From Acinetobacter sp. SAAs474 (lineage in GTDB: Bacteria; Pseudomonadota; Gammaproteobacteria; Pseudomonadales; Moraxellaceae), in contig NZ_CP127915.1 of assembly GCF_032823475.1 (NCBI RefSeq), positions 310,001-374,000 on the forward strand: a stretch of DNA of 64,000 nucleotides, written 5' to 3'. Positions 1 through 64,000 of the stretch are shown one piece after another (position 1 is the stretch's first letter; every line of letters begins with the position of its first letter). The translations under genes and the position numbers were made by a program. A model generated the notes under the pieces. The model saw nothing but the letters and a program-made list of their open reading frames with translations, did not search any database and was not told the origin of the DNA.

Positions 1-980
1 CCCACAGGCATAGCAAATGCAATCAATAAAATGACACAACCCAGTAGACAGTAGATAATGGCTAAAGTAACTTTACGCTCTGGACAATTTCGACCTAAAC
101 GATCACATAACATGCCACATAAAATAGTTCCCACTGCACTGGTTAAAATAATCATCGCAGCAACTATACCGGCCTGATCCGTATTCATGGCATAAAAACG
201 GTTTAAATAACTAGGAAGCCAAACAATAATTGTACCGCCTACAAAAAGTTGCAAGCCACTGGCAAAATAGGTTGCAACTACAGATTTACTTGAATAAATA
301 CTTCTTAATGCGCTGGCTGTTGCTGACTGTTTTACATTAACTTTAATAACTTTTGCTTGAGAACCAATTTTTCTTTCTTTGACAATCATGGGATACAGGA
401 GCGCTAAGATCAAACCAAAAATAGCCATGCCAGCAAATGCCCAACGCCAACCAAAATACTCGGCCAACACGCCACCAAGTGCCATCCCCAAAAAAGAACC
501 AAAAATACCACCTGCCATAAAAGCACTGGCCAAAGTTGCACGCATATGTCGTGGAAAAACCGCAACTACCACAGCAATTCCTACGCTACCATATGCAGCT
601 TCACCAACACCAACCAGAAAACGGGCCAGCAACATGTGTCCATAGCTTTGTGCAAGTGCACACCCCAAAGTCGCTAAACTCCAGAGCACTGCCATCAACG
701 TTAAACTTTTAATTTTGCCAAAACGGTCTGCTAAAATAGATAAAGGTAACGTGAGTAAACCCACCATTAAAGCCACAATACCACTGAGTAAACCCAACTG
801 AGCATCGCTTAAAAACCATTCATTTTTAATTAAGGGGAAAACCGCATTTAATACCTGACGTGACATATAATCTGATATTAATAAACCGAATGTTAAGGCA
901 AACACAATCCAAGCATAACGGCGTGGAATACCGATAGATGTGTCTATACCTGCTGTAACAGAATACTGCTGAGTACCCAT
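1..980 (-). CDS. MFS transporter, spinster-like, 3' end outside window
   Basis: This is the N-terminal part (about 326 codons) of a major facilitator superfamily carrier; the gene runs off the left edge. I translated it from the ATG at 980, which has a strong upstream ribosome site (CGGAGGTGGT). The protein begins MGTQQYSVTAG, and the first membrane segment is followed by SDYMSRQVLNAV, a spinster-type DxxxRQ signature. A loop reading ADRFGKIKS after helix 2 is the usual MFS motif A, and RFLVGVGEAAYG matches helix 4. It lies downstream of, and on the same strand as, the keto acid cleavage enzyme, with a 250-base gap. It probably imports or exports the substrate of that group, but the substrate cannot be read from sequence. 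Confidence 0.85.
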   Translation of the reverse strand, partial: MGTQQYSVTAGIDTSIGIPRRYAWIVFALTFGLLISDYMSRQVLNAVFPLIKNEWFLSDAQLGLLSGIVALMVGLLTLPLSILADRFGKIKSLTLMAVLWSLATLGCALAQSYGHMLLARFLVGVGEAAYGSVGIAVVVAVFPRHMRATLASAFMAGGIFGSFLGMALGGVLAEYFGWRWAFAGMAIFGLILALLYPMIVKERKIGSQAKVIKVNVKQSATASALRSIYSSKSVVATYFASGLQLFVGGTIIVWLPSYLNRFYAMNTDQAGIVAAMIILTSAVGTILCGMLCDRLGRNCPERKVTLAIIYCLLGCVILLIAFAMPV

Positions 981-1230
981 ACCACCTCCGTGTACAATTC
1001 ATTATTATTTTATTTTGATCATGCAGATTGATTGATCAGTCATCAGGGATTGCGATACTGTATATTTTGAGAGAATAAGCGACTGAAAAGATGAAGTTAT
1101 TCACCCATCAGTCCCCAATAGAAAATATCGCAGCGTCGCAAAGAATTAGCCTGTGTATCACCATGTCATTGTTTACATGATTAGGCCATGATGCCTGTCA
1201 AAGTTCCTTTTAACTTGGCCAACACGCCTA

Positions 1231-2280
1231 TTAACGTTGCGGTACGCCTTTTTGACCGACTTTACGATTAGGTGCCATACCATTGGCCAATAAGGTAGCG
1301 TCAATGCTATCGTACTGCACACCAATTCGATAAATTTTACGTGCCTCTTGCCCATTCGCGACTTCACGTCCTAATTCATGTGCAATACGAACAGTTTGGC
1401 GAATTTGTTCTACTGATGAAAAACGTCTGCCTTGATGATCAATAATCGTATCTTCATTTCCTACACGAGCATGTAAGCCCATTGCCATCGCAATCGTATT
1501 CAAAGGTAAGACATTTTTTAATAATGATTCTGAAGTTAGAGTACAACCATCAGGTACACGGTGCACAAAATTAAAAAAGTTAAATGGATTTGGCCCATCA
1601 AAACCACCACCAATACCAATCCAAGTCAAATTTAATGGACCTCGATATAAACCTTTACGTACCATTCTCTCTAAGGTTTCCAGACCATGTATACCCGTTA
1701 ATTGAAAGTGAGGTTGAATACCATTTTGCATCAAACGTTTTAAATGTTCAGTTAACCATTCAGGGCCAGCAGGCACAGTCATCTCTGCATAAGCTGCTTG
1801 AATTTCTGGATGTGCCAATGAGGTTCCTTGTAAATATTCTGGATATAACAACTCCATGATATTCATTTGTGTAGTATTGACCGCAACAGTGACTTGATCT
1901 GGTTTTGGTTCTAATTCTGCTAACTTATGTCGAGTATCATCACTTAACCATAAAGCAGCTTCTCCCTCACTTTCAGGGGCAAATGAAATAGATCCACCCA
2001 CCTGGATAATCATGTCTGGGACAGCAGCACGGACTCCAGCAATTAACTCATTAAATTTAGAAAGACGCTTAGAGCCTTTGCCATCTAATTCACGTACATG
2101 TAAATGTAAAACAGAAGCACCAGCTTCATAACAGTCCACTGCTTTTTGAATCTGTTCTTCCATGGTGACGGGAATATCTTCTGGAAAATCTTCAGGCATC
2201 CATTCGGGACCATAAGGTGCAACCGTAATCACTACTTTATCCATATTTTCTGGGTGCAAAGAATCATCAAAGAATTGCAT
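1231..2280 (-). CDS. Beta-keto acid cleavage enzyme (BKACE, DUF849 family)
   Basis: Family members are zinc enzymes that condense a beta-keto acid with acetyl-CoA and release acetoacetate plus a new CoA ester. The protein (349 aa) has the metal-binding HLH pair in GASVLHLHVREL near residue 60 and the C-terminal GLHARVGNEDTI segment typical of the family. The start is set by the ribosome site: AGGAG sits 6 bases before the ATG at 2280, while the ATG at 2286 directly abuts it. It shares a strand with the TauD/TfdA dioxygenase (119-base gap) and the MFS carrier. BKACE substrates vary widely (for example 3-keto-5-aminohexanoate or dehydrocarnitine), so the substrate here is open. Confidence 0.88.
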   Translation of the reverse strand: MQFFDDSLHPENMDKVVITVAPYGPEWMPEDFPEDIPVTMEEQIQKAVDCYEAGASVLHLHVRELDGKGSKRLSKFNELIAGVRAAVPDMIIQVGGSISFAPESEGEAALWLSDDTRHKLAELEPKPDQVTVAVNTTQMNIMELLYPEYLQGTSLAHPEIQAAYAEMTVPAGPEWLTEHLKRLMQNGIQPHFQLTGIHGLETLERMVRKGLYRGPLNLTWIGIGGGFDGPNPFNFFNFVHRVPDGCTLTSESLLKNVLPLNTIAMAMGLHARVGNEDTIIDHQGRRFSSVEQIRQTVRIAHELGREVANGQEARKIYRIGVQYDSIDATLLANGMAPNRKVGQKGVPQR

Positions 2281-2399
2281 ATGCATCTCCTATGCTTTGT
2301 TATAATTCATAAAAAAATAAGTATTTCAATTCATAATCATCAAGGTGCTATTGTGCCTTGTACGATATAAATGGCATTGTGGATGAATAAAAGAGCTGC

Positions 2400-3248
2400 T
2401 TAATATGTTGCACTACCAATAATGCCTGCACGTTCCATTTTGCGATGACAGGCTGGATAGTCCATGACTGCATAATGTTGTGTACTGCGATTATCCCAAA
2501 TGGCAATGCTATTCGGCTTCCAGCGCCAACGAACTTGATATTCAGGAATATAAGCTTGAGTAATCAAATAGCGTAATAATTCCGATGCACCAGGATTGGC
2601 ATCCTGTCCAAAACGAACATTATCTTTGGTATGGAAATTACTAAAGTGTGTGGTAAATGCATTTACATATAATATTTTCTCACCTGTTTCAGGATGAGTA
2701 CGTACTACAGGATGCTCTGCATCTGGAAATTGCGCTTTTAATGCCAAACGTTTTTCAATCGGCATCGTGGCACCAAAACTTGCTTCAATACTATGATAAG
2801 CACGTAATCCAGCAATTTGATCTTTAATATGTTGCGGCAAATTTTCATAAGCCAACACCATATTACTCCACATCGTATCACCACCGACTGGAGGACATTC
2901 AATACAACGTAACACACAACCTAATGGCGGTATTTTTCGCCAACTGGCATCGCTATGCCATGCATTTTCGTAACGATCAACTGGACTATCGGGACTTTTA
3001 TAAATTTGTACCAACCCGCTATGTTCGGGATGACTTCCTACAGCCGGATGATCTTCTAAGGTGCCAAAACGTTCAGCAAATGCAACATGTTGTGCACGAC
3101 TAATCTGTTGATCACGTAAAAATAAAACCCGATATTGCAAAAGATACTGACGTATTTCGGCAAACAAATCATCGTCAGCAATTGCATCTGCGAGATTAAT
3201 ATCACTTAATTCTGCGCCAATATGACAACTTAATGGTTCAACTTGCAT
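2400..3248 (-). CDS. TauD/TfdA family 2-oxoglutarate-dependent dioxygenase
   Basis: A non-heme Fe(II) dioxygenase of 282 aa, close to the length of TauD. The iron ligands are visible as H98 and D100 in NAWHSDASW, with the distal H258 in STQHYAVMDY; an arginine that binds 2-oxoglutarate follows at 269 or 273. AAGGA lies 7-8 bases before the ATG at 3248, which is preferred over an upstream in-frame TTG at 3263. It begins 30 bases after the quinone oxidoreductase and is probably cotranscribed with it. TauD releases sulfite from taurine, and relatives attack many carboxylates, aryloxy acids and sulfonates. No sulfonate transport genes are nearby, so a taurine role is not supported. Confidence 0.88.
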   Translation of the reverse strand: MQVEPLSCHIGAELSDINLADAIADDDLFAEIRQYLLQYRVLFLRDQQISRAQHVAFAERFGTLEDHPAVGSHPEHSGLVQIYKSPDSPVDRYENAWHSDASWRKIPPLGCVLRCIECPPVGGDTMWSNMVLAYENLPQHIKDQIAGLRAYHSIEASFGATMPIEKRLALKAQFPDAEHPVVRTHPETGEKILYVNAFTTHFSNFHTKDNVRFGQDANPGASELLRYLITQAYIPEYQVRWRWKPNSIAIWDNRSTQHYAVMDYPACHRKMERAGIIGSATY

Positions 3249-3278
3249 AAGAAATCCTTTCAAATTACAAATTTTTAT

Positions 3279-4265
3279 TTAGATCACAAAAATCGATGAT
3301 CCCGTGGTTTTACGAGTTTCCAAATCATGATGTGCCTGCACAGCATCCTGTAATTGATAGCGCTGATGAATTTCAATCTTGATGCGACCATGTCGAACAT
3401 GATCAAATAATTCATTAATGAGTTGTTGTTTTTCAACGGGGTCAGCAATATAGTCAGCCAAAGCAGGACGAGTCAAATATAACGAACCTTTCATGGCCAA
3501 CATCACGGGATTAAACTCAGGAATTGGACCCGATGCTGTACCTAAACACACCATTAATCCACGTCGCTGCAATGAATCTAAAGAAGAGATAAAGGTATTT
3601 TTACCGACACTATCAAATACAACATTGACCCCAACACCTCCCGTCAACTCACGTACACGTAATGCAACATCTTCATCACTATAATTAATGACATGATCAC
3701 AACCATGTGCACGTGCAACCGCTGCTTTTTCAGCTGAAGATGTAGTACCAATAACATTGAGTCCGAGTAGCTTTGCCCATTGCGAAACAATCAAACCCAC
3801 ACCACCCGCTGCGGCATGTAATAAAATCGTATCACCAGCTTTAAAATCATAAATACGACGCATGAGATATGCCGCAGTTAAACCACGCATGGTCATTGCC
3901 GCAGCCACTTCACAGGAAATTTCATCAGGTAATTTGATCAATACATTGGCATCAATGAGTCGTGCTGTACTGTATGCCCCCAAAGTATCTAAAAAACCGG
4001 TATAGGTCACTCGATCACCGATCTTTACATGCTCTACGCCCTCACCTACCGCCTCGACAATCCCAGCTGCTTCAGTTCCAATACCATTTGGATAAGTAAT
4101 TGGGTAAGTACCATTGCGAAAATAAGTATCTGCATAATTTAAACCGACAGCGACATGACGTAAACGCACTTGTCCGACACCTGGTTCACCAACATAAATT
4201 TCTTCATACTGCATCACTTCTGGTTTACCAGTTTGGTAAAATTTTATTGCTTGATTGGTCTGCAT
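3279..4265 (-). CDS. Zinc-free NADPH:quinone oxidoreductase (QOR-type medium-chain reductase)
   Basis: A 328-aa medium-chain dehydrogenase/reductase. The GroES-like N-terminal half includes GLNYADTYFRNGTY, and the Rossmann half carries LLHAAAGGVGLIVSQWAKLLG, which binds NADPH. The cysteine and histidine zinc ligands of alcohol dehydrogenases are absent, as expected for QorA-like enzymes. These reduce quinones or enones by one or two electrons in the cytoplasm. It is the first gene of the minus-strand group that continues with the dioxygenase and BKACE. The ATG at 4265 is preceded by a modest GGGA-type site. In this setting it may process a pathway intermediate rather than act as a general quinone reductase; that is inference. 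Confidence 0.87.
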   Translation of the reverse strand: MQTNQAIKFYQTGKPEVMQYEEIYVGEPGVGQVRLRHVAVGLNYADTYFRNGTYPITYPNGIGTEAAGIVEAVGEGVEHVKIGDRVTYTGFLDTLGAYSTARLIDANVLIKLPDEISCEVAAAMTMRGLTAAYLMRRIYDFKAGDTILLHAAAGGVGLIVSQWAKLLGLNVIGTTSSAEKAAVARAHGCDHVINYSDEDVALRVRELTGGVGVNVVFDSVGKNTFISSLDSLQRRGLMVCLGTASGPIPEFNPVMLAMKGSLYLTRPALADYIADPVEKQQLINELFDHVRHGRIKIEIHQRYQLQDAVQAHHDLETRKTTGSSIFVI

Positions 4266-4608
4266 TGTTTTCTATCCCTATCATTAGATTCAATATCCAT
4301 CAGCACTTATACAAAACTACACCAATCAGGAAATGAGTCACTTTTCTTAAAGTGACACCTATTTATCTTTATATGACAAAGAAATAGGCTGCTATAAAAC
4401 TTAACAAGATTAAATTCTAATTCTCTTAAAAAAATAGGCCGATGCAAGAATAATGGTTACTAACCATCTTCTTACATCAGCCTATATACACTGTGTAATA
4501 TCGTCAGTTTACTCAATGCCTATATTTCGGATCAGTGTAAACCTTATCTGTATCAGATCCTTATGATTACAATATCTCCAATATCAATCACTGTATCAAA
4601 TAAGTCAT
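4266..4608. other. Intergenic region between prc and the quinone oxidoreductase gene
   Basis: This gap holds the prc terminator (4428-4485) and, between it and 4265, the presumed promoter of the catabolic group. No open frame with a ribosome site was seen. Confidence 0.6.
4428..4485 (-). terminator. Long hairpin terminator after prc
   Basis: Two arms beginning ATAGGC and ending near TGGTTA pair over about 24 positions with a few mismatches. On the minus strand the hairpin is followed directly by a run of seven T. It lies about 120 bases past the prc stop codon. The stem is much longer than a usual intrinsic terminator. Confidence 0.8.
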
Positions 4609-6819
4609 TCAATTTTTAGGTGTTACATGTGTCGATTTATCTTTTTGTAATTGAGCATAGTCAAATAAAACATTAGCAGCTTCTGTAACAAAGGTCTCCT
4701 CTTCAGGCAGTGCTGGACGCTGTGATGCTTTCATTTTAGCTCTAGATTCAGCGAGGGCATCTAAAGAGGCTTGATAACTTTCCCAATTGGCATAAGGTGC
4801 TAGACCTGTCGCTTGACGACGTAAATTCTCGGCATCTAATGTTTTTTGTTCCAAGGCCTTCAGTTCAGCTTTACGTTGAGTGATATCCAAGACCGTGGTT
4901 TTTTTCGCTTCAGCTTCCTTCATAATATCAGTACGTTTTTGCAGATATTTAAACTGTGGATCGTTGCTCACACGTTGCTGAGATTGTGCATTGAGTTTAG
5001 GCAGATAAGGTTGAATGACACCTTCTCGCTTAAAAGGTGCTGTTGGAATAGTATCCCATTTTAAAGCATTTTTTGACTTACGCTCACCAAAGCTCTCATT
5101 ATAGATATCGACTAACTTAATATCGGGTACAACACCTTTATTTTGCGTACTGCCACCGGTAATACGATAAAATTTACGCTGGGTAAGCGTTGCTTGACCA
5201 TGCGCCAAGTTATCGAGTTGAACTTGCGCAGTACCTTTACCCGTGGTTGTACTCCCAATCACAATACCGCGTTCATAATCTTGAATTGCTGCGGAGTAAA
5301 TTTCACTGGCAGAGGCCGAAGCTAAATTAACCAATACCGCTAATGGTCCTGCATAGGTTTGATTATTATCATTATTATCTTCAAATACAGTGACATTACC
5401 ATTACCATCTCGAATCTGTACAACAGGTCCAGATTTGATCACCTGTCCGATCATTTTGGATACTTCTTCCAATGAGCCACCAGGATTGTTGCGCAAATCA
5501 ATGATAATGCCATCAACATGTTCTGCAGATAACTGTTTTAATGCATTATTCGTATCTTCAGCTACCGAACGATATTCAGTACCTTCTCGACGCGCACGAT
5601 AATTTAAGTAAAACGATGGTATTTCAATCACACCATACTTATAGGTATGACCATTACGCTGAATATCAACTGTACGTGAACGTACGCCAGCATCTTCTTC
5701 TTGAATAATGTCACGTGTTAAGGTTACATTGCGTGCCTGACTCATCGGTGCACCCGCACCCAATAACCGTAAAGTCACTTTAGTGCCTCGTTTACCACGA
5801 ATCAAACCCACGATTTCATTACTGGACCAGCCAATAACATCCACCATTTTATCGCCATCTTGTGCAACCCCAATAATGCGATCACCAGATTTAATCATAC
5901 CTGATTTACTGGCTGGCCCACCCTCTACAATCGTTTCAATTTTGGTGTAATCTTCATTACCACGTTCTGGACGAATCGATACCCCAATACCTTCTAACTG
6001 TAAGGTCGTTTGGCGATTCAGTTCCATTGCATCTACAGGCGGAAAATAGTTACTGTGTGGATCATAGGTTAATGTCATCGCATTCAGTATTTTATCTAAC
6101 ACATCATCGCTTTTTAGACGATTAATACGTTCCAATTGTCGCATATAGCGCTTGGTCAGTGTTTGTACTGGTGTTAAATCTTCTGGTCCTGCTAAATTTT
6201 GCCCATTAGCAAGTGATGGATTATCTTTTAATGCCTGCTGCTTGGCCTGTTCTTCTTCTTTGTTAATTGTTAGGTTGATTAATTGAGAAACCAGCATTTT
6301 ATTCCAGTACGCATGCTGTTCAGCCTCTGTCGTAAAATAAGGGGCTTTTTCTCGATCTGTTTGAATCGTCACATTAGGCTGATTTAAGTTTTGTGGTTTT
6401 TTTAATTCTGCCAACATATATTCATAAAACTGTTTTAAACGCTTACGATATTGCTCATGAATCTGATAGGGTGCCGATAAGTTACCCGCTTTTAATGCAG
6501 CACCCAAGGTTGAACCATACTGTTTTTGATAATTTGCGACTTCTGGTGCAAGGAATAACGTATGTTCAGGATCTAAACTATCTAGATAAAAATCTAGAAT
6601 ACGCTTTGAGGTATCGGCATCTAGACGCTGATTTAAATAATGTTGTCGATCAACTAAAGTTGCCAATTGACGTGAAACAAGAGCTTGTTCTTGTGTTGGA
6701 ATAATAGTCTTATTTTCTGCGACTATATCAGTGGCGGCAATAGCCTCATTAATTGCATGAGTAAAAAATAAGCCACCCGTAGCAATTGCAACAGCGCAAG
6801 CGATTGTTTGAAGTTTCAT
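4609..6819 (-). CDS. prc: Carboxy-terminal processing protease Prc (tail-specific protease)
   Basis: A periplasmic serine protease that trims or degrades proteins from their C-termini, acting on cell-wall enzymes and lipoproteins in other gammaproteobacteria. The chosen ATG at 6819 gives 736 aa and opens with a signal peptide (MKLQTIACAVAIATGG). An upstream TTG would bury it behind 24 hydrophilic residues. A PDZ domain begins near LEGIGVSIRPER (about residue 275). The catalytic core shows NNPGGSLEEV, the serine in SASASEIYSAA near residue 503, and the lysine in TGKGTAQ near residue 528. A C-terminal DUF3340-like region follows. The gene is divergent from nagZ and ends in a strong hairpin. Confidence 0.95.
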   Translation of the reverse strand: MKLQTIACAVAIATGGLFFTHAINEAIAATDIVAENKTIIPTQEQALVSRQLATLVDRQHYLNQRLDADTSKRILDFYLDSLDPEHTLFLAPEVANYQKQYGSTLGAALKAGNLSAPYQIHEQYRKRLKQFYEYMLAELKKPQNLNQPNVTIQTDREKAPYFTTEAEQHAYWNKMLVSQLINLTINKEEEQAKQQALKDNPSLANGQNLAGPEDLTPVQTLTKRYMRQLERINRLKSDDVLDKILNAMTLTYDPHSNYFPPVDAMELNRQTTLQLEGIGVSIRPERGNEDYTKIETIVEGGPASKSGMIKSGDRIIGVAQDGDKMVDVIGWSSNEIVGLIRGKRGTKVTLRLLGAGAPMSQARNVTLTRDIIQEEDAGVRSRTVDIQRNGHTYKYGVIEIPSFYLNYRARREGTEYRSVAEDTNNALKQLSAEHVDGIIIDLRNNPGGSLEEVSKMIGQVIKSGPVVQIRDGNGNVTVFEDNNDNNQTYAGPLAVLVNLASASASEIYSAAIQDYERGIVIGSTTTGKGTAQVQLDNLAHGQATLTQRKFYRITGGSTQNKGVVPDIKLVDIYNESFGERKSKNALKWDTIPTAPFKREGVIQPYLPKLNAQSQQRVSNDPQFKYLQKRTDIMKEAEAKKTTVLDITQRKAELKALEQKTLDAENLRRQATGLAPYANWESYQASLDALAESRAKMKASQRPALPEEETFVTEAANVLFDYAQLQKDKSTHVTPKN

Positions 6820-7013
6820 AGATAATTCTGTATTCCTTGGTATTTGACCAATTTTCATGTTGTTATTTGCAATGAATGATAACATTTTCAAAGCGAAAAC
6901 AACCGCATTGGATGAATCGTATTAGTTTTATCATATTCTATGCTGACAAAATGTAGCAAATGATTGCAAAATATAGTTATTGTTTTAATTAAAATTTAAA
7001 TTTGGATACATAT

Positions 7014-8036
7014 ATGATTGGCGCACTCATGCTCGATATCGCGGGTACAACGCTTACACAAGAAGATATTCAACTATTACAAGCGCCTCAAGTTGGAGGC
7101 GTCATTTTATTTGCACGTAATATTGAGTCTCCAGCTCAAGTACGTCAACTTACAGACCATATACGTCAAATTCGTCCAGAAATTTTAATTGCTGTTGATC
7201 AAGAAGGTGGACGTGTTCAGCGTTTAAAACAAGGTTTTACCTTATTGCCTGCAATGGGAAGATTTGGTGAACTATATCAAACGGAACCACTAAAAGCACT
7301 TGATTTAGCAGAGCAATGTGGCTGGTTGATGGCCACAGAAGTTCTGGCTGTAGGAATTGATTTTAGCTTTGCACCTGTATTGGACCTTAATCATATTAGT
7401 GATGTGATTGGTGATCGAAGCTTTGCCACTACAATTGATGCCATCATTCCATTGGCCAATGCCTTTTTAACAGGCATGAAAGCTGCAGGAATGGCCACAA
7501 CAGGTAAACATTTTCCAGGTCATGGCTCAGTAAAGGCAGATTCACATATTGCGGCGGCCATTGATTCTCGTCCTTTGACAGAAATTCAAGCCCAAGATAT
7601 GCAAACCTTTATTCAATTACAACCGCAATTAGATGCCTTAATGCCTGCACATGTCATTTATGACCAAGTTGATGCACATCCAGCAGGTTTTTCAAAATTC
7701 TGGTTACAAAAAATACTCCGCCAAGAATTAAAATTTGATGGTGTCTTATTTTCAGATGATTTAAGTATGCAGGCAGCAGGCATTGCTGGTGATGCAGGCG
7801 CACGTATTTTAGCAGCACTCAATGCTGGCTGTGATATGGGCTTAGTATGTAATGATCGAGAAGCTCAGCTGCTTGCACTCAATGCGATTGAAAACCAACC
7901 TCACCCCAACCAGCAACGCCTAGAACGTATGCGTGGCAAAATTCCTCATCTAGATATTGGCGATTGTTTAGATTTAGGTGAAAAATGGCAACATGTCCGT
8001 GACATCATCAGTGCCTTTAGAGCGTCCCAAGCCTAA
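7014..8036 (+). CDS. nagZ: Beta-N-acetylhexosaminidase NagZ
   Basis: A cytoplasmic glycoside hydrolase family 3 enzyme of peptidoglycan recycling that releases GlcNAc from GlcNAc-anhydromuropeptides. The 340-aa protein has the family signature KHFPGHG at residues 165-171, the catalytic loop after it (K174 to H178), and the nucleophile region LFSDDLSM near residue 248. I use the ATG at 7014 (MIGALMLDIAG) and not an in-frame TTG at 7002; a weak GGA lies 8 bases upstream. In bacteria with inducible AmpC, NagZ products act as the inducing signal. It is divergent from prc, another cell-wall linked gene. Confidence 0.95.
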   Translation: MIGALMLDIAGTTLTQEDIQLLQAPQVGGVILFARNIESPAQVRQLTDHIRQIRPEILIAVDQEGGRVQRLKQGFTLLPAMGRFGELYQTEPLKALDLAEQCGWLMATEVLAVGIDFSFAPVLDLNHISDVIGDRSFATTIDAIIPLANAFLTGMKAAGMATTGKHFPGHGSVKADSHIAAAIDSRPLTEIQAQDMQTFIQLQPQLDALMPAHVIYDQVDAHPAGFSKFWLQKILRQELKFDGVLFSDDLSMQAAGIAGDAGARILAALNAGCDMGLVCNDREAQLLALNAIENQPHPNQQRLERMRGKIPHLDIGDCLDLGEKWQHVRDIISAFRASQA

Positions 8037-8051
8037 ATATCTATAGATCAC

Positions 8052-8085
8052 ACTGTCTGCTTTATCGATGGTAACAGCAGGCAGT
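8052..8085 (+). terminator. Possible hairpin after nagZ
   Basis: Ten-base arms ACTGTCTGCT and AGCAGGCAGT pair with one mismatch around a 14-base loop, 15 bases after the nagZ stop. Only three T follow, so intrinsic termination is uncertain. Confidence 0.35.
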
Positions 8086-8268
8086 TTGATCGATTAGAAG
8101 ATAATGCTCCATAGCAAATATCTAATTCAACCATTTAGAAACCTAATTCAGTTGATCTATCGCGTTACTTCATGCTGTTGTTTTTGACTTTTTTAAAATT
8201 TGAGGCTTCATTGTCTATGCATAGACTGTTAATATCCTTGATGAACATTTCTAAGTGATCAAACCGCG

Positions 8269-9537
8269 ATGCAAGAATCTATTCAACAATATATGCAAAC
8301 GGTAGGACAACAAGCACGCCAAGCAGCAAGTGTTTTGGCTAGTGCTTCTACCCAAACTAAAAACAATGCCTTATCTGCAATTTATTCGGCATTAAAAGCC
8401 AATGAAAATGCAATTTTAGCGGCAAATCAAATTGATATGGACAAGGCACATCTCAATCAACTCGATAGTGCTTTACTTGATCGCTTAGAACTCAACCCCA
8501 AACGCTTCCAAGCCATGCTAGATGGTTTACAAGATGTTATTGCTCTTACTGATCCAATTGGAGAGATTACTGATTTAGCCTATCGCCCATCTGGAATCCA
8601 ACTGGGTAAAATGCGTGTCCCGCTTGGTGTCATTGGTATGATTTATGAATCACGCCCAAATGTTACTCTTGAAGCAGCATCATTAGCGATTAAATCAGGT
8701 AATGCCATTATTTTACGTGGTGGTTCAGAGGCATTAGCATCAAACCAAGCCATTGCACAAGCAATACAACAGGGCTTAAAACATGCAGCACTACCTGAGA
8801 CAGTGGTACAAGTGATTAATACCACCGACCGCGCCGCAGTCGGACAATTAATCACACTTTCTGACTATGTCGATGTGATTATTCCGCGTGGTGGTAAAGG
8901 ACTGATCGAACGTATTACACAAGATGCACGTATTCCTGTGATTAAACATCTCGATGGCAATTGTCATGTTTTTGTTGAAGCACAAGCTGATTTAAACAAA
9001 GCATTAGCGATTGCACTCAATGCCAAAACCCATCGTTATGGTGTATGTAATGCAATGGAAACATTGCTGGTTGATCAAGAAATTGCTCAGATTTTTCTAC
9101 CGCAAGTAGCCGCTTTATATGCAGAAAAACAAGTTGAACTGCGTGGCTGTCCAGTAACACAAGCCATTTTAGTGGATCAATCCGTTAAAGCGGCAACAGA
9201 ACAAGACTGGTATGAAGAATATTTAGGACCAACTCTCGCGATTAAAGTGGTTGCAGGCATAGATGAAGCAATTGCGCATATCAATCAATACGGCTCACAT
9301 CATACCGATGCCATCATCACCGAAAACTTTAATCTGGCGCGTCAATTTTTAGCACGTATCGATTCTAGTTCAGTGATGATTAATGCATCAACCCGTTTTG
9401 CTGATGGCTTTGAATATGGTTTAGGTGCCGAAATTGGTATTTCGACCGATAAAATTCATGCACGTGGTCCAGTGGGTCTGGAAGGACTTACATCACAAAA
9501 ATGGATTGTATTTGGTGATGGACAAATTCGTCAATAA
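8269..9537 (+). CDS. proA: Gamma-glutamyl phosphate reductase
   Basis: This enzyme makes glutamate-5-semialdehyde from gamma-glutamyl phosphate with NADPH, the second step of proline synthesis. The 422-aa length is standard for ProA. Aldehyde dehydrogenase-type features include [17 protein letters not shown] in the cofactor domain, [11 protein letters not shown], and the catalytic cysteine in [13 protein letters not shown]. The C-terminal ALDH-like segment [13 protein letters not shown] is also present. It stands alone here; proB is not adjacent. The ATG at 8269 has only a weak AAGTGA-like site, but it matches the family N-terminus. Confidence 0.95.
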
Positions 9538-9553
9538 TGTGATAACCGATCAC

Positions 9554-9584
9554 AGCAGAACCACACGGATCCAGTGATTCTGCT
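9554..9584 (+). terminator. Possible hairpin after proA
   Basis: Arms AGCAGAACCAC and GTGATTCTGCT pair with one mismatch about 16 bases after the proA stop. The T-rich stretch after it is broken, so the call is tentative. Confidence 0.4.
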
Positions 9585-10105
9585 CCATATCTATTTTGCA
9601 ATTCAGTAATATCAGATATTTTTAAGTTCGACTATGCTGTGGTATGCAACAGTATGGTCTATTTGCAGCATATATTTTAATTGCATCATCATGCTGCTGG
9701 CATACTTTAGCCACCTCAAAGCCTATCACCATCCACAAAATATCATCTTTATTTTAGGTTCACTTAAACAATCATTAAATAAGATGGCAGTTAAAAAAAT
9801 AATTTCATATATCAAATTATTGTTATACATGTATTTTTAGATATAAATTCTCATTTTAAACGTCATACCAGTTTTTAATTCTCATAAATTGTTATAAAAA
9901 TAATATAGATTTTAAATTTAATTTATTATATTGATATAGAACAAATACAGCAATTGGCCTGACTGACTGCAACATTTAATTAATAAATGAAAACTATCAA
10001 CTGATAAATTTTAATTATTATCGTCATTTTAGTCGATTGTGCTTAAGTCTAATCTCCTAAAGTCTATCTAGGAGGATAAAAAATCTCATGATAAAACATA
10101 TACTA

Positions 10106-10131
10106 TGATCAAGATGATAAATATTTGATCA
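10106..10131. promoter_or_regulatory. Inverted repeat upstream of ackA
   Basis: TGATCAA and TTGATCA are separated by 12 bases and end 42 bases before the ackA start. The half-sites resemble a dimeric repressor or activator site. The spacing does not fit the FNR or CRP consensus. The binding protein is unknown. Confidence 0.35.
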
Positions 10132-10173
10132 ACATCAGGGAACCTATTTCAATTAAAATTCGGGTAAAACGAC

Positions 10174-11391
10174 GTGTCTACATCAATCTTAGTTATTAAC
10201 TGCGGTTCATCATCCATTAAATATGCTCTTGTATCGGATCGACGTGAAGACCGCATTTTTGGCCTAGCAGAAAACTTAGGTTCTCCTGAAGCACGCATTA
10301 AAGGAGTTAGTGTCGGGGGTGAACCTTTAGAATTAGCCATTCCAAATGCTGATCATGAAAAAGCATTAGAAACTATTCTAGAACGCCTATCACACTATAA
10401 TCCTCAAGCGATTGGGCATCGTGTTGTCCATGGTGGGACTCTAACTAAAGCAGAATTATTAACACCAGAAATTATTGAACGTATTCGTGAAGCAACACCA
10501 CTTGCGCCACTGCATAATCCGGCACATTTAGTGGGAATTGATGCCACAATGCGCCTATTTCCTGAGTTACCTCAAGTTGCGGTATTTGATACAGCATTCC
10601 ATCAAACCATGCCTGCACATGCATATCGCTATGCAGTACCAAAATTTCTCTATACTGAACATAATGTCCGCCGTTATGGCTTCCATGGCACTAGCCACGC
10701 TTATGTTTCAGACCGTGGTTCTGAAGTTGCAGGCAGTTTCCGTCAAGGTGGATGGTTAACGGCCCATCTCGGTAATGGTAGTTCAACCTGTGCGATTTGG
10801 AATGGTCAAAGTATTGATACTTCTATGGGTCTAACGCCACTTGAAGGTGTTGTCATGGGAACTCGTAGTGGTGATGTTGATCCAAGTATTCATAGTTTCC
10901 TCGCATCAAATCTTGGTTGGGATATTTATAAAATTGATAAAATGCTCAATAGCCAAAGTGGTTTGTTAGGTCTCTCTGATCTATCCAACGATATGCGTAC
11001 ATTGATTGAAGCATCTGAACAAGGCAATGAAGATGCAGCACTTGCAATTGAAGTATTCTGTTATCGTTTAGCAAAATCTTTGGCTGCTTTAAGCTGTGGC
11101 TTACCACGTATCGACGGTTTATTCTTTACTGGTGGAATTGGTGAAAACTCTGCCTATATCCGTGAGAAAACTATTTCTTACCTCCCTCATTTTGGCTTTA
11201 ATTTAAGTCAAGAAAAGAATAATCAACTCAAACGTGGTACCGAAGGTCAAATTGATAATGGGACTGGACCACAAATTTGGGTTATTCCAACCGATGAAGA
11301 AGGCCGTATTGCAAAAGAAACAGAGCATGTAGTTGCAACAGAGGTTGCAGCGACTGTAAAAAAGCTTGAAGCTGAAGCTGTGCTTGTTTAA
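10174..11391 (+). CDS. ackA: Acetate kinase
   Basis: AckA interconverts acetyl phosphate plus ADP and acetate plus ATP in the cytoplasm. The 405-aa protein has the phosphate-binding start [12 protein letters not shown] (residues 5-16), [12 protein letters not shown] with the catalytic His region, [11 protein letters not shown], and [10 protein letters not shown] near the C-terminus. The start codon is GTG at 10174; the residues that follow match the family N-terminus. Pta starts 60 bases downstream on the same strand, so the two form the standard acetate operon. A 26-base inverted repeat lies just upstream and may be a control site. Confidence 0.96.
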
Positions 11392-11451
11392 AACAAGCAT
11401 TGCTTTTTAACATCAACCTTGGCCATTTTGAACATTATTTAGATTTTATTT

Positions 11452-13587
11452 ATGAAAACAATTTTATTAGTTCCTACCGGTGAAGGTGTCGGTTTAACTT
11501 CAGCATGTTTAGGCTTAATTTATGCTTTAGAATGCCAAGGTGTTAAGGCTGGATTTCTCAAACCTTTTTCACAAGAAGCACATCATACTGATTTAGACCG
11601 TACCACAGTTTTATATTCTCATCTGTTCCAGAATCAAACCGTTGAACCTATTGCTTATGAAACGGTTATTCGTCAACTTAACGATGGTCAGTTAGATGAG
11701 CTATTAGAAGATGCTGTGGCAAAACATCGACAAATTGCCAAATCGCATGACTTAATCATCGTGGGTGGCGTGGTACCAAATAGTCAGGATTCATTTGCAT
11801 CAGAATTAAATGCTGCTTTGGCCAAAGCATTAAATGCTAAAGTCATTATTGTTAGTAATGCAGATATTAAACAACCTTTTGCTACAGCAGACAAAGTTGA
11901 AAATCAATTACGTCAATATCAACGTGAACGTATTGCTGGCGTATTATTTATGCGCACCAAGGGTTTATCAGAAGAAGCTGCTCAGATCCCTGTAACCCTT
12001 GATCCTAGCTTACGTTTAACGGATCATATCGATCAGTTCAGACAACAAATTCAAAAAACACATGCGCATATTGGCTCTATGCAATTACCTATTTTAGGTT
12101 TAGTGCCTTTTAGTAATACATTAAGTGTGCCACGTGTATCCGATCTAGCGGCACAAATTCAAGCCGATTGGATTAATTCAGGTGAAGCGCATCTTCGTCG
12201 CGTACTGCACAGTAGTTTAATCGCATCTAATATTGAATACGAAGTCGATAAGTTTGTTGCTGGTGAACTGATTATTAGCGGTTCTGATCGAATTGATGTG
12301 TTATTGGCTGCGAGCTTGGCCAATAGTCATGGTACACCTTTAGCTGGTTTAGTCTTAACCGAACATCATCAGCCGAACCATAAAATTCTTGAATTTTGTC
12401 AGCCTGCTTTAAAAAATGGCTTACCAATTCTCTATACACCACTCAGTACCTTTGAAACAGCAAAACGATTAGCCAATTTTGGCAACGAAATTCCAATGGA
12501 TGATACTGAACGTGCTGAACAAGTTACACGTTTTGTCTCTAGCCATATTGACCCTGAATGGTTAACACAGCAATTACTGTATGGTCACTATCAGGTTCGT
12601 TTATCACCTTCTGCATTTAGACACGAACTGGTTCAAAAATCAATTGCAGCAAAAAAACGTATTGTACTACCAGAGGGTGATGAACCTCGTACCGTACAAG
12701 CAGCAGCAATTTGTCAATCACGTGGTATTGCACATTGTATTTTATTGGCAAAACCTGATGCTGTATTTGAAGTGGCTAAAGCACGTGGTATTGAACTGCC
12801 AAGCGATCTTGAAATCATCGATCCAGATGTTATTCGTGGTCAATATGTTGAGCCAATGGTTGAGCTTCGCAAAGGTAAATTAAACGCATCACAAGCGTTA
12901 GAGCAACTGCAAGACAGTGTGGTTTTAGGTACCATGATGCTGGCTTTAGATCAAGTCGATGGTTTGGTTTCCGGTGCTGTACATACCACAGCGAATACTG
13001 TGCGTCCAGCATTCCAACTCATTAAGACAGCACCCGAATATTCTCTGGTTTCATCAATTTTCTTTATGTTGCTACCTGATGAAGTCTATGTCTATGGTGA
13101 CTGTGCCATTAATCCAACACCAGATGCAGCCCAACTGGCGGAAATTGCTATCCAATCTGCCGATTCAGCAAAAGCATTCGGTATAGAACCACGTATTGCC
13201 ATGATTTCATATTCAACGGGTACCTCTGGAGCGGGTGCAGATGTTGAAAAAGTGGCTGAAGCAACTCGTATTGCCCAAGAACGTCGTCCAGATTTATTGA
13301 TTGATGGACCATTACAATATGATGCAGCTTCAGTAGAAAGTGTTGGACGTTCAAAAGCACCAAATTCTCAAGTTGCAGGTCGTGCCAATGTATTTATTTT
13401 CCCTGATTTAAATACAGGTAATACCACCTATAAAGCAGTACAACGTGCAGCAAATGTGATTAGTGTTGGACCAATGTTGCAAGGTCTGAATAAACCAGTC
13501 AATGATCTTTCTCGTGGTGCTTTGGTGGACGATATTGTCTTTACTATTGCATTAACCGCAATTCAGGCAGAACAGCAAGCAAATTAA
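11452..13587 (+). CDS. pta: Phosphate acetyltransferase, long three-domain form
   Basis: Pta interconverts acetyl-CoA plus phosphate and acetyl phosphate plus CoA. At 711 aa it is the long form. An N-terminal P-loop/dethiobiotin-synthetase-like domain starts ILLVPTGEGVGLTS, a DRTGG domain follows around residues 215-330, and the catalytic PTA_PTB domain begins near residue 385 (VQKSIAAKKRIVLPEGDEPRT). The catalytic part includes ISYSTGTSGAG and FPDLNTGNTTYKAVQRAA. In enterobacteria the extra domains give allosteric control by pyruvate, PEP and NADH; whether that holds here is inference. It is cotranscribed with ackA and ends in a perfect hairpin terminator. Confidence 0.95.
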   Translation: MKTILLVPTGEGVGLTSACLGLIYALECQGVKAGFLKPFSQEAHHTDLDRTTVLYSHLFQNQTVEPIAYETVIRQLNDGQLDELLEDAVAKHRQIAKSHDLIIVGGVVPNSQDSFASELNAALAKALNAKVIIVSNADIKQPFATADKVENQLRQYQRERIAGVLFMRTKGLSEEAAQIPVTLDPSLRLTDHIDQFRQQIQKTHAHIGSMQLPILGLVPFSNTLSVPRVSDLAAQIQADWINSGEAHLRRVLHSSLIASNIEYEVDKFVAGELIISGSDRIDVLLAASLANSHGTPLAGLVLTEHHQPNHKILEFCQPALKNGLPILYTPLSTFETAKRLANFGNEIPMDDTERAEQVTRFVSSHIDPEWLTQQLLYGHYQVRLSPSAFRHELVQKSIAAKKRIVLPEGDEPRTVQAAAICQSRGIAHCILLAKPDAVFEVAKARGIELPSDLEIIDPDVIRGQYVEPMVELRKGKLNASQALEQLQDSVVLGTMMLALDQVDGLVSGAVHTTANTVRPAFQLIKTAPEYSLVSSIFFMLLPDEVYVYGDCAINPTPDAAQLAEIAIQSADSAKAFGIEPRIAMISYSTGTSGAGADVEKVAEATRIAQERRPDLLIDGPLQYDAASVESVGRSKAPNSQVAGRANVFIFPDLNTGNTTYKAVQRAANVISVGPMLQGLNKPVNDLSRGALVDDIVFTIALTAIQAEQQAN

Positions 13588-13598
13588 GTTTTTCAGCA

Positions 13599-13631
13599 CC
13601 ACTCAATTCTAGAATTGAGTGGTATTTTTTT
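13599..13631 (+). terminator. Intrinsic terminator after pta
   Basis: A perfect 12-base palindrome (CCACTCAATTCT with its complement) is followed by TATTTTTTT, 12 bases after the pta stop codon. Confidence 0.92.
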
Positions 13632-13796
13632 CATCATTGATCCGCTATTCTTTATCACAGCAGTATCCAGCAACGACAATAAAACATTCTAATCAATAAA
13701 AAAACAACCAGATCATATGATATCAAATCAATTCAATATCCACAGTACACCTATCCTGATTACACTTTATGCATCTGCAATCTAAGTAGCATGTGT

Positions 13797-14738
13797 CTAA
13801 TACATTTTTTTTAAATCTTTCAGCATACAAATACCGCAGCTATTATGCCCTGTATTTCCGATACGCTGATCGAGTAGTTTAAAGCCATATGCCTGATATA
13901 AACCAAGTGCAGCACTTAATTCATGTAAGGTTTCTAAATAGCAGTAGTGATATCCCCATGCACTCGCCTGATCAAGTGCAAATTGTATTAAACGACGTCC
14001 TATTCCTAAACCCGTGATATCACGATCAATATAAAGCTTTTGTAATTCAACATAAGCAGAAGAAGCACCTTGCAAGGGCGCCAAACCCACCCCACCCTTA
14101 ACCTGTCCTTGTACTTCGATGACCCAATAGCCTGCCCGAGGGATTGCATAGATTTCACTTAAACATTCAAGGCCAGGATCATTTAAACTTACCCCCTCTA
14201 AATGATCAATTTGATGATCACGAAAACTCTGACGAATGACTTCAGCAATTGCGAGATTATCTTGTGCTTGAATAGGTCGAATCTGTATTGCCATTTCTCG
14301 ATGTTGACGTGCATATTTTAAAGCTTTTGCCAATTGTATAGCGGTATCTTTAAATTGATCACGCTGCATCGGTGAACAAAATGCCAACGCATCTAAAGTA
14401 AATTGATTCGCATCTCGATGAAGATTACTTAATATGGCCTGACCATGTGCTGTTAGACTAAATTTAACCGTTCTGGCATCATCCAGAGACACTTGACGTT
14501 GAATAAGATCTGCATACTGTAAAGATTTTAAGGTCCGACTCATACTTGATTTTTCGACACATAATTTTTGTGCTAACGTCGTCACCCCCAAACCCTCTGG
14601 TGCCAAATCTAATTCAATAAGAATATGACTCTGTAAGGGTGATAAATCATGACCACAAGTGGTTCGATTTAACATGCCAAGCTCTCGTACCATCTCTCTT
14701 AATGTTGCTCGAAATAATTCAACCTCTTCTAGTTGCAT
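13797..14738 (-). CDS. MarR regulator fused to a GNAT acetyltransferase
   Basis: A 313-aa two-domain protein. Residues 1-145 are a MarR-type winged helix (LSPLQSHILIELDL, then KSSMSRTLKSLQYADLIQRQ as recognition helix and wing with DDARTVKFSLT). Residues 150-313 are a GNAT fold (IRPIQAQDNLAIAEVIRQSF, VELQKLYIDRDITGLGIGRRLIQFALDQA, which holds the acetyl-CoA binding loop). The ATG at 14738 has GAGG 7 bases upstream. Such fusions occur in several proteobacteria, and the ligand or acetylation target is generally unknown. A palindrome 28 bases upstream may be its own operator. The gene is divergent from fumarase. Confidence 0.9.
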   Translation of the reverse strand: MQLEEVELFRATLREMVRELGMLNRTTCGHDLSPLQSHILIELDLAPEGLGVTTLAQKLCVEKSSMSRTLKSLQYADLIQRQVSLDDARTVKFSLTAHGQAILSNLHRDANQFTLDALAFCSPMQRDQFKDTAIQLAKALKYARQHREMAIQIRPIQAQDNLAIAEVIRQSFRDHQIDHLEGVSLNDPGLECLSEIYAIPRAGYWVIEVQGQVKGGVGLAPLQGASSAYVELQKLYIDRDITGLGIGRRLIQFALDQASAWGYHYCYLETLHELSAALGLYQAYGFKLLDQRIGNTGHNSCGICMLKDLKKMY

Positions 14739-14765
14739 TCTGTTACCTCAATGATGATTGCATAT

Positions 14766-14786
14766 TTAGTTAACATTGTTAACCAA
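14766..14786. promoter_or_regulatory. Candidate MarR operator
   Basis: Half-sites TTAGTTAAC and GTTAACCAA form an inverted repeat with one mismatch around a 3-base centre. The site starts 28 bases upstream of the MarR-GNAT start codon. This size and position fit a MarR dimer site and autoregulation; function is inferred. Confidence 0.6.
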
Positions 14787-14993
14787 AAACTCGCATAAAT
14801 CTATACCACGCTAAATAACTTTAGTTTAAATTAATCATCACATTAGAAAATTTCATCTTTAAAATTATTTAAATCATTTGACCAACTGATTTGATTAAAC
14901 TTTTCGGCAAAGTGTGGTTAAAACACCCACAAAAGTAGCTTTTTATCTTATAATTTAGCCCGCTAGCTAACAGCCCGCTCAAGAGATTTTGAT

Positions 14994-16517
14994 ATGACAA
15001 CTATTATCAAGCAAGATGACTTGATCACATCAGTAAAAGATGCGCTTCAGTTCATTTCATACTATCACCCACAAGACTTCATCCAAGCCATGAGTCGTGC
15101 GTATGACCGTGAAGAAAACAAAGCGGCAAAAGATGCCATTGCACAAATTCTCATCAACTCTCGTATGTGTGCAGAAGGCCATCGTCCAATCTGCCAAGAT
15201 ACAGGGATTGTTAACGTATTTGTTGAAATCGGGATGGATGTTAAATTTGATTTAACCATGAGTCTTGACGATGCAATTAATGAAGGTGTTCGTCAAGGCT
15301 ATTTAGAAAATAGCAATGTGTTACGTGCATCTGTACTTGCTGATCCTGCATTTGGTCGTAAAAACACCAAAGATAATACGCCTGCTGTAATTTATCATAA
15401 ACTTGTGCCAGGCAATAAAGTCGATATTACCGTTGCAGCCAAAGGTGGCGGTTCAGAAAACAAATCTAAATTAGCCATGCTTAATCCATCTGACTCTATT
15501 GTCGACTGGGTACTTAAAACTGTGCCAACCATGGGTGCTGGCTGGTGTCCACCAGGTATGCTGGGAATTGGGATCGGTGGTACTGCCGAAAAAGCCATGA
15601 TGCTTGCTAAAGAAGCGCTCATGGAAGAACTCAATATGGACGAATTATTACGCCGTGGTCCACAAAATAAACTCGAAGAACTACGTATTGAAATCTTTGA
15701 AAAAGTGAATGCTTTAGGGATTGGTGCACAAGGTTTAGGTGGTTTAACAACCGTTCTTGATATTAAAATTAAAGACTATCCATGCCATGCTGCAGGTAAA
15801 CCTGTCGGCATGATTCCAAACTGTGCCGCAACTCGTCATGCTCACTTCCAATTAGATGGTTCTGGTGTTGCGCATATTCAAGCACCTAAACTTGAAGACT
15901 ATCCAAGCGTGACTTGGGATTCATCTTCTTCTAAACGTGTCGATCTCGATAATATCACACAAGAAGAAATGAACTCATGGAAACCAGGCGATACTTTATT
16001 ACTGAATGGTACTATTTATACTGGTCGTGATGCTGCACATAAACGCATGGTTGACATGCTCAATAAAGGTGAACAACTTCCTGTAGATTTAAAAGGGAAG
16101 TTTATTTATTACGTTGGCCCTGTCGATCCAGTCGGTGATGAAGTGGTTGGTCCTGCTGGTCCAACAACAGCAACACGTATGGATAAATTTACACGTCAAG
16201 TCCTTGAAGCAACTGGCTTATATGGCATGATTGGTAAAGCAGACCGTGGTCCTGCTGCTGTTGAAGCAATTAAAGACAATAAAGCCACTTACTTAATGGC
16301 TGTTGGTGGTGCTGCATATTTGGTATCCAAAGCAATCCGTGAAGCAGAAGTTGTTGCTTTTGCTGATTTAGGAATGGAAGCCATCTATAAATTTGTCGTA
16401 AAAGATATGCCTGTTTCTGTAGCTGTAGATGTCAATGGCACATCAATCCATGCGATTGCACCTAAAATCTGGCAAGCAAAAATTGGGAAAATTCCTGTAG
16501 TAGATGCTGCAAAATAA
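14994..16517 (+). CDS. Class I (iron-sulfur) fumarate hydratase
   Basis: This enzyme hydrates fumarate to malate in the TCA cycle. The 507-aa chain carries both the alpha and beta parts of class I fumarases. Candidate cluster ligands include Cys59 or Cys67 in MCAEGHRPICQDTG and the cysteine in GWCPPGMLGIGIGG. The substrate-binding IPNCAATRHAHFQLDG segment follows. The C-terminal half shows PVDPVGDEVVGPAGPTTATRMD, typical of the beta part. The ATG at 14994 has an AAGAGA site upstream. Class I enzymes are oxygen-sensitive, so a class II FumC probably exists elsewhere. It is shorter than E. coli FumA (548 aa). A hairpin terminator follows. Confidence 0.93.
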   Translation: MTTIIKQDDLITSVKDALQFISYYHPQDFIQAMSRAYDREENKAAKDAIAQILINSRMCAEGHRPICQDTGIVNVFVEIGMDVKFDLTMSLDDAINEGVRQGYLENSNVLRASVLADPAFGRKNTKDNTPAVIYHKLVPGNKVDITVAAKGGGSENKSKLAMLNPSDSIVDWVLKTVPTMGAGWCPPGMLGIGIGGTAEKAMMLAKEALMEELNMDELLRRGPQNKLEELRIEIFEKVNALGIGAQGLGGLTTVLDIKIKDYPCHAAGKPVGMIPNCAATRHAHFQLDGSGVAHIQAPKLEDYPSVTWDSSSSKRVDLDNITQEEMNSWKPGDTLLLNGTIYTGRDAAHKRMVDMLNKGEQLPVDLKGKFIYYVGPVDPVGDEVVGPAGPTTATRMDKFTRQVLEATGLYGMIGKADRGPAAVEAIKDNKATYLMAVGGAAYLVSKAIREAEVVAFADLGMEAIYKFVVKDMPVSVAVDVNGTSIHAIAPKIWQAKIGKIPVVDAAK

Positions 16518-16544
16518 CAACATTATGCTTACATTAAACTTAAA

Positions 16545-16572
16545 AAGCACTCTATGATTAGGGTGCTTTTTT
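16545..16572 (+). terminator. Intrinsic terminator after fumarase
   Basis: Arms AAGCACTCT and AGGGTGCTT pair with one mismatch and are followed by six T, 27 bases past the stop codon. Confidence 0.85.
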
Positions 16573-16587
16573 ATTGGAATATAACGC

Positions 16588-17118
16588 ATGAATTTTATAA
16601 AAAAATTTGGGATATCAACACTACTACTATCTCCAATGATGCTATATGCAGCAGCACCGACTCAGCAACAGATTACTCAGTTGATGGACATTACCCATGT
16701 TGATCAAATCAGTCAAAAAACAATTCAGCAATTACGACCGGTATTTCAACAACAAGCCGATGGAATCGTAAAAAACTATGTTAAAAAAACAGAACTCAAT
16801 CATCAAGAACAACAGATTGCCAATGAGATCGCTGAAAAACTCTATCAAAACGCCATACGTTCCATGGACTGGAAAAAACTACAGCCTATTTTAGAAACGG
16901 TTTATCGTGAAGTTTTTGATGCAAAAGAGATTCAGGCACAAATCAATTTTTACTCAACCCCTGAAGGTCAATCGATTCTGCAAAAATCACCTTTATTGGC
17001 ACAAAAAACGCTTGAACTGATGAATACCCAGCTCATGCAATCCATGCAAAGCTCTGAAGCAGAATTTGCCGAAATTAATCAAAAGTTAGCAGCGCTCAAA
17101 CCTATTCAATCAAAATAA
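16588..17118 (+). CDS. DUF2059 domain-containing exported protein
   Basis: A 176-aa protein with an N-terminal signal peptide (MNFIKKFGISTLLLSPMMLY, cleavage near AAA at about 23) and a mostly helical, glutamine-rich body. The segment ETVYREVFDAKEIQAQINFY with the following TPEGQSIL is typical of DUF2059. Members are periplasmic or exported and have no established function. It starts 15 bases after the fumarase terminator and is convergent with clpX, with a shared bidirectional terminator between them. The assignment to the family rests on recognised motifs only. Confidence 0.85.
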   Translation: MNFIKKFGISTLLLSPMMLYAAAPTQQQITQLMDITHVDQISQKTIQQLRPVFQQQADGIVKNYVKKTELNHQEQQIANEIAEKLYQNAIRSMDWKKLQPILETVYREVFDAKEIQAQINFYSTPEGQSILQKSPLLAQKTLELMNTQLMQSMQSSEAEFAEINQKLAALKPIQSK

Positions 17119-17132
17119 TCGACTCATCATAA

Positions 17133-17168
17133 AAAATGCGCAAAAAGCATTGGCTTTTTACGCATTTT
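17133..17168. terminator. Bidirectional terminator between the DUF2059 gene and clpX
   Basis: Arms with AAAATGCG and AAAAAGC pair with GCTTTTT and CGCATTTT with one central mismatch around ATTG. The A and T runs allow termination in both directions. Confidence 0.88.
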
Positions 17169-17219
17169 CTTAAACATCATTGATGCTATTGCAGCAGCAT
17201 AGTAACAGTGAATATAGGT

Positions 17220-18530
17220 TTAAGCAGTTTTTGAATCCAGTACTTTAAGATCAACTTTATCTACTTGAGGCTGCTCAGCTTTCACTTGGCGCTGTGGTTG
17301 AAACTCTGGTTTAGCATTTGCGTTAATCACCGCTTCAGTGACCACAACTGTACCAACATCTGTACGACTTGGTAAATCATACATGGTTTCAAGCAGAGCA
17401 TTTTCCAAGATTGAACGTAAACCACGTGCGCCAGTATTGCGCTCTAATGCTTTTTTTGCAACCGCACGTAACGCAGTATCTTCAAAGATCAAGTCAACAT
17501 TTTCCATATCAAATAGATATTCATATTGACGTGTTAAAGCATTTTTAGGCTCAGTCAAAATCTGCATTAATGCAGATTCATCCAACTCTTCTAAAGTTGC
17601 AATGACGGGTAAACGACCAATAAATTCTGGAATTAAACCAAACTTAACCAAATCAGTCGCTTCTACTTGACTAAATAATTCAGACAGTTTTTTACTCTCA
17701 TCCTTATTACGAACATCTGCAGTAAAACCGATACCACCTTTCTCTTGACGTTGCTGAACAATTTTCTCTAAACCAGAAAATGCCCCACCACAAATAAATA
17801 AGATATTCGAAGTATCAATTTGAATAAACTCTTGCTGAGGATGCTTACGTCCACCTTGTGGTGGAATAGAAGCCACAGTACCTTCAATCATTTTAAGTAA
17901 TGCTTGTTGAACGCCTTCACCAGAAACATCACGTGTAATAGAAGGATTCTCTGATTTCCGTGTGATTTTATCAATCTCATCAATATAGATAATGCCTTTT
18001 TGTGCTTTATCTACATCATAATCTGCTTTTTGCAATAGTTTCTGTACAATATTTTCAACATCTTCACCCACATAACCTGCTTCGGTTAATGTGGTTGCAT
18101 CTGCCATTGCAAAAGGTACATCAAGTAAACGTGCCAAGGTTTGTGCCAATAACGTTTTACCTGAGCCCGTTGGCCCAACCAATAAAATATTGCTTTTGGC
18201 AATTTCAATGGCATCATCGTTTTTATGACCATCATGGCTGACTTTTAAGCGCTTATAATGGTTATATACTGCAACTGATAATGTTTTCTTTGCAACATCC
18301 TGACCAATCACATATTGATCGAGTGCAGCACGGATTTCATGTGGTTTCGGTAAAGGTTTACTTGCCCATTCACCAGCGTCCACTTGCTGGCTGGTTTGCA
18401 CTAAATCTAAGCATACGTCCACACATTCATTGCAGATATATGCGTCCTCACCTGCAATCAGTTTCCCGACTTCAGACTGCGTTTTACCGCAAAATGAACA
18501 ATGCTTTTGTCCTTGAGGATGTTCGGACAT
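17220..18530 (-). CDS. clpX: ATP-dependent Clp protease ATP-binding subunit ClpX
   Basis: ClpX is the AAA+ unfoldase that recognises tagged substrates and feeds them to ClpP. The 436-aa protein has the four-cysteine zinc-binding domain (C11, C14, C33, C36), the Walker A motif GPTGSGKT at 119-126, Walker [11 protein letters not shown], the pore loop GYVGEDV, and the ClpP-contacting GGIGF loop. The C-terminal small domain includes [12 protein letters not shown]. It lies 22 bases downstream of clpP on the same strand, after tig, which is the conserved tig-clpP-clpX order. The C-terminal tail after residue 410 is variable. Confidence 0.98.
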
Positions 18531-18552
18531 ATTGACTCCAATACTAATGTTT

Positions 18553-19164
18553 TTAAATGGATGGACGTTTAGTTAATACTTCATCGACTAAACCATAATC
18601 TTTTGCTTGTTGAGCCGTCATAAAATTATCACGATCAGTGTCTTTGGCAACTTGTTCGTAATCCTGACCACTATGTTCTGCCATGAGTCGATTTAAACGT
18701 TCTTTAATAAATAAAATTTCACGTGCATGAATTTCAATATCAGAAGCTTGACCACGGAAACCACCTAAAGGTTGATGAATCATAACTCTTGCATTTTCAA
18801 GACAATAGCGTTTACCTTTTGCACCAGCATTTAATAAAAATGCACCCATCGATGCTGCTTGCCCCATACAGTAGGTCACAACATCAGGTTTAATAAACTG
18901 CATAGTATCGTAAATTGCCATACCCGCTGTTACGGATCCACCCGGAGAATTAATATATAAATGAATATCTTTTTCTGGATTTTCAGCTTCTAGAAATAAT
19001 AACTGTGCCACAATTAAATTGGCCATATTATCTTCTACTTCACCAGTAAGAAAGATCACGCGCTCGCGTAAAAGGCGTGAATAAATATCAAAAGAACGTT
19101 CACCACGAGAAGATTGCTCTACAACGACTGGTACTAAAGCGTTTTCAATTGTTGGAACATACAT
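18553..19164 (-). CDS. clpP: ATP-dependent Clp protease proteolytic subunit ClpP
   Basis: ClpP is the serine peptidase that forms the two-ring degradation chamber. The 203-aa protein shows the catalytic triad: S105 in [11 protein letters not shown]130 in MIHQPLGG, and D179 in DTDRDNF. The ATG at 19164 gives the usual short N-terminus, which may be processed. It lies between tig, from which a terminator separates it, and clpX. The 196-base gap after tig leaves room for its own promoter. Confidence 0.98.
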
Positions 19165-19314
19165 AGGTTTATTTATTCCTAAAATTTATTGTGCGTTAAC
19201 TCATGAGCACAATATGAGGGATAATGATTAAAATTGCAAAAGATTCCCACATAAATCAGCGATATTTTTATATATGCTTTGTGAACCAGAACGCGATAAA
19301 CTGGCGTATCAAAG

Positions 19315-19346
19315 AATAAAAATGGCGCTTAAAAGCGCCATTTTTT
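19315..19346 (-). terminator. Intrinsic terminator after tig
   Basis: Perfect arms ATGGCGCTT and AAGCGCCAT are flanked by A and T runs. On the minus strand the stem is followed by TTTTATTC. It sits just past the tig stop codon, so clpP is likely transcribed separately or by read-through. Confidence 0.9.
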
Positions 19347-19360
19347 AGACCAACTGCACA

Positions 19361-20692
19361 TTAGCCTTGCTGACGTGCTTGTTGCTCTTTAAGCAATTCT
19401 TCATAACTAACTGTTTTATCAGTAACTTTTGCAGAATCCAAGATAAAATCAACCACTTGATCTTCAAGTACAACAGCTTCAATTTGAGCACGTTGTTGCT
19501 TATCATTTTTAAAGTATTCAATCACTTCTGTTGGATCTTCATATGAAGATGCCATATCTTCAATATATGCCTCAACACGTGCTTGATCTGCTTCAAGTTT
19601 AGCATCTGCTAAAATACGGCTAACCAATACACCGAGTTTAACAGATTTTTCAGCTTGCTCTTTAAACAATTCATCTGGCAACATGCTTGAATCAAATGCT
19701 TTTGCACCTTGAGCACCAAACTGCTGTGTAAACTGTTGAATCATTTGTTGGCGTTGACGATCAACTTCTTGTGCTACCATTGCAGCAGGAAGTTCAACTT
19801 CATTTGCTGCAACCAATGCATCAAAAGTCGCACCTTTAATTTGGTTACGTAAACCATTTTTCACTTCACGTTCCATATTCTTGCGAACGTCAGCTTTAAG
19901 TTTATCAATACCATCTTCTTCAGTTAAACCAAATACTGCTAGGAATTCAGCATCAACTTCTGGAAGTTTTTGTTTTTCAACTAATTTAACATTAATGGTA
20001 AATTGTGCAGTTTTACCTGCAAGGTTTTCAGCTTGATAGTCTTCAGGGAAAGTTACTTCAATCACTTTCTCTTCGCCTTTCTTCATGCCAACGATGCCAT
20101 CTTCAAAACCTGGAATCATACGGCCTGAACCTAATACCAGTTTAAAGTCTTCTGCAGCACCACCTTCAAATTTTTCGCCATCAATTGAACCTTCAAAATC
20201 AAAAGTGACTTGCATGTCTTTTTTTGCCATGCCTTTTGTTTCAGTCCAAGACGCACGTTGTTTTTGTAGATTTTCAATCATTTGATCGACATCTTTATCT
20301 GTCACTTCAGATGTTTTACGTTCTACATCCAAACCTTCAAATTTTACGTCTACTTCAGGATAAACTTCGACTGTTGCTTCATATACTAAAGCATCATCTT
20401 TCATTTCAGTTTTTTCAATGTTTGGCATACCAACAGCATTGATTTTTTCTTGCTGAATCGCTTCAAAAACTGTGTCACGGATAATGTCATTGACCACTTC
20501 TTGGTAAATTCCAGCACCATATTCACGACGTACAACGTCTACTGGCACTTTACCTGGACGGAAGCCGTTAATCTTCACAGTTTTGGCAGTGCGTTTCAAG
20601 CGAGCTTCAAATTGCTCGTTAATACGGCTCGTCGGTACAGAAACATTTAAACGACGGGCTACGCCCGAAACCGCTTCAGAAGTTACTTGCAT
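19361..20692 (-). CDS. tig: Trigger factor, ribosome-associated chaperone and prolyl isomerase
   Basis: Trigger factor binds the ribosome exit tunnel and helps fold nascent chains. The 443-aa protein has the ribosome-binding loop with the GFRPGKVP signature near residue 45. An FKBP-type peptidyl-prolyl isomerase domain covers about 150-245 ([19 protein letters not shown]), and a long helical C-terminal chaperone region follows. The start at 20692 ([10 protein letters not shown]) follows a GAGGAAG site; an upstream in-frame ATG at 20716 lacks one. The gene is the first of the tig-clpP-clpX cluster and is divergent from a TonB-dependent receptor. Confidence 0.97.
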
Positions 20693-20866
20693 GGCTTCCT
20701 CGATATAATTAATCATTACAGTTTTATAAAAAGTGCCACATTATATGACAACATTGCAAGATATACAAAAAATACCCACCAATTCTGAGTGATTAATTGC
20801 AATCTCTATACGCTTTTAATCATCGTCAAGAAAAAGAATACAAAATGAAGATTATGTTTTATTTTA

Positions 20867-20895
20867 TTGCAAATGATAAGTTTTATCATTAACAT
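20867..20895 (+). promoter_or_regulatory. Candidate promoter of the first receptor gene
   Basis: TTGCAA and TAACAT are separated by 17 bases, a plausible -35/-10 pair 39 bases upstream of the start codon. The Fur box fills the spacer, so Fur binding would block RNA polymerase. Confidence 0.4.
20872..20890. promoter_or_regulatory. Fur box upstream of the first TonB-dependent receptor
   Basis: AATGATAA-GTT-TTATCATT is a perfect 8-3-8 palindrome of 19 bases, the length of the classic Fur box, ending 43 bases before the start codon. It implies repression in iron-rich conditions. Confidence 0.75.
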
Positions 20896-20933
20896 TATAT
20901 TTCATTCAATCTCGTCCTTTTTGGAATTCTATA

Positions 20934-23132
20934 ATGAGTCGTTTTAACCTTCACCCGTTGACCATTGCACTATTAGGTTCAATAACAACAACTGTATTTG
21001 CAGCAGAGAAAACTGCAACCACAGAAAATAGTACAGCACACCAACTTTCCACGATTGTGGTCTCTGCAAGTGGTTTTGAACAATCATTAAAAGATGCACC
21101 TGCTTCAATCAGTGTCATTACACAAGAAGATATTGAAAGAAAAAATGCAACTTCAATTGCAGATTTATTGGTTGATATACCCGGTGTAGATGTACGCAAT
21201 GGTGTAGGAAAAACGTCAGGATTGAATGTCAGCATTCGAGGTATGAGTGCATCGGATACCCTTATTTTAATTGATGGCCGTCGTCAAACAACCTCAACAG
21301 ATGTAACACCAAATGGTTTTGGTGAAGCAGCGACAGGATTTATTCCTCCGCTTTCAGCAATTGAACGTATTGAAGTGATTCGTGGCCCAATGTCGACCTT
21401 ATATGGTTCTGATGCCATGGGTGGGGTGATTAATATCATCACCAAAAAAGTCAGTGATCAATGGAGTGGTAATGTTACTGTCAGTGGTAATGCGATGGAG
21501 CATAGTTCTGAAGCAGACTCATGGAAAACCAGCTTCTTACTTAATGGCCCCTTAATTCATGACCAATTAGGTTTACAATTACGTGGCAGTTATTATGATC
21601 GTGGCCGTTCAGACCGTATTGAAGGTTCAACAGGCCGTGATCCTCGTCCAACAACAGCACATAATTATGATATTGGTGGTAAATTAACTTACAAACTCAA
21701 TGATCAAAATGCGCTTTGGCTAGATAGCTTCCATTCCAGTCAAAATTATAAAAATGAAGATAATCGCTTAGGAACATTAGATACCGCAGCTAAAGCATCT
21801 GGTTATAAGGATAAACTTGAGTTTAATCGTAACCAGTATGCCATTGGACATGATGGTGATTATGATTTTGGTACTTGGCGTACCTATATTAGCCAGACTG
21901 AAACCGAAACCAAAGGCCGTACCATTCCCAATCGAACCTTTCCAAACAATGCTTATGCTGGAGATGATCGTACTTTAAAAAATACGGATTTGGTTGCCGA
22001 TACACACCTTATTATGCCGATTCAGGATCATAAATTAACTCTGGGAACTGAGTATAAAAAAGCCAAAATTAGGGATGATATTGCAGGCATAGATGCTGAA
22101 TTTTCCAAACATTCTTATTCATTCTATGCAGAAGATGAATGGAATATTATCAATAATGTTTTATTCACCTTTGGCGGTCGTTATGAGGAACATTCTGGTT
22201 TTGGTGGGCACTTTAGTCCACGCGCTTATTTAGTTTGGAATGCCAGTAATGAACTGACGTTAAAAGGTGGTGTTAGTACAGGCTATAAAGCACCATCAGC
22301 AAAAGCATTGTATGATGGAATTATTAGTGTCGGTAATCAAGGTGCCAGCTTTGGTATTGGTTCACCTGATTTAAAACCAGAAGAATCAACGAATTACGAA
22401 ATAGGTTTTAACTATAATAACGGTAACCTAGATTTAACAACTACAGCTTTTCTCAATAAAATTAAAAACTTAATTACAACTGGTCCAGCTTTACTCAATT
22501 GTGCTTATGAGGCTGCACCAAACCGACCAGGATGTGTTAATTATGGCTCACAAATTACAGTACAAGATACTTTTTCACAAAGTATCAATGCAAAAAGAGC
22601 GGAAACCCGAGGTGTAGAAGTCAGTGCCAAATATAGCATTATTCCTGAATGGGATATTAAGGCGGCATATACCTATATGAAAACAAAAATTACTGAAGGT
22701 CCTGAACAAGGAGAACACTTTACTAATGTACCACGTAACGCTTTTAATCTAACCTCAACATGGCATATTCAAGATGCACTAGATGTCTGGTTACAGTATG
22801 AATATAAATCTGATCGTACACGTTTTTCGACTATTCCAACTGCCCCAAGTACTGGACTAGGATCAAGTGATTATGAAGAATATAAATTACTTGGTGATAA
22901 ATTAGCAGGCTATAGTTTATTTAATTTAGGTGCAAGTTATATTGTAACAGATCAATTACGTCTGAATATGGCAGTTAACAACCTGTTAGATAAAGACTTC
23001 ACTGAAGGACAAAACTATCTTTACAATGGTGGTGAAGCAACAGCTTATAAATATCTTGATATTGGCTCTAGTATTTCAGGAACTTATATTCCAGGTCGTA
23101 ACTATTGGTTATCTGTCTCCTATGACTTTTAA
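20934..23132 (+). CDS. TonB-dependent ferric catecholate siderophore receptor (FepA/CirA/PirA-like)
   Basis: A 732-aa outer membrane receptor: signal peptide ending near VFAAEK (about 23), TonB box STIVVSA, plug domain about 50-170 (ADLLVDIPGVDVR, RIEVIRGPMSTLYGSDAMGGVINIITKK split across the plug), then a 22-strand barrel ending in SVSYDF with terminal Phe. The GYKAPSAKALYDG segment and the cysteine pair in LNCAYEAAPNRPGC resemble FepA/CirA-type catecholate receptors. It likely imports ferric enterobactin-like siderophores. A Fur box and promoter lie just upstream. PirA is the closest named candidate in Acinetobacter, but I cannot separate it from related receptors by eye. Confidence 0.88.
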   Translation: MSRFNLHPLTIALLGSITTTVFAAEKTATTENSTAHQLSTIVVSASGFEQSLKDAPASISVITQEDIERKNATSIADLLVDIPGVDVRNGVGKTSGLNVSIRGMSASDTLILIDGRRQTTSTDVTPNGFGEAATGFIPPLSAIERIEVIRGPMSTLYGSDAMGGVINIITKKVSDQWSGNVTVSGNAMEHSSEADSWKTSFLLNGPLIHDQLGLQLRGSYYDRGRSDRIEGSTGRDPRPTTAHNYDIGGKLTYKLNDQNALWLDSFHSSQNYKNEDNRLGTLDTAAKASGYKDKLEFNRNQYAIGHDGDYDFGTWRTYISQTETETKGRTIPNRTFPNNAYAGDDRTLKNTDLVADTHLIMPIQDHKLTLGTEYKKAKIRDDIAGIDAEFSKHSYSFYAEDEWNIINNVLFTFGGRYEEHSGFGGHFSPRAYLVWNASNELTLKGGVSTGYKAPSAKALYDGIISVGNQGASFGIGSPDLKPEESTNYEIGFNYNNGNLDLTTTAFLNKIKNLITTGPALLNCAYEAAPNRPGCVNYGSQITVQDTFSQSINAKRAETRGVEVSAKYSIIPEWDIKAAYTYMKTKITEGPEQGEHFTNVPRNAFNLTSTWHIQDALDVWLQYEYKSDRTRFSTIPTAPSTGLGSSDYEEYKLLGDKLAGYSLFNLGASYIVTDQLRLNMAVNNLLDKDFTEGQNYLYNGGEATAYKYLDIGSSISGTYIPGRNYWLSVSYDF

Positions 23133-23161
23133 TTCCATTTAATTGATCTTCTATTTTCTCT

Positions 23162-23190
23162 GTCATGCCCCTACCCTAAAGGGGCATGAC
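23162..23190 (+). terminator. Hairpin after the first receptor gene
   Basis: Perfect 11-base arms GTCATGCCCCT and AGGGGCATGAC surround a 7-base loop about 30 bases past the stop. The following T stretch is short (TGTATTT), so it may work as a pause or RNA end. Confidence 0.6.
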
Positions 23191-23549
23191 TGTATTTAAA
23201 AGTCTATTACTCACTCATTGTCCTCATATCTTACAAAGTCAACCTATTCAATATTTATTTGCTTAACTTAAACCGTACAACCACGAGTTTTGATGATTCT
23301 CAACGCGCTATAGAAGATAAACTGATTAATTTAAAATGATTAATCAGTATTAGATATGAATGAATAATGAATAAATCATCTTATTTATGTAGCGATTTAA
23401 ATTCTCAATATAAAAGTTAATTATAATCGATATTAATATTTAAATATTAAAAACAATTACTTATATTTAAAATAATACATTATATCATTCACACATTCAG
23501 TACAAAAATTAATTTTTATCGTCAAATCCAATCATTATTGGTTGGAATA

Positions 23550-23568
23550 AAAAATAAGAATCATTATT
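23550..23568. promoter_or_regulatory. Candidate Fur box upstream of piuA
   Basis: The right half AATCATTATT matches the Fur consensus at 9 of 10 positions, and the whole 19-base site matches at about 14. It ends 40 bases before the start codon. Confidence 0.6.
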
Positions 23569-23608
23569 ATTCGCAATCAATTTCTCCTCTATTTCATGTG
23601 GATTTAAA

Positions 23609-25885
23609 ATGAGTTTCATAAAAACACGTAAAAAAATCGTGTCTTCTGCGATTGCCTCATCATTCAGCATTATGGCAGGGAATGCCATAGCACAAGAGCC
23701 ACAAGTTGCTCAACTCAAAACTATTCATACTGAAGCAGTCGTTGAACAAAATTTAAAAGTCGATACATCAGCAAATGATAAATATCTGACTTCTCTTTTA
23801 GATGCACCTAAATCTGTGGCCGTGATTTCACAACAGTTTATTGAAGATACACAAGTCACAACCTTAAGTGACGCTTTACGTTTAGTACCCGGAATTACCT
23901 TAGGTGCAGGTGAAGGCGGTAACCCAAATGGAGATCGTCCATTTATCCGTGGTTATAGTGCTGAAAGCTCAATTTATGTTGATGGTATACGTAATGCGAC
24001 TTCGCAAAACCGTGATATGTTCGCCATCGAACAAGTTGAAATTACCAAAGGTTCAGGTTCATCTTTAGGTGGTGCAGGATCTGTTGGCGGTAGCATTAAC
24101 CTGATCACCAAAGAAGCAAAGAAAGGCAGTTTCATTCAAGGCTCTGTTGAAGGTGGTACCGATAATTATCAACGTATTACCCTTGATGGTAACAAAGATT
24201 TTGGTAATGGCATTGCTGCACGTGTTGCTCTACTCGGTCATAAAAATGAAAAACCGGGTCAAGATAATGGTGCAGAATATAAACGTTTTGGGATTGCACC
24301 CAGCATTAGCTTTGGGCTAGATACGCCAACCCGTGCTACCTTAAGCTATTATTATCTAAAATCGAATGATACACCTGATTCAGGTGTACCCTATTGGACC
24401 GATGGTAAAGCAGCAGGTACTCCTTTAGATGTAAAACAAGGAGTTTACTATGGTTGGAAAGATCGAGATTTCCAAAAACAGGAAAACCATATTGGTACCA
24501 TTAAAGTTGAACATGATCTTAATGAAGACTTAACCATTGCCAATATTGCCACCTATAGCAAATCTAAAAATGACTTTATTTGGACTCAACCCGATGATTC
24601 TAAAGCTAATATTGCTAATGGTAGTGTAGCACGTCGTGCCAATACACGTATTACTAGTACTGAAAGTTATAGTGATCAACTGAGTTTACGTGGTAAGTTT
24701 AATACTGGCATATTACAACACCGTTTTAATACAGGGGTAGAATATAGCCACCAAAAATCAGATAAAGGTAGCTATACAATCTATGATTTAAATGGTTCTA
24801 CAACAACACTGCCAAATGGCAAACTGAATGATGTTGCAAACGGTTCTCTTGATCTTAGTGGTAATGGTGCTTGTGCAGGACTTATTGGAGCAGCATCAAA
24901 CTATTGGTGTACCTCAGCATATAATCCAAACCCATCGGATCCATTTTTAGGTTCAATTTCAGCCAATAAAGCTGTTACCACCACCACTGCAAAAACAACA
25001 TCATTATATTTCTTAGATAATATTGAAATTAATCCACAGTGGTTACTCGATTTAGGTGTACGTTGGGATAAGTTTGATACCGAGCTTAAAACCAATGCAA
25101 CAGGTGTAAAACTCACTAACAACACTGATTTTTGGAGCTGGAATGCAGGGCTTACCTATAAACCTGCAGAAAATGGTGCGATTTATATCAGTTACGCTAC
25201 CTCTGCGAATCCTGTAGGTATTGATGCTGGTGACGGTTCTGAACTGTCAGTTAATGCCAATAACCAAGATCTTGATCCTGAAAAAGCACGTACTTATGAA
25301 TTGGGTACCAAATGGGATTTATTAAATGACCGTCTAAATGTCACTGCATCGATTTTCCGTACTGAAAAGCAAAATACCCGTATTCAACTTGATCCAAACA
25401 CCTATACCAATGGCGGTAAAAGTAAAGTGGATGGTTTTGAACTGGGTATTAACGGTAATATTACCGAAAAATGGGCAGTGTCTGCAGGCTATACCTATTT
25501 AGACAGTAAAGCGACTAAAAATGGCTTTAGTTGTCGCAATAACAAGTGTACCGATCAATCTGGCTATAATGGTAATCAATTACCAAACGTACCAAAAAAT
25601 TCAGCAACGCTTTGGACGACCTATCAAGTCTTACCACAGTTAATGATTGGTGGTGGTGCTGTAGCAATGGATAAAGTCTATGGTGATCTTGCCAATGAAA
25701 AATGGGTACCAGGCTATGTACGCTACGATCTAGTTGCACGCTATAATGTCAATGAAAACGTTAATTTACAGCTTAATGTTAATAATGTGACAGATAAACG
25801 TTACTTTACTAAAGCCTATGCATCTCACTATGCAACAGAAGCTGATGGCCGTAATGCAGTATTGTCGTTAAACTTTAAATACTAA
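23609..25885 (+). CDS. piuA: TonB-dependent catecholate siderophore receptor, Fiu/PiuA type
   Basis: A 758-aa outer membrane receptor with signal peptide ending near NAIAQEP (about 29). The plug is of Fiu/PiuA type (LLDAPKSVAVISQQFIEDTQ, ALRLVPGITLGAGEGGNPNG, RPFIRGYSAESSIYVDGIRN), and the barrel ends in VLSLNFKY. The plug wording and the neighbouring piuC gene support PiuA. In Acinetobacter and Pseudomonas, PiuA-type receptors take up catecholates and siderophore-antibiotic conjugates such as cefiderocol, so loss matters for susceptibility. A candidate Fur box lies upstream and a strong terminator after it. The gene symbol is given by similarity from memory. Confidence 0.85.
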   Translation: MSFIKTRKKIVSSAIASSFSIMAGNAIAQEPQVAQLKTIHTEAVVEQNLKVDTSANDKYLTSLLDAPKSVAVISQQFIEDTQVTTLSDALRLVPGITLGAGEGGNPNGDRPFIRGYSAESSIYVDGIRNATSQNRDMFAIEQVEITKGSGSSLGGAGSVGGSINLITKEAKKGSFIQGSVEGGTDNYQRITLDGNKDFGNGIAARVALLGHKNEKPGQDNGAEYKRFGIAPSISFGLDTPTRATLSYYYLKSNDTPDSGVPYWTDGKAAGTPLDVKQGVYYGWKDRDFQKQENHIGTIKVEHDLNEDLTIANIATYSKSKNDFIWTQPDDSKANIANGSVARRANTRITSTESYSDQLSLRGKFNTGILQHRFNTGVEYSHQKSDKGSYTIYDLNGSTTTLPNGKLNDVANGSLDLSGNGACAGLIGAASNYWCTSAYNPNPSDPFLGSISANKAVTTTTAKTTSLYFLDNIEINPQWLLDLGVRWDKFDTELKTNATGVKLTNNTDFWSWNAGLTYKPAENGAIYISYATSANPVGIDAGDGSELSVNANNQDLDPEKARTYELGTKWDLLNDRLNVTASIFRTEKQNTRIQLDPNTYTNGGKSKVDGFELGINGNITEKWAVSAGYTYLDSKATKNGFSCRNNKCTDQSGYNGNQLPNVPKNSATLWTTYQVLPQLMIGGGAVAMDKVYGDLANEKWVPGYVRYDLVARYNVNENVNLQLNVNNVTDKRYFTKAYASHYATEADGRNAVLSLNFKY

Positions 25886-25958
25886 AGTATTGCCGATGAT
25901 GGATGTTACAGCATGATTTAGATGTAATTTTCATCATTAAATTTGCTACGTTATTGTC

Positions 25959-25987
25959 AATAGCCTCTATCCTAGAGGCTATTTTTA
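25959..25987 (+). terminator. Intrinsic terminator between piuA and piuC
   Basis: Arms AATAGCCTCT and AGAGGCTATT pair perfectly and are followed by TTTAT. It separates piuA from piuC, so piuC expression needs read-through or its own promoter. Confidence 0.85.
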
Positions 25988-26034
25988 TATCACTATTCAG
26001 AAAATAGCTATATAGCGTTTAAAAAGGTATTGTT

Positions 26035-26718
26035 GTGATTCATCATATTCCCAATATTTTAAGTAAGGAACAGGTGGCCTATTTTCGTGAAGAGATGGCT
26101 AAAATCGACTGGATTGATGGTAAACAGACCACAGGCTCACTCTCAGCCAATGTTAAACAAAACCGACAGCTTCCAGCCAATCATCCACTCAGCCAACATT
26201 TGGGACAAATTGTTTTAGCTGCAGTTAAACAAAATAGTTTATTTATGTCAGCGGCCTTGCCTTTGGAGATATTAGCACCCTACTTTAATCGTTATGAATC
26301 GGGTGAAACTTTTGGCTTTCATATTGATAATGCCATTCGTTGGCCACAAGATGCACAGCGCCCCATTCGTACCGATCTGTCCTGTACCCTGTTTTTAACT
26401 GAACCAGAAGACTATGACGGAGGTGAATTGGTCATCGAAGATACGTATGGTTACCATGAGGTTAAACTACCTGCAGGCGATTTAATTTTATATCCGTCTA
26501 CCAGTATCCATGAAGTGAGTCCGGTCACCTCTGGCTGTCGTATTGGAAGCTTTTTTTGGCTACAAAGCATGATTCGTGATGATGCTGATCGTTATACCTT
26601 ATTTAACTTGGACCAAAGCATTCAAAAGCTGCGTTTGGAATTAGGTGATCAACATGCTGAAGTGGTTCAACTCAGTAGTCTTTATCATAATCTGATTCGT
26701 AAATGGGCAGAGCTATGA
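26035..26718 (+). CDS. piuC: PKHD-type Fe(II)/2-oxoglutarate-dependent hydroxylase PiuC (YbiX family)
   Basis: A 227-aa cytoplasmic oxygenase. The metal ligands are H96 and D98 in FGFHIDNA and H159 in STSIHEVSP, with R169 in SGCRIGSF for 2-oxoglutarate. It starts at GTG 26035 with AAAAAGG upstream. PiuC/YbiX is repeatedly found beside PiuA/Fiu receptors and is regulated by iron, but its substrate has not been settled. The next gene overlaps its stop codon (ATGA), so the two are translationally coupled. The strong terminator before it suggests lower or separately controlled expression than piuA. Confidence 0.92.
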   Translation: MIHHIPNILSKEQVAYFREEMAKIDWIDGKQTTGSLSANVKQNRQLPANHPLSQHLGQIVLAAVKQNSLFMSAALPLEILAPYFNRYESGETFGFHIDNAIRWPQDAQRPIRTDLSCTLFLTEPEDYDGGELVIEDTYGYHEVKLPAGDLILYPSTSIHEVSPVTSGCRIGSFFWLQSMIRDDADRYTLFNLDQSIQKLRLELGDQHAEVVQLSSLYHNLIRKWAEL

Positions 26719-27839
26719 GTCAAACAATGCCATCCTACCGAACAGCACTACCACAAGCAGCACTGACTGAAATTCCTGCCTATTTACAAACGGTACATGA
26801 TTATGAGATTGAGGCAGAGAAACATTTATCCAGCATGGTATGGGCCTATTTACAAGGTGGTGCCATGGATGAAGTCAGTGTCAAAGATAATTTGACACAG
26901 TTCCAAAAAATTCAATTACAGCCACGTATATTAAGAGATTTAACCCAAGGCAATACACACTGTGAAATTTTTGGACAAAAATATCCACATCCCATCTTTT
27001 TGGCACCAATTGGTCATCAACAACAATTTCATCCAGAGGCTGAAGCCGCTTCTGCGCTGGCTGCAGAGGTTTTAGGTAGTAATCTCATTTTAAGTACCTT
27101 TAGCAATACCGATATGCGTCAGTTAAAAGCACAGAATCCCTATAAATGGTTTCAATTATATTGGCAAGGTGAACGAGAAAAATCGCTTGCTTTAGTGAAA
27201 ATGGCAGAAGCACATCAATATAAAGCGATTGTGATCACAGTGGACTCACCCCATAGTGGCATTCGGGATCGTGAACGGGCACATTTTTTTCATTTACCTC
27301 AAGATATGCAACACCCCCATACCCCCACGCATATCCCCTTACCTCAACTCGATAGCAAAGATCATCCCGTTTTTGCCGGTTTAATGCGTATTGCACCAAC
27401 TTGGTCAGATATTGCATGGCTAAGCCAACAAACCCAGTTACCGATTGTATTAAAAGGTATTAGCCATCCCCAAGATGCGTTATTGGCAATCCAGCATGGT
27501 GTACAAGGTCTCATTATCTCCAATCATGGTGGTCGAGTTTTAGATACCAGCATTGCACCACTCATCGCATTACAACGCATTAAACACGTTGTACCACAAG
27601 ATTTTCCTTTACTCTATGATGGCGGAATTCGTCGAGGATCAGATGTCTTTAAAGCAATTGCTTGTGGTGCATCAGCCGTACTGATTGGTCGACCTTATAT
27701 TTATGGTCTTGCTACAGCAGGTGCATTGGGTGTGGCACATGTCATTAAAATTTTAAAGGAAGAATTTGAGATCACCATGGCATTAATGGGAACAGCCACC
27801 ATCAATGAGATCAATTCAGACTATATTTACCAACCTTAA
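26715..27839 (+). CDS. FMN-dependent alpha-hydroxy acid dehydrogenase/oxidase
   Basis: A 374-aa TIM-barrel flavoenzyme of the lactate oxidase/glycolate oxidase family. Motifs: APIGHQQQFHPEAE in the FMN region, KWFQLYWQ, VITVDSPHSGIRDRE, VLKGISHPQDA with the FMN lysine, the catalytic His in ISNHGGRVLD, and DGGIRRGSDVFKA for phosphate binding. The ATG at 26715 overlaps the piuC stop by 4 bases; a second in-frame ATG at 26703 has no better site. Members oxidise lactate, glycolate, mandelate or long-chain hydroxy acids. Coupling to an iron-uptake hydroxylase gene is unusual and hints at a shared task. No membrane anchor is seen. Confidence 0.9.
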   Translation: MSQTMPSYRTALPQAALTEIPAYLQTVHDYEIEAEKHLSSMVWAYLQGGAMDEVSVKDNLTQFQKIQLQPRILRDLTQGNTHCEIFGQKYPHPIFLAPIGHQQQFHPEAEAASALAAEVLGSNLILSTFSNTDMRQLKAQNPYKWFQLYWQGEREKSLALVKMAEAHQYKAIVITVDSPHSGIRDRERAHFFHLPQDMQHPHTPTHIPLPQLDSKDHPVFAGLMRIAPTWSDIAWLSQQTQLPIVLKGISHPQDALLAIQHGVQGLIISNHGGRVLDTSIAPLIALQRIKHVVPQDFPLLYDGGIRRGSDVFKAIACGASAVLIGRPYIYGLATAGALGVAHVIKILKEEFEITMALMGTATINEINSDYIYQP

Positions 27840-28213
27840 GCTTATTGATGGAAAAATATTTCATCTATCAACTAAATAAAGTGAATTTAGAGATTTTTTC
27901 CCGATTGTATTCAGTTAAACTTTATCTTAATCCATTTGCAAGATCACGACAAAATATTCAAGCCAGTTCACCATACTGTATTTTTGGTCAGGCTGTATCT
28001 TGTTGAGATAATATGAGCATGGACGAGCAGATTTCTCATTGATCAGATATCAATCGTCCCAAAAGTAAATATAAATGTATAAGATTTTGCTACTTTGTAC
28101 GCCATTGATCAAAAATGATCCTTGTAAATTAATCCAATAGACACAATCTATATTAATGGTAGGTTGCCTTTATCAAAGACGCGAGCAACCGATCCTCTAT
28201 AAGGAGTTATCTC
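27840..28213. other. Leader and promoter region of leuA
   Basis: This 374-base gap has no convincing terminator after the hydroxy acid dehydrogenase gene. A short frame near 28013 (ATG AGC ATG GAC) contains no leucine codons, so it is not a leucine leader peptide. The only clear structure is the hairpin at 28162-28190 just before the leuA ribosome site. Confidence 0.45.
28162..28190 (+). promoter_or_regulatory. Hairpin directly upstream of the leuA ribosome site
   Basis: GGTTGC and GCAACC can pair around a loop of about 17 bases, ending 11 bases before AAGGAG. It could influence leuA translation or mark the end of a structured leader; no known riboswitch was recognised. Confidence 0.35.
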
Positions 28214-29911
28214 ATGATGTTGGCTGATCCAAGCAAAAAATACCGCCGTATGTATCAACGTGTCGATTTACCAGATCGTCAATGGCCCAATAACGAAATT
28301 ACAAAAGCACCTATTTGGATGAGTACCGATCTTCGTGATGGTAACCAAGCAATTTTTGAACCGATGAATATTGAACAAAAATTTAAAATGTTTCAAATGT
28401 TGGTCAAAATTGGCTTTAAACACATTGAAATTGGCTTCCCCTCTGCATCACAAATTGATTTTGACTTTACTCGCCTTTTAATTGAAGGCAATCATATTCC
28501 AGATGACGTTTATATTGAAGTATTGGTACAAGCGCGTGATCATTTAATTCAACGTACATTTGAGTCTTTAGTCGGCGCAAAACGTGCTATTGTGCATATT
28601 TATAATGCCAATTCACCGACATTCCGCCAAAAAGTATTAAATACCGATATTGCAGGTGCAAAACAATTAGCCGTTAATGCTGCACAAAAAGTCAAAGAAT
28701 ATGCAGCACATTATCCAGAAACTGAATGGGTGTTCCAATATAGTCCGGAGTGTTTTACAGCCACAGAATTAACTGTTGCTAAAGATGTCTGTGATGCTGT
28801 TACTGAAGTATGGGAAGCCTCTGCTGACAATAAGGTGATCTTAAACTTGCCCGCAACAGTTGAAGTGTCTGGTCCACATATCTATGCAGACCAAATCGAA
28901 TGGATGCACCGTAATTTAGCACGTCGTGATGGTGTCATTATTTCAGTCCATTGTCATAATGACCGTGGCTGTGGTATTGCTGCATCAGAACTTGCCATTA
29001 TGGCGGGTGCTGACCGTGTTGAAGGCTGTGTTTTTGGTAATGGTGAACGTACGGGTAATGTGGACGTTGCTGCAATTGCCTTAAACATGTATACCCAAGG
29101 CGTTGCGCCAGAATTGGATTTTTCCAATATTAATGAAATCATTGCAACGGTTGAGGAATGTACTGGCTTACCTGTACATCCACGCCATCCTTATGCGGGT
29201 GATTTAGTGTTTACTGCATTCTCTGGCTCACATCAAGATGCAATTAAAAAAGGTTTTGAGTTCCAAAAAAATGAAGAGATTTGGGACATGCCTTATTTGC
29301 CAATTGATCCTAAAGATTTAGGCCGTGATTATGATGCTGTCATTCGTGTTAACTCACAATCAGGCAAAGGCGGTATTGCATACTTACTTGAGTCAAATTA
29401 CAACGTTTCATTGCCACGTCGCTTGCAAATTGAATTCTCTCAAGTCGTGCAACAGCATACAGATAAAGAAGGGACTGAAATTTCAGCACCACAAATCTGG
29501 CAGCTATTTAAAGATACCTATGTTGCCACTAAAGATGCGCATTATGCTGCAAAAAATTACAAGTTAACCGATGAAAATGGTAAACAAGTTATTGCGCTTG
29601 AAATTGAAGTTCAAGGTGAAACTCAACAGTTACGTGGTGAAGGAAATGGACCAATTTCGGCTATTCTTAATGCCTTACAACTACCAATTGACGTCTTGAA
29701 CTATGAAGAACGCAGTATTGGTTCTGGTGCACATGCCAAAGCCTTAGCGTTAATTGAACTTCAAGTTCAAGGTACTGGTAAATCTGCTTTTGGTGCAGGG
29801 ATTCACGACAATATTGTGACCTCTTCAATTGAGGCCATTATTGCCTGTACCAACCGTCTCATTGAACAAGGCGTATTAAGCACAGACCAAGTGATTGCAG
29901 CAGCGATATAA
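28214..29911 (+). CDS. leuA: 2-isopropylmalate synthase, long form
   Basis: LeuA condenses acetyl-CoA with 2-ketoisovalerate in the first committed step of leucine synthesis. The 565-aa length and opening ([22 protein letters not shown]) match the longer LeuA class. Catalytic motifs: [11 protein letters not shown] near residue 38 (metal and substrate), and [18 protein letters not shown] with the His-x-His metal pair. The C-terminal regulatory domain begins near residue 430 and ends with [25 protein letters not shown] lies 7 bases before the ATG at 28214. The gene stands alone, with a long leader and its own terminator. Confidence 0.96.
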
Positions 29912-29946
29912 CTGAACAATTATTTATCACATTAAAAGCACTTTAG

Positions 29947-29974
29947 AAAGGATACCCTAGATGGTATCCTTTTA
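29947..29974 (+). terminator. Intrinsic terminator after leuA
   Basis: Arms AAAGGATACC and GGTATCCTTT pair perfectly around CTAGAT and are followed by TTAT, 36 bases after the stop. Confidence 0.85.
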
Positions 29975-30009
29975 TCATTGATATTCAAAATTTAAGGCGA
30001 ATCACCATC

Positions 30010-31170
30010 GTGTCTTTTCCAGCAGATTCTGTCGGCCTTGTGAGCCCACAAAAGTTCATTTTTGAAGAACCATTAGCCCTTGAATGTGATCGAATTCTGC
30101 CACGTTTTGAACTCATGGTAGAAAGCTATGGTGAACTGAATGCAGATCGATCTAATGCCATTTTAATTTGTCACGCCTTATCAGGACATCATCATGCTGC
30201 CGGATATCACCATTCTGATGATAAAAAACCCGGTTGGTGGGATGCTTGTATTGGTCCTGGTAAAGCCATCGATACGACAAAGTTTTTTGTGGTTGCCATT
30301 AATAATATTGGTGGATGTCATGGCTCTACAGGTCCTACTTCTCCAAATCCTGAAAATGAAAATCGACCTTATGGTCCAGATTTTCCATTGGTGACGGTAC
30401 GTGACTGGGTCAAAACTCAAGCTTTACTCTCTGATCGCTTGGGAATTGATGTCTGGTATGCCGTAATTGGTGGCTCACTGGGTGGCATGCAAGCCTTACA
30501 ATGGTCTGTTGACTATCCTAATCGCTTAAAAAAATGTGTCATTATTGCCAGTGCTCCTAAATTATCTGCACAAAATATTGCCTTTAATGAGGTCGCGCGC
30601 CAATCCATTTTATCTGATCCAGATTTTCATCATGGCCGTTATTTAGAACAAGACAGCTATCCTAAACGTGGTTTGATTTTGGCACGTATGGTGGGTCATA
30701 TCACCTATTTATCTGAAGAAGCCATGAAACAAAAATTTGGCCGTGATCTTCGCTCAGGTAAGTTTATGTATGGCTTTGATGTGGAATTTCAGGTCGAAAG
30801 TTATTTACGCTATCAAGGTGAACAGTTCAGTCGTAATTTCGATGCCAATACTTACTTAATTATGACCAAAGCATTAGATTATTTTGATCCTGCCCGAGAA
30901 TATCAACAATCACTAGTCCATGCCATGGCCAATACCCAATGCCAGTTTTTAGTTATTTCATTTACAACCGATTGGCGTTTTAGTCCACAGCGCTCACAAG
31001 AAATTGTAGAGGCTCTGATTACGAATCATAAACCGGTCAGTTATCTCGATATTGATGCCGAACAGGGTCACGATTCATTTCTTTTCCCAATCCCATTATA
31101 TGTTAAATCATTGCGTGCATTTTTAGGGGGTGAACAACATCTTCAATCGACACCAAAGGAGCTTGTGTAA
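30010..31170 (+). CDS. metX: Homoserine O-acyltransferase MetX
   Basis: MetX acylates homoserine in the first step of methionine synthesis. The 386-aa alpha/beta hydrolase has the oxyanion and lid motif [13 protein letters not shown], the nucleophile S156 in [11 protein letters not shown], and the catalytic His in EQGHDSFLF. Some gammaproteobacterial MetX proteins use succinyl-CoA rather than acetyl-CoA, so the acyl donor is left open. The start is GTG at 30010 with AAGGCG upstream. The metW start codon overlaps its stop by one base, giving the conserved metX-metW operon. Confidence 0.95.
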
Positions 31171-31763
31171 TGCGTATTGATCATCAGCTTGCAGAAAAAT
31201 GGATTAAACCGAATTCTAATGTTTTGGACTTAGGTTGTGGTGATGGTGAACTGTTGGCACATATGAGTCAAAAACATCATATTCGCGCATATGGATTAGA
31301 AATTGATCAAGAAAAGATTGCAATTGCGATCAGTAGAGGGTTAAATATTATCCAACAGGATTTAAATCTTGGTTTAAGCCGTTTTGCTGATCAGTCCTTT
31401 GACTATGTTGTTATGGCACAGGCCTTGCAAGCGGTTGATGCACCCGACGTCTTATTACGCGATATGGTACGTGTTGGAAAACAGGCAATTATTACCTTTC
31501 CTAACTTTGCACACTGGAAGAACCGTTCTTTCTTGGCAATTAAAGGGATGATGCCGGTATCTAATGCACTACCCTATATGTGGTATAATACGCCTAATAT
31601 TCATTTATGTACCTTCCGTGATTTTGAGGCACTTTGTGCTGAAAATAATATTCGGATCATTAATCGACTTGCCGTAAATGGGAATCAACAAGACAGTTTA
31701 CTGAGTAAATATATTCCGAACCTGTTTGGTGAAGTCGCGATTTATCGAGTGAGCGCACTATGA
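31170..31763 (+). CDS. metW: Methionine biosynthesis protein MetW
   Basis: A 197-aa protein with an S-adenosylmethionine-dependent methyltransferase fold: motif I VLDLGCGDGELL at residues 19-30, the acidic EIDQEKI after strand 2, and FDYVVMAQALQAVDAPD. MetW is translated with MetX and supports homoserine acylation in bacteria that use this route; no methylation reaction is established. The ATG overlaps the metX stop by one base, and the next gene overlaps its own stop by four, so all three are tightly coupled. Confidence 0.94.
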   Translation: MRIDHQLAEKWIKPNSNVLDLGCGDGELLAHMSQKHHIRAYGLEIDQEKIAIAISRGLNIIQQDLNLGLSRFADQSFDYVVMAQALQAVDAPDVLLRDMVRVGKQAIITFPNFAHWKNRSFLAIKGMMPVSNALPYMWYNTPNIHLCTFRDFEALCAENNIRIINRLAVNGNQQDSLLSKYIPNLFGEVAIYRVSAL

Positions 31764-32347
31764 AAAAATTATTACTCAGCACATCATTATTTTTTGGTTT
31801 AATCGGAATTAGCCACGCAGACTATGTTCCCAATAAACCATCGATTGCGAGTCAAGCAGCACAATATGCTGTTATGGACATTAACAGTCTCATTAAAGCA
31901 GCAAAATCGGGTCAAGCTGGCGCACAGTTTTATTTAGGAACAAAATACCAGCAAGGCAAAGATGTTCAGAAAGATGATCGCCAAGCATTTGCTTGGTATA
32001 AAGCAGCTGCAGATCAAGGTTTATCCTCTGCCCAACTCAATGTAGGACGAATGCTGGCTGAAGGCATTGGTACGCGTAAAGATGAAACATTGGCACGTAA
32101 ATATTTTGAAAAAGCTGCAAGTCATGGTGATAATCGTGCCAGCTTTAATCTTGCCGTGATGGAAGAGAAGAATAAAAATTTTGTTGGGGCTTATCAATGG
32201 TATGAGCTTTCAACACGTGATGGTATGCTGGACAATAAAGTGATTAGCTTGTCTGAAGGCAAGAAAACAGCACTGGCTGCAAACCTCACACAAGATCAAA
32301 TTCGTCAAGCACGTGATCGTGCAGACAGTTGGATTCAAGCACAATAA
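31760..32347 (+). CDS. Exported Sel1-repeat (TPR-like) protein
   Basis: A 195-aa protein with a signal peptide (MKKLLLSTSLFFGLIGISHA). Sel1-like repeats run from about residue 50 to 145: AAKSGQAGAQFYLGTKYQQG, DRQAFAWYKAAADQGLSSAQ and TLARKYFEKAASHGDNRASF. Sel1 repeats form helical scaffolds for protein contacts, here probably in the periplasm. It overlaps metW by 4 bases, so it is cotranslated with methionine genes although no metabolic link is evident. A hairpin terminator follows. The partner protein is unknown. Confidence 0.88.
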   Translation: MKKLLLSTSLFFGLIGISHADYVPNKPSIASQAAQYAVMDINSLIKAAKSGQAGAQFYLGTKYQQGKDVQKDDRQAFAWYKAAADQGLSSAQLNVGRMLAEGIGTRKDETLARKYFEKAASHGDNRASFNLAVMEEKNKNFVGAYQWYELSTRDGMLDNKVISLSEGKKTALAANLTQDQIRQARDRADSWIQAQ

Positions 32348-32397
32348 AATATAACATTCAGTAGGACGATCATGGTCACAACTGGTATTTAAATGGT

Positions 32398-32428
32398 AAA
32401 GGCGTTGATTAATCAGCGCCTTTATTTT
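32398..32428 (+). terminator. Terminator after the metX operon
   Basis: AAAGGCG pairs with CGCCTTT through a near-perfect 13-base stem centred on GATTAATC, followed by TTTATTTT. It also faces the end of pgaD and may serve both directions. Confidence 0.8.
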
Positions 32429-32442
32429 GGATCTATCATGAA

Positions 32443-32871
32443 CTATACGTGTTCAGATGGCTCAATCTGAGTTATTTTTCCATGTTCATCATAATGTATT
32501 ACACTAATTTTTTGTTGGCGACCGTGTTCAATCAGCGCTATAGGTAAATGAAAATGATTGCTATAATCGCTCACACATTTGGCTGAAGTCTTTGTAATTG
32601 TGATGGCTGGCATAAAATTGCTCCAGAATAATAACGCGATGCTACAAGCCACTAAAGCGGTTAAACCGTGTCCGATGCCAATACTTAATCCATCAAAAAT
32701 ATGCTGTATGACATGATGTTTTTGTAGTGCAATTAGTCCTGTTACAATAATGACAGGCCGCCACAATAATAGCCAAACTGCCCACATTAATGCTGTGGAT
32801 GTACCTGATGCATAACGCTGATGCCAAGGAAGTTGACGACGTAAATCGATAATTAAACCACTATTTTTCAT
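32443..32871 (-). CDS. pgaD: PgaD-like subunit of the PNAG synthase
   Basis: A 142-aa inner-membrane protein with two hydrophobic segments (about 30-55 and 70-95) and a cytoplasmic tail. It fits PgaD (137 aa in E. coli), which assists PgaC in making poly-beta-1,6-N-acetylglucosamine. The ATG at 32871 overlaps the end of pgaC by 11 bases and starts MKNSGLIIDLRRQLPWHQRY. A longer upstream start would lie deep inside pgaC and is rejected. Identity rests on position, size and topology more than on sequence motifs. Confidence 0.82.
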   Translation of the reverse strand: MKNSGLIIDLRRQLPWHQRYASGTSTALMWAVWLLLWRPVIIVTGLIALQKHHVIQHIFDGLSIGIGHGLTALVACSIALLFWSNFMPAITITKTSAKCVSDYSNHFHLPIALIEHGRQQKISVIHYDEHGKITQIEPSEHV

Positions 32872-34153
32872 GTGTATGATTCTCAGCAAGCTGTTTAATA
32901 CGAATACCCCGGTCAGGACTGATCCAACGCGCACGTTGTCCAGTACCGCGATGTAGTACCTTAGGAAATGCAACAATCGTGGCACTAATCGTAATTAACC
33001 AAAATACAAATGGATACCAAATCATCCAAAAATAATTTTTGGCCAATGCTGGTTCATAACGACTATCCATCCACTTACTGAGGGCAAACTGTAGTAAACA
33101 CGTAGCGCCTAAAAGCATACCCTTACCGTAAGGTAAAAATGGTGAACCGATCCCACTCAACATAGGTAATGGAATCAGCCAATGAATCAGCCAAATCACA
33201 CTCAATAAAAGCATTAAATATGACCAGAACAATGTCAGAATTAATTCCATCATCAATGGCCATAAAAAATTTAAGCGTGGTTTGATTAAGACATCTATAT
33301 TTTTTAACAATACTTGGGCACCACCCATCGCCCAACGTAAGCGCTGTTTCCATAACCCTTGCAATGTTTCAGGCATTAAAATCCATACCAAAGCATTCGG
33401 TTCGAAATGAATATTCCAACCAGCACGTTGTAATTTCCATGTAATATCAATATCTTCAGTTAACATATCTGGCGACCAATACCCTACTTCATGTACTGCA
33501 CTTTTACGAAATGCTGTAATCACACCAGATACCGTGAATAAACGGCCAAAACTACGCTGTGCTCGTTTAATCATACCGACAATCGACGAAAACTCGCCCA
33601 CCTGAATACGGCCAATTAATGTAGAACGTGTACGGATACGTGGATTTCCAGTCACAGCAGCAACACTATCATCTGCAAGAAAATGACGAATCATCCAACA
33701 AGCAACATAGGGATCCAGTAATGCATCACCATCGATACCAATTAAATACTCTGCATCAGTAAGTAAACTACCAGCTTGTAACGCCATCGCCTTACCCTGA
33801 TTCTGTTTTAAATGTACTACTCTTAATTTGTCATGTTGTGCTGCAAGATGGTTTAAAACCTCGGCAGTATGATCAGAACTGCCATCATTAATGGCAATCA
33901 CCTCAAAGTTTGGATATTGCAAATTAAGTGCATGACTAATGGTTTCTTCTGCATTTTCCCCTTCATTAAAACAAGGGACTAAAACTGCGACTTTCGGATA
34001 TGCGGATAAAGCCGGTGGCTGTTGATACGGCGGCTCCTGACGTTCCTTCCAATAAAAGATTAATGCACCAATCATCCATAAGTAGGACATGAATAATGGA
34101 TAATAAAAGACAAAGTGAAGCATAGCATGCCAAGATTGCTGAAGCGCTAACAT
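32861..34153 (-). CDS. pgaC: Poly-beta-1,6-N-acetylglucosamine synthase PgaC
   Basis: A 430-aa family 2 glycosyltransferase of the inner membrane that polymerises UDP-GlcNAc. Motifs: VAVLVPCFNEGENAEETI, the substrate Asp in AINDGSSDHTAEV, IDGDALLDP (DxD), the catalytic Asp in SPDMLTEDIDITWKL, and QRLRW in WKQRLRWAMGG. Transmembrane segments flank the catalytic domain (one N-terminal, three to four C-terminal). GAGGAA precedes the ATG at 34153, 13 bases after pgaB. The gene looks intact even though pgaB upstream is interrupted and pgaA is missing. Confidence 0.95.
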   Translation of the reverse strand: MLALQQSWHAMLHFVFYYPLFMSYLWMIGALIFYWKERQEPPYQQPPALSAYPKVAVLVPCFNEGENAEETISHALNLQYPNFEVIAINDGSSDHTAEVLNHLAAQHDKLRVVHLKQNQGKAMALQAGSLLTDAEYLIGIDGDALLDPYVACWMIRHFLADDSVAAVTGNPRIRTRSTLIGRIQVGEFSSIVGMIKRAQRSFGRLFTVSGVITAFRKSAVHEVGYWSPDMLTEDIDITWKLQRAGWNIHFEPNALVWILMPETLQGLWKQRLRWAMGGAQVLLKNIDVLIKPRLNFLWPLMMELILTLFWSYLMLLLSVIWLIHWLIPLPMLSGIGSPFLPYGKGMLLGATCLLQFALSKWMDSRYEPALAKNYFWMIWYPFVFWLITISATIVAFPKVLHRGTGQRARWISPDRGIRIKQLAENHTHEK

Positions 34154-34166
34154 AGGTAATTCCTCT

Positions 34167-36158
34167 CTAAGGAATAAGTTTGCTTGATTTCAAATCAAAG
34201 GCTTTGCGTAAAACTTTTGCATCGGGATGATCTTGAATAGGATCATCAGGATAATAAGCAACATGCATTGCACCTTGTTGATAAAGGGACTGAATGGTGG
34301 TCGCCATTTCTGCTGAAGGAATTTTTTGATTATTGCGCCAGTTAACAGACTGCAGCTCAAACACGGTTTTTTTCATACCATCTGGAAAAGTTTTTACACG
34401 ATTCACAATGTCTTGATAAAATTGATCATGATCAGGCGCCTGCTCCATATGCGGCATAGCCATAATCGCTGTAAAGTCATAACGATTTAGTGATTGTTCA
34501 AGTGATTGTGAATACCAGTTTTCGGCATAAGGCTGTAAAGCGACTTGTGCGTATAGATTACGTGAAGTCAATAAAAATGGCTGATACTGACGAACATCAG
34601 CGGCCAACTCCATGGCAAAGTCATCAATCACTTTGGTTTTAAATGCTGTCCATTTCTGAAGTTCAGCATCATCATGACGAATCTGTGCTAAATCATCCGG
34701 TAAGCCAATTGCACGATAAGCTTGCATGGCTTCTGGACTGGCATCCTCATAATCAGATAAGGTCGTATCATCATGAAATAACAGCCCATTAAAGGGTACG
34801 GATTTCGCCAAATCATGGTAAATTCCAGCAATGGTTTGACGTGCATCAGATGAGAAAGGACTTAAACGATGATAGCCCATATCTAAATGTTCACTTCCCT
34901 TCGTTTGCTCTGTAACGACAATATCGTGAGATACTGGATTAGTTTTGGGTAATTCCCAAGCCAATAATGGCATCCAAGCATAGATTCGGCTGACTTGAGT
35001 ACGAGTCTGAATTTGCCATGCTACACGATTAAATAAATCTGCACGCATTGGCAAATAACGATTAGGGAAATACACCATATCAGCAGAACCATTGGCATCC
35101 GGATCAGAAAATGCTTGTAAATAGACAGTATTTACATTCATGGTGCGAATCCGATCCAGTAAATGATCCAAATTACGTTCTTGCTATACAGGATCTGGAT
35201 CATAAATATAATCAAGATCAATATGCATGATTTTTTGTGGACGATTACGATCGCCTAAATTTTGCTGACGATTGTCAATTTCTTGCGCTAAATCCTCTGT
35301 AGTCATCCCCCCTTCAATTAAAATACGATTTAACTGCCCTAAAGGACGATCCAGATGATTTGCACCATCATCCAAACTGAGTGCGATTGGCATACCCAAC
35401 TGTTTTGCAATATTGACCGTATACATATTGTATCGACCATAAGGCCAGACCATTACTCTCGGTGATCGAATCCCATGTTCAACCAATAACTGATTGTTGC
35501 GTTTTAAATCAGTCTGTATACGCTGCTGGTAATCTGCATCATTTTCATAACTGTTGCTTTGCGGATCATATTGTCGTGTGACTGCTGCAGGTTCGGAATT
35601 GCCCTGTGGATTACCCACAATACCGCGATGTAAATTATAGCTATGACTAGCAATCTCAACCAGACCACTACGTTGCATCTCTTGTAGTTGTTGCCATGAT
35701 AATAAATCATCTCGTGCAATCATCTCACCTGCAAAATCAACTTTTTGATCTTGTGCAGGCGCCAACCAAGAGCCAACGACAGCTAAAACTACAGGAATTT
35801 TTTGGGCTTTAATGATGGGATAAACATTTTGATAAAACGATGCATAACCATCATCAACCGTTAACAACACCGGTTTGCTGGGTAACTGAGCTTGGCCTTG
35901 ATGTGCCTTTAATAACTGATCAACGCCAATAAAGTGATAACCATGTTGCTTTAACCAATCCAAATGTTGTTGAAACTGTTGGGTAGTCACGGCATAGTCA
36001 GGAATTAATGCATTATTATGATTAGTAATTTCATGATAACCAATAATTGTCAGTGTTTGCTTGCTGGGCTGTAATTGATTTCCGGCGATTGCAGGAACTG
36101 AACAGAGAGCGCTAGAGAGAAGTGCTGCGAGCACCTTCGAAAAAAAACGAGTTTTCAT
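34167..36158 (-). pseudogene. pgaB: pgaB, PNAG N-deacetylase, split by an in-frame amber codon
   Basis: Read straight through, this is a 664-codon gene for the periplasmic PgaB. After the signal peptide (to about residue 25) comes a polysaccharide deacetylase domain with TVDDGYASFY and ASHSYNLHRG metal motifs. A C-terminal glycoside-hydrolase-like domain includes VYLQAFSDPDANG, LFHDDTTLSDYEDAS and IMAMPHMEQ. A TAG codon at 35184-35186 stops translation after DLDYIYDPDPV, exactly between the two domains. The frame continues with QERNLDHLLDRI, so there is no frameshift. Other PgaB proteins read through here, and E. coli has Gln at the neighbouring positions, consistent with a CAG to TAG change. 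The first fragment has 324 aa. Without the second half, PNAG is not expected to be processed normally. Confidence 0.88.
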
Positions 36159-36430
36159 GTAATATTGCTCAAGATAAACAATATGATTAAGGTATGGGTT
36201 GCATATTATCTAGACATAATTGCTTTATTTTTTGCGATCATAGCCGTTCATCATTCTTGGCTATTTTAATGTAATTCAGCTTAAACGAAGCTTAAAAAAA
36301 TATAATGCACAGTTATTTTTTATGATAATAACAATACTTTTTATAGGAAAAATAAAATTTACTCGTAAGATTAAACCGACCAAACAAGGCCTTAAGCCTG
36401 TGATGAATGCATATTTTCTATAAAATCATA

Positions 36431-36649
36431 TTATTTTTTTCTTGGACATTTTTGACCATTACCACCAGGTAAACAGTCACAGGCCTGACCATCGCGATCA
36501 CGATCAAGCTGTCGAGCTTTATGCTGAATAAAATAGGCTTGTGCTTGCTGCTGTGTTTTAAAATTTTTACATGAAACACGCTGTGCAAAAGTCATACTAT
36601 TGATACACAATAGCGCAGAAAACAATGTCAAATAAAGCCAGTTATTCAT
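36431..36649 (-). CDS. Small exported Excalibur calcium-binding domain protein
   Basis: A 72-aa protein with a signal peptide (MNNWLYLTLFSALLCINSMT, cleavage near FAQ). An Excalibur domain follows: CKNFKTQQQAQAYF, then the calcium-loop-like LDRDRDGQACDC and a basic tail. The ATG at 36649 directly starts the signal peptide and is preferred to a TTG at 36676; no clear ribosome site is seen. Excalibur domains occur on secreted nucleases and surface proteins, and here the domain stands alone. It lies where pgaA would be expected upstream of pgaB. Confidence 0.8.
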   Translation of the reverse strand: MNNWLYLTLFSALLCINSMTFAQRVSCKNFKTQQQAQAYFIQHKARQLDRDRDGQACDCLPGGNGQKCPRKK

Positions 36650-36849
36650 ATCAATTTTACACCATAATCTATTCAATATTGTTTAAATTACAAGCATTAT
36701 CATAAGGAATTAAACACAATAAAACTAGGCTATTTAACGCAATATATCCAACAAATCAATCCAAAATATAAAATGATTTGAAATACCAAATTCAACGATA
36801 AAATCCGTTAAAATATCATGATTCATAGCGTTATATAGAGCAAAGCTGC

Positions 36850-37476
36850 ATGTCTACACTCGATTGGTTATCTCAAGGAACACTGGTTCTTGCCAGTAAT
36901 AACAAAGGTAAAATTGCCGAATTTGAAAAGCTTTTTGCTGAATTAAATCTTCCTGTAGATGTTGTTGCACAAGGTCAATTACAGATTGAAGATGCCATTG
37001 AGGATGGTTTAAGTTTTATTGAAAATGCCATTATTAAAGCACGCCATGCTTCACGTATCTCTGGTTATCCTGCAATTGCAGATGATTCAGGAATCTGTGT
37101 CCCGATATTATCTGGTGCACCAGGCATTTATTCAGCACGTTATGCAGGGGAACATGGTGATGATTTGGCAAACAACCAAAAACTCTTGAGTGAATTACGT
37201 CCACTGCGCCAACATGCTCAGCCTATTGAGGCAATGTTTGTTTGTGTATTAGCATTGGTACAACATGCAGATGATCCTTTACCACAAATTTTCCAAGGCA
37301 TTTGGCAAGGCCAAGTACTTGAGCAAGCACGTGGTGAACATGGTTTTGGCTATGATCCTTTATTTTGGCTCCCAGAACTTGGCGTTTCCAGTGCAGAACT
37401 CAGCAAAGAAGAGAAAAATAAAATCAGTCATCGTGGGCAAGCCATGCAATTATTTAAAGCCAGCTTAAAACAATAA
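36850..37476 (+). CDS. rdgB: XTP/dITP pyrophosphatase (RdgB/HAM1 family)
   Basis: It hydrolyses non-canonical purine triphosphates such as XTP and dITP to monophosphates, keeping them out of DNA and RNA. The 208-aa protein has the N-terminal LVLASNNKGKIAEFEKLF, the metal and substrate motif AIADDSGICVPILSGAPG with IYSARYAGEHG, and GFGYDPLFWLPE with SAELSKEEKNKISHRG near the end. All are hallmarks of HAM1 proteins. The ATG at 36850 matches the family N-terminus. It is convergent with an AEC carrier gene. Confidence 0.96.
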   Translation: MSTLDWLSQGTLVLASNNKGKIAEFEKLFAELNLPVDVVAQGQLQIEDAIEDGLSFIENAIIKARHASRISGYPAIADDSGICVPILSGAPGIYSARYAGEHGDDLANNQKLLSELRPLRQHAQPIEAMFVCVLALVQHADDPLPQIFQGIWQGQVLEQARGEHGFGYDPLFWLPELGVSSAELSKEEKNKISHRGQAMQLFKASLKQ

Positions 37477-37575
37477 CGGCATGGTGTATGTGTGTCTTCT
37501 CTCATAGAGAAAACGCACACTACAGACACCACTTGATGTGATGTTGTTCATCTAATGTCCAGCCTGATAAAATTT

Positions 37576-38460
37576 TTAAACCCAGAACTGCCATAATGCG
37601 CCATAAAATAAAATCACAATTACACTGGCAATCGTGCCTGATGCAATGATTTTAGCAGAAGATCCAGTCCCTCGATAATGCGTTTCTAAAGCAACAATAT
37701 TGGCTGCTGGTGGTAAACAAAAAAACATCATCATCACAGCATAGGTCAATAGTTCATGAGGAATTGGCAATAAAAAATAAGCCATTAGACACAGTAGCAT
37801 TGCAGCCCAGAGGCGATGACCGATCAACTTTAAACTCTGTTGTAAATCTGACCATGTCACAGCAACATGACTCAACCACATCCCCAAAATACACATGCCC
37901 GAAAAAGTAACTAAAATTTTATCAAGTTGATAGATGGCTTGAATTATGGGATGTGTTTCCAATGATGCTAAAGAATAAAATGACAATAAACCTGCTAACA
38001 TTAAAGCAATGATCGGGGGAGATTGTAGAATATTTTTACTGATGTTCGTCACAGACTGCTGATGTTCACTTAATGCGATCACAGCACATACATTACCAAA
38101 TACTGACCCACCAATATATAAAGCCACAATGATACTACTGGCCTCTGCACCAAAGACCACTAATGCCAATGGAAAACCCAACCATGCACCATTTAAGTAA
38201 CTAAAACATAACGCATTTAATTTATCTTTTTGCAAATAATAAAAAATACTAAATAGTAGGATCGAGCTTAAAAAACTAAATCCAATCAACCATAAACGAC
38301 CTGGTTGATAAAATACCATGTTGTAAACAATGATGACTGGAATAAAGAGACGGGCCAATAAACTCGAGAGTAATTTTTTTAAATAACTGCTCGCATCACT
38401 ATATTTTCTAGCCAGCACAATCCCGCATAGAAATGCACAAAATGGCAGGATTAAGCCCAT
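37576..38460 (-). CDS. AEC family transporter (auxin efflux carrier-like)
   Basis: A 294-aa integral membrane protein with about ten hydrophobic segments in two repeats of five. Recognisable segments include FSYLNGAWLGFPLALVVFGAE with the conserved asparagine-glycine turn and CLPPAANIVALETHYRG near the C-terminus. AEC carriers export or take up organic acids and amino-acid-like anions; the substrate cannot be predicted. The ATG at 38460 has GGA 8 bases upstream; the in-frame TTG at 38472 is less likely. It is divergent from tatABC, and the Pho box between them lies 84 bases from its start. Confidence 0.86.
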   Translation of the reverse strand: MGLILPFCAFLCGIVLARKYSDASSYLKKLLSSLLARLFIPVIIVYNMVFYQPGRLWLIGFSFLSSILLFSIFYYLQKDKLNALCFSYLNGAWLGFPLALVVFGAEASSIIVALYIGGSVFGNVCAVIALSEHQQSVTNISKNILQSPPIIALMLAGLLSFYSLASLETHPIIQAIYQLDKILVTFSGMCILGMWLSHVAVTWSDLQQSLKLIGHRLWAAMLLCLMAYFLLPIPHELLTYAVMMMFFCLPPAANIVALETHYRGTGSSAKIIASGTIASVIVILFYGALWQFWV

Positions 38461-38543
38461 AATAATATCCAATTAATTTCATGCTGTTATGGTATCACTG
38501 CTGCAGTAATCGACCCATCATTCTTCTTTAATTGTTCAAAAAA

Positions 38544-38561
38544 CTGTCATCGGAATGTCAT
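38544..38561 (+). promoter_or_regulatory. Pho box upstream of tatABC
   Basis: CTGTCAT-CGGA-ATGTCAT has the 7-4-7 direct-repeat layout (11-base period) of PhoB sites, with one mismatch to the CTGTCAT half-site consensus. It ends 48 bases before tatA, and a GAGATAAA -10-like stretch lies about 11 bases past it. It implies activation in phosphate starvation. Confidence 0.65.
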
Positions 38562-38609
38562 AGAGAACTGATGAGATAAACACATCATTTAATCTATGAG
38601 TAACTGGAT

Positions 38610-38828
38610 ATGGCAGGTTTATCGATTTGGCATGTTGTAATTTTTGCAATTGTTGTCATTTTACTTTTTGGTACCTCAAAATTAAAAAATCTTGGTAAAG
38701 ATGTGGGTGGCGCAGTTAAGGATTTTAAAAAATCAATCAAAGATGAAAATACTGAACCGCCTCAACTGCAAGATGCTCGTATTATTCAAGCTGATGTTAA
38801 AAATACTGACAGTACCATAAAAAGTTAA
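38610..38828 (+). CDS. tatA: Sec-independent protein translocase subunit TatA
   Basis: TatA forms the pore part of the twin-arginine translocon, which moves folded proteins across the inner membrane. The 72-aa protein has the N-terminal membrane helix [20 protein letters not shown], then the [26 protein letters not shown] hinge and amphipathic helix (split here at about residue 20), and an acidic tail. It is followed by tatB after 12 bases. A good Pho box lies upstream. Members of this size are standard for TatA. Confidence 0.96.
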
Positions 38829-38840
38829 AAGTGATTATTT

Positions 38841-39302
38841 ATGCTGAATATAGGAATGACCGAACTCTTGGTCTTTGGCATTATTGCATTATTAATTTTA
38901 GGCCCAGATAAGCTGCCAGAAGCAGCACGCTTTATGGGGAAGTGGTACAGTAAAATTAAACGCACCATTAATAATGTTCATCAAGATATTGACCGTGAAT
39001 TACGTTTATCGGAATTACGTGCACAAATGCAACAAGAAATGCAGCGTATTCAGGCCTTAGAAGTAAAAATGCAGAATCAGCTCAATGCGTTGGAGCATCA
39101 CCAACGACTTGATGAACCAGAGGTTAAGGTGCATCAAACATATCATTTTATTGCACAATCACCCAATTATGTCTTTCGCCCGTATGGTCGGCAACTGGCT
39201 TTATCTTGTCGTGCTATTAATAGTACGACAGCACAACAGATCAATCATCAGCATTTTAGTTCCCATGATTTAAACAATAAAAACTATCAGGTTGCACTAT
39301 GA
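38841..39302 (+). CDS. tatB: Sec-independent protein translocase subunit TatB
   Basis: TatB works with TatC in the receptor complex that binds twin-arginine signal peptides. The 153-aa protein begins MLNIGMTELLVFGIIALLIL, carries the GPDKLPEAARFMGKW hinge that distinguishes TatB from TatA, and continues as a long charged amphipathic helix with coiled-coil character (about residues 40-95). The C-terminal 60 residues are low in conserved features. The tatC start codon overlaps its stop by 4 bases. Confidence 0.95.
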   Translation: MLNIGMTELLVFGIIALLILGPDKLPEAARFMGKWYSKIKRTINNVHQDIDRELRLSELRAQMQQEMQRIQALEVKMQNQLNALEHHQRLDEPEVKVHQTYHFIAQSPNYVFRPYGRQLALSCRAINSTTAQQINHQHFSSHDLNNKNYQVAL

Positions 39303-40087
39303 ATCCTATTGTTCCCTCATCAATGACACCTGAAGCACAGCAAACAACGACTGAAACTTTAGCAGAAATGCCTATCACCAAACATTTGGTGATTCTTCGT
39401 CGCTATCTTTTTCGTAGTGTCGGTGTATTGTTAGTGCTATTTTTTTGCTTATTACCTTTTGCCAATCAAAGTTATCAAATGCTTTCTGAACCCCTGAGAG
39501 CGCAACTCCCATTGAGTTCAACCATGATTGCAACCGATGTCACTGCAACATTCATGGCACCATTTAAACTTAATTTTTTTCTGGCGCTGACTTTAGCAAT
39601 GCCCTATTTGATTTATCAAGTTTGGTCATTTGTTAAGCCGGCCTTATATCAGAAGGAACGATCTTTGGCACTGCCTTTATTATTGGGTAGTATCAGCTTA
39701 TTTTATCTTGGTATTAGCTTTGCTTACTATATTGCATTACCGTCGATTTTACATTTTTTCATTAGTGTCTCACCTGAAACGGTTGCGCCAATGACGGATA
39801 TTAATAGTTATTTAACATTCTGTTTAAAGCTTTTTTTGGTTTTTGGTTTAACCTTTGAAATTCCAATTATCACCTTATTATTAATTTTAATTGGTGTTGT
39901 AACAACAGAACAGTTGATCGAAAAACGACGTTTTGTTGTAGTTGGCTGTTTTTTTGTCGCGATGTTTGTGACACCACCAGATGCATTATCTATGATTATG
40001 CTGGCAATTCCTATGTGGATTTTATTTGAAATCGGATTATTGTCGGCAAAACTGATTGAAAAACGTCAAACAAAGCAAGAGGCATAG
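39299..40087 (+). CDS. tatC: Sec-independent protein translocase subunit TatC
   Basis: TatC is the multi-spanning receptor for twin-arginine signal peptides. The 262-aa protein has six membrane segments. Visible family motifs are MPITKHLVILRRYLFRSV at the cytoplasmic N-terminus, ALTLAMPYLIYQVWSFVKPAL, the FELPI-like stretch FEIPIITLLLILIGVV, and FVTPPDALSMIMLAIPMW. The ATG at 39299 overlaps the tatB stop (ATGA). The next gene on the strand, after a 435-base gap, encodes a Tat substrate (PhoX). Confidence 0.96.
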   Translation: MNPIVPSSMTPEAQQTTTETLAEMPITKHLVILRRYLFRSVGVLLVLFFCLLPFANQSYQMLSEPLRAQLPLSSTMIATDVTATFMAPFKLNFFLALTLAMPYLIYQVWSFVKPALYQKERSLALPLLLGSISLFYLGISFAYYIALPSILHFFISVSPETVAPMTDINSYLTFCLKLFLVFGLTFEIPIITLLLILIGVVTTEQLIEKRRFVVVGCFFVAMFVTPPDALSMIMLAIPMWILFEIGLLSAKLIEKRQTKQEA

Positions 40088-40114
40088 CGACATCATTTTA
40101 ATCTCAGCTATACC

Positions 40115-40173
40115 CACGATTGCATCATGATTGTTCGAATCAACTATCATCATGATGCAATATCATAATCGTG
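40115..40173 (+). terminator. Long hairpin after tatC
   Basis: A perfect 13-base core (ATTGCATCATGAT with its complement) is extended by CACG/CGTG across an 8-base bulge. No T run follows, so it may be an RNA 3' end stabiliser rather than an intrinsic terminator. Confidence 0.5.
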
Positions 40174-40301
40174 CAATTTACCGCCATAGCGTTTAAAAAA
40201 AATGCGATTCCCCAACAATATACTTGGCTAAAAACAAGCAATATTTCACTCAATCTCTACTTTGATTTTATTCAGTAAATACAACTATTTATTGTACCTC
40301 T

Positions 40302-40348
40302 AAGAATGAGTGGAGATTTAATCTGTTCTGGATTAAATCGCCATTCTT
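40302..40348 (+). terminator. Second hairpin upstream of phoX
   Basis: GATTTAATC and GATTAAATC pair around TGTTCTG, with outer AAGAATG/CATTCTT arms joined by small internal loops, then TATTG. It could be a terminator or part of a structured leader. Confidence 0.45.
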
Positions 40349-40522
40349 ATTGATTAAAAATGCTTTGATGCCCATCACAACAATAAACATTTTTTAAGCG
40401 AAAAAATCCCAGACCATCTGAATAATTCATCATGATCAGCTTTAATCACATTGCAATATTAACTTCAAAAGCTTGTCATATTTAACGTCTATTTTGAGGG
40501 TAACTTTTTAAACCCAGCATAG

Positions 40523-42724
40523 ATGCGCACTGTTAATATGATGAATAAACCTTATAACGAAGCTCAAGAACTTGACAATAATACGTCAGATAATATTCAT
40601 TTTCGTGACATTCTTAGTCAACGGATGACTCGCCGTAGCCTAATTAAAAAAACAGCCAGTGGCGTTGCTGCATTGGCATTGGCCTCCACTTTGACTGGCT
40701 GTAATGATGACGACGATTCCTCATCTGGGAACGAACAAAATCCAACACCTCCCATCAAAGACCCCAATCAAAAACCAACTAAATTAAGCTTTAATCCTGT
40801 TGCAAAAAATTTAAATGATATCGTCACTGTACCTGAAGGCTATCAAGCGACTGTATTGTATGCGATGGGTGATTCAATTCATCCAGACTATCCTGCATGG
40901 GATGATAATCAGGTGCCGAATGGCGCAAGCTTTCAGTTCCGTTCAGGGGATTGTCATGATGGCATGAGCTTTTTTGGTCTGAATAGCAATACAGGTCGTT
41001 ATGATCCGCAACAATCAGAACATGGTTTACTGGTGATGAACCATGAATATATTAATCCAACCTTTCTTCATCCCCAAGGCCCGACTAAGATCAATGGTCG
41101 ACGTCCCGAAGATGAAGTGATACGTGAAGTCAATGCTCATGGTGTTTCAATTATTCAAATTAAAAAAAATACCAATACGCAAGCTGTCGAATTAGTTAAA
41201 AATTCACCTTTTAATCGTCGTATTACTGGTTCTACAGTGATGGATTTTAAAGGTCCTGCTGCTGGATCCGCATTACTCAGTACGAAATATTCTCCTACAG
41301 CGAAACAAACACGTGGTACACATAATAACTGCGGTAATGGCTACACGCCTTGGGGAACGTATCTCACGACAGAAGAAAACTTTATTGGTTATTTTGCACG
41401 TCATCAAAATGATAATAGTAAACGCTCACCACAAGAAATTGTGGCTTTAAATCGTTATGGTCTAAAAGAGGGTGCCAATTCTCGTTATGGTTGGGAAACT
41501 GCTGAAGGACGTATTGATCTACAGGATTCATATGATCGCTGGCTTGCCAATGTCTCAGCACAAACTGCAGCAGAAGACTATCGTAATGGTCCAAATACAT
41601 TTGGCTGGATTGTAGAAATCGATCCATTTGATAGTCGTCAAAATCCTGTAAAACGAACCGCATTAGGACGTTTTGCTCATGAAGATTGTCGTGCCAGCCG
41701 TTTACGCGAAGATGATCATTTAGCCTTTTATATGGGAGATGATTCACGCGGTGAATATATTTATAAATTTGTCTCAGATCAAAAATGGGATAATCGTGAT
41801 ATCAATGGTGGCTATACTGTTGGCGATAAGTATATGAATAATGGCAAGCTTTATGTTGCAAAATTCCATAATGATGGCCAAGGTCAATGGATTGAACTCA
41901 GCTATGGTAAAAATGGACTGAATGAAAGTAATAGCGTTTATCCGTTTAGTTCCCAAGCCGATGTGGTTACATTTGCACGCCTAGCAGCAGATGCCGTCGG
42001 AGCGACGAAAATGGATCGACCTGAATGGGTTGCTGTCAATCCTGAAAATGGTGAAGTGTATGTAACCTTAACCAACAATTCTAATCGCGGTAGTAATGCG
42101 CAGCCACTAGATGCTGCTAACCCACGTTACTATGTTGATCCTGAAGGAGGTAAGGGTAATGTCAATGGTCATATTATTCGCTTCCGTGAACAGGGTGATA
42201 CGACAACAGCGGAAAACTTTAGCTGGGATATTTATTTATTTGGAGCTGAAGCCGCAATGGCCAGCAATATTAATCTCTCAGGTTTAAGCGATAATAATGA
42301 CTTATCTTCTCCAGATGGCATGTGGTTTGATCCACGTGGCGTGCTTTGGATTCAAACCGATGATGGTGCATATACCGATGTAACCAATTGTATGATGCTG
42401 GCAGCATTACCTGGTCAAGTGGGTGATGGTAATACAGCCATTACCTCTGCGGGTCAGCAAACCATTGTCGGTGCACAGGTCAATGATGAAAATTTAAGAC
42501 GCTTTTTAACAGGTCCTAAAGAATGTGAAATTACAGGTGTTACCATGACGCCAGATTATAAAGCGATCTTTATTAATGTGCAGCATCCAGGTGAAGATTC
42601 CAAGTCTTATGCCCAACCAAGCAGTCATTGGCCAGCATCACAAACCGATGCAAATGCGACCTCACGACCACGTTCGGCCACTGTGGTTATTACGCGCCAA
42701 GATGGCGGTGTCATTGCAGGTTAA
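40523..42724 (+). CDS. phoX: PhoX-type phosphatase, Tat-exported lipoprotein
   Basis: A 733-aa DUF839/PhoX family protein. PhoX enzymes are Ca/Fe alkaline phosphatases that free phosphate from organic esters outside the cytoplasm. A twin-arginine signal is clear (TRRSLIK at 36-42, then a hydrophobic stretch), followed by the lipobox LTGC with Cys60 and a DDDD-SSS-rich tether. The protein should therefore be a Tat-exported lipoprotein. Family motifs include VMNHEYINP, GTHNNCGNGYTPWGTYLTTEEN, HEDC in FAHEDCRASR, and SPDGMWFDPRGVLWIQTDDG. It follows tatABC on the same strand. No ribosome site decides between ATG 40523 and the ATGs at 40538 and 40541. Confidence 0.9.
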   Translation: MRTVNMMNKPYNEAQELDNNTSDNIHFRDILSQRMTRRSLIKKTASGVAALALASTLTGCNDDDDSSSGNEQNPTPPIKDPNQKPTKLSFNPVAKNLNDIVTVPEGYQATVLYAMGDSIHPDYPAWDDNQVPNGASFQFRSGDCHDGMSFFGLNSNTGRYDPQQSEHGLLVMNHEYINPTFLHPQGPTKINGRRPEDEVIREVNAHGVSIIQIKKNTNTQAVELVKNSPFNRRITGSTVMDFKGPAAGSALLSTKYSPTAKQTRGTHNNCGNGYTPWGTYLTTEENFIGYFARHQNDNSKRSPQEIVALNRYGLKEGANSRYGWETAEGRIDLQDSYDRWLANVSAQTAAEDYRNGPNTFGWIVEIDPFDSRQNPVKRTALGRFAHEDCRASRLREDDHLAFYMGDDSRGEYIYKFVSDQKWDNRDINGGYTVGDKYMNNGKLYVAKFHNDGQGQWIELSYGKNGLNESNSVYPFSSQADVVTFARLAADAVGATKMDRPEWVAVNPENGEVYVTLTNNSNRGSNAQPLDAANPRYYVDPEGGKGNVNGHIIRFREQGDTTTAENFSWDIYLFGAEAAMASNINLSGLSDNNDLSSPDGMWFDPRGVLWIQTDDGAYTDVTNCMMLAALPGQVGDGNTAITSAGQQTIVGAQVNDENLRRFLTGPKECEITGVTMTPDYKAIFINVQHPGEDSKSYAQPSSHWPASQTDANATSRPRSATVVITRQDGGVIAG

Positions 42725-42740
42725 TAGCGTTTAGCCGGTA

Positions 42741-42775
42741 ATATAAAATGCCAACTGATGTTGGCATTTTGTATA
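42741..42775 (+). terminator. Terminator after phoX
   Basis: AAAATGCCAAC and GTTGGCATTTT pair perfectly around TGAT, about 20 bases past the stop codon; flanking ATAT bases extend the stem. Confidence 0.88.
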
Positions 42776-42870
42776 TTGCAACTCAAGCAATAAAGCTCAC
42801 CAGTAACTTTTCCTGATCTATTCCAAATGAAATAACAGCAGATTGCATCAAAATATGTTGCCATTTATGG

Positions 42871-43653
42871 TCACGATATAATTTTACCATAGAGCTGGAC
42901 AATATCTGACTGCGTTAACCCTTGCTGAGATTTTTCTGACCATTGCCAACTCGATGAAGTCATTTTAATCAAATTGGAACAACGGGTACCATAATCAGCA
43001 CTCTGAATAAATGTAGAGGATAATAAAGCCTCCATTGCAGCATCAATTCCTGTATCAGGTAATAAATCGGGTACAACTTGACGCTGATCTTGTAATAAAT
43101 CCCATGCCAAGCGTTGTAAGTCAATTAGATTGGTATCAGCATATTGCAACATCGGTAAAAATTCTTGAGTAAATCGATGCCGTAAATGCTGAGTTTTTTG
43201 CCAATATTGACTCATTAAAGTATTCGATAATACATAAACACCCGGTGCTAATATTTGTGGAGCTTCGCCACGATTACTCATATAAACGGCTTGCTGTTGA
43301 TCACCAAGCACTAAATTAAATCCGGCATAATCACATTGTACTTTTTCTAACTGCTGTGCAAAGCGTATAGGTGTTAATGTAGATTCAAGAAACTTTTGCA
43401 CTAAATGACCTCTGGACGTCGAATAGTGAGCTCGCTCATGACCATCTCTAAAATTTGTGATGACTGCCCAGCGACCTGTTAATGTCACCCCCATCCATGT
43501 ACCACCTGATGTCAGATCTTGGCCAGCAATGACAGGGCTATTATGCCAAAAACCAAGTTGCTGTGTCGGCCGAGCATAGAACTCATCTCGATTTGATAAC
43601 AGACATAATGGTAAATCATCCAATAATTGCCAAGCAATCGCGACAATACACAT
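42871..43653 (-). CDS. NRDE family protein (TANGO2-like)
   Basis: A 260-aa protein starting MCIVAIAW, where Cys2 would be the N-terminal nucleophile of an Ntn-hydrolase-like fold after Met removal. The family signature SNRDEFYARPTQ is at about residues 20-31, followed by SGGTWMGVTLTGRWAVITNF. The start at 43653 has AAAGGGAA 8 bases upstream; a longer start at 43680 would hide the cysteine. NRDE/TANGO2 proteins have been linked to heme and lipid handling in eukaryotes, but the bacterial role is unknown. It is divergent from lgt. Confidence 0.9.
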   Translation of the reverse strand: MCIVAIAWQLLDDLPLCLLSNRDEFYARPTQQLGFWHNSPVIAGQDLTSGGTWMGVTLTGRWAVITNFRDGHERAHYSTSRGHLVQKFLESTLTPIRFAQQLEKVQCDYAGFNLVLGDQQQAVYMSNRGEAPQILAPGVYVLSNTLMSQYWQKTQHLRHRFTQEFLPMLQYADTNLIDLQRLAWDLLQDQRQVVPDLLPDTGIDAAMEALLSSTFIQSADYGTRCSNLIKMTSSSWQWSEKSQQGLTQSDIVQLYGKIIS

Positions 43654-43746
43654 AACAGATTCCCTTTGATCTTTACACATCGAATGTACAACATTTTTTA
43701 TAACATTGAGCTAAAATCGAGAGCAACATAATCAAAAGGAACAGGA

Positions 43747-44559
43747 ATGCTGACCTATCCCAATATTGATCCGGTAGCGATTGCAATCGGCCCACTACAA
43801 GTACATTGGTACGGACTCATGTATCTATTGGCATTTTTATTTGCTTGGGGTTTAGCAACCTACCGTACCAAAAAACGTGATGGCTGGACCTCTGAAATGG
43901 TCTCAGATCTAATTTTTTATGGTGCACTAGGTGTTGTTATCGGAGGGCGTTTAGGCTATGTCTTCTTCTATGGATTAGACCAATTTTTAGCTAATCCACT
44001 ATGGTTATTTGAGGTCTGGACAGGTGGAATGAGTTTTCACGGCGGCTTCCTCGGTGTCATGATCGCCATGATTTTTTGGTGTAAAAAGTATCAAAAGACT
44101 TGGTTTGAAACTTTAGATTTCATTGCACCATGTGTCCCCACAGGTTTAATGTTTGGTCGTATTGGTAATTTTATTGGTGGTGAGCTCTATGGACGTCCAG
44201 TCAGTGATCCTCACTTTGCACTCGGTATGATTTTTCCAACTGATCCTTTACAACTGGTACGTCATCCTTCACAGATTTATCAAGCCATTGCCGAGGGATT
44301 AATTCTTTTTCTTGTATTATGGTGGTTCAGTTCTAAGCCGCGTCCTCGTTATGCTGTTTCTGCCCTGTTTTTAATTGGTTATGGTATTGCACGCTTCGTG
44401 GTTGAATTCTTCCGTGAACCAGATAATGGACAACTTTTCATTGCTTGGATGAGTAAAGGACAATTTTTAACCATTCCAATGATTTTAATTGGTCTATGGA
44501 TGATGTGGTATGCCTATCAGAAAAAAATCTACGACTGGGGACCTCAAAAACAACATTAA
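43747..44559 (+). CDS. lgt: Prolipoprotein diacylglyceryl transferase
   Basis: Lgt transfers diacylglycerol from phosphatidylglycerol to the lipobox cysteine of prolipoproteins, the first step of lipoprotein maturation. The 270-aa inner membrane protein has about seven segments, the essential His in LQVHWYGLMYL, GGRLGYVFFYG, GGMSFHGGFLGV, and the signature GRIGNFIGGELYGRP. GGAACAGGA precedes the ATG at 43747. thyA, a frequent partner, is not next to it here; two small membrane protein genes follow a hairpin terminator. Confidence 0.96.
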   Translation: MLTYPNIDPVAIAIGPLQVHWYGLMYLLAFLFAWGLATYRTKKRDGWTSEMVSDLIFYGALGVVIGGRLGYVFFYGLDQFLANPLWLFEVWTGGMSFHGGFLGVMIAMIFWCKKYQKTWFETLDFIAPCVPTGLMFGRIGNFIGGELYGRPVSDPHFALGMIFPTDPLQLVRHPSQIYQAIAEGLILFLVLWWFSSKPRPRYAVSALFLIGYGIARFVVEFFREPDNGQLFIAWMSKGQFLTIPMILIGLWMMWYAYQKKIYDWGPQKQH

Positions 44560-44582
44560 AATATATCCCGATCAATAAAATG

Positions 44583-44606
44583 GCGAGGCAGATGTCTCGC
44601 TTTTTT
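44583..44606 (+). terminator. Intrinsic terminator after lgt
   Basis: GCGAG and CTCGC pair around an 8-base loop and are followed directly by six T. Confidence 0.82.
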
Positions 44607-44650
44607 ATATTTAAAATATGTTAAAGTTTGCACTGTCTACCACATGATTG

Positions 44651-45040
44651 ATGCAAAATATGCTCGAATTCTGGTTTAATCCACAGCTTTCTATAGCAAA
44701 AAAAATACTATTTTTGATGCTGATCATCATTATTACAGCAGGGCTATATTTAAAATATCCACTTTCTCTTGACGCTATTTTAATGTTTCTAGGCACTGGG
44801 ATTATTTTTTTGATCTGCCGCTATTGTCGCCTCCATTTTGTGGCGAATCGTCCAACTGGAATGCTCTATCGCTTACTCACTTGGATTCCAATCGCATTAT
44901 TACTGGCACTCATTTTTATGAATATTAAAAATAATGAGATTCTCATGCCAGGTGTCCAAGGTCTAGGCTTTATGTGTATTGCCATCTGCGTATTTTCCCC
45001 TATGGCTTTATTGAGGAAAAATAGCTTAGAGGATCAATGA
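44651..45040 (+). CDS. Small unknown membrane protein
   Basis: I do not recognise a family. The 129-aa product has four hydrophobic segments (about 17-36, 42-58, 72-92 and 100-118) separated by short basic loops, so it is likely an inner membrane protein. The ATG at 44651 follows an in-frame TTG; neither has a good ribosome site. The next gene starts in its stop codon (ATGA), and its product is also a small membrane protein, so the two probably form a pair. Codon use looks like the neighbours, which supports it being real. Confidence 0.65.
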   Translation: MQNMLEFWFNPQLSIAKKILFLMLIIIITAGLYLKYPLSLDAILMFLGTGIIFLICRYCRLHFVANRPTGMLYRLLTWIPIALLLALIFMNIKNNEILMPGVQGLGFMCIAICVFSPMALLRKNSLEDQ

Positions 45041-45414
45041 TCATGCTCAATTTTTGGTATTCTACACGTTGTACGCGCCCCATAAAATTAATGTTCTGTC
45101 TAGGCACCTGTCTAATCATTTTACTCAGTGCAGATCCAATCAAACTTTCCTTACAACATAGCATATGGGCATTATCACTGGGTGCTTTACTACATGTTCT
45201 CTATATACTGCATCAGCAATTTAAGCAGCCCTATATTGAACGTCATGTGAATCTAATATTGATTGTCTTAATCAGCCTTATACTGCTATTGGTTAGTTCT
45301 AGCTTTCCTTCAGTGCAACGTACAATATTGACGATTCAATATTTTGCCTTCATGCTTTTAGGCTTTTTTATTCTTTCAATCTATAGCAATCGTAGCAAAA
45401 GAATGAGCGACTAA
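45037..45414 (+). CDS. Small unknown membrane protein, coupled to the preceding gene
   Basis: A 125-aa product with four predicted membrane segments (about 16-32, 42-58, 72-88 and 98-116) and a charged C-terminus (SNRSKRMSD). No family is recognised. It overlaps the preceding gene by 4 bases; GAGG lies just before both the ATG at 45037 and a second one at 45043. Length and topology resemble the upstream protein, suggesting a heteromeric pair or an old duplication. It is convergent with the amidase gene, with a hairpin between them. Confidence 0.68.
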   Translation: MIMLNFWYSTRCTRPIKLMFCLGTCLIILLSADPIKLSLQHSIWALSLGALLHVLYILHQQFKQPYIERHVNLILIVLISLILLLVSSSFPSVQRTILTIQYFAFMLLGFFILSIYSNRSKRMSD

Positions 45415-45438
45415 CATAACTGTATAGATCATCAAAAT

Positions 45439-45477
45439 ATCAGCAATCACCACGATTATTCGCATTCGATTGCTGAT
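45439..45477. terminator. Hairpin between convergent genes
   Basis: Perfect 10-base arms ATCAGCAATC and GATTGCTGAT enclose a 19-base loop between the small membrane protein gene and the amidase gene. Flanking T and A runs are weak. Confidence 0.5.
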
Positions 45478-45493
45478 TTGCGTTAAGTAATAA

Positions 45494-46009
45494 TTACTCT
45501 AAACGATAGTATTCATATTTAATATTGTGATCTTTATAGACATCATAGCTGCGCTGTTTAAAATCAGACACCCACTCAGAACCGGTGAAACCAGCAATAT
45601 GTCCATAATTATGTTTGGCGGTCCGCTGAATAATATAAATATCACCACGCCGTGGATTGGAAAATTCAGGGTGAATTTTACGAAAACCCAATTGAGTTAA
45701 AGTCGCCCCCCAATCTGCAGCAGCAACAGGATGTTTTTGAATTTGTGCACCTGCGGATTCCAGCGCAACACGAATACTACGCGCACATTTTTGAGAGCTT
45801 CTTAAACTATGAATACCACTTAAATATTGGCTAAATTTTTTGATATCAATTGCACTACGACTAAGAAATAATTTGGCTCGTTGTAAATGTGAATTTAACT
45901 GGGGGCTTTCCTCATCATCAGAACGATGTGCTTTATTATTACGAATGGTATAGTGAATCTCTGTAACATCTACCGCTTGATCTGCGTTAGAACTTATATA
46001 ACTTGCCAT
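45494..46009 (-). CDS. Cysteine amidase/CHAP-like protein resembling secreted peptidoglycan amidase toxins
   Basis: A 171-aa protein without a signal peptide. The C-terminal 100 residues look like an NlpC/P60-CHAP-type cysteine amidase: nucleophile C75 in QKCARSIRVALESAG, NPRRGDIYIIQRT, the catalytic His in HNYGHIAGFTGSEW (H137), and WVSDFKQRSYDVYK, in which D149 could complete the triad. This pattern is seen in amidases delivered by type VI or related systems and in some phage lysins. The N-terminal 70 residues are unassigned. No periplasmic immunity protein is recognised next to it. The start is ATG 46009; AAGG lies 12 bases upstream. Confidence 0.72.
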   Translation of the reverse strand: MASYISSNADQAVDVTEIHYTIRNNKAHRSDDEESPQLNSHLQRAKLFLSRSAIDIKKFSQYLSGIHSLRSSQKCARSIRVALESAGAQIQKHPVAAADWGATLTQLGFRKIHPEFSNPRRGDIYIIQRTAKHNYGHIAGFTGSEWVSDFKQRSYDVYKDHNIKYEYYRLE

Positions 46010-46342
46010 TTTAAACAATAACCTTACAATTCAACTCAAATAAAACAGCAATCTTGCCGTATCTCTCTTAGAGGCTAGATATTACGCCAATCAGTTCGGT
46101 TTTTTACTAAAAAATGAAAAATACATCAAACTCACCCCCATTTATAAAAATCATAACTATCTGATAATTAATAATATACAACCAAAAGTAAATTACATTT
46201 TTTTACATTTAATTTATAACACTGCTTAAAAAAACACAGATTAATTTTTTCGATGCAGAGAAACTTAAAATTCACTTTTACTTTATTAATGATAATGATT
46301 ATTATTTAAATATCTAAACAATACGATGATTTGAGGAATATC
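46010..46342. other. Divergent intergenic region between the amidase and DUF2061 genes
   Basis: An AT-rich gap. The only clear element is the Fur box near 46285-46303. No frame with a ribosome site was found. Confidence 0.5.
46285..46303. promoter_or_regulatory. Fur box upstream of the DUF2061 gene
   Basis: The core AATGATAATGATTATT matches the Fur consensus at 14 of 16 positions (about 15 of 19 over the full site). It ends 39 bases before the DUF2061 start. Confidence 0.65.
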
Positions 46343-46582
46343 ATGATGGCGAATATACACAATTTTTTAAGCAATCATCAGCGCACGCTTAAAAAAACAT
46401 TTAGTTATTATATTATGCATATTAGTGTTGCCATGATTGTGGCTTATTTAGTGACAGGAAGCTGGATCATTGCCGCAACATTAAGTCTGCTTGAACCTAC
46501 CGTACAAGCTGTTGCTTTTTTTATTCATGAACGGATCTGGGAACGTAAAGCAATCCTTCCTCAAGAAACCGAGATACCTTAA
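46343..46582 (+). CDS. DUF2061 small membrane protein, probably iron regulated
   Basis: A 79-aa protein with RTLKKTFSYYIMHISVAMIV and AYLVTGSWIIAATLSLLEPT leading into a second membrane segment and FFIHERIWER, the usual DUF2061 pattern. The function of the family is unknown. GAGGAA lies 6 bases before the ATG at 46343; a second ATG follows at once. A Fur box is just upstream and a strong terminator follows, so this looks like a single-gene iron-responsive unit. Confidence 0.85.
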   Translation: MMANIHNFLSNHQRTLKKTFSYYIMHISVAMIVAYLVTGSWIIAATLSLLEPTVQAVAFFIHERIWERKAILPQETEIP

Positions 46583-46615
46583 AACCATCGATCGGCTATA
46601 TGAACAGATATCCTC

Positions 46616-46643
46616 AAAGATCATCATGGTGATGATCTTTTTT
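46616..46643 (+). terminator. Terminator after the DUF2061 gene
   Basis: AAAGATCATCA pairs perfectly with TGATGATCTTT around TGG, and more T follow. Confidence 0.9.
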
Positions 46644-46809
46644 ATTCACTCTATTATTTTGATGTCAAATACGAATTAATTTGAATATTTGATGACAAGA
46701 CATCATTGCATCATCAACATTAAAATATAGGTAACCCAGTAGATTAGGATCGCAATTATTATAATTTTATTTTATAATTAATTTAAATTTTCATAACCCT
46801 TTTTTTATT

Positions 46810-47667
46810 ATGAATCTTGCAGCATTTGAGGCCTTTGTTAAGGTCATGGAAACTGGCTCTATTTCTTTAGCAGCCGATCAACTTTTTATTACCCAGCCCG
46901 CTGTAACAAAACGTATTCATAGTCTAGAAGATTATTTCGGTGTGAAACTTTTTGAATCCGCAGGTCGTGGGGTACAAGCAACCCATGCTGCGCACTCGCT
47001 GTTGCCAAAAGTCAAAAATTGGTTGAATGAGCTCGGTGATATTCATCACACCTTAAGTCATGAACAAGCGCAAGTTCAAGGCAAATTAAAAGTAGGCACC
47101 AGCCATCATATTGGTTTACATCATCTGCCCCATCATCTCAAACACTATACGCAACATTATCCAAATGTGACTTTAGATGTTCATTTTGTTGATTCCGAAC
47201 AAGCCCATGAACAAGTGTTAGCAGGTGATTTAGAATTGGCATTTTTGACGCTGCCGCCACAGGGCGATGAACGTCTACATTATGTGACGATCTGGAATGA
47301 TCCTTTAATTTTTGTGACTGCACCCTTCCATCCTCTAGCGAAAAAGCACAATTTAAAGCTTGAAGATTTATTAGAATACCCAAGCCTACTCCCTGCAGCA
47401 CAAACGTATACCAGTCAAATCACATTAGCTGAATTTGAAAAAAGAGCGTTAAAGCCAAAGATTACCATGAGTAATAATCCCCTTGAATCGATTCGCATGC
47501 TGGTGTCTATTGGATTAGGTTGGTCTGTTTTACCAAAAACTTTACTCAATCAAGATCTGCAACAGCTTGATATCCCATTTGAAATGAATCGCCGACTCGG
47601 GATGGTCTGGCATCCGGGACGTACTCAATCTCGTGCAGTGCAAGCGTTGATTGAAATGATGCAATAA
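46810..47667 (+). CDS. LysR family transcriptional regulator
   Basis: A 285-aa LTTR. The N-terminal helix-turn-helix reads FVKVMETGSISLAADQLFIT and QPAVTKRIHSLEDYFG (residues 9-44), and a periplasmic-binding-protein-like effector domain starts near GKLKVGTSHHIGLHHLP at 90. The histidine-rich start of the effector domain (HHIGLHHLPHHLKHY) is unusual. It has no divergent partner; the DUF2061 gene lies upstream on the same strand behind a terminator, so the target is unknown. The ATG at 46810 has no clear ribosome site. Confidence 0.92.
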   Translation: MNLAAFEAFVKVMETGSISLAADQLFITQPAVTKRIHSLEDYFGVKLFESAGRGVQATHAAHSLLPKVKNWLNELGDIHHTLSHEQAQVQGKLKVGTSHHIGLHHLPHHLKHYTQHYPNVTLDVHFVDSEQAHEQVLAGDLELAFLTLPPQGDERLHYVTIWNDPLIFVTAPFHPLAKKHNLKLEDLLEYPSLLPAAQTYTSQITLAEFEKRALKPKITMSNNPLESIRMLVSIGLGWSVLPKTLLNQDLQQLDIPFEMNRRLGMVWHPGRTQSRAVQALIEMMQ

Positions 47668-47776
47668 AAGCTCAAGTGATCATCGTATGTTAATCTTGCG
47701 ATAATCACCAGAGATCTCATGCCAATCGTACTGCTCATCACGGCATTAAATTATCAGCCCTGTACGATTGACATGA

Positions 47777-48013
47777 TTAAACCGAGTCTTCATGCAAAGA
47801 TTCATTTAATTGATCAACCACGATTGCCCATTCACCATCTGATTTAATTTTTTCAGCTAAAAATTGTCGCTGTGCTTCAGACCAAAAATCCGCTTCGGTA
47901 ATTTTAGTATCGGCAGCAAGTTGGTGGGTCACGATAAATAACGCAATTGCGTCTGCAGAAGAATCTAATCCTAGTTGTTCAAAGAGGTGTGTCATTCTTG
48001 GGCGTGTTGACAT
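47777..48013 (-). CDS. DUF2789 domain-containing small protein
   Basis: A 78-aa soluble protein (RMTHLFEQLGLDSSADAIAL, then FWSEAQRQFLAEKIKSDGEW and VVDQLNESLHED) that matches the DUF2789 pattern. AAGGAG lies 7 bases before the ATG at 48013, which settles the start over an upstream frame extension. No function is known for the family. It is convergent with the LysR gene and on the same strand as the HAD phosphatase gene. Confidence 0.87.
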   Translation of the reverse strand: MSTRPRMTHLFEQLGLDSSADAIALFIVTHQLAADTKITEADFWSEAQRQFLAEKIKSDGEWAIVVDQLNESLHEDSV

Positions 48014-48119
48014 TGTTATTCTCCTTTTTGCAGATTTATAAATCACTGAAACTAATGTAATCAATTTTGAAATCAATAACAATCCTCTCGCATCATCATT
48101 GACACTTCATTGCTTCACA

Positions 48120-48141
48120 TTCAGCACCTTAAAGTGCTGAA
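48120..48141 (-). terminator. Hairpin after the HAD phosphatase gene
   Basis: TTCAGCAC and GTGCTGAA pair around a 6-base loop 52 bases past the HAD stop. On the minus strand it is followed by TGTGAAG and not a T run, so termination is uncertain. Confidence 0.4.
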
Positions 48142-48192
48142 GTAGAATAAACTAGCATGATGAATTGAATCATCTTTAATTTTTAACTCAGG

Positions 48193-48843
48193 TTAAATCG
48201 ACCAATCTTGAATTTGCCATTCTTGCTGCTGTGCCAAATGTTTGAGGCGCTCATCGGGATTAACTGCAATCGCATGGTCAGCATATTCCAACAAAAAGCG
48301 ATCATTGATCGAATCTGAATATGCCCAAGACTCAACCACATTTCTTCCTGCTAACCATTGATTTAAACGGACAAGTTTGCCTTGTTGATAACAAGGAATA
48401 TTAATGACTTTTCCAGTATATTGCCCATCTATGACTTCTGCATTGGTTGCAATCACTTCAGTAATACCAAATTCATGAAAAATAGGTCGGGTAATAAAAT
48501 CTGATGTTGCCGTAATCCCAACCAGTTGATGGCCTGCCTGTTGATGTTTCTGAATGGCCTTAAAGCCTTCAGGGCGCATTTGTGGTCGAATGACCTTTTG
48601 CATAAACAATTGATGTAATTCGGTTAAATAAATAGAATCATGCTGTGTTAAAAACTCAAAAACAAATTCGTTATACGCTATTGGATCAAGCTGACCTGCC
48701 TTATAATCCTCATAAAATTGATCATTCATTTGACGATGACGAACTGGATCAACAAGACCTTCATTCACGAGAAACTCTCCCCATGAATGGTCTGAATCTG
48801 TATTTAATAGGGTATGATCGAGATCAAATAGCGCCAATTTCAT
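48193..48843 (-). CDS. HAD-IB family phosphatase (SerB-like)
   Basis: A 216-aa haloacid dehalogenase superfamily hydrolase. Motif I is FDLDHTLLNTDSD (catalytic Asp residues 7 and 9), motif II is the GITATSDFITRPIF threonine/serine region, and the acidic motif IV is YSDSINDRFLLEYAD. The cap insert follows motif I. Relatives dephosphorylate phosphoserine, phosphorylated lipids or sugars; the substrate is not known. GAG lies 8 bases before the ATG at 48843. It is divergent from rppH. Confidence 0.92.
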   Translation of the reverse strand: MKLALFDLDHTLLNTDSDHSWGEFLVNEGLVDPVRHRQMNDQFYEDYKAGQLDPIAYNEFVFEFLTQHDSIYLTELHQLFMQKVIRPQMRPEGFKAIQKHQQAGHQLVGITATSDFITRPIFHEFGITEVIATNAEVIDGQYTGKVINIPCYQQGKLVRLNQWLAGRNVVESWAYSDSINDRFLLEYADHAIAVNPDERLKHLAQQQEWQIQDWSI

Positions 48844-49026
48844 AAAAATACTCGTAAAAGCTTTAATTTAAGAAAAAAATTGTAAATCTATCTCCGCTAG
48901 TCGATAGAAATTCGTTAAGATCATAGCAATTTTAACATTTTTAAACTTTGCTTTTTTTCGAGTTGGATAAAGAAATAAAAATCCCCGAATGCAAAGAATT
49001 GAATTAAACATATTTTAGGTAGCCAA

Positions 49027-49509
49027 ATGATCGATTCTGAAGGTTTCCGACCCAATGTCGGGATCATTTTGGCAAACGAATTTGGACAAGTTTTATGGGC
49101 AAAGCGCATTGGTCACAATGCATGGCAATTTCCACAAGGAGGTATCCAAAATGGAGAAACCCCTGAACAGGCACTTTATCGTGAGCTGAGAGAAGAGGTT
49201 GGCTTACTGCCCGAACATGTCGAAATTATAGCGCAAACAAAAGGTTGGCTGCGTTATCGTTTGCCACATCGATATATACGTATGGATTCAGATCCTGTAT
49301 GTATTGGTCAAAAACAAAAGTGGTTTTTATTAAAACTAACAGCGCCTGTACAAAATATTCAACTGGATTTATCTGATCCACCTGAATTTGATCAATGGCA
49401 ATGGGTAAGTTATTGGTATCCATTAGGGCAAGTCGTTAATTTTAAACGTGACGTATATCGAAAGGCCATGGTGGAGCTGTGCCATCAGTTACCACAAAAT
49501 AAAATTTAA
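49027..49509 (+). CDS. rppH: RNA pyrophosphohydrolase RppH
   Basis: RppH removes pyrophosphate from the 5' end of triphosphorylated RNA and so starts 5'-end-dependent mRNA decay. The 160-aa protein carries the Nudix box [20 protein letters not shown] (residues 38-57, continuing VGL) and the [15 protein letters not shown] start typical of RppH. AGGT lies 7 bases before the ATG at 49027. It is followed by ptsP, the same order as in enterobacteria, although a weak hairpin lies between them. Confidence 0.96.
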
Positions 49510-49534
49510 AAATCGCATTTTAATGCAGATTTTT
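49510..49534 (+). terminator. Weak hairpin between rppH and ptsP
   Basis: AATCGCATT pairs with AATGC-GATT (one bulged A) and is followed by TTTT. It may reduce read-through into ptsP. Confidence 0.4.
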
Positions 49535-49583
49535 CAAAAAACTATTGCTATAAATAACGGTAACAATTTTAGGGAGTAACCCC

Positions 49584-51881
49584 ATGTCAAATATGCAACT
49601 GGATACATTAAGACGCATTGTTCAAGAAATCAATGCGTCGGCCAGTTTGCATGAGTCCTTGGATATCATGGTCAACCAAGTTGCTGAAGCCATGCATGTA
49701 GACGTCTGCTCTATTTATTTGCTGGATGAACGGAATCAACGCTATTTACTCATGGCATCTAAAGGGCTAAATCCAGAGGCAGTAGGACATATCTCTTTAC
49801 ATACCAGTGAAGGCTTAGTGGGCTTAGTCGGTCAACGTGAGGAAATTGTTAATCTAGATAATGCGCCTAAGCATGAACGTTTTATGTACTTTCCTGAAAC
49901 AGGTGAAGAACTATATAACTCATTTTTAGGCGTCCCTGTGATGTATCGTCGCAAAGTCATGGGCGTATTGGTTGTACAAAATAAAGAATCTCAAGATTTT
50001 AGCGAGGCAGCAGAGTCCTTTTTAGTGACATTGTGCGCACAATTATCAGGCGTCATTGCACATGCACATGCAGTGAGCAATATTGACGTATTTCGTAAAG
50101 CCAGCAGTTTACCTGCCTATAAGACCTTTCAAGGTGTTTCTGGTTCTGGCGGCATTGCAATTGGTCGTGCTATTGTTTTATATCCACCAGCCGATCTCAA
50201 TGCCGTTCCAGATCGTGAAGCAGAAGATATTAGTGAAGAACTGGCTTTACTCGATAATGCACTGGGTACTGTACGTAAAGAAATTCAAGCACTTGATGAT
50301 AAAATGCAAGATGCCTTAATGGCTGAAGAACGGGCATTATTTAGTGTTTTTTTAAGAATGCTGGATGAAAATGCCCTACCGACCGAAATTAAAGATGAAA
50401 TTCGTGCAGGCAATTGGGCACAAGGTGCTGTACGTAATGTCATTGATAAACATATTGCACTCTTTGCCCAAATGGAAGATGACTATTTGCGTGAACGTGT
50501 ATCTGATTTAAAAGATTTGGGACGCCGTATTCTTGCATCCTTACAAGAGGCAGATTCAAGCCATCGTGAATTGACAGACGAAAGTATTTTAATTGGTGAA
50601 GAAATTTCAACGGCTGCCTTGGTTGAACTTCCTGTCGATAAAATTGCCGCGATTGTCACCAGTGAAGGTGCGATGAATTCACATATGGTGATTGTATCAC
50701 GTGCCTTGGGTATCCCTACGGTTGTTGGTGTCACTGAATTACCGATCAGTACCCTCGATGATGTCGAGATGATTGTTGATGCCCATCAGGGTCGTGTCTT
50801 TATTAATCCGCCACGACGCTTACGTACACGCTATAAGGAAATTCAAAAAGAAGAAGAACAAATTGCTAAAGACTTAAAACAGTATGAAACCAAAGATGCT
50901 ATTACGCCCGATGGTGTTGCAGTACGTTTATTTGTCAATACAGGCTTAATGATTGATGTCGTTCGTGGTGTACAACGTGGCGCTAAAGGTGTGGGATTAT
51001 ATCGCTCTGAAATTCCGTTTATGCTGCGTGATCGTTTTCCTGGAGAAGAAGAACAACGTGCCATTTATCGCCAGCAGCTGAGTCATTTTGCCAATAAATC
51101 AGTGGTTATGCGTACACTGGATATTGGTGCAGATAAAGATTTACCCTATTTCTCAATTGAAGAAGAAAATTCAGCTTTAGGATGGCGTGGTATTCGTTTT
51201 ACACTAGATCATCCCGAAATTTTTTCTTCACAAATTCGTGCCATGCTAAAAGCCAGTATCGGTCTTAATAATTTACATATTTTATTACCGATGATTACCA
51301 GTGTGAGCGAGGTCGAAGAGGCACTATATTTACTTGATCGTGATTGGCATGCCGTACAGGAAGAAGAACAGGTTAAGATTACCAAACCGAAAATTGGCAT
51401 TATGGTTGAAGTACCCAGTGTACTTTTTCAAATTGATGAGTTTGCAGATCTGGTTGATTTTTTCTCTGTAGGTTCAAATGACTTAACACAATACCTTTTG
51501 GCGGTGGATCGCAATAACTCACGCGTTGCCAATGTCTACTCTCACTTTCATCTGGCCGTATTACGTGCTTTAAATCGCTTGGTACAAACCTGCCATCAAT
51601 ATGATAAACCCGTCAGTATTTGCGGAGAAATGGCAGGTGACCCACTCTCTGCTATTTTACTCATGGCGATGGGCTTTAATACACTATCCATGAGTTCGAG
51701 TAATATCTTACGTGTTAGGAAAGCCATTTGTCATGTGCCAATGACCGATGCAAAAATGCTTCTAGAACGTGCATTAACGATTAATAATCCGCTTATTGTC
51801 AAAAGTATGATGGAGTATTATTTTAAAACACATGGTTTGGGAGAAATGGTGAAATCAAGTACACGAATAATTGGTGCTTAA
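49584..51881 (+). CDS. ptsP: Phosphoenolpyruvate-protein phosphotransferase PtsP (nitrogen PTS enzyme I)
   Basis: EI-Ntr takes phosphate from PEP and passes it to NPr, feeding the regulatory nitrogen-related PTS. The 765-aa protein has an N-terminal GAF domain (about 1-160) that in relatives senses glutamine or other metabolites. The EI core follows: active His367 in EGAMNSHMVIVSR, GVGLYRSEIPFMLRDRFPGE, and the PEP-binding EVPSVLFQIDEFADLVDFFS and SICGEMAGDP segments. AGGGAGT precedes the ATG at 49584. It lies 74 bases after rppH; ptsO and ptsN are not in the window. Confidence 0.96.
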   Translation: MSNMQLDTLRRIVQEINASASLHESLDIMVNQVAEAMHVDVCSIYLLDERNQRYLLMASKGLNPEAVGHISLHTSEGLVGLVGQREEIVNLDNAPKHERFMYFPETGEELYNSFLGVPVMYRRKVMGVLVVQNKESQDFSEAAESFLVTLCAQLSGVIAHAHAVSNIDVFRKASSLPAYKTFQGVSGSGGIAIGRAIVLYPPADLNAVPDREAEDISEELALLDNALGTVRKEIQALDDKMQDALMAEERALFSVFLRMLDENALPTEIKDEIRAGNWAQGAVRNVIDKHIALFAQMEDDYLRERVSDLKDLGRRILASLQEADSSHRELTDESILIGEEISTAALVELPVDKIAAIVTSEGAMNSHMVIVSRALGIPTVVGVTELPISTLDDVEMIVDAHQGRVFINPPRRLRTRYKEIQKEEEQIAKDLKQYETKDAITPDGVAVRLFVNTGLMIDVVRGVQRGAKGVGLYRSEIPFMLRDRFPGEEEQRAIYRQQLSHFANKSVVMRTLDIGADKDLPYFSIEEENSALGWRGIRFTLDHPEIFSSQIRAMLKASIGLNNLHILLPMITSVSEVEEALYLLDRDWHAVQEEEQVKITKPKIGIMVEVPSVLFQIDEFADLVDFFSVGSNDLTQYLLAVDRNNSRVANVYSHFHLAVLRALNRLVQTCHQYDKPVSICGEMAGDPLSAILLMAMGFNTLSMSSSNILRVRKAICHVPMTDAKMLLERALTINNPLIVKSMMEYYFKTHGLGEMVKSSTRIIGA

Positions 51882-51910
51882 TCAAGAGATGAGTATCAAT
51901 TTGGTTGTCA

Positions 51911-52105
51911 TTAGACCATCAAAGCAACAGATAAAAAAGGGAGATAATCATTCGAATATCTCCCTTTTTTATGTTTACAATAGCCACGTTTAGCATTTTT
52001 CTTTCGATCAACAAAAACCTGACTCTGGTTAACTTCATGCATATATTTGGCAACAAAATTATGCTGAATCGGTTTCATCTCTTTCTGAGTGATTTTTTTG
52101 GCCAT
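51911..52105 (-). CDS. Small basic conserved-looking protein overlapping the ptsP terminator
   Basis: A 64-aa lysine-rich product (MAKKITQKEMKPIQHNFVAK, then VFVDRKKNAKRGYCKHKKGR) starting at ATG 52105 with GAGG 8 bases upstream. The first 50 residues look like a genuine small basic protein, possibly RNA- or ribosome-associated by composition only. The last 15 codons run through the palindromic terminator at 51933-51970, so the tail NDYLPFLSVALMV is encoded by hairpin DNA and may be a recent extension. I do not assign a family with confidence. Confidence 0.7.
   Translation of the reverse strand: MAKKITQKEMKPIQHNFVAKYMHEVNQSQVFVDRKKNAKRGYCKHKKGRYSNDYLPFLSVALMV
51933..51970. terminator. Bidirectional terminator after ptsP
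   Basis: AAAAAAGGGAGATA and TATCTCCCTTTTTT pair perfectly around a 10-base loop. It ends ptsP and lies inside the 3' end of the small convergent gene. Confidence 0.92.
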
Positions 52106-52262
52106 GATATTTACCTCTATCTATCATGAGATCATTGATATATCGTTATATTACGCCATCCTGTTTATTTTTCAAGCACAGTTGAGTGATAAGGTTTAGA
52201 TTTATTCTTTTATACATTTTCGCCTATAATCAAAAATATAACGAATACTGAGAAGCAAAATA

Positions 52263-53309
52263 ATGAACGAGATATTACTGATTAAATATTCAGTAGGTGT
52301 CTGTATTGCGGCCCTATGTATTGTCGCTTATGTTTTTAGTATTTTTCTGATCGATAAAAAGAAGCATTTAAAAGGTAGTATTCTCTTTCACCTCAGTCAA
52401 GCTTTTGCCTTATGTTGTTTAGTTGTTGTAGTGGGATTATATACCCAAATGGCAATCATCGACTTTAAACTGGCTTTTATCTCAATCAAAATTGTAGATT
52501 TTCTGATTGTACTGTCAATTGCCCTGATTTTAATGAGAAAGTTATTTTTACTGATTAACTTATTGGAACGTACTCAAATCCAAAAAGGCAGCGATCCAAC
52601 ATCAGCAAAAATTATTTCGCGTATATTTAAAATCAGCATTTTTTTGATACTTACCTTGCTCTTTGGTGAACACTTTGGCATGAGTTTATCTGGCCTGATG
52701 GCTTTTGGTGGTATTGGTGGTATTGCAGTTGCCATGGCCAGTAAAGATATTCTCAGTAATCTGTTTTCAGGGGTAATGCTATATTTTGATCGACCATTTA
52801 ATATTGGCGATTGGGTCTGCTCACCTGATCGAGAAATTGAAGGAACAGTGGTGGAGATTGGTTGGCGCCTAACCAAGATCGTTACCTTTGATCATCGCCC
52901 TCTCTATATTCCCAATTCAGTCTTTTCATCGATTAGTGTTGAAAATCCGGGGCGCATGTCCAATCGACGTATTAAAACAGATATCGGTTTACGTTATGAG
53001 GATGCGAATAAAATTGCGGCTATTGTTGATGATATCTATAACATGCTACTACATCATCAAAAAATTGACACCAGTCAAACATTATTGGTCAACTTTAATG
53101 CCTTTGCCGATTCATCTCTCAATATTATGGTGTATTGTTTTACCAAGACCACCAATTGGAGTGAATGGCTCACTGCACAACAGGATGTGTATTTGAGTAT
53201 TATTGAAATCGTCCATGCACATGGCGCTGACTTTGCCTTCCCATCACAAACGGTTTATCTCGATAAATCTTCACTCACTTCACAGCATAATGCATTCACC
53301 AATCATTAA
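52263..53309 (+). CDS. MscS family mechanosensitive ion channel
   Basis: A 348-aa channel with about four to five membrane segments (5-27, 41-61, 68-90, 120-140 and the pore helix). The pore-lining MscS region reads [20 protein letters not shown], where glycine and alanine packing is seen, followed by [17 protein letters not shown] and the beta domain with [20 protein letters not shown] and [20 protein letters not shown]. It probably opens under osmotic downshock. GAGAAG lies upstream of the ATG at 52263. Extra N-terminal helices resemble YbdG or YnaI rather than MscS itself. Confidence 0.93.
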
Positions 53310-53487
53310 TATGATCGAACTCAATGCATTGTATTATGCTCATCATACACAGAAATTTATGCGATAGCTTTACACATCATCTTACCAAGCTAAGCTTGGC
53401 TCAATCGGCTGTTGACATGGCCATCTATGCAATCAATCATTTACTGAGACAGCATATCATCATGCTTGTTTCTTATAGCAATAAAAT

Positions 53488-53516
53488 GGGGATAAGCGCA
53501 CATAGCGGTTATCCCC
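53488..53516. terminator. Terminator between the MscS gene and katG
   Basis: GGGGATAA and TTATCCCC form an outer stem with an inner CG/CG extension across one mismatch. Toward katG (minus strand) it is followed by ATTTTATT. Confidence 0.65.
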
Positions 53517-53589
53517 TTTAGCATGAAAGATGATGACTTTAAAGACTGTTGATTGGCTTTAAAGTACCTTCTCATCATCGCTCGAACAT

Positions 53590-56242
<2,653 letters not shown>

Positions 56243-57307
56243 CTAAACAATAATTTTTTTCCCTTCACGGATACAATAGAAAGGATTCACTAATTTTGAA
56301 GAATGGCGCATCGCTTTATGCAATTCAATTTCTGGCTGTTCTCTGGACTCATCTGTCAATTGAAAAGTTCGATAGCGAATGGCTAATGAGGATTTTGCTT
56401 GTAGGTCTTTATGTGCCTGAAATGCGTCCTCTGGATCCATATGCATATAGCGCATCAATTCACGTGGTGCATATCCACCAATCGGTAACATCGCGATCCG
56501 CGGCGCACCAAACTTTTGCTTGATTTCTTTAAAATGCCTTGAATATCCGGTATCACCAGCAAAAAAACAATGTTGATCTTGGTATAAAAGTGAAAAACCG
56601 CCCCATAATGCATGGTTCTGATCACGAAAACCTCGTCCTGAACCATGCTGTGCTGGCGTATATACAATTTTTAACTCTTTAAAATTAACTGTTTGCCACC
56701 AATCCATTTCGGTGACATGGAAATGTCGTGGTAAATACCAAGCATTGCCTAAACCGGTATAAATCATCATACCAAATTTATCATGCAACCAATTCAGTGT
56801 GGCTAGATCCATATGATCATAATGATTATGACTGAGTAAAACTGCATCTATTTTCGGTAATTCATCTAAACGTAATCCAGCTGGACATACCCGCTTAGCG
56901 CCAGTTCGATGGATTGGACCTGCGTAATCACACCATACCGGATCAGTGAGAAAATTATAGGGACCGATTTGTAGTAAGACCGTAGCGTGTCCAACAAACC
57001 AGACTTGCCAATCTTTTAAGTGAGCATGAGGACGTGCTTCAGGGACTATTTTCTTTTCATGAAGAGATGCATGGTGCACTTCAATGCTTTCATTTTCCCA
57101 CTTCGGCACTTTTCGAGTAAACAACCAGCGAAACATATCTGTTTCAGCCTGCGGTGAATTTGGCTCAACTAAATTAGTGAATTTTACGCCATTACAATGT
57201 AGAGAATGACCAAATTTAAATTTTGGTTTTGTCCAGATATGCATCCAACTTCCCTGGGTTGGTAAATAAAGTGATTGCTTCTCTACAACGTCTTTCATAT
57301 TGCTCAC
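56243..57307 (-). CDS. MBL-fold metallo-hydrolase, NAPE-PLD-like
   Basis: A 354-aa metallo-beta-lactamase fold enzyme. It has WFVGHATVLLQIGPYNFLTD near residue 105, the zinc motif SHNHYDHMD, PAQHGSGRGFRDQNHALWGG, and FFAGDTGYSRHF. The layout resembles N-acyl-phosphatidylethanolamine phospholipase D-type and bacterial RomA/YjcS-like proteins. The substrate is unknown; phospholipids are one option. GAGG lies 7 bases before the GTG at 57307; the ATG three codons later is an alternative. No signal peptide is seen. Confidence 0.9.
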   Translation of the reverse strand: MSNMKDVVEKQSLYLPTQGSWMHIWTKPKFKFGHSLHCNGVKFTNLVEPNSPQAETDMFRWLFTRKVPKWENESIEVHHASLHEKKIVPEARPHAHLKDWQVWFVGHATVLLQIGPYNFLTDPVWCDYAGPIHRTGAKRVCPAGLRLDELPKIDAVLLSHNHYDHMDLATLNWLHDKFGMMIYTGLGNAWYLPRHFHVTEMDWWQTVNFKELKIVYTPAQHGSGRGFRDQNHALWGGFSLLYQDQHCFFAGDTGYSRHFKEIKQKFGAPRIAMLPIGGYAPRELMRYMHMDPEDAFQAHKDLQAKSSLAIRYRTFQLTDESREQPEIELHKAMRHSSKLVNPFYCIREGKKIIV

Positions 57308-57558
57308 TCACCACCCTCATCTAGCGAAAACTTTGATTTTTTAAACAATTATTAGTATTTACAATAAATCTTGATGTCCAATCATAACGAGCGACCTAAG
57401 CCTATTAGCTGTATTTTTTGTGTTTTTATGTAGTCCTTAACTTGAGTGTTTATTTAAGTTTTTTTCCTACGATAGCAGATTAACATGCTTTAAATATGAC
57501 AAAATCACATATAGATTAAATGATTATAAACATGAATTCTATCACATTTACTAACATT

Positions 57559-57581
57559 TAAAAGGGGGAATCACTTTCCCC
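57559..57581 (-). terminator. Terminator after the EamA transporter gene
   Basis: GGGGAA and TTCCCC pair around a 5-base loop; on the minus strand they are followed by C and TTTT. It lies 24 bases past the stop. Confidence 0.7.
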
Positions 57582-57604
57582 GTATCTGCGATATTCCATC
57601 AAAT

Positions 57605-58507
57605 TTAAGTGAAATATTGTGTTTTCCAATCGTTCCAAAAATATAAAATAATACCGAACATCACCACAATAATTCCAAATAATGCATGCTGGCTAATTTG
57701 TTCATGATTCAGTGTTGCACCTAAAATCAAGGCAATCACAGGGGTCATGACATTACTCAATGAAACCGTAGATGCACTTAAACGCTTGATCAACCAGAAA
57801 TAACACAGCATCGCAACAATTGAAGACATAATCATGGTAAATACAAACCCCATTAGCGCATGTGTACTCGGAAGCTGTCGTGGTATATCGTGCCAAACAA
57901 AAGGTAAAATCAATAAGGATGCTACAGCAGAAATAATTAAAGAACCTGTTGCTTGAGACATTGGGCTCAAAGGTGCATTAATCTGTTTCACCCAAAAAAT
58001 TGAACTAACATATGAAATAATACTAATCAACATCAGGACAACGCCCCAAGGATTTATGTGATTATCAGCAGAATCAACAAATACAAAACTCAGTCCAGAA
58101 ACTGCAATCGCCATTCCTAGCCACTGTAAAGCGATCAATTTTTGTGTTTTTAAAATCATATGCCCAATCAAGCCTGCAACCAAGGGCGAAAAACCAAAAA
58201 TCAGCGCCATTAGACCTGAGGTTAAATAATTGGCAGCTAAATAAATAAATAATTGAGCACCAATCAAATTTAAACTTCCCGCCAAATAACTTTGTATCGA
58301 TATAGCATCTAAAGGTAATGGATCACGCATGATTTTGAGTAATGCCAATGCAATCAGCGATGCACCCAAATATCGAATCATTAATACCCACATGGGATGA
58401 ACTTCTTGTACGCTCCATACTATCGCCAATGGCGTCGTCGCCCAAATCAGCACCAATAAAGCATAAATACTTGCCGTCACGAGCATGGGGGAAGAGTTTA
58501 AACGCAT
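57605..58507 (-). CDS. EamA/DMT superfamily transporter
   Basis: A 300-aa inner membrane protein with ten hydrophobic segments arranged as two EamA repeats (about 12-140 and 155-295). Recognisable stretches are LIWATTPLAIVWSVQEVHPM, then LAANYLTSGLMALIFGFSPL and VSLSNVMTPVIALILG. DMT carriers export amino acids, drugs or metabolites; the substrate cannot be predicted. It lies downstream of the ring-hydroxylating operon on the same strand, but a strong terminator separates them. Confidence 0.9.
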   Translation of the reverse strand: MRLNSSPMLVTASIYALLVLIWATTPLAIVWSVQEVHPMWVLMIRYLGASLIALALLKIMRDPLPLDAISIQSYLAGSLNLIGAQLFIYLAANYLTSGLMALIFGFSPLVAGLIGHMILKTQKLIALQWLGMAIAVSGLSFVFVDSADNHINPWGVVLMLISIISYVSSIFWVKQINAPLSPMSQATGSLIISAVASLLILPFVWHDIPRQLPSTHALMGFVFTMIMSSIVAMLCYFWLIKRLSASTVSLSNVMTPVIALILGATLNHEQISQHALFGIIVVMFGIILYFWNDWKTQYFT

Positions 58508-58546
58508 AATTTACTCAATCTAGAATCAGAACATTTTGACAGGCAT

Positions 58547-58584
58547 AAAAAAATAGACTTAAGTTTCCCTAAGTCTATTTTTTT
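58547..58584 (-). terminator. Terminator of the aromatic dioxygenase operon
   Basis: AAAAAAATAGACTTA pairs with TAAGTCTATTTTTTT around an 8-base loop, just past the reductase stop codon. The A and T runs would allow termination in either direction. Confidence 0.9.
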
Positions 58585-58595
58585 ATCATATAAAT

Positions 58596-59825
58596 TTATT
58601 TCACTAATTTACGCAAATCTTGGTTGAGATCCAAATACTGATCAGCTTCAAATACAGCTTGCTTACTAATCAGTTTTTTCAAATGACGCATTTCTTTAGC
58701 TGCATTTACCGTAATGCCTGCAACAATCACCCCATTGGTGACACCAAAGAGTACAAATGAAGACTGTGCGCCATGCGCTGGATTCATTTCACCACGTATC
58801 ATCCATGCTGTAGCAGCCATATCACCAACAAATTGGTAATTAATCTCAAGCTGATCCGTCCAGAACCATGCTGGATTTGCTTTAGGATGCTCCACATTCA
58901 TAACATGACGAGCAAAAATACCGGCTTGTAGATTGGCATTTTCCCAAGTCTCTACCCGGCGGTATTGACCACATTCACGTAATTGAGTAGCAACATCACC
59001 TGCTGCATAAATATCTGGATTTGATGTTTGACAGTTTTCATTGACTTTAATTGCAAAATCAACGTCTAAACCGGCATCAATCGCCAATTGAGCATTCGGT
59101 ATAATCCCAATACCATAAATCACAGCATCGGCACGAAGTTGTTCGTTACCGTCTAAGGTAATAAGCACTTCTTCACCTTCCAGCTGGCAATCGATGATCT
59201 TGGTATCTAAACGCACATCTATGCCCGCTAGACGTTGCTGTGCCAATAAAAATTCGCTCAAAATACGTGGTGATGAGCGACCCATAACCATCGATCCCTG
59301 TTCAATCACCGTCACTTGGCAATCTCTAAAACGTGCAGATGATGCTAGTTCCAGCCCAATCACGCCACCGCCTACTAGAATAATACGTTGACCAGCTTGT
59401 AATACTGGAACCAATGCTTGAGAGTCTTCTAGATTACGTAATGTGTAAACATGTTTACCCAAGGCATCTAAGCTAGGTAAGCGACGTGCAGCTCCGCCTG
59501 TTGCAAGTAATAATTTATCATAAGCAATCTCATCACCATGTTGTAATGTCACTGTTTTAGCAGCAGGATTGATTTTGGTCACAGCATTTTCACGGATGGT
59601 CACCACATCTAACGCTGCTAATTTTTCATCCGATAAAATCTCGATTTTAGTTTCAGCAGGTTTTAAAATGACATCTTTCGATAACGGTGGACGCTCATAT
59701 GGCAAATGTTTTTCATCACCAATTAAAATAATTTTACCGGCATATTTATTTGCACGGAGTTCTAAAATTGCACTTGCGCCCGCTTGACCAGCACCTACGA
59801 TCACGATAGTTTCGACATTGCTCAT
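58596..59825 (-). CDS. Ferredoxin reductase of the aromatic dioxygenase system (HcaD-like)
   Basis: A 409-aa FAD/NADH reductase that feeds electrons to the Rieske ferredoxin. The FAD motif is IVIVGAGQAGASAILELR near the start, PYERPPLSK follows, the NAD motif is IILVGGGVIGLELA near 145, and the C-terminal FAD motif is IYAAGDVATQ near 270. AAGGA lies 8 bases before the ATG at 59825; an upstream in-frame TTG at 59846 is rejected. It is the last gene of the operon and starts 21 bases after the extradiol dioxygenase. HcaD of the 3-phenylpropionate system and BphA4 are close in layout. Confidence 0.92.
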   Translation of the reverse strand: MSNVETIVIVGAGQAGASAILELRANKYAGKIILIGDEKHLPYERPPLSKDVILKPAETKIEILSDEKLAALDVVTIRENAVTKINPAAKTVTLQHGDEIAYDKLLLATGGAARRLPSLDALGKHVYTLRNLEDSQALVPVLQAGQRIILVGGGVIGLELASSARFRDCQVTVIEQGSMVMGRSSPRILSEFLLAQQRLAGIDVRLDTKIIDCQLEGEEVLITLDGNEQLRADAVIYGIGIIPNAQLAIDAGLDVDFAIKVNENCQTSNPDIYAAGDVATQLRECGQYRRVETWENANLQAGIFARHVMNVEHPKANPAWFWTDQLEINYQFVGDMAATAWMIRGEMNPAHGAQSSFVLFGVTNGVIVAGITVNAAKEMRHLKKLISKQAVFEADQYLDLNQDLRKLVK

Positions 59826-59846
59826 GTGCTTAATCCTTACCAACAA

Positions 59847-60809
59847 TTATTTCAATTCAGCAGATACGATACCGAAGCCCGCAATCCACTCACTAATATC
59901 TTCATAACAATGCGTCGTCATTTCATACGCACCTAATTCATCTAATGCAGCAAATGCAGCCATCCAAGAACGGACTTCTTGACCACCTCGGCCACCTTCT
60001 TGACGAATATCTGCTTCAGACATGGCTTCGATACGAGCAAAATCGGCTTGGGCAAATGTGGCTAATAAGGCACGATCCCATTCAGGGTTAAGTGGTACAG
60101 CGACAGATTGATCGCCAGCAGCAAGTTTTTGCCCTACAGCAATCACTTTGGCTTGACGATTATTACGCGCCTCCACACTCGGATTACGACCACAAATCAA
60201 GAATTCTTCTACTTCTGGTGGTACTGAACCCATTTGTGGTGTCGGTGGATCATGAGATAAACCACCTGTGCCCAAAATTAACACACGTTCATTTTCCAGG
60301 TTCAGCGACTGGATAAAACGTCCGACTGCACGACCTAAAGCCACAGTACGTTTAGTCGTCGGCATTGGTGCAGCAGCACCATTAATAAAAATGGGAATGG
60401 TTGGATAACGATCTAGCTGACCGCTACATAGAAAATGTAACGGCTGAGTTACACCATGATCAGCCTGCATACGATATGAATAAGCAACATCTACCCCTTC
60501 ATCCAATACACGACGTACCAATGCAATCGCGGTATCTTCAGGGACATCTATCTTATTATTGTCTTTACCATAGTCCCAGTCACCCGCAGCTGTAGCACGA
60601 ATACCGACACAGAAACTTGGCATCAAGTCATAAAAAAAACCATTAAAATGGTCTGGACCAAAGGTAATGATCAGCGTTGGGTCATAAGCTTTGACCTCGC
60701 CAGCAAGTTGAGCAAAAGTTTCACGTACTTTTTGCTCTTTATATTGCGCTTGAGGAGCAGCAAATTCCATTAAAGGGCTGTGCGATGCGCAAATGAGTTT
60801 AACGGCCAT
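59847..60809 (-). CDS. Class III extradiol ring-cleavage dioxygenase, MhpB-like
   Basis: A 320-aa LigB-type Fe(II) dioxygenase. It opens MAVKLICASHSPLMEFAAPQ and continues with FGPDHFNGFFYDLMP, MQADHGVTQPLHFL and GTGGLSHDPPTPQMG, which match MhpB (2,3-dihydroxyphenylpropionate 1,2-dioxygenase) motif by motif, including the active-site histidines. It would cleave the catechol made by the upstream dehydrogenase. TAGGAG lies 7 bases before the ATG at 60809. Finding it between the dehydrogenase and reductase genes joins the two pathway halves that are separate hca and mhp operons in E. coli. Confidence 0.9.
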   Translation of the reverse strand: MAVKLICASHSPLMEFAAPQAQYKEQKVRETFAQLAGEVKAYDPTLIITFGPDHFNGFFYDLMPSFCVGIRATAAGDWDYGKDNNKIDVPEDTAIALVRRVLDEGVDVAYSYRMQADHGVTQPLHFLCSGQLDRYPTIPIFINGAAAPMPTTKRTVALGRAVGRFIQSLNLENERVLILGTGGLSHDPPTPQMGSVPPEVEEFLICGRNPSVEARNNRQAKVIAVGQKLAAGDQSVAVPLNPEWDRALLATFAQADFARIEAMSEADIRQEGGRGGQEVRSWMAAFAALDELGAYEMTTHCYEDISEWIAGFGIVSAELK

Positions 60810-60871
60810 GTGTGACTCCTATATATGGAAGGCAGCCAAAAGGCTGCCAAAGAGATCCATAAATCTATGAC

Positions 60872-61687
60872 TTACTCGTCAAAAAATCCTGCACGCGGCT
60901 GGCGTAAACCGCGAATACCTAGACCGCATTCTGCATTGATCAGAACACCAGTCAATGGACGGTTATTGGCACGAGACGCCAATAAGACATATGAACCAGT
61001 CATGTCTTCAGGTTCTGGTAAGAAATTGAGTGGCATGCCACGTGCAATCTTCTCTGGATCACGTGCATCCAGTAAACCAAGATTTTCTTGACCTAAAGAT
61101 GCAGCACCCTTGATATTGACATTCATACCTGATGGTGCAACAGCATTCACTCGTACTTTAGGTGCAAGCTCATATGCCAATTCTTTCATAACACCCACAC
61201 CAGCATGCTTAGATGCTGTATATACAGGGCCTCCGCCTGCTGAGTACAATGCAGAATTAGACAAAGTAAATATGATAGAACCTTCAGAAGCTATTAATGC
61301 ATCAAGTGCTGCTTTAGCACCTAAAATTAAAGACTTGGTATTAATGCCCATAATTTCATCAAATGCTTTTTCCAGTTGTTCACCCGAAGTATTGACGATA
61401 TCGGCATAATGATCCCAAATACCAGCATTACCAATAAAACAATCTAGCTTACCAAAACGTTCAATGGTCGCATTAACAGCACGGACATTATCTTCATAGC
61501 TGGCAACATCACCGGCGATCGCAATGATCTTGTCACCAAAATGTGCTTTCAATGCATCAACTTTGGCTTGTGAACGCTGAAGAACAGCAACATGTGCGCC
61601 TTCTTCTAAAAAACGCTCAACCAACGCCCAGCCTAAACCTGAACCACCACCGGTAATCAGTGCAACTTCGCCTTGTAGCCAACCCAT
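60872..61687 (-). CDS. cis-dihydrodiol dehydrogenase, SDR family (HcaB/BphB-like)
   Basis: A 271-aa short-chain dehydrogenase that would oxidise the arene cis-dihydrodiol to a catechol with NAD. The cofactor motif is ITGGGSGLGWALVERFL (TGxxxGxG), followed by FIGNAGIWDHYADI and the catalytic VYTASKHAGV (YxxxK). NAGIWD is typical of BphB/HcaB enzymes. AGGAG lies 7 bases before the ATG at 61687. It begins 2 bases after the ferredoxin gene and is clearly cotranscribed with it. Confidence 0.93.
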   Translation of the reverse strand: MGWLQGEVALITGGGSGLGWALVERFLEEGAHVAVLQRSQAKVDALKAHFGDKIIAIAGDVASYEDNVRAVNATIERFGKLDCFIGNAGIWDHYADIVNTSGEQLEKAFDEIMGINTKSLILGAKAALDALIASEGSIIFTLSNSALYSAGGGPVYTASKHAGVGVMKELAYELAPKVRVNAVAPSGMNVNIKGAASLGQENLGLLDARDPEKIARGMPLNFLPEPEDMTGSYVLLASRANNRPLTGVLINAECGLGIRGLRQPRAGFFDE

Positions 61688-61689
61688 GA

Positions 61690-62016
61690 TTATGCTCCTG
61701 CCATTTCTACAAATAATGCACCATCTTCAATCACTACTGGGAATGTTTGAATTGGATCAGTTGCTGGCAAGCATAAAGCCTGACCAGTTTTTAAACAAAA
61801 TCGAGCAGAATGTAATGGGCATTCCACAGTACCATCATCTTCTAAATAACCTTCAGACATTGAGGCATTACCATGTGAGCAACGATCATTCATCGCAAAG
61901 AATTCACCAGCATTATTAAATACTGCTAGAGCTTCAATACCATTGATACCACAATCTACTTTTAATGCTTCGCCTTCATCTAATTCATCAACTTGGCAAA
62001 CAAAAATTTTATTCAT
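61690..62016 (-). CDS. Rieske-type ferredoxin of the dioxygenase (HcaC-like)
   Basis: A 108-aa ferredoxin that carries electrons from the reductase to the oxygenase. The 2Fe-2S ligands are C46 and H48 in RCSHGNASMSEG and C66 and H69 in ECPLHSARF. The ATG overlaps the last base of the beta-subunit stop codon (TGATG), so translation is coupled. The size and motif spacing match BphA3/HcaC ferredoxins. Confidence 0.94.
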   Translation of the reverse strand: MNKIFVCQVDELDEGEALKVDCGINGIEALAVFNNAGEFFAMNDRCSHGNASMSEGYLEDDGTVECPLHSARFCLKTGQALCLPATDPIQTFPVVIEDGALFVEMAGA

Positions 62017-62534
62017 CAGAAGAATACACTCAGGTTATGTGAGTTATAGGTCACTTGATCAAGAATAATCTTGCGGTTAAAAATCTGGAAACCAAGTCCA
62101 GTTTCAACTTTACGCAGCTTGTCATGACGCTTACCACAGTAAATGGTTACATCTTTCTCTTTTTGTGTACGATAAAGTAAATACGTCACGTATACATCGT
62201 ATTCACCATCGACCTCAGTCGCTTCAACCATTACATTACTTACCATATGCGTGGTCCGTGATGGAGGCTCTTCAGCCCAAGCCATACCTGTTTCAAGACG
62301 AGCAACTCGACGTTCTAAAAGGTCTTTTGAGTCATTAAATACCCACGTCGTCGGTGGTTCAACAGAACGACGGCGATCACGTGTTTGTGCATTCGGTGTG
62401 GTACGCAAGGTGTAAGAGATATCTTCAGCCAAGGTATCTAACCAGTCACGAAATTTCCAGTCATCCAGAAGCTTCGCCTCTTGATATAAAAACTGACTAA
62501 TTTGGTGATGAAGTTCTAAACTGATCTGACTCAT
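62016..62534 (-). CDS. Aromatic ring-hydroxylating dioxygenase beta subunit (HcaF-like)
   Basis: A 172-aa small subunit with the cone-like fold of the family: [20 protein letters not shown] near the N-terminus, then [31 protein letters not shown] and VYCGKR-like [10 protein letters not shown]. It packs with the alpha subunit in an alpha3beta3 enzyme and is structural. AAGGAG precedes the ATG at 62534, which overlaps the alpha-subunit stop by 4 bases. Confidence 0.92.
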
Positions 62535-63898
62535 TTCATAAGCTCCTTCTCATATTGGTCAGCGGCTTTTTCCACATCTTCCCATTTTTCATGGATTAAT
62601 AAATCTGCCCAACGACGATACATACCACGTGCAGCAGTTTCAGAGAAAATATAGTTGGTAATTCCTGGAATACCATCTTCACGTACTTTTTCGTTACCTT
62701 TACCCATTTCCATAATGAGTTTATTTTGACGTGCTTTATAACCACGTAAAACTTTTTGAATTTCGATCCAGTTTTCTGAGTCATCTTGCTCCAAGAAACC
62801 TGCAGGACCAAAAGCGCGTGTTGCAGAACGCTCAAAAGCCTCTTTGACTTCCTGAGATGCTTCAGCATCCGCAATACAAAATGCCCAAACTTCTGTCTTA
62901 TTTGGGCCACGTGGATGCCATACACGTAAAGTCGCGGTACCATTTAACCAAGATAAGGTTGGAAACATGGTATTATGTCCAGCCAGACGTAAAGCACGAA
63001 CTTCGCCTAAACGTTCTTTTACTTCGTCATAAGTTTCACGGAAGTAATTGGCAACTTCACCATCAACCCATACGTTTGCATCTGGTTTTTCAGTAAAAAA
63101 GAAACCAGAACCATGACCACGTGAACCATATTGAATGGCATCCTTAGCCGTTTCCCATACTGGACGTGCGGTTTGTGCAGCACCTAATTTTTTCGATGCT
63201 TCATCATCTGGTTTTGCACCCAATACTTGAATGGCAGATGCATGTGAGAACAAAGCATGATATTGGTCAGATGCAAATTGTTCTGCGGCAAATTTCCAGT
63301 TACAGTCAATTTCCCACTTATGTACACCACCAATGATTTCCGTACCCCCTGGACGACGGTCAAGTACACCATCTAAGTACCAAGCGATATCACCCATATA
63401 TTCTTCTAAGTCTGGTGTTGTTTCATCCCAGCAGCCGAAAATTAGCCCTTTATAGGTTTTAACACGGTTGACTTCCACTAAACCCCATTGCTCTTTACAT
63501 GCACCATGTGGATAAGCACGCTCTTCAAGTGGAATATCTTTAAGTGAACCATCGATCCCGTAAGACCAGCCATGGTATGGACAGGTAAATGCACGGGTAT
63601 TACCACAATCGGCAAAACTCACACGCATCGAACGATGACGACATTGGTTTAGAAATGCTTTGATTGAGCCATCTTTTTGGCGTGCCACAATGATTGGATC
63701 TTCACCCATATAAGTGTTGAAAAAATCACCTGCTTTAGGAATTTGACTTTCATGGCAAAGGAATAACCATGTACGACCAAAAACACGTTCAAGTTCTAAC
63801 TCGTAAATGTCAGGATCAGTATAAATAGATGGCGTAATACGTCCATTTTGTGCATCGACTAATACGTCGATTTCTCGCACATCAATTTTTCCACTCAT
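62531..63898 (-). CDS. Aromatic ring-hydroxylating dioxygenase alpha subunit (HcaE-like)
   Basis: The catalytic subunit (455 aa) of a Rieske non-heme iron dioxygenase that adds O2 to an aromatic ring to give a cis-dihydrodiol. Rieske ligands are C86, H88, C106 and H109 in NQCRHRSM and FTCPYHGW. The mononuclear iron ligands are H214 and H219 in [12 protein letters not shown], with D211 as the electron-bridge Asp and a later Asp as third ligand. AGGAG lies 8 bases before the ATG at 63898, preferred over an upstream TTG at 63931. It is the first gene of the operon in the window. The layout fits a 3-phenylpropionate/cinnamate-type system, but the substrate is unproven. Confidence 0.93.
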
Positions 63899-64000
63899 GA
63901 AAAGCTCTCCTGTGACCAATATATGGCACAAAGTAATCGACTCAACTTTTGCTTGATAATGGATTTAGGCTGGTTTTTGGTGAAATATTTTTTTTGTTTT

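What the first reader, a model, noticed from the sequence alone, without database searches (positions are those of the whole stretch)
38544..42724. Pho box on tatABC with a Tat-exported PhoX downstream: a phosphate-starvation export module
CTGTCAT-CGGA-ATGTCAT has the exact repeat geometry of a PhoB site and stands 48 bases before tatA. The next gene after tatC encodes a phosphatase with a clear twin-arginine signal. PhoX needs Tat because it is exported folded with its metals. The layout suggests that phosphate starvation raises the general translocon along with its main new cargo, which would make Tat capacity phosphate-dependent in this organism.
Basis: partly seen in the sequence, partly recalled or inferred. 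Interest (0 to 1): 0.7.

Follow-up and report, generated by a model that had tools for sequence, protein, structure and literature searches.

The report
Phosphate switch on Tat export genes
In Acinetobacter bacteria the genes for the machine that exports folded proteins carry a strongly conserved phosphate-starvation promoter, as does the neighbouring gene for an exported phosphatase, so the cell probably builds more exporter just when it makes this cargo.

Summary
CTGTCAT-CGGA-ATGTCAT lies at 38544-38561, 48 bases before tatA, and is one of only two sites within one mismatch of the E. coli Pho consensus in the 3.5 Mb genome. It belongs to a 56-bp block: four half-sites 11 bp apart, exactly 10 bp, then an extended -10. 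The block stands at 88 of 92 distinct tatA starts of the genus; the four without it are second tat copies. A profile trained only on relatives' tatA promoters finds in this genome tatA, the phoX promoter, a lipoprotein gene's upstream region and pstS as its best four hits. So tatABC carries the element of the textbook PhoB target pstS. phoX has its own such promoter. The tatC-adjacent slot holds one of two divergent Tat-signal PhoX families. A published A. baumannii RNA-seq study reports TAT-dependent export among genes raised by phosphate limitation. Bacillus subtilis has a Pho-controlled dedicated Tat pair; here the genome's only tatC is involved. Expression in this species was not measured, and in A. 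baumannii tatABC also follows growth phase, so 'phosphate-inducible' is safer than 'phosphate-dependent'.

The parts
38522..38561 (+). four 7-bp half-sites of period 11: TCTTCTT (38522, weak), TGTTCAA (38533, weak), CTGTCAT (38544), ATGTCAT (38555) = tandem Pho boxes of the tatA promoter
   Evidence: best hit of profile R1 in the genome covers 38541-38577
38562..38577 (+). 10-bp spacer ending in TG-A and extended -10 TGAGAT (38572-38577)
   Evidence: TG and the T that opens the -10 are kept at all 88 tatA starts that have the block
38610..38828 (+). tatA
   Evidence: Pfam PF02416 E=2.4e-12, NCBIfam TIGR01411 above cut-off
38841..39302 (+). tatB
   Evidence: NCBIfam TIGR01410 above cut-off
39299..40087 (+). 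tatC, the only tatC match in the genome
   Evidence: Pfam PF00902 E=1.1e-62; single match in G000
40440..40495 (+). phoX Pho-type promoter: CTTTAAT, TTGCAAT, ACTTCAA, TTGTCAT at period 11, 10 bp, -10 TATTTT
   Evidence: second hit of R1 in the genome, E=0.0065, 40450-40485; no sigma-70-type promoter or terminator found by the consensus scan of 40080-40540
40523..42724 (+). phoX, alkaline phosphatase with twin-arginine signal (R37 R38) and lipobox LTGC (57-60); true start may be a few codons in
   Evidence: Pfam PF05787 E=1e-138; PDB PhoX 3zwu E=2.3e-112; TIGR01409; lipobox read by eye

Best explanation
tatABC, the only Tat translocon found in this Acinetobacter genome, is a direct member of the PhoB (Pho) regulon. 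In low phosphate, phosphorylated PhoB binds tandem 11-bp direct repeats that take the place of the -35 element, 10 bp before an extended -10, and raises tatABC transcription; the adjacent phoX is raised in parallel from its own promoter of the same build. More translocon is therefore available when folded, metal-loaded PhoX (and, in relatives, the PhoX-like paralogue and Tat-signal phospholipases C) must be exported. Shown here: the sequence element, its geometry, its conservation and its identity with the pstS and phoX promoters. Inferred: PhoB binding, induction, and the benefit to export.
For: Block at 88 of 92 distinct tatA starts, per-column identity periodic at 11 bp, 5' flank at background. 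Pairs of TGTCA-like cores occur at spacing 11 in 86 of 92 upstreams, against 1 to 5 of 92 at spacings 6-10, 12 and 13, and 10, 10 and 35 at spacings 14, 15 and 16. Profile R1, built from 47 relatives' tatA promoters without this genome's own, ranks in this genome tatA (E .002), the phoX promoter (.0065), a lipoprotein upstream region (.044) and pstS (.24) (pstS read). In 7 other Acinetobacter genomes tatA is the best R1 hit in 7 of 7 (partly training data); of 42 further hits I read 20, among them four Tat-signal phospholipase C genes (two pieces confirmed by Pfam). Four of four second tat copies lack the block while the main copy of the same species has it. In the five genomes where tatC is followed by other genes, the PhoX-family gene elsewhere carries the element too, E 2.7e-4 to 0.075. 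One PhoB above cut-off with an E. coli-like DNA-binding domain. Published: TAT-dependent export raised in A. baumannii at 50 uM phosphate (PMC11828411, section 8).
Against: No expression or binding data for this species. The box count alone is close to chance. This genome's own R1 score is modest (20 bits, against 49-63 at tatA in the 7 relatives searched), since its two upstream half-sites are degenerate, and pstS reaches only E 0.24. The two classic PhoX genes of L164 and L165, whose tat contigs end early, gave no R1 hit. The RNA-seq sentence may mean Tat cargo rather than tat genes; its gene table could not be opened. In A. baumannii ABC141 tatABC is 4.4-9.6-fold higher in exponential than in stationary LB culture, so phosphate is not its only input. 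E. coli PhoB ChIP-seq lists no tat promoter among 65 regions.
Confidence: 0.88

Rival explanations
1. The block is a constitutive promoter with TTGTCA as -35 and a -10 about 16-17 bp further on; the resemblance to Pho boxes is incidental.
For: TTGTCA/CTGTCA is a fair -35, and in some species a TATATA-like stretch lies about 16 bp later (read); tatABC is expressed in rich medium in A. baumannii.
Against: Conservation covers three further half-sites upstream at period 11 and an extended -10 exactly 10 bp after the last, which a -35/-10 pair does not need; the same profile finds pstS and phoX and phospholipase C promoters in relatives. The two readings can both hold: a weak basal promoter plus PhoB activation.
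Confidence: 0.07
2. The element binds another OmpR-family regulator with a similar repeat, not PhoB.
For: Several PhoB-like regulators exist in the genome: 22 matches to the PhoB model, one above cut-off.
Against: Two of the profile's best four targets in the genome besides tatA are phosphate genes (phoX, pstS), and the one PhoB above cut-off has a DNA-binding domain very like that of E. coli PhoB (1gxp, E 3.2e-44).
Confidence: 0.04
3. The box serves phoX through read-through from tatABC, and Tat induction is a by-product.
For: No terminator-like site between tatC and phoX; a PhoX-family gene is next in 67 of 80 named loci.
Against: phoX has its own promoter of the same kind, and the tatA block is kept in the five species whose sequenced flank shows other genes after tatC (L047, L065, L071, L075, L082).
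Confidence: 0.08

Closest known systems
Bacillus subtilis phoD-tatAd-tatCd (Pho-controlled dedicated Tat translocase; PMC3068169, passages read)
   Same: Tat genes beside a Tat-exported phosphate-scavenging enzyme, all induced by phosphate starvation
   Different: There a dedicated second translocase beside the constitutive TatAyCy; here the only tatC of the genome, a different enzyme family (PhoX, not PhoD), a PhoB-type box, separate promoters, Gram-negative
A. baumannii phosphate-limitation response (PMC11828411, section 8 and passages read)
   Same: TAT-dependent export and phospholipases reported among raised genes; Pho box given as CTGTCATNNNNCTGTCAT and predicted upstream of olsB
   Different: The main text holds none of the words tatA, tatC, phoX; the authors suggest transport of lipids or membrane proteins
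PhoX with Tat dependence in Campylobacter jejuni (PMC3197622, passages read)
   Same: PhoX export needs Tat; tatC and phoX mutants share phosphate defects
   Different: No co-regulation or linkage of tat with phoX in the passages I saw
Pseudomonas putida 'TatADG' in the Pho proteome (PMC5082522, passages read)
   Same: Genes called tat next to phoX rise in low phosphate and are absent in the Pho mutant
   Different: The table labels two of these products General secretion pathway K and G, that is type II secretion names, not the twin-arginine translocon (my reading)

Membership tests
PhoB-activated (Pho-box) promoter | direct repeat of 7-bp half-sites spaced by 4 bp, near CTGTCATNNNNCTGTCAT | tested here: met
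   13 of 14 positions at 38544-38561; consensus as given in PMC11828411
PhoB-activated (Pho-box) promoter | box replaces the -35, with fixed short spacing to the -10 | tested here: met
   exactly 10 bp to TGAGAT with extended -10 TG, kept at 88 of 92 tatA starts; PhoB sites overlap the -35 (PMC3348028 passages) and strict spacing is needed (PMC10294691 passage); that the spacing is 10 bp in E. coli is recalled
PhoB-activated (Pho-box) promoter | same element as known Pho genes of the same genome | tested here: met
   R1 finds pstS (E 0.24) and phoX (E 0.0065) among its best four hits; phoB upstream has TTGTAATAAGCCTGTCAT
PhoB-activated (Pho-box) promoter | PhoB binds it and transcription rises in low phosphate only with PhoB | not testable with these tools
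   no expression or binding data for this species; published statement for A. baumannii only
Tat translocase (TatABC) | TatA, TatB and TatC all present with open frames | tested here: met
PhoX alkaline phosphatase | full-length PhoX domain and similarity to solved PhoX | tested here: met
   profile positions 2-515 of 515; 3zwu over residues 88-732
PhoX alkaline phosphatase | twin-arginine signal | tested here: met
   TRRSLIKK, TIGR01409 above cut-off
PhoX alkaline phosphatase | phosphatase activity and Tat-dependent export | not tested
   needs the bench

The most novel reading that the evidence does not exclude
In Acinetobacter and a sister genus the whole general Tat system, not a dedicated copy, has been captured by the Pho regulon: phosphate supply sets total Tat capacity, so unrelated Tat proteins follow phosphate status, and translocon and phosphate-scavenging cargo keep a shared promoter type even when the genes come apart.
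Probability: 0.7. Interest if true: 0.6.

Novelty: new variant of a known kind. Interest (0 to 1): 0.52.

Why it matters
Tat is usually treated as a constitutive housekeeping exporter. Here a nutrient regulator appears to control the sole translocon together with its cargo across a whole genus that includes important pathogens. It offers a simple explanation for a published but unexplained rise of TAT-dependent export in phosphate-limited A. baumannii and makes it directly testable with one promoter fusion.

Tried and rejected
Counting box matches alone: not enriched over shuffles at three mismatches and near composition expectation for the relaxed pattern, so I did not rest the case on it. 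A box belonging to the divergent upstream gene (37576-38472, minus strand): rejected, because the block points towards tatA and its 5' flank is unconserved between species. The third relaxed site (2718578) lies inside the start of an AraC-like ORF; treated as chance or unexplained. R1's weaker own-genome hits (ranks 5-8, E 0.5-8.5) were not used as evidence. Other families of the order: R1 found nothing at E of 1 or less in 17 loci, and the best half-site pair before tatA scored 10 of 12 at most (16 of the 17 had a tatA hit); several of these pairs look like coding sequence of hisE, a reading from memory. Within the family, 28 loci gave five weak R1 hits. P. putida 'tat' genes as precedent: set aside as type II secretion labels. 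The 2015 Pho regulon review PMC4415409 holds none of the six terms searched, twin-arginine, tatA and phoX among them. Literature searches for a link of tatABC and Pho in Acinetobacter: no listed title or abstract start states it; the lists showed only part of the matches (20 of 25; 20 of 189; 15 of 21; 4 of 5), and most subscription papers are not held. My notebook entry wrongly says Tat is up in stationary phase in PMC12687288; one search shows the reverse, and the report uses that.
Full report
What is there. The window is G000:C9:310001-374000 of a 3.52 Mb genome. The named records nearest to it by TatC are Acinetobacter, two of the 80 being labelled only Moraxellaceae. tatA, tatB and tatC follow one another at 38610-40087, and phoX lies at 40523-42724. 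The genome has a single tatC match and a single PhoX match. PhoX matches solved PhoX (3zwu) over residues 88-732, carries a twin-arginine motif, and has a lipobox LTGC at residues 57-60, so it is probably a Tat-exported lipoprotein (read from the sequence).

The box. As a bare pattern it is not remarkable by count (11 found, 10.67 expected at three mismatches; three relaxed matches genome-wide, none to the reversed control, about two expected from base composition by my own estimate). Against the E. coli consensus, however, only two sites in the genome lie within one mismatch, and tatA is one (with up to two mismatches 28 sites, 15 for the reversed control). Of the three relaxed matches one is tatA, one stands 48 bp before a PiT phosphate permease, and one lies inside the start of an AraC-like ORF.

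Conservation. I took tatA upstream regions from 30 unnamed loci (this genome and 29 of the same genus) and from 78 of 80 named loci (two, L066 and L076, do not include the tatA start): 108 upstreams, 92 distinct. 88 of the 92 have the block (87 placed by the script; L102 re-placed by hand). It is roughly TTGTCTT-NAAA-cTGcAAT-ATAA-nNGTCAC-NNNN-tTGTCAT, then 10 bp, then an extended -10 (TG-N-TgAgAT). The last two cores both have at least 4 of 5 TGTCA letters in 86 of 92; L027 and L099 are weaker at the third half-site and have TATAGT as -10. Pairs of such cores occur at spacing 11 in 86 of 92 upstreams, against 1-5 of 92 at spacings 6-10 and 12-13 and 10, 10 and 35 at spacings 14, 15 and 16. The 20 columns 5' of the block have 25-34% pairwise identity, while many within it are above 90%. 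The four without the block (L044, L085, L087, L096) are second tat copies of A. guillouiae (two), A. towneri and A. chengduensis; the main copies of these species (L064, L039, L103) have it. With the profile R1, 74 of 78 named loci with a tatA start score, the same four being the misses; much of this is training data, so it shows completeness and is not an independent test.

Independent test. R1 is a sequence-only model of 47 tatA promoters of relatives, chosen from 85 after leaving out this genome's own, L014, L102 and the four without the block. Searched against the own genome it gives eight hits at E of 10 or less: tatA (0.002), the region before phoX (0.0065), the region before a small lipoprotein ORF (0.044), pstS (0.24; gene read, promoter: GCGTCAT-ATTG-TTGTAAT-CTCA-TTGTCAT, 10 bp, CAAAAT), and four weaker ones. 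A model that knew only tatA promoters thus returned the classic PhoB target and the neighbouring phosphatase among its best four. In seven other genomes of the genus (49 matches at E of 0.5 or less) tatA is first in 7 of 7. I read the downstream ORF for 20 of the other 42: four Tat-signal phospholipase C proteins (two pieces tested, both PF04185), four porins (one piece tested, PF13609), five copies of a 72-87-residue unknown protein, three substrate-binding lipoproteins, one PiT-like membrane protein and two other lipoproteins (names from memory where Pfam was silent), and one unconvincing.

phoX has its own promoter. In the window, half-sites CTTTAAT, TTGCAAT, ACTTCAA, TTGTCAT run at period 11 from 40440, then 10 bp, then TATTTT at 40490-40495; the box ends 43 bases before the first ATG. 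In the 80 named loci R1 finds a site between tatC and the PhoX-coding part in 33 of the 67 that have a PhoX-family ORF there (18 of 46 classic, 15 of 21 divergent; E of 0.14 or less; in seven the mechanical ORF start lies ahead of the site). The other 34 gave none at E of 1 or less.

The neighbour slot. Of 80 named loci, 67 have a PhoX-family ORF as the next ORF of 150 residues or more after tatC: 46 classic PhoX (56-84% identical to the window's) and 21 a divergent paralogue (60-100% identical to that of A. baylyi L094); all 67 have an RR within the first 90 residues. Nine of the 21 were tested by Pfam, all PF05787 at 3e-17 to 2e-21. A. nosocomialis L088 and L090 have both in a row. The other 13: four second copies; three contigs that end soon after tatC (L048, L072, L084); L060, where other genes stand in between; and five (L047, L065, L071, L075, L082) where tatC is followed by other genes. 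These five keep the tatA block. Nine of nine genomes tested among the last three groups have a PhoX-family gene somewhere (eleven genes), and R1 finds a site on nine of the eleven loci, weakly on three; this includes five of five genes of the five species just named. The two classic PhoX genes L164 and L165 gave no hit. So translocon and cargo tend to keep a shared promoter type even when unlinked.

Wider relatives. Outside the family, 17 loci from other families of the order gave no R1 hit. In 28 loci of the same family, R1 gave five weak hits, but three of three loci of the genus nearest to Acinetobacter (g31: L206, L207, L208; a fourth g31 genome had no tatC match) have a PhoX-family gene after tatC and TATTCAC-NNNN-(T/C)TGTCAT, 10 bp, TAATTT starting 75 bp before tatA, with a hisI-like gene (named from memory) still upstream. 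Three of five loci examined of genus g30 (L218, L219, L220; not L217 or L231) have CTTTCAC-CTTT-TTGTCA(T/C), 10 bp, TATAAT starting 148-182 bp before tatA, with no PhoX found nearby. The Pho link may thus be older than Acinetobacter; this is a lead.

Regulator. One match to the PhoB model is above cut-off, of 22 in all, followed by a kinase that looks like PhoR (read, no profile run). Its DNA-binding domain aligns to E. coli PhoB (1gxp) at E 3.2e-44. The phoB upstream region has TTGTAATAAGCCTGTCAT.

Published evidence. PMC11828411 (section 8 and passages read): A. baumannii ATCC 17978, 50 uM against 1 mM phosphate, 67 genes up at 3-fold; [quoted passage not shown] The words tatA, tatC and phoX do not occur in its main text; its supplementary table was not open to me. 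PMC12687288 (passages): tatABC is 4.4-9.6-fold higher in exponential than stationary LB culture, and a tatABC deletion grows normally; no word beginning with phosphat occurs. This shows another input and counts against phosphate as sole control. A deletion primer printed there ends within the last half-site and spacer of the block as it reads in L021, so A. baumannii ABC141 carries at least that part. PMC3068169 (passages): B. subtilis phoD, tatAd and tatCd are induced by phosphate starvation. PMC10294691 (section 6 part 1 and passages): no tat promoter among 65 E. coli PhoB regions; PhoB-activated promoters are said to need strict spacing.

Mechanism and judgement. Shown: the element, its geometry, conservation, and identity with pstS and phoX promoters. 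Inferred: PhoB binding, induction in this species, and that more translocon helps export. It is a new variant of a known kind: B. subtilis has a dedicated Pho-controlled Tat pair, while here the general translocon itself seems drawn into the regulon.

Noticed in passing
L088:5936-10317, L094:5931-7916 and 19 other named loci: A divergent PhoX-family paralogue (about 21% identical to the window's PhoX) with its own Tat signal replaces or joins PhoX after tatC; function untested.
   Followed up: partly
L182, L190, L191, L192, L200 (loci of G016, G004, G008, G011, G007): A 72-87-residue protein of unknown function stands behind a tandem Pho-like block in five of seven genomes searched with R1; no Pfam match for the one tested.
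   Followed up: no
L044, L085, L087, L096: Some Acinetobacter carry second tatABC copies without the Pho block; their cargo and control are unknown.
   Followed up: no
L124:2351-2367 (G000:C9:1451350-1451366): A relaxed-pattern Pho box stands 48 bp before a PiT (usually low-affinity, recalled) phosphate permease.
   Followed up: partly
L218, L219, L220: Same-family genus g30 has a Pho-like pair, 10 bp and a perfect TATAAT 148-182 bp before tatA without any PhoX found nearby (three of five g30 loci): the Pho link may predate the phoX neighbourhood.
   Followed up: partly
window 40119-40161: Perfect 13-bp inverted repeat (ATTGCATCATGAT / ATCATGATGCAAT, 17 bp apart) between tatC and phoX, without a T-run (read by eye).
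   Followed up: no
L159:3544-3576 (G000:C9:2535543-2535575, minus strand): Three half-sites of period 11 before a small lipoprotein ORF, third-best R1 hit in the genome: a possible unnamed Pho gene.
   Followed up: no
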